Assembly (NCBI GenBank): GCA_002427055.1
Contig: DIPA01000063.1
Location: forward strand, 12,225-17,579
Source: Firmicutes bacterium UBA5500
Lineage (GTDB): Bacteria; Bacillota; UBA994; UBA5500
Length of the DNA: 5,355 bases
Reading direction: 5' to 3'
In this document: piece by piece, positions 1 through 5,355 of the stretch
Layout of the letters: the number at the start of each line of letters is the position of its first letter
How positions within the stretch are numbered: the stretch's first letter is position 1
Notes under the pieces: generated by a model
The model's database searches: none
Told to the model about the DNA's origin: nothing
What the model saw: the letters and a program-made list of their open reading frames with translations, nothing else
Program-made: the position numbers and the translations under genes

Positions 1-1778
1 AGTTCATAAACCTGGGGGTCACTAAACTCCTGCTTCATGTCGATGGCAATACCATGGTTACGCTTGACCTGTTCTAACGCATCTTTGATTATCGTCAAAG
101 TTGTCAGGCCTAGGAAGTCCATTTTGAGCAGACCCAGCTGCTCAATGGTACCCATAGGGAATTGGGTCGTGACCGCGTCACCATTCTTGGCTAAGGGGAC
201 AACATTAGCTAGCGGCTCGGGAGAAATAACCACAGCAGCAGCATGCACCGATGCGTGACGCGGCAGCCCTTCTAAGGCACGACTGATATCAATCAGTTTA
301 CGAGTTATCTCTTCCTCTTCATAGGCTGCTTTCAACTCAGGTACCTGCTCCAGGGCATCATTGATAGTAACTCCTAATTTACTGGGAATTAGCTTAGCTA
401 CGCGATCGCCTTCTTGAAAACTGAGTCCTAGCGCCCGTGCCACGTCACGGATCGCTGCCTTGGCCCGCATGGTGCCGAAAGTAATTATCTGGCTTACATT
501 TTCCGTACCATATTTACGGGCCACATAATCGATAACTTCACCGCGTCGCTCGTTACAAAAGTCGGTATCAAAGTCAGGCAAACTAATACGTTCTGAGTTT
601 AAGAAACGTTCGAAGATCAGATGATAAGGTAACGGATCAAGACCTGTAATACCCAGAATATAAGCGACCACACTAGCTGCGCCTGACCCACGGCCGATAC
701 CAACGGGGATATCATGCTCACGGGCGTAATTGATAAAATCAGCCACAATTAAAAAGTAGCTAGCGAACCCCATGCTTTCAATAACCGATAGTTCATAGTC
801 AATGCGCTCATGCACCTCTTGGCTGGGGTTGGGATAGCAGTTGGGCAGTCTGGTTGCTACTTGATGCCGCAAATAGGTCTCCGGAGTGAAGCCCTCGGGC
901 ACTTCATAAACCGGCAAGCGTGACACGCCAAACTGGAACTCGAGTTGGCAACGGTCGGCAATAGCCACTGTGTTAGCCATCGCGGCTTCGATAATGGCGT
1001 CCGGCAAATAGTGAAACATCGCGGCGAGCTCGTCCCGAGACTTTAGATGAAACTCAGGCACGAAACGCATGCGGTTCGTATCGTGCACTGTCTTCCCCGT
1101 CTGAATGCAAAGCAACACATCGTGTGCTTCGTAATCGGCAGCTTGTACATAGTGAGCATCGTTAGTGATAATGAGGGGTATGCTGAGCTCTTCATGCAGA
1201 CGCACCAGCGCTTCGTTCACCTGTCTCTGCTCAGGTAACCCATGCTCCTGTAATTCCAGGTAAAAATTACCTACCCCAAAAATCGTCTGTAAGCGCAAAG
1301 CAGTTTCTTTGGCTTCCTCGTATAACCCGCTCATCAAGAGCGAAGGAATTTGCCCGCCGAGACAGGCACTAGAGACAATCAATCCTTCGTGATATGTTTC
1401 TAACAGCTCCCAGTCAACCCGCGGTCGATAGTAAAAGCCCTCAGTGAAACTTTTGCTGACCAGTTTAATCAGGTTCTTGTACCCTGTCTCATTGGCAGCC
1501 AATAATACTAAGTGAAACTGGCTATCATCTAATTTAGGCTTCCGATCGAAACGAGTACGTGTAGCCATATATACTTCACAGCCGATAAGAGGCTTAATAC
1601 CGGCCTTCTTTGCTGCCTGATAAAACTCCATCACACCGTACATGGTGCCATGATCAGTAATAGCAAGAGCCGGTTGTTGCAACTCTTTTGCACGTTGCAC
1701 CAATTCGCTGATTCTGCCAGCGCCATCAAGTAAGCTATATTCTGTATGCACATGCAAATGCACAAAATCTGTAGACAT
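1..1778 (-). CDS. dnaE: DNA polymerase III subunit alpha, DnaE type (N-terminal part, cut by left edge)
   Basis: This is the catalytic subunit of replicative DNA polymerase III, which extends primed DNA at the replication fork. About 592 codons are open without frameshift; DnaE is usually about 1,100-1,200 residues, so roughly half is missing, including the fingers, tau/clamp-binding and OB-fold parts. The N-terminal PHP domain shows HLHVH (7-11), TDHG (41-44), GCE (66-68) and NDAHY (206-210). The polymerase core follows, with a glycine-rich motif at 359-369 (GIGRGSGAAS), PDFDTDF (401-407) and KMDFLGL (552-558). D402, D404 and D554 match the three catalytic aspartates known in E. coli DnaE (401, 403, 555). 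The ATG start is set by a strong ribosome binding site and by PHP homology beginning at residue 5. It is transcribed divergently from the riboswitch unit. The glycine-rich motif departs from the common GPGRGSxAGS form. Identity is very secure. Confidence 0.97.
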   Translation of the reverse strand, partial: MSTDFVHLHVHTEYSLLDGAGRISELVQRAKELQQPALAITDHGTMYGVMEFYQAAKKAGIKPLIGCEVYMATRTRFDRKPKLDDSQFHLVLLAANETGYKNLIKLVSKSFTEGFYYRPRVDWELLETYHEGLIVSSACLGGQIPSLLMSGLYEEAKETALRLQTIFGVGNFYLELQEHGLPEQRQVNEALVRLHEELSIPLIITNDAHYVQAADYEAHDVLLCIQTGKTVHDTNRMRFVPEFHLKSRDELAAMFHYLPDAIIEAAMANTVAIADRCQLEFQFGVSRLPVYEVPEGFTPETYLRHQVATRLPNCYPNPSQEVHERIDYELSVIESMGFASYFLIVADFINYAREHDIPVGIGRGSGAASVVAYILGITGLDPLPYHLIFERFLNSERISLPDFDTDFCNERRGEVIDYVARKYGTENVSQIITFGTMRAKAAIRDVARALGLSFQEGDRVAKLIPSKLGVTINDALEQVPELKAAYEEEEITRKLIDISRALEGLPRHASVHAAAVVISPEPLANVVPLAKNGDAVTTQFPMGTIEQLGLLKMDFLGLTTLTIIKDALEQVKRNHGIAIDMKQEFSDPQVYE

Positions 1779-1783
1779 GACAT

Positions 1784-1790
1784 CACCCCC
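1784..1790 (-). promoter_or_regulatory. Ribosome binding site of dnaE
   Basis: On the minus strand, GGGGGTGATG precedes the dnaE ATG. It matches the ideal GGAGGTGATC complement of the 16S rRNA tail at 8 of 10 positions, with the GGGGGTG core ending 5 nt before the start. This fixes the dnaE start at 1778. Confidence 0.8.
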
Positions 1791-1806
1791 GCTTACTTCC
1801 TATACT

Positions 1807-1836
1807 GATTCTCGGCCGCTTGCAGTATCTCCTGCT
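1807..1836 (-). repeat. AGCAGGA-N19-AAT motif, copy 1 (upstream of dnaE)
   Basis: On the minus strand, TAGCAGGAGAT is followed by AAT exactly 26 nt after the first A of AGCAGG. The copy at 3598-3627, upstream of the HD-GYP gene, has the same two blocks at the same spacing. Both lie in 5' non-coding DNA, 29-35 nt before the start codon, in the same orientation as the gene. Function is unknown. With only two copies visible, chance is not excluded. Confidence 0.35.
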
Positions 1837-1915
1837 AATGGTTTTGGCAAGTACTCGTTGCTTGCATGGTAAATAAAGGCTAGAAGAATCAGATGGCTGC
1901 TACCAGAAAGTGCTT

Positions 1916-1944
1916 TTGACAGCGCAAAAGCTATTATGTAGACT
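1916..1944 (+). promoter_or_regulatory. Probable sigma-A promoter of the riboswitch transcript
   Basis: A perfect -35 box TTGACA (1916-1921) is followed after 17 nt by the -10-like TAGACT (1939-1944, 4 of 6 consensus bases). The predicted transcription start is near 1951, immediately before the 5' strand of the aptamer's closing helix. That fit supports the promoter despite the imperfect -10. TATTAT at 1932-1937 looks more like a -10 but is only 10 nt from the -35 box. Confidence 0.65.
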
Positions 1945-1949
1945 AGGAA

Positions 1950-2076
1950 CACAAGCCGAATCGAGCCAATTGGCTCGTACGGGGAACAAGCAGTGGGGTG
2001 AATCGGCTTTTGCCGTAGGGTCTGCCTTTCTCTCCCGAACCCGTCAACTAACCTCGGAGGCTTGGCGCAGAAAGGA
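1950..2076 (+). promoter_or_regulatory. c-di-AMP riboswitch aptamer (ydaO-yuaA class)
   Basis: This RNA element binds cyclic di-AMP; in the known class, ligand usually turns expression off through a terminator. The recognisable blocks, in family order, are GCCGAATC (1955-1962), ACGGGGAAC (1979-1987), GGGGTGAATC (1995-2004), GTAGGGTC (2015-2022) and TCCCGAACCCGTCAACTAAC (2033-2052), then CTCGGAGGC (2053-2061). The expected helices can be drawn. CAAGCC (1952-1957) pairs with GGCTTG (2059-2064) as P1. CGAGCC/GGCTCG around an AATT loop (1962-1977) forms a perfect hairpin. CGGC/GCCG closes a TTTT loop (2004-2015). CCTTTCT (2025-2031) pairs with AGAAAGG (2069-2075). These helices and conserved blocks resemble the Thermoanaerobacter aptamer of known structure. 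It appears intact. No gene on the same strand follows it, which is atypical; the family commonly precedes cell-wall hydrolase or potassium and osmolyte transporter genes. Confidence 0.92.
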
Positions 2077-2137
2077 TGATCGCTAGTACTTAATTGCAGT
2101 GATCATCAGGCAACATGTCTTTCTCAGGTTGGCCAAG
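2061..2137 (+). promoter_or_regulatory. Riboswitch linker: alternative hairpin that would break the aptamer
   Basis: A nested set of pairings is visible: CTTGGC (2061-2066) with GCCAAG (2132-2137), AGAAAG (2069-2074) with CTTTCT (2119-2124), and a 10-bp stem 2075-2084 with 2098-2107 (one G-U pair). The outer two use the 3' strands of two aptamer helices, so this hairpin and the folded aptamer exclude each other. It may be the ligand-free structure. How it would reach the terminator, which it does not overlap, is unclear. Confidence 0.5.
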
Positions 2138-2147
2138 TGATCTGCAA

Positions 2148-2183
2148 AAACCGAGCCGTGTTATTGGCTCGGTTTCTTTTTTT
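2148..2183 (+). terminator. Intrinsic terminator of the riboswitch transcript (bidirectional)
   Basis: AAACCGAGCC (2148-2157) pairs with GGCTCGGTTT (2166-2175) around an 8-nt loop, followed by a tract of T with one C (2173-2183). On the minus strand the same hairpin is followed by five T (complement of 2146-2150). It should therefore also end the minus-strand transcript of the small membrane gene, whose stop codon (2182-2184) abuts it. The stem core repeats the aptamer hairpin at 1962-1977. Confidence 0.9.
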
Positions 2184-2424
2184 ACCGCTCTAAATTACTG
2201 CGCGATCGTTTTTGCTGCTTTATTTGCGACTTACTTTGACTACGTGTAAATAGCTGAGCGCGTCGCAGGTGCGCCAGAAGTACCAGTATTGCCAGAACTA
2301 GCCAAGCAAAGCTAAACCAACTGGGCAAACCCAGACCGAAAATGGCAGGCAGCCACGGTAAACCAACTATTACTATTAGTGTCACCAGAATGGCCACCAC
2401 ATGCGATATGCGCCGGCGCTGCAT
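2182..2424 (-). CDS. Small two-helix membrane protein, unrecognised
   Basis: This is an 80-residue protein of no family I can name. A short basic N-terminus (MQRRR) is followed by hydrophobic segments at about residues 8-30 and 36-52, separated by a Gly/Pro-containing turn. A strongly basic, Gln/Ser-rich tail follows (about 53-80). This suggests a small integral membrane protein with both ends in the cytoplasm by the positive-inside rule (inference). The ATG start has a near-ideal site, AAGGGGTGATCC (2428-2439), 3 nt upstream; its GGGGTG core is about 8 nt away, which argues for a real gene. It lies 59 nt downstream of the HD-GYP gene on the same strand and is probably co-transcribed. The shared terminator follows directly. 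Any read-through from the riboswitch would be antisense to it. Confidence 0.75.
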   Translation of the reverse strand: MQRRRISHVVAILVTLIVIVGLPWLPAIFGLGLPSWFSFAWLVLAILVLLAHLRRAQLFTRSQSKSQIKQQKRSRSNLER

Positions 2425-2441
2425 AGCGGATCACCCCTTGT

Positions 2442-2458
2442 CTAGGGTATGACCCTAG
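2442..2458. repeat. Perfect inverted repeat upstream of the small membrane gene
   Basis: CTAGGGT (2442-2448) and ACCCTAG (2452-2458) form a perfect 7-bp inverted repeat with a 3-nt centre. It lies directly upstream of the ribosome binding site of the 80-residue gene. It could be an RNA hairpin (processing or stability) or a dimeric-protein operator. No matching second site was seen in the window. Confidence 0.5.
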
Positions 2459-2472
2459 TGAGTGCCTTAGAA

Positions 2473-2496
2473 GCAAAAGGCGCCTAAGCTAGGCGC
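2473..2496 (-). terminator. Weak terminator-like hairpin over the HD-GYP stop codon
   Basis: On the minus strand, GCGCCTA (2490-2496) and TAGGCGC (2480-2486) form a perfect 7-bp stem with a 3-nt loop, followed by CTTTTGCTTC. The TAG stop of the HD-GYP gene (2484-2486) lies in the stem. The U-run is short, so it is more likely a partial terminator that lowers transcription of the downstream gene than a full stop. Confidence 0.45.
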
Positions 2497-3563
2497 GTTT
2501 CGTCGGCAATGACTTCTATGATTGAGATATCGTTGTTTATACTCAAATCAAGTTCATAATAATCGTCTAACTCCTCACCCTCCGTATCATAAAGGGCGCG
2601 TACAATAGGGCGAGTAGTAATTGGCTTGTTAACATCAACTACGACGCCAATGATGCCTGTGCTGAGGCGAACCAAGGTGCCTGTCGGATAAAAAGCAACT
2701 TGCTGCAGGAAATGGTGCACGATTTCAGAATCGAAAAATTGGCCACTTTGCTCTAGCAACAGCTCAGCAGCCTTATGAGGCAAAAAACGCGGCCGATAGG
2801 CTCGATCAGAAACCAGGGCATCATAGACATCGGCAACTGCCACAATGCGACCATAAAGATGGATTTCTGAACCAGTCAAACCACGTGGGTAACCTGAGCC
2901 ATCCATGCGCTCATGATGTTGAAAGGCAATATGGGCGCTGAGCAAGCCGATTTCTCCTTGCCGCCGCAAGATTTCGAAGCCCGCACTAGTATGCTCCTGG
3001 ATCTGCTCGTATTCTACGGGAGACAACGGGCCTGGTTTCTTTAACAGATCGCCTGGCACAAGTGTTTTACCTAAATCGTGCATCAGTGCGCCAATTGCCA
3101 GCTCCCGTAGCTGATCTCTATTTAGAGCGCAGGACATGCCAATTAAAATAGCAAACGAACAAACGTTGACCGAATGAGCAAAAGTATAATCGTCTTGTAG
3201 ACGAATATCGAACATATTTATCAATAAATCCGGCTTCGTGCTCAAGTCATCAATTAGCATGTCTACTATGTCAGTGATGGCTGGCGCATCCAAAACGCTG
3301 CCGGCGATTAGACTGGTGCAGGCTGTGCGCACCATTCTTAGGGCTCGTAACCGCGTCCGCTCACTTAGAAAATCAACAGCATCGATATCCGGAAAACGCG
3401 GATCAACCACGTAGACTGAATACACACCTAACTGAACTAGCCGCGCAATATAAGAATCTCGTAATCTCTGTCCTTTTGCCAAAAGAACCTTGCCGTCGGA
3501 CGAGATTACAGACTGTGCTAGCTCCATACCTGGCTTTAAGTGCTTGGTGCTAATGCGACGCAA
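2484..3563 (-). CDS. HD-GYP domain protein, probable cyclic-di-GMP phosphodiesterase
   Basis: HD-GYP proteins of this type hydrolyse c-di-GMP at a two- or three-metal centre. Numbered from the start chosen here (359 residues), residues 5-55 form a short N-terminal module with PGM, a DGKVLLAKGQ stretch and a VYVVD strand, common in Firmicutes HD-GYP proteins. The catalytic domain covers about 115-290, with HSVNV (H130), HDLGK (H162-D163), H191, HHERMDGSGYPRGL (216-229) and ADVYDALVSDRAYRP (244-258). All expected metal ligands and the GYP signature are present. A small beta-rich tail follows (about 292-359). No membrane segment or receiver domain is visible, so it should be cytosolic. I chose the TTG at 3563 over the upstream TTG at 3596: GGAGG at 3572-3576 is 8 nt before it and would be inside the longer frame, and the conserved module begins directly after. 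The gene is 154 nt downstream of alaX. The exact substrate is inferred. Confidence 0.9.
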   Translation of the reverse strand: MRRISTKHLKPGMELAQSVISSDGKVLLAKGQRLRDSYIARLVQLGVYSVYVVDPRFPDIDAVDFLSERTRLRALRMVRTACTSLIAGSVLDAPAITDIVDMLIDDLSTKPDLLINMFDIRLQDDYTFAHSVNVCSFAILIGMSCALNRDQLRELAIGALMHDLGKTLVPGDLLKKPGPLSPVEYEQIQEHTSAGFEILRRQGEIGLLSAHIAFQHHERMDGSGYPRGLTGSEIHLYGRIVAVADVYDALVSDRAYRPRFLPHKAAELLLEQSGQFFDSEIVHHFLQQVAFYPTGTLVRLSTGIIGVVVDVNKPITTRPIVRALYDTEGEELDDYYELDLSINNDISIIEVIADETRLA

Positions 3564-3571
3564 AAGGTCTC

Positions 3572-3576
3572 CCTCC
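3572..3576 (-). promoter_or_regulatory. Ribosome binding site deciding the HD-GYP start
   Basis: The minus strand has a purine run, GGGGGGAGGGAG, with GGAGG 8 nt before TTG at 3563. No comparable site precedes the alternative TTG at 3596, which would add 11 residues (MLGDRRGEGDL) encoded by the Shine-Dalgarno region itself. Confidence 0.75.
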
Positions 3577-3597
3577 CCCCGTCTGTCACCTAACAAA

Positions 3598-3627
3598 TAT
3601 TAGTCATAACCGGATACATTTCCTGCT
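3598..3627 (-). repeat. AGCAGGA-N19-AAT motif, copy 2 (upstream of the HD-GYP gene)
   Basis: On the minus strand, TAGCAGGAAAT is followed by AAT exactly 26 nt after the first A of AGCAGG, the same spacing as at 1807-1836. It lies just upstream of the HD-GYP ribosome binding site. I have an uncertain recollection of similar AGCAGGA...GAATA elements upstream of genes in several Clostridia; this could not be verified here. Confidence 0.35.
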
Positions 3628-3717
3628 AAAAACGGGCGAAAAGCACGAATTTTGTCGCAGATGAATCTACCAGACTATTAATCCTGTAGAGAGACGGGAC
3701 TTTAGACCCCCCTCGGC

Positions 3718-4911
3718 CTAATCATTAAGGGCTTTAGCACATGCTTGCGCTAGTTCTTTTAGGGTAATTTGCCCGCTGCTGCAAGGCACAGCGCCTTGTG
3801 CAGACGTGGAAGAACCTCCGCCTTTTCCCCCATACTGCGCCACAGTGGCTTTAAGTAGGCCACCAATAGCTATGCCCACGTTGGCGCTAGCTGTAGCAAC
3901 CAGCCGATAGGGCTCATCGGGCAGGCCAAAAATGACTATGGTTGCTCCTTGTTCTGCCAGGTAGCCAGCCAAGAACTTGGCTTCCGCCAATGAGTGTTCC
4001 GGCAGTTCACGGACAATGCAAGCAACGTTTCCTAGGGCCTCCGCTGCCGCGCGGAAATCATCGGCTTCCAAGGTTAACACTCGCTCACGTAAATGACTAC
4101 ACTCTCGCTCCAGCTCATTGACTTTTGCTAATACCCGTTCAACTGCCGGAACGGCATTCTCCAGCGGTTCAGATAGCAATGCCGACAGGCTAGCTAATTG
4201 GTTATGTTTAATACCATAGTCACGGTAGGCTCTTTGGCCTGCAAGAAACGCAATACGCAAGTTCCCACGCTTATTTTCACTTCCTACCACCTTCAGCAAA
4301 CCAATTTCACCTAAGTCGCGCACGTGAGTCCCACCACAGGGACAAAGGTCGAAGCCTGCAATCTCGATTAAGCGAATATCCTTGTCTACCTGTGGTAATT
4401 TGCGCAATTGGGCAGCCGGCACGGCATCGGGTGCTACCTCCTGACAACGCACGGGCAGTTTACTGCGCAAAACCGCATTAGTTAAATCTTCGGCCTGCTG
4501 CACCTGTTCGGCAGCCAGGTTTCCTCCGGCTAAATCTATAGTAACCACCTGCTCCCCCAGATGAAAACCAACCGTTGCGGCCTTAAAGAGCTGCCAGAAG
4601 GCTTGGGAAAGCACATGTTGAGCCGTATGCTGCTGCATATGGTCAAAACGACGTAGCCAATCTAGGCGTCCGGCAACTGTATCGCCGATGGCCGCCGGCA
4701 AAGCTACTTGATGCCAAACTACCCCATGCTCATCAATTTGGGTGTCGGTTACGGCTTGATCTTGTAACCAGCCGTGATCTGCCGGCTGACCGCCCCCCTC
4801 GGGATAGAAGGCGGTTTGGTCTAGAGCAAGCCAACCGGGCTTAAGCGCTACTACTTTAGCTGTAAAGGTGTGGGCGTAGGGGTCGCTATAGTACAATTTG
4901 CGAGTTTGCAT
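3718..4911 (-). CDS. alaX: Alanyl-tRNA editing protein, AlaX-L type with DHHA1 domain
   Basis: Free-standing relative of the alanyl-tRNA synthetase editing half; family members remove serine or glycine wrongly attached to tRNA-Ala, in the cytosol. Numbered from ATG 4911 (397 residues), an N-terminal beta-barrel-like part carries QTAFYPEGGGQP (32-43). The editing site has HTAQH (95-99) and CGGTH (192-196), giving the zinc ligands H95, H99, C192 and H196. A heptad-like, probably coiled-coil stretch (about 258-291) leads to a DHHA1 domain ending in GGKGGGS (361-367) and a final helix. No aminoacylation domain is present, and the size fits the long AlaX class. The start at 4911 is set by AAGGAGG 5 nt upstream; an in-frame upstream ATG at 4962 would overlap the preceding gene by 40 nt and adds no conserved sequence. 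It follows the ABC-F gene by 11 nt, so the two are almost surely co-transcribed. Confidence 0.92.
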   Translation of the reverse strand: MQTRKLYYSDPYAHTFTAKVVALKPGWLALDQTAFYPEGGGQPADHGWLQDQAVTDTQIDEHGVVWHQVALPAAIGDTVAGRLDWLRRFDHMQQHTAQHVLSQAFWQLFKAATVGFHLGEQVVTIDLAGGNLAAEQVQQAEDLTNAVLRSKLPVRCQEVAPDAVPAAQLRKLPQVDKDIRLIEIAGFDLCPCGGTHVRDLGEIGLLKVVGSENKRGNLRIAFLAGQRAYRDYGIKHNQLASLSALLSEPLENAVPAVERVLAKVNELERECSHLRERVLTLEADDFRAAAEALGNVACIVRELPEHSLAEAKFLAGYLAEQGATIVIFGLPDEPYRLVATASANVGIAIGGLLKATVAQYGGKGGGSSTSAQGAVPCSSGQITLKELAQACAKALND

Positions 4912-4916
4912 GGTTG

Positions 4917-4923
4917 CCTCCTT
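4917..4923 (-). promoter_or_regulatory. Ribosome binding site deciding the alaX start
   Basis: AAGGAGG on the minus strand, 5 nt before ATG 4911. Its first A is the last base of the TGA stop codon of the upstream ABC-F gene, an arrangement that favours translational coupling. Confidence 0.85.
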
Positions 4924-5355
4924 CAATACGCTTCTTCTAAATCTCTTGCTTGCTGTTCCCAACGAGCATAGAGTTGCTGCAATTCTTGTTCTACTTGACG
5001 ACAGTGTAATACCGTTTCCTGTCCGCCCCCTTGTTCATACAATGTGGGGTCAGCCATCTGTGCATATAGAGCGTCTCGTACGTCCTCTAACTCTGCAATG
5101 CGTTGCTCTAATTCGGCCAGAGCTTTGGCCAACTGCTCCGGTGTAGGCTGGGCGGGCTCTTGTTTCACTTCAACTGACTGGCGAACTCGCGGTTTGGCAA
5201 CCGGGGCAGGCATAGTTGCCAGAGCTAACTCTTCTAGGAAATTCCCATAGCTCATCTTGTAATCGCTAATACTCTCTGCGCTAAAATGCCAGATCCGTGT
5301 AGCCATGCGACGTAAGAAATAACGGTCATGCGATACGATGAACAAAGTACCGCTA
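4923..5355 (-). CDS. ABC-F family ATPase (C-terminal part, cut by right edge)
   Basis: ABC-F proteins are soluble twin-ATPase proteins without membrane domains; most bind the ribosomal E site and relieve stalling or antibiotic block. Only about the last 144 residues lie in the window. The frame stays open to the right edge and enters with SGTLFIVSHDRYFLRRMA. SHDRYFL contains the switch (H-loop) histidine of the second ATPase domain and is characteristic of ABC-F. The domain ends with a SYGNF stretch; then comes a Pro/Val/Lys-rich linker and a Glu/Gln/Leu-rich C-terminal coiled coil (about the last 75 residues), like the C-terminal extension of Uup-type and several Firmicutes ABC-F proteins. 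Walker A, Walker B and the signature motif lie outside, so the subfamily cannot be assigned. TTG 5345 is internal, not the start. It is the upstream partner of alaX; both act in translation. Confidence 0.93.
   Translation of the reverse strand, partial: SGTLFIVSHDRYFLRRMATRIWHFSAESISDYKMSYGNFLEELALATMPAPVAKPRVRQSVEVKQEPAQPTPEQLAKALAELEQRIAELEDVRDALYAQMADPTLYEQGGGQETVLHCRQVEQELQQLYARWEQQARDLEEAY

What the first reader, a model, noticed from the sequence alone, without database searches (positions are those of the whole stretch)
1916..2183. Orphan c-di-AMP riboswitch: promoter, aptamer and terminator but no sense gene
The unit is complete and compact. A TTGACA promoter places the start at the aptamer's first helix, the ydaO-class core is well conserved, and an intrinsic terminator follows about 75 nt after the aptamer. 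Beyond it, every recognisable gene to the right edge (3.2 kb) is on the opposite strand. Known members of the class sit in the 5' leader of the gene they control. This one may be a stand-alone c-di-AMP-binding RNA (sensor, sponge or trans-acting sRNA), an antisense regulator, or a relic of a lost gene. The intact helices argue against long decay.
Basis: partly seen in the sequence, partly recalled or inferred. Interest (0 to 1): 0.72.

Follow-up and report, generated by a model that had tools for sequence, protein, structure and literature searches.

The report
RNA switch that outlived its gene
In one bacterial family, an RNA switch predicted to sense the messenger c-di-AMP is still present with its promoter and terminator in all four genomes examined although the cell-wall enzyme gene found behind it in sister genomes is gone, so it likely now acts as a free-standing sensor RNA.

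Summary
Window 1944-2079 (+) is an RF00379 c-di-AMP aptamer (77.8 bits; cut-off 38), the only one in this genome. It has a promoter, a terminator, and no sense gene behind it. All four held genomes of the family (two genera) have the same unit in the same place, divergent from dnaE and convergent with a small membrane-protein gene. In three genomes of a sister family the same aptamer directly precedes a sense cell-wall hydrolase gene (Hydrolase_2), with a Shine-Dalgarno-like sequence in the aptamer's tail. That paralogue was not found in the four genomes here. So the element is the leader of a lost gene. It is probably not dead: dnaE four-fold sites are saturated among the four (28-39% identity), yet the aptamer keeps 73-93% identity, with compensatory changes in P2. 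The promoter, terminator and a block before the terminator are also conserved, while the spacer is not. Best reading: a riboswitch that outlived its gene and likely persists as a stand-alone c-di-AMP-binding RNA. Its output is unknown; no gating or target signal was found. Trans-acting riboswitch RNAs are known for other classes. Neither expression nor ligand binding could be tested.

The parts
1903..1920 (+). Conserved element CCAGAAAGTGCTTTTGAC overlapping the -35; partly palindromic (AAAGTGCTTT)
   Evidence: Recognisable in all 4 family genomes in the alignment, with single-base variants; not seen by eye in the sister-family loci
1916..1944 (+). Sigma-70-type promoter TTGACA-17-TAGACT
   Evidence: promoter region 71-80% identical among the four; TTGAC and TATACT hexamers also before the three sister aptamers
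1944..2079 (+). c-di-AMP (ydaO class) aptamer, RF00379
   Evidence: 77.8 bits, full length; sole copy in genome
1953..2063 (+). Aptamer P1: AAGCC 1953-1957 with GGCTT 2059-2063; P2: CGAGCC 1962-1967 with GGCTCG 1972-1977
   Evidence: Pair counts on 5 sequences: P1 and P2 100% paired; 4 of 6 P2 pairs changed on both sides
2025..2031 (+). Pseudoknot strand CCTTTCT in the aptamer
   Evidence: 7 pairs possible with 2069-2075; that the ydaO aptamer holds a pseudoknot is stated in PMC5393176 (passages)
2069..2075 (+). AGAAAGG: pseudoknot partner; the corresponding purine-rich strand precedes the hydrolase start codon in sister genomes (Shine-Dalgarno-like)
   Evidence: Sequence
2076..2103 (+). Non-conserved spacer (variable length in relatives)
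   Evidence: 0 of 236 alignment columns invariant
2099..2128 (+). Possible relic of the hydrolase C-terminus (frame VIIRQHVFLR against VILRIGNHVFMR)
   Evidence: p 0.005 against the C-terminal 24 aa, 0.05 against the whole protein; not significant in the other 3 genomes
2104..2146 (+). Conserved 3' block (GGCAAC .. CTTTCTC .. CCAAGTGATC); borders drawn after seeing the alignment
   Evidence: 53-73% identity counting gaps, 19 of 45 columns invariant; found at this locus in 4 of 4 family genomes, other matches E 0.04 or worse
2148..2183 (+). Intrinsic terminator and T tract, probably shared with the convergent gene
   Evidence: of 10 stem pairs in the alignment 9 are invariant and 1 has a C-G to U-A double change in G003
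3..1778 (-). dnaE (DNA polymerase III alpha, partial), divergent neighbour
   Evidence: PF07733 and PF02811
2182..2424 (-). Small membrane protein by eye ('p80'), convergent neighbour, no Pfam family
   Evidence: homologues in family and sister family
2484..3596 (-). HD-domain protein (PF13487, HD_5), HD-GYP motif by eye

Best explanation
This is the riboswitch leader of a cell-wall hydrolase gene that has been lost, and the promoter, predicted c-di-AMP aptamer and terminator have stayed conserved in all four family genomes, so it likely now makes a stand-alone c-di-AMP-binding RNA of about 240-430 nt. Shown here: the aptamer match, the sense hydrolase gene behind the same aptamer in three sister-family genomes, the absence of that paralogue from the four genomes, and conservation far above saturated neutral sites with compensatory changes. 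Inferred: in the sister genomes c-di-AMP would lock the purine-rich tail strand (the Shine-Dalgarno sequence) in the aptamer's pseudoknot and so repress hydrolase translation. In this family no shared reading frame is left, so the folded state of the RNA itself would be the output, read in trans by an unknown mRNA or protein, most plausibly through the conserved block before the terminator.
For: Aptamer. Same unit beside dnaE in 4 of 4 family genomes. Sense Hydrolase_2 gene directly after the aptamer in 3 of 3 sister genomes that have the aptamer (G004, G006, G014). The riboswitch-linked paralogue is missing: each family genome has one Hydrolase_2 gene, and all four fall in the group of the other paralogue, 100/100 support (14 of 15 sequences; one fragment dropped). 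Neutral saturation: dnaE four-fold identity 0.28-0.39; gaps counted, the aptamer has 0.73-0.93, the promoter 0.71-0.80, the 3' block 0.53-0.73, the terminator 0.63-0.85, while the non-coding dnaE-side flank has 0.27-0.53 and the spacer 0.04-0.42. Compensation: 8 of 30 pairs changed on both sides, 96% of cells paired, 0 of 500 shuffles as high (the four plus G006); within the family, G003's P2 differs from the others at 3 pairs on both sides. The loss looks old: spacers of G001 and G003 (different genera) align to each other (67, maximum of 300 shuffles 37) but show no clear hydrolase coding signal. c-di-AMP synthase domains are present in 15 of 15 class genomes. Contrast: in G010 the gene and the aptamer are both gone between p80 and dnaE.
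Against: Only four genomes of the family are held. No expression or binding data. G003 has a C-to-A change at a position invariant in all 32 non-family aptamers that my pattern matched (of 91 tried), so its binding may be weaker; its other odd change (A to G) also occurs in a crystallised ydaO aptamer. Folding shows no ligand-dependent exposure of the conserved CU tract, and no target signal was found in start regions of the remaining hydrolase, dnaE or p80. Terminator conservation may be due to the convergent gene. Region borders were drawn after seeing the alignment. The hydrolase relic is significant in one of four spacers only.
Confidence: 0.6

Rival explanations
1. Passive relic: the gene was lost and the aptamer is decaying slowly without function.
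For: G003 carries an unusual change at a near-invariant position; the spacer is eroding; in one genome a hydrolase C-terminal remnant seems visible.
Against: Four-fold sites are saturated, so an unconstrained aptamer, promoter and 3' block should be hard to recognise. P2 changes are compensated. In G010 gene and aptamer are both gone. It would need independent recent losses in each lineage, against the shared G001/G003 spacer.
Confidence: 0.2
2. Antisense or interference element: transcription from this promoter toward the convergent p80/HD-domain genes is regulated by c-di-AMP, like Listeria AspocR.
For: p80 is convergent in 4 of 4 family genomes. A riboswitch-controlled antisense RNA is known for vitamin B12 (PMC8079631, passages).
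Against: The terminator stem forms in the predicted fold of all 4 RNAs. The aptamer-to-terminator distance varies 71-273 nt, and the best alternative pairing of the terminator arm that I found by eye is 5 bp. In sister genomes the platform looks translational, not a terminator.
Confidence: 0.1
3. The riboswitch still controls a very short, unannotated reading frame in the spacer.
For: A possible start codon directly follows AGAAAGG in 3 of 4 genomes.
Against: These frames run 5 (G000), 6 (G001) and 33 (G002) codons; G003 has only a TTG with 2 codons; none is shared. An ATG right after GG also exists in sister genomes, where it is not the hydrolase start by my reading. Of the two window ORFs of 40 aa or more on this strand here, 1910-2086 lies mostly in the aptamer and 2115-2249 reads through the terminator.
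Confidence: 0.05

Closest known systems
c-di-AMP (ydaO/yuaA/kimA) riboswitch, RF00379
   Same: Full-length aptamer match at 77.8 bits, with the pseudoknot strands present
   Different: No gene on its strand to control; in the sample of other loci, 88 of 90 usable ones have a sense ORF first by a mechanical rule (corrected)
C. glutamicum nlpC translational c-di-AMP riboswitch (PMC9960051; abstract and passages seen)
   Same: Cell-wall enzyme target and no terminator between aptamer and gene: the arrangement seen in the sister family
   Different: In this family the gene is gone
Rli55 (B12 riboswitch sRNA that sequesters EutV), Listeria (PMC8079631, passages)
   Same: A riboswitch whose output is a non-coding RNA
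   Different: Different ligand class; there ligand-driven termination decides whether a protein-binding site is made. No such site or gated terminator is evident here
AspocR (B12 riboswitch antisense RNA), Listeria (PMC8079631, passages)
   Same: Riboswitch facing a gene on the opposite strand
   Different: Here a predicted terminator stops the RNA before the opposite coding region
SreA (SAM riboswitch acting in trans on prfA), Listeria (PMC8079631, passages)
   Same: A terminated riboswitch RNA (229 nt) of similar size that acts in trans
   Different: SreA also keeps its cis-regulated operon

Membership tests
RF00379 c-di-AMP riboswitch aptamer | Covariance model score above the gathering cut-off over the full model | tested here: met
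   77.8 bits against 38, model 1-134
RF00379 c-di-AMP riboswitch aptamer | Conserved helices supported across relatives | tested here: met
   96% of cells paired, 8 of 30 pairs with two-sided changes; the pseudoknot helix is only 83% paired, partly because 2 of 5 rows are misaligned there
RF00379 c-di-AMP riboswitch aptamer | Binds c-di-AMP | not testable with these tools
   Needs in-line probing or ITC
c-di-AMP riboswitch as a cis-regulator | Sense gene downstream under its control | tested here: not met
   None recognised in 4 of 4 family genomes (one mechanical 112-aa frame in G002 lies antisense to p80); met in 3 of 3 sister genomes with the aptamer
c-di-AMP riboswitch as a cis-regulator | Ligand-responsive terminator or Shine-Dalgarno masking | tested here: inconclusive
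   Purine-rich strand and pseudoknot present, but no gene; the terminator looks constitutive in silico
Trans-acting riboswitch sRNA (SreA, Rli55 type) | Defined transcript with its own promoter and terminator | tested here: inconclusive
   Both predicted and conserved; no transcript data
Trans-acting riboswitch sRNA (SreA, Rli55 type) | Demonstrated RNA or protein target | tested here: inconclusive
   No duplex signal in 9 start regions of three genes; other targets not tested

The most novel reading that the evidence does not exclude
A c-di-AMP-responsive, trans-acting small RNA that evolved when the cell-wall hydrolase gene behind a translational riboswitch was deleted: the ligand-sensing leader became the gene product.
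Probability: 0.35. Interest if true: 0.75.

Novelty: new variant of a known kind. Interest (0 to 1): 0.52.

Why it matters
Riboswitches are normally described by the gene they control. Here the same locus can be compared with the gene (sister family), without the gene but with the aptamer (this family), and without either (G010). That makes the question whether a riboswitch can become an independent sensor RNA directly testable. Working stand-alone c-di-AMP RNAs would also mean that gene-centred surveys miss part of the c-di-AMP network.

Tried and rejected
Gated CU-tract model: the tract before the terminator can pair with AGAAAGG, but ensemble folding shows no consistent masking or release in the four RNAs. 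Rejected as a demonstrated mechanism.

Terminator as the riboswitch's expression platform: rejected because of variable spacing, no terminator seen between aptamer and gene in sister genomes, and a stable terminator fold in all 4.

Trans target in start regions of the remaining hydrolase (4 genomes), dnaE (4) or p80 (1): no excess over shuffles (lowest fraction 0.09 of 9 tests).

Hydrolase relic by nucleotide alignment: marginal (3 of 12 tests under 0.05, uncorrected). By protein frames it is significant in G000 only.

Consensus fold of the 3' block: only the terminator is solid; the other four pairs carry no double change.

Literature: searches for 'orphan riboswitch' (20 of 65 papers listed), for vestigial, relic or standalone riboswitch phrases (no paper), and for c-di-AMP with ydaO, antisense RNA and small RNA (5 papers) listed no paper whose title or abstract start describes a stand-alone c-di-AMP riboswitch RNA; some searches were broader and were also seen as listings. 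In PMC7266159 I read passages only; they mention rare trans-acting riboswitches of other kinds. In PMC10907184 I read passages only; one names ydaO among classes with a ribosome-site-masking layout. The library is incomplete.

Full report
OBSERVATION. The window holds one Rfam hit: RF00379, the c-di-AMP (ydaO) riboswitch aptamer, at 1944-2079 (+), 77.8 bits against a cut-off of 38. It is the only copy in the window's genome. A TTGACA-17-TAGACT promoter ends at the aptamer's first model position, and an intrinsic terminator stem lies at 2148-2175. dnaE diverges to the left. To the right, a small gene (p80), an HD-domain gene, a tRNA-synthetase-like gene (tRNA-synt_2c, tRNA_SAD) and an ABC ATPase end are all on the - strand.

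CONSERVATION OF THE ORPHAN STATE. Among 15 genomes of the class, 7 have RF00379, one copy each: 4 of 4 in the window's family (f1: G000-G003), 3 of 8 in family f2 and 0 of 3 in f3. All seven copies lie divergent from dnaE. In the four f1 genomes the order is dnaE < aptamer > terminator < p80 < HD-domain gene, with no sense gene recognised. A mechanical 112-aa + frame in G002 is antisense to p80 and not conserved.

ORIGIN. In the three f2 genomes with the aptamer, a sense gene starts within about 15 nt of it. Its product carries Hydrolase_2 (PF07486) with LysM and, in two of three, PG_binding_1. A purine-rich Shine-Dalgarno-like strand (GAGAGG or GAAAGG) lies in the aptamer's tail; in f1 the corresponding AGAAAGG can pair with CCTTTCT. 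I see no terminator between aptamer and gene. This fits a translational switch, as reported for C. glutamicum nlpC (PMC9960051, abstract and passages). A p80 homologue follows on the other strand in G006. The f1 genomes each have one Hydrolase_2 gene elsewhere. A tree of 14 of the 15 sequences puts these in the group of the other paralogue at 100/100 support, so the riboswitch-linked one was not found in f1. In f2 the locus also decays in other ways. G011 keeps a hydrolase cut short at its C-terminus, without the aptamer. G010 has p80 next to dnaE with neither. No RF00379 trace at E 1 or better was found at the seven dnaE loci tested from the eight aptamer-less genomes; the eighth, G009, gave no dnaE match.

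SELECTION. Among the four f1 genomes dnaE four-fold sites are 28-39% identical, close to random, and dnaE proteins 76-83%. Counting gaps, the aptamer is 73-93% identical, the promoter 71-80%, the 3' block 53-73%, the terminator 63-85%, the non-coding dnaE-side flank 27-53%, and the spacer 4-42% with no invariant column of 236 (without gap columns the spacer is 26-54%). I drew the region borders after seeing the alignment, which favours the short 3' block. The aptamer helices vary by compensation: 8 of 30 pairs have two-sided changes and 96% of cells are paired, reached by 0 of 500 shuffles (four f1 sequences plus G006; such shuffles do not keep relatedness, but every slid version scores far lower). 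The spacers of G001 and G003, from different genera, align with each other (score 67, maximum of 300 shuffles 37) and show no hydrolase coding signal beyond shuffles. This argues that the gene was lost before the genera split and that the conservation came afterwards. Terminator conservation could be owed to p80, but that of the aptamer, promoter and 3' block cannot easily be explained that way.

RELIC. In G000 the 3' block can be read as VIIRQHVFLR, like the hydrolase end VILRIGNHVFMR (p 0.005 for the C-terminus, 0.05 for the whole protein); the other three are not significant. It is suggestive only. The block is found at this locus alone in the four genomes at significant E-values.

MECHANISM. 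Inferred: c-di-AMP would stabilise the aptamer and pseudoknot. In f2 this would mask the start region of the hydrolase mRNA. In f1 only the RNA is left, about 236-434 nt, so the output would have to be the RNA's own state. Synthase domains for c-di-AMP are present in 15 of 15 class genomes. I found no gating of the conserved CU tract by folding and no target signal in nine start regions of three candidate genes. The output step is therefore open.

AGAINST. Four genomes are few. G003 carries C-to-A at a position invariant in the 32 non-family aptamers that my pattern matched, of 91 tried. Its other odd change also occurs in the crystallised ydaO sequence (PMC5393176, passages). Nothing here shows transcription or binding.

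BASELINE. I classed 95 above-cut-off loci (29, 26, and 40 more fetched down the list; all among the best-scoring, not a random draw) by a mechanical ORF rule. One (L170) had been read at a wrong place and is dropped. Of the 90 usable loci outside f1, 88 have a sense ORF first. In L204 a sense gene begins at +815, behind an 85-aa antisense frame, and L210 has no sense gene. The rule also called G002 of f1 'sense' because of the frame antisense to p80, so it can overcount. Orphans are thus rare in this sample but not unique. L210 and its relative L213 place the aptamer against the 3' end of an amidohydrolase-like gene, an independent case worth its own study.

VERDICT. It is a member of RF00379 by sequence and structure, but I find no gene that it could regulate in cis in this family. 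The most likely reading is a riboswitch that outlived its gene and is kept as a stand-alone c-di-AMP-binding RNA.

Noticed in passing
L212:2248-2382 (-) and L213:2011-2172 (-): A second, unrelated orphan RF00379: in two species of one genus (G106, G027) the aptamer, with a promoter-like site in front (scanned in L213), abuts the 3' end of an amidohydrolase gene (mtaD-like by eye) on the other strand, with a U tract straight after the aptamer. The layout resembles a riboswitch-controlled antisense RNA.
   Followed up: partly
window 1903-1920: A partly palindromic element (AAAGTGCTTT in the window) overlapping the -35 is recognisable in the four family genomes but not seen by eye in the sister loci; possibly an operator or UP element.
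   Followed up: no
L107:594-1325 (-): In G011 the hydrolase beside dnaE lacks its C-terminal part (72 of 100 Hydrolase_2 positions) and no aptamer is found: another stage of loss at the same locus.
   Followed up: partly
L016, L020, L021, L022, L026, L028: In these loci a sense ORF starts 3-12 nt after the aptamer, in contrast to mostly 60-300 nt in the other loci of that call; several of these genes look cell-wall related by eye, which hints at a translational subclass of c-di-AMP riboswitch.
   Followed up: no
L204:885-1700: A stretch of about 800 nt with a transposase-like antisense frame (by eye) separates an RF00379 aptamer from an ABC transporter gene.
   Followed up: no
window 2484-3596: The orphan c-di-AMP aptamer faces a run of genes with an HD-GYP-like protein, a family that acts on cyclic dinucleotides (recalled). 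A tblastn over the 30 short loci found this neighbour in the four f1 loci only.
   Followed up: no
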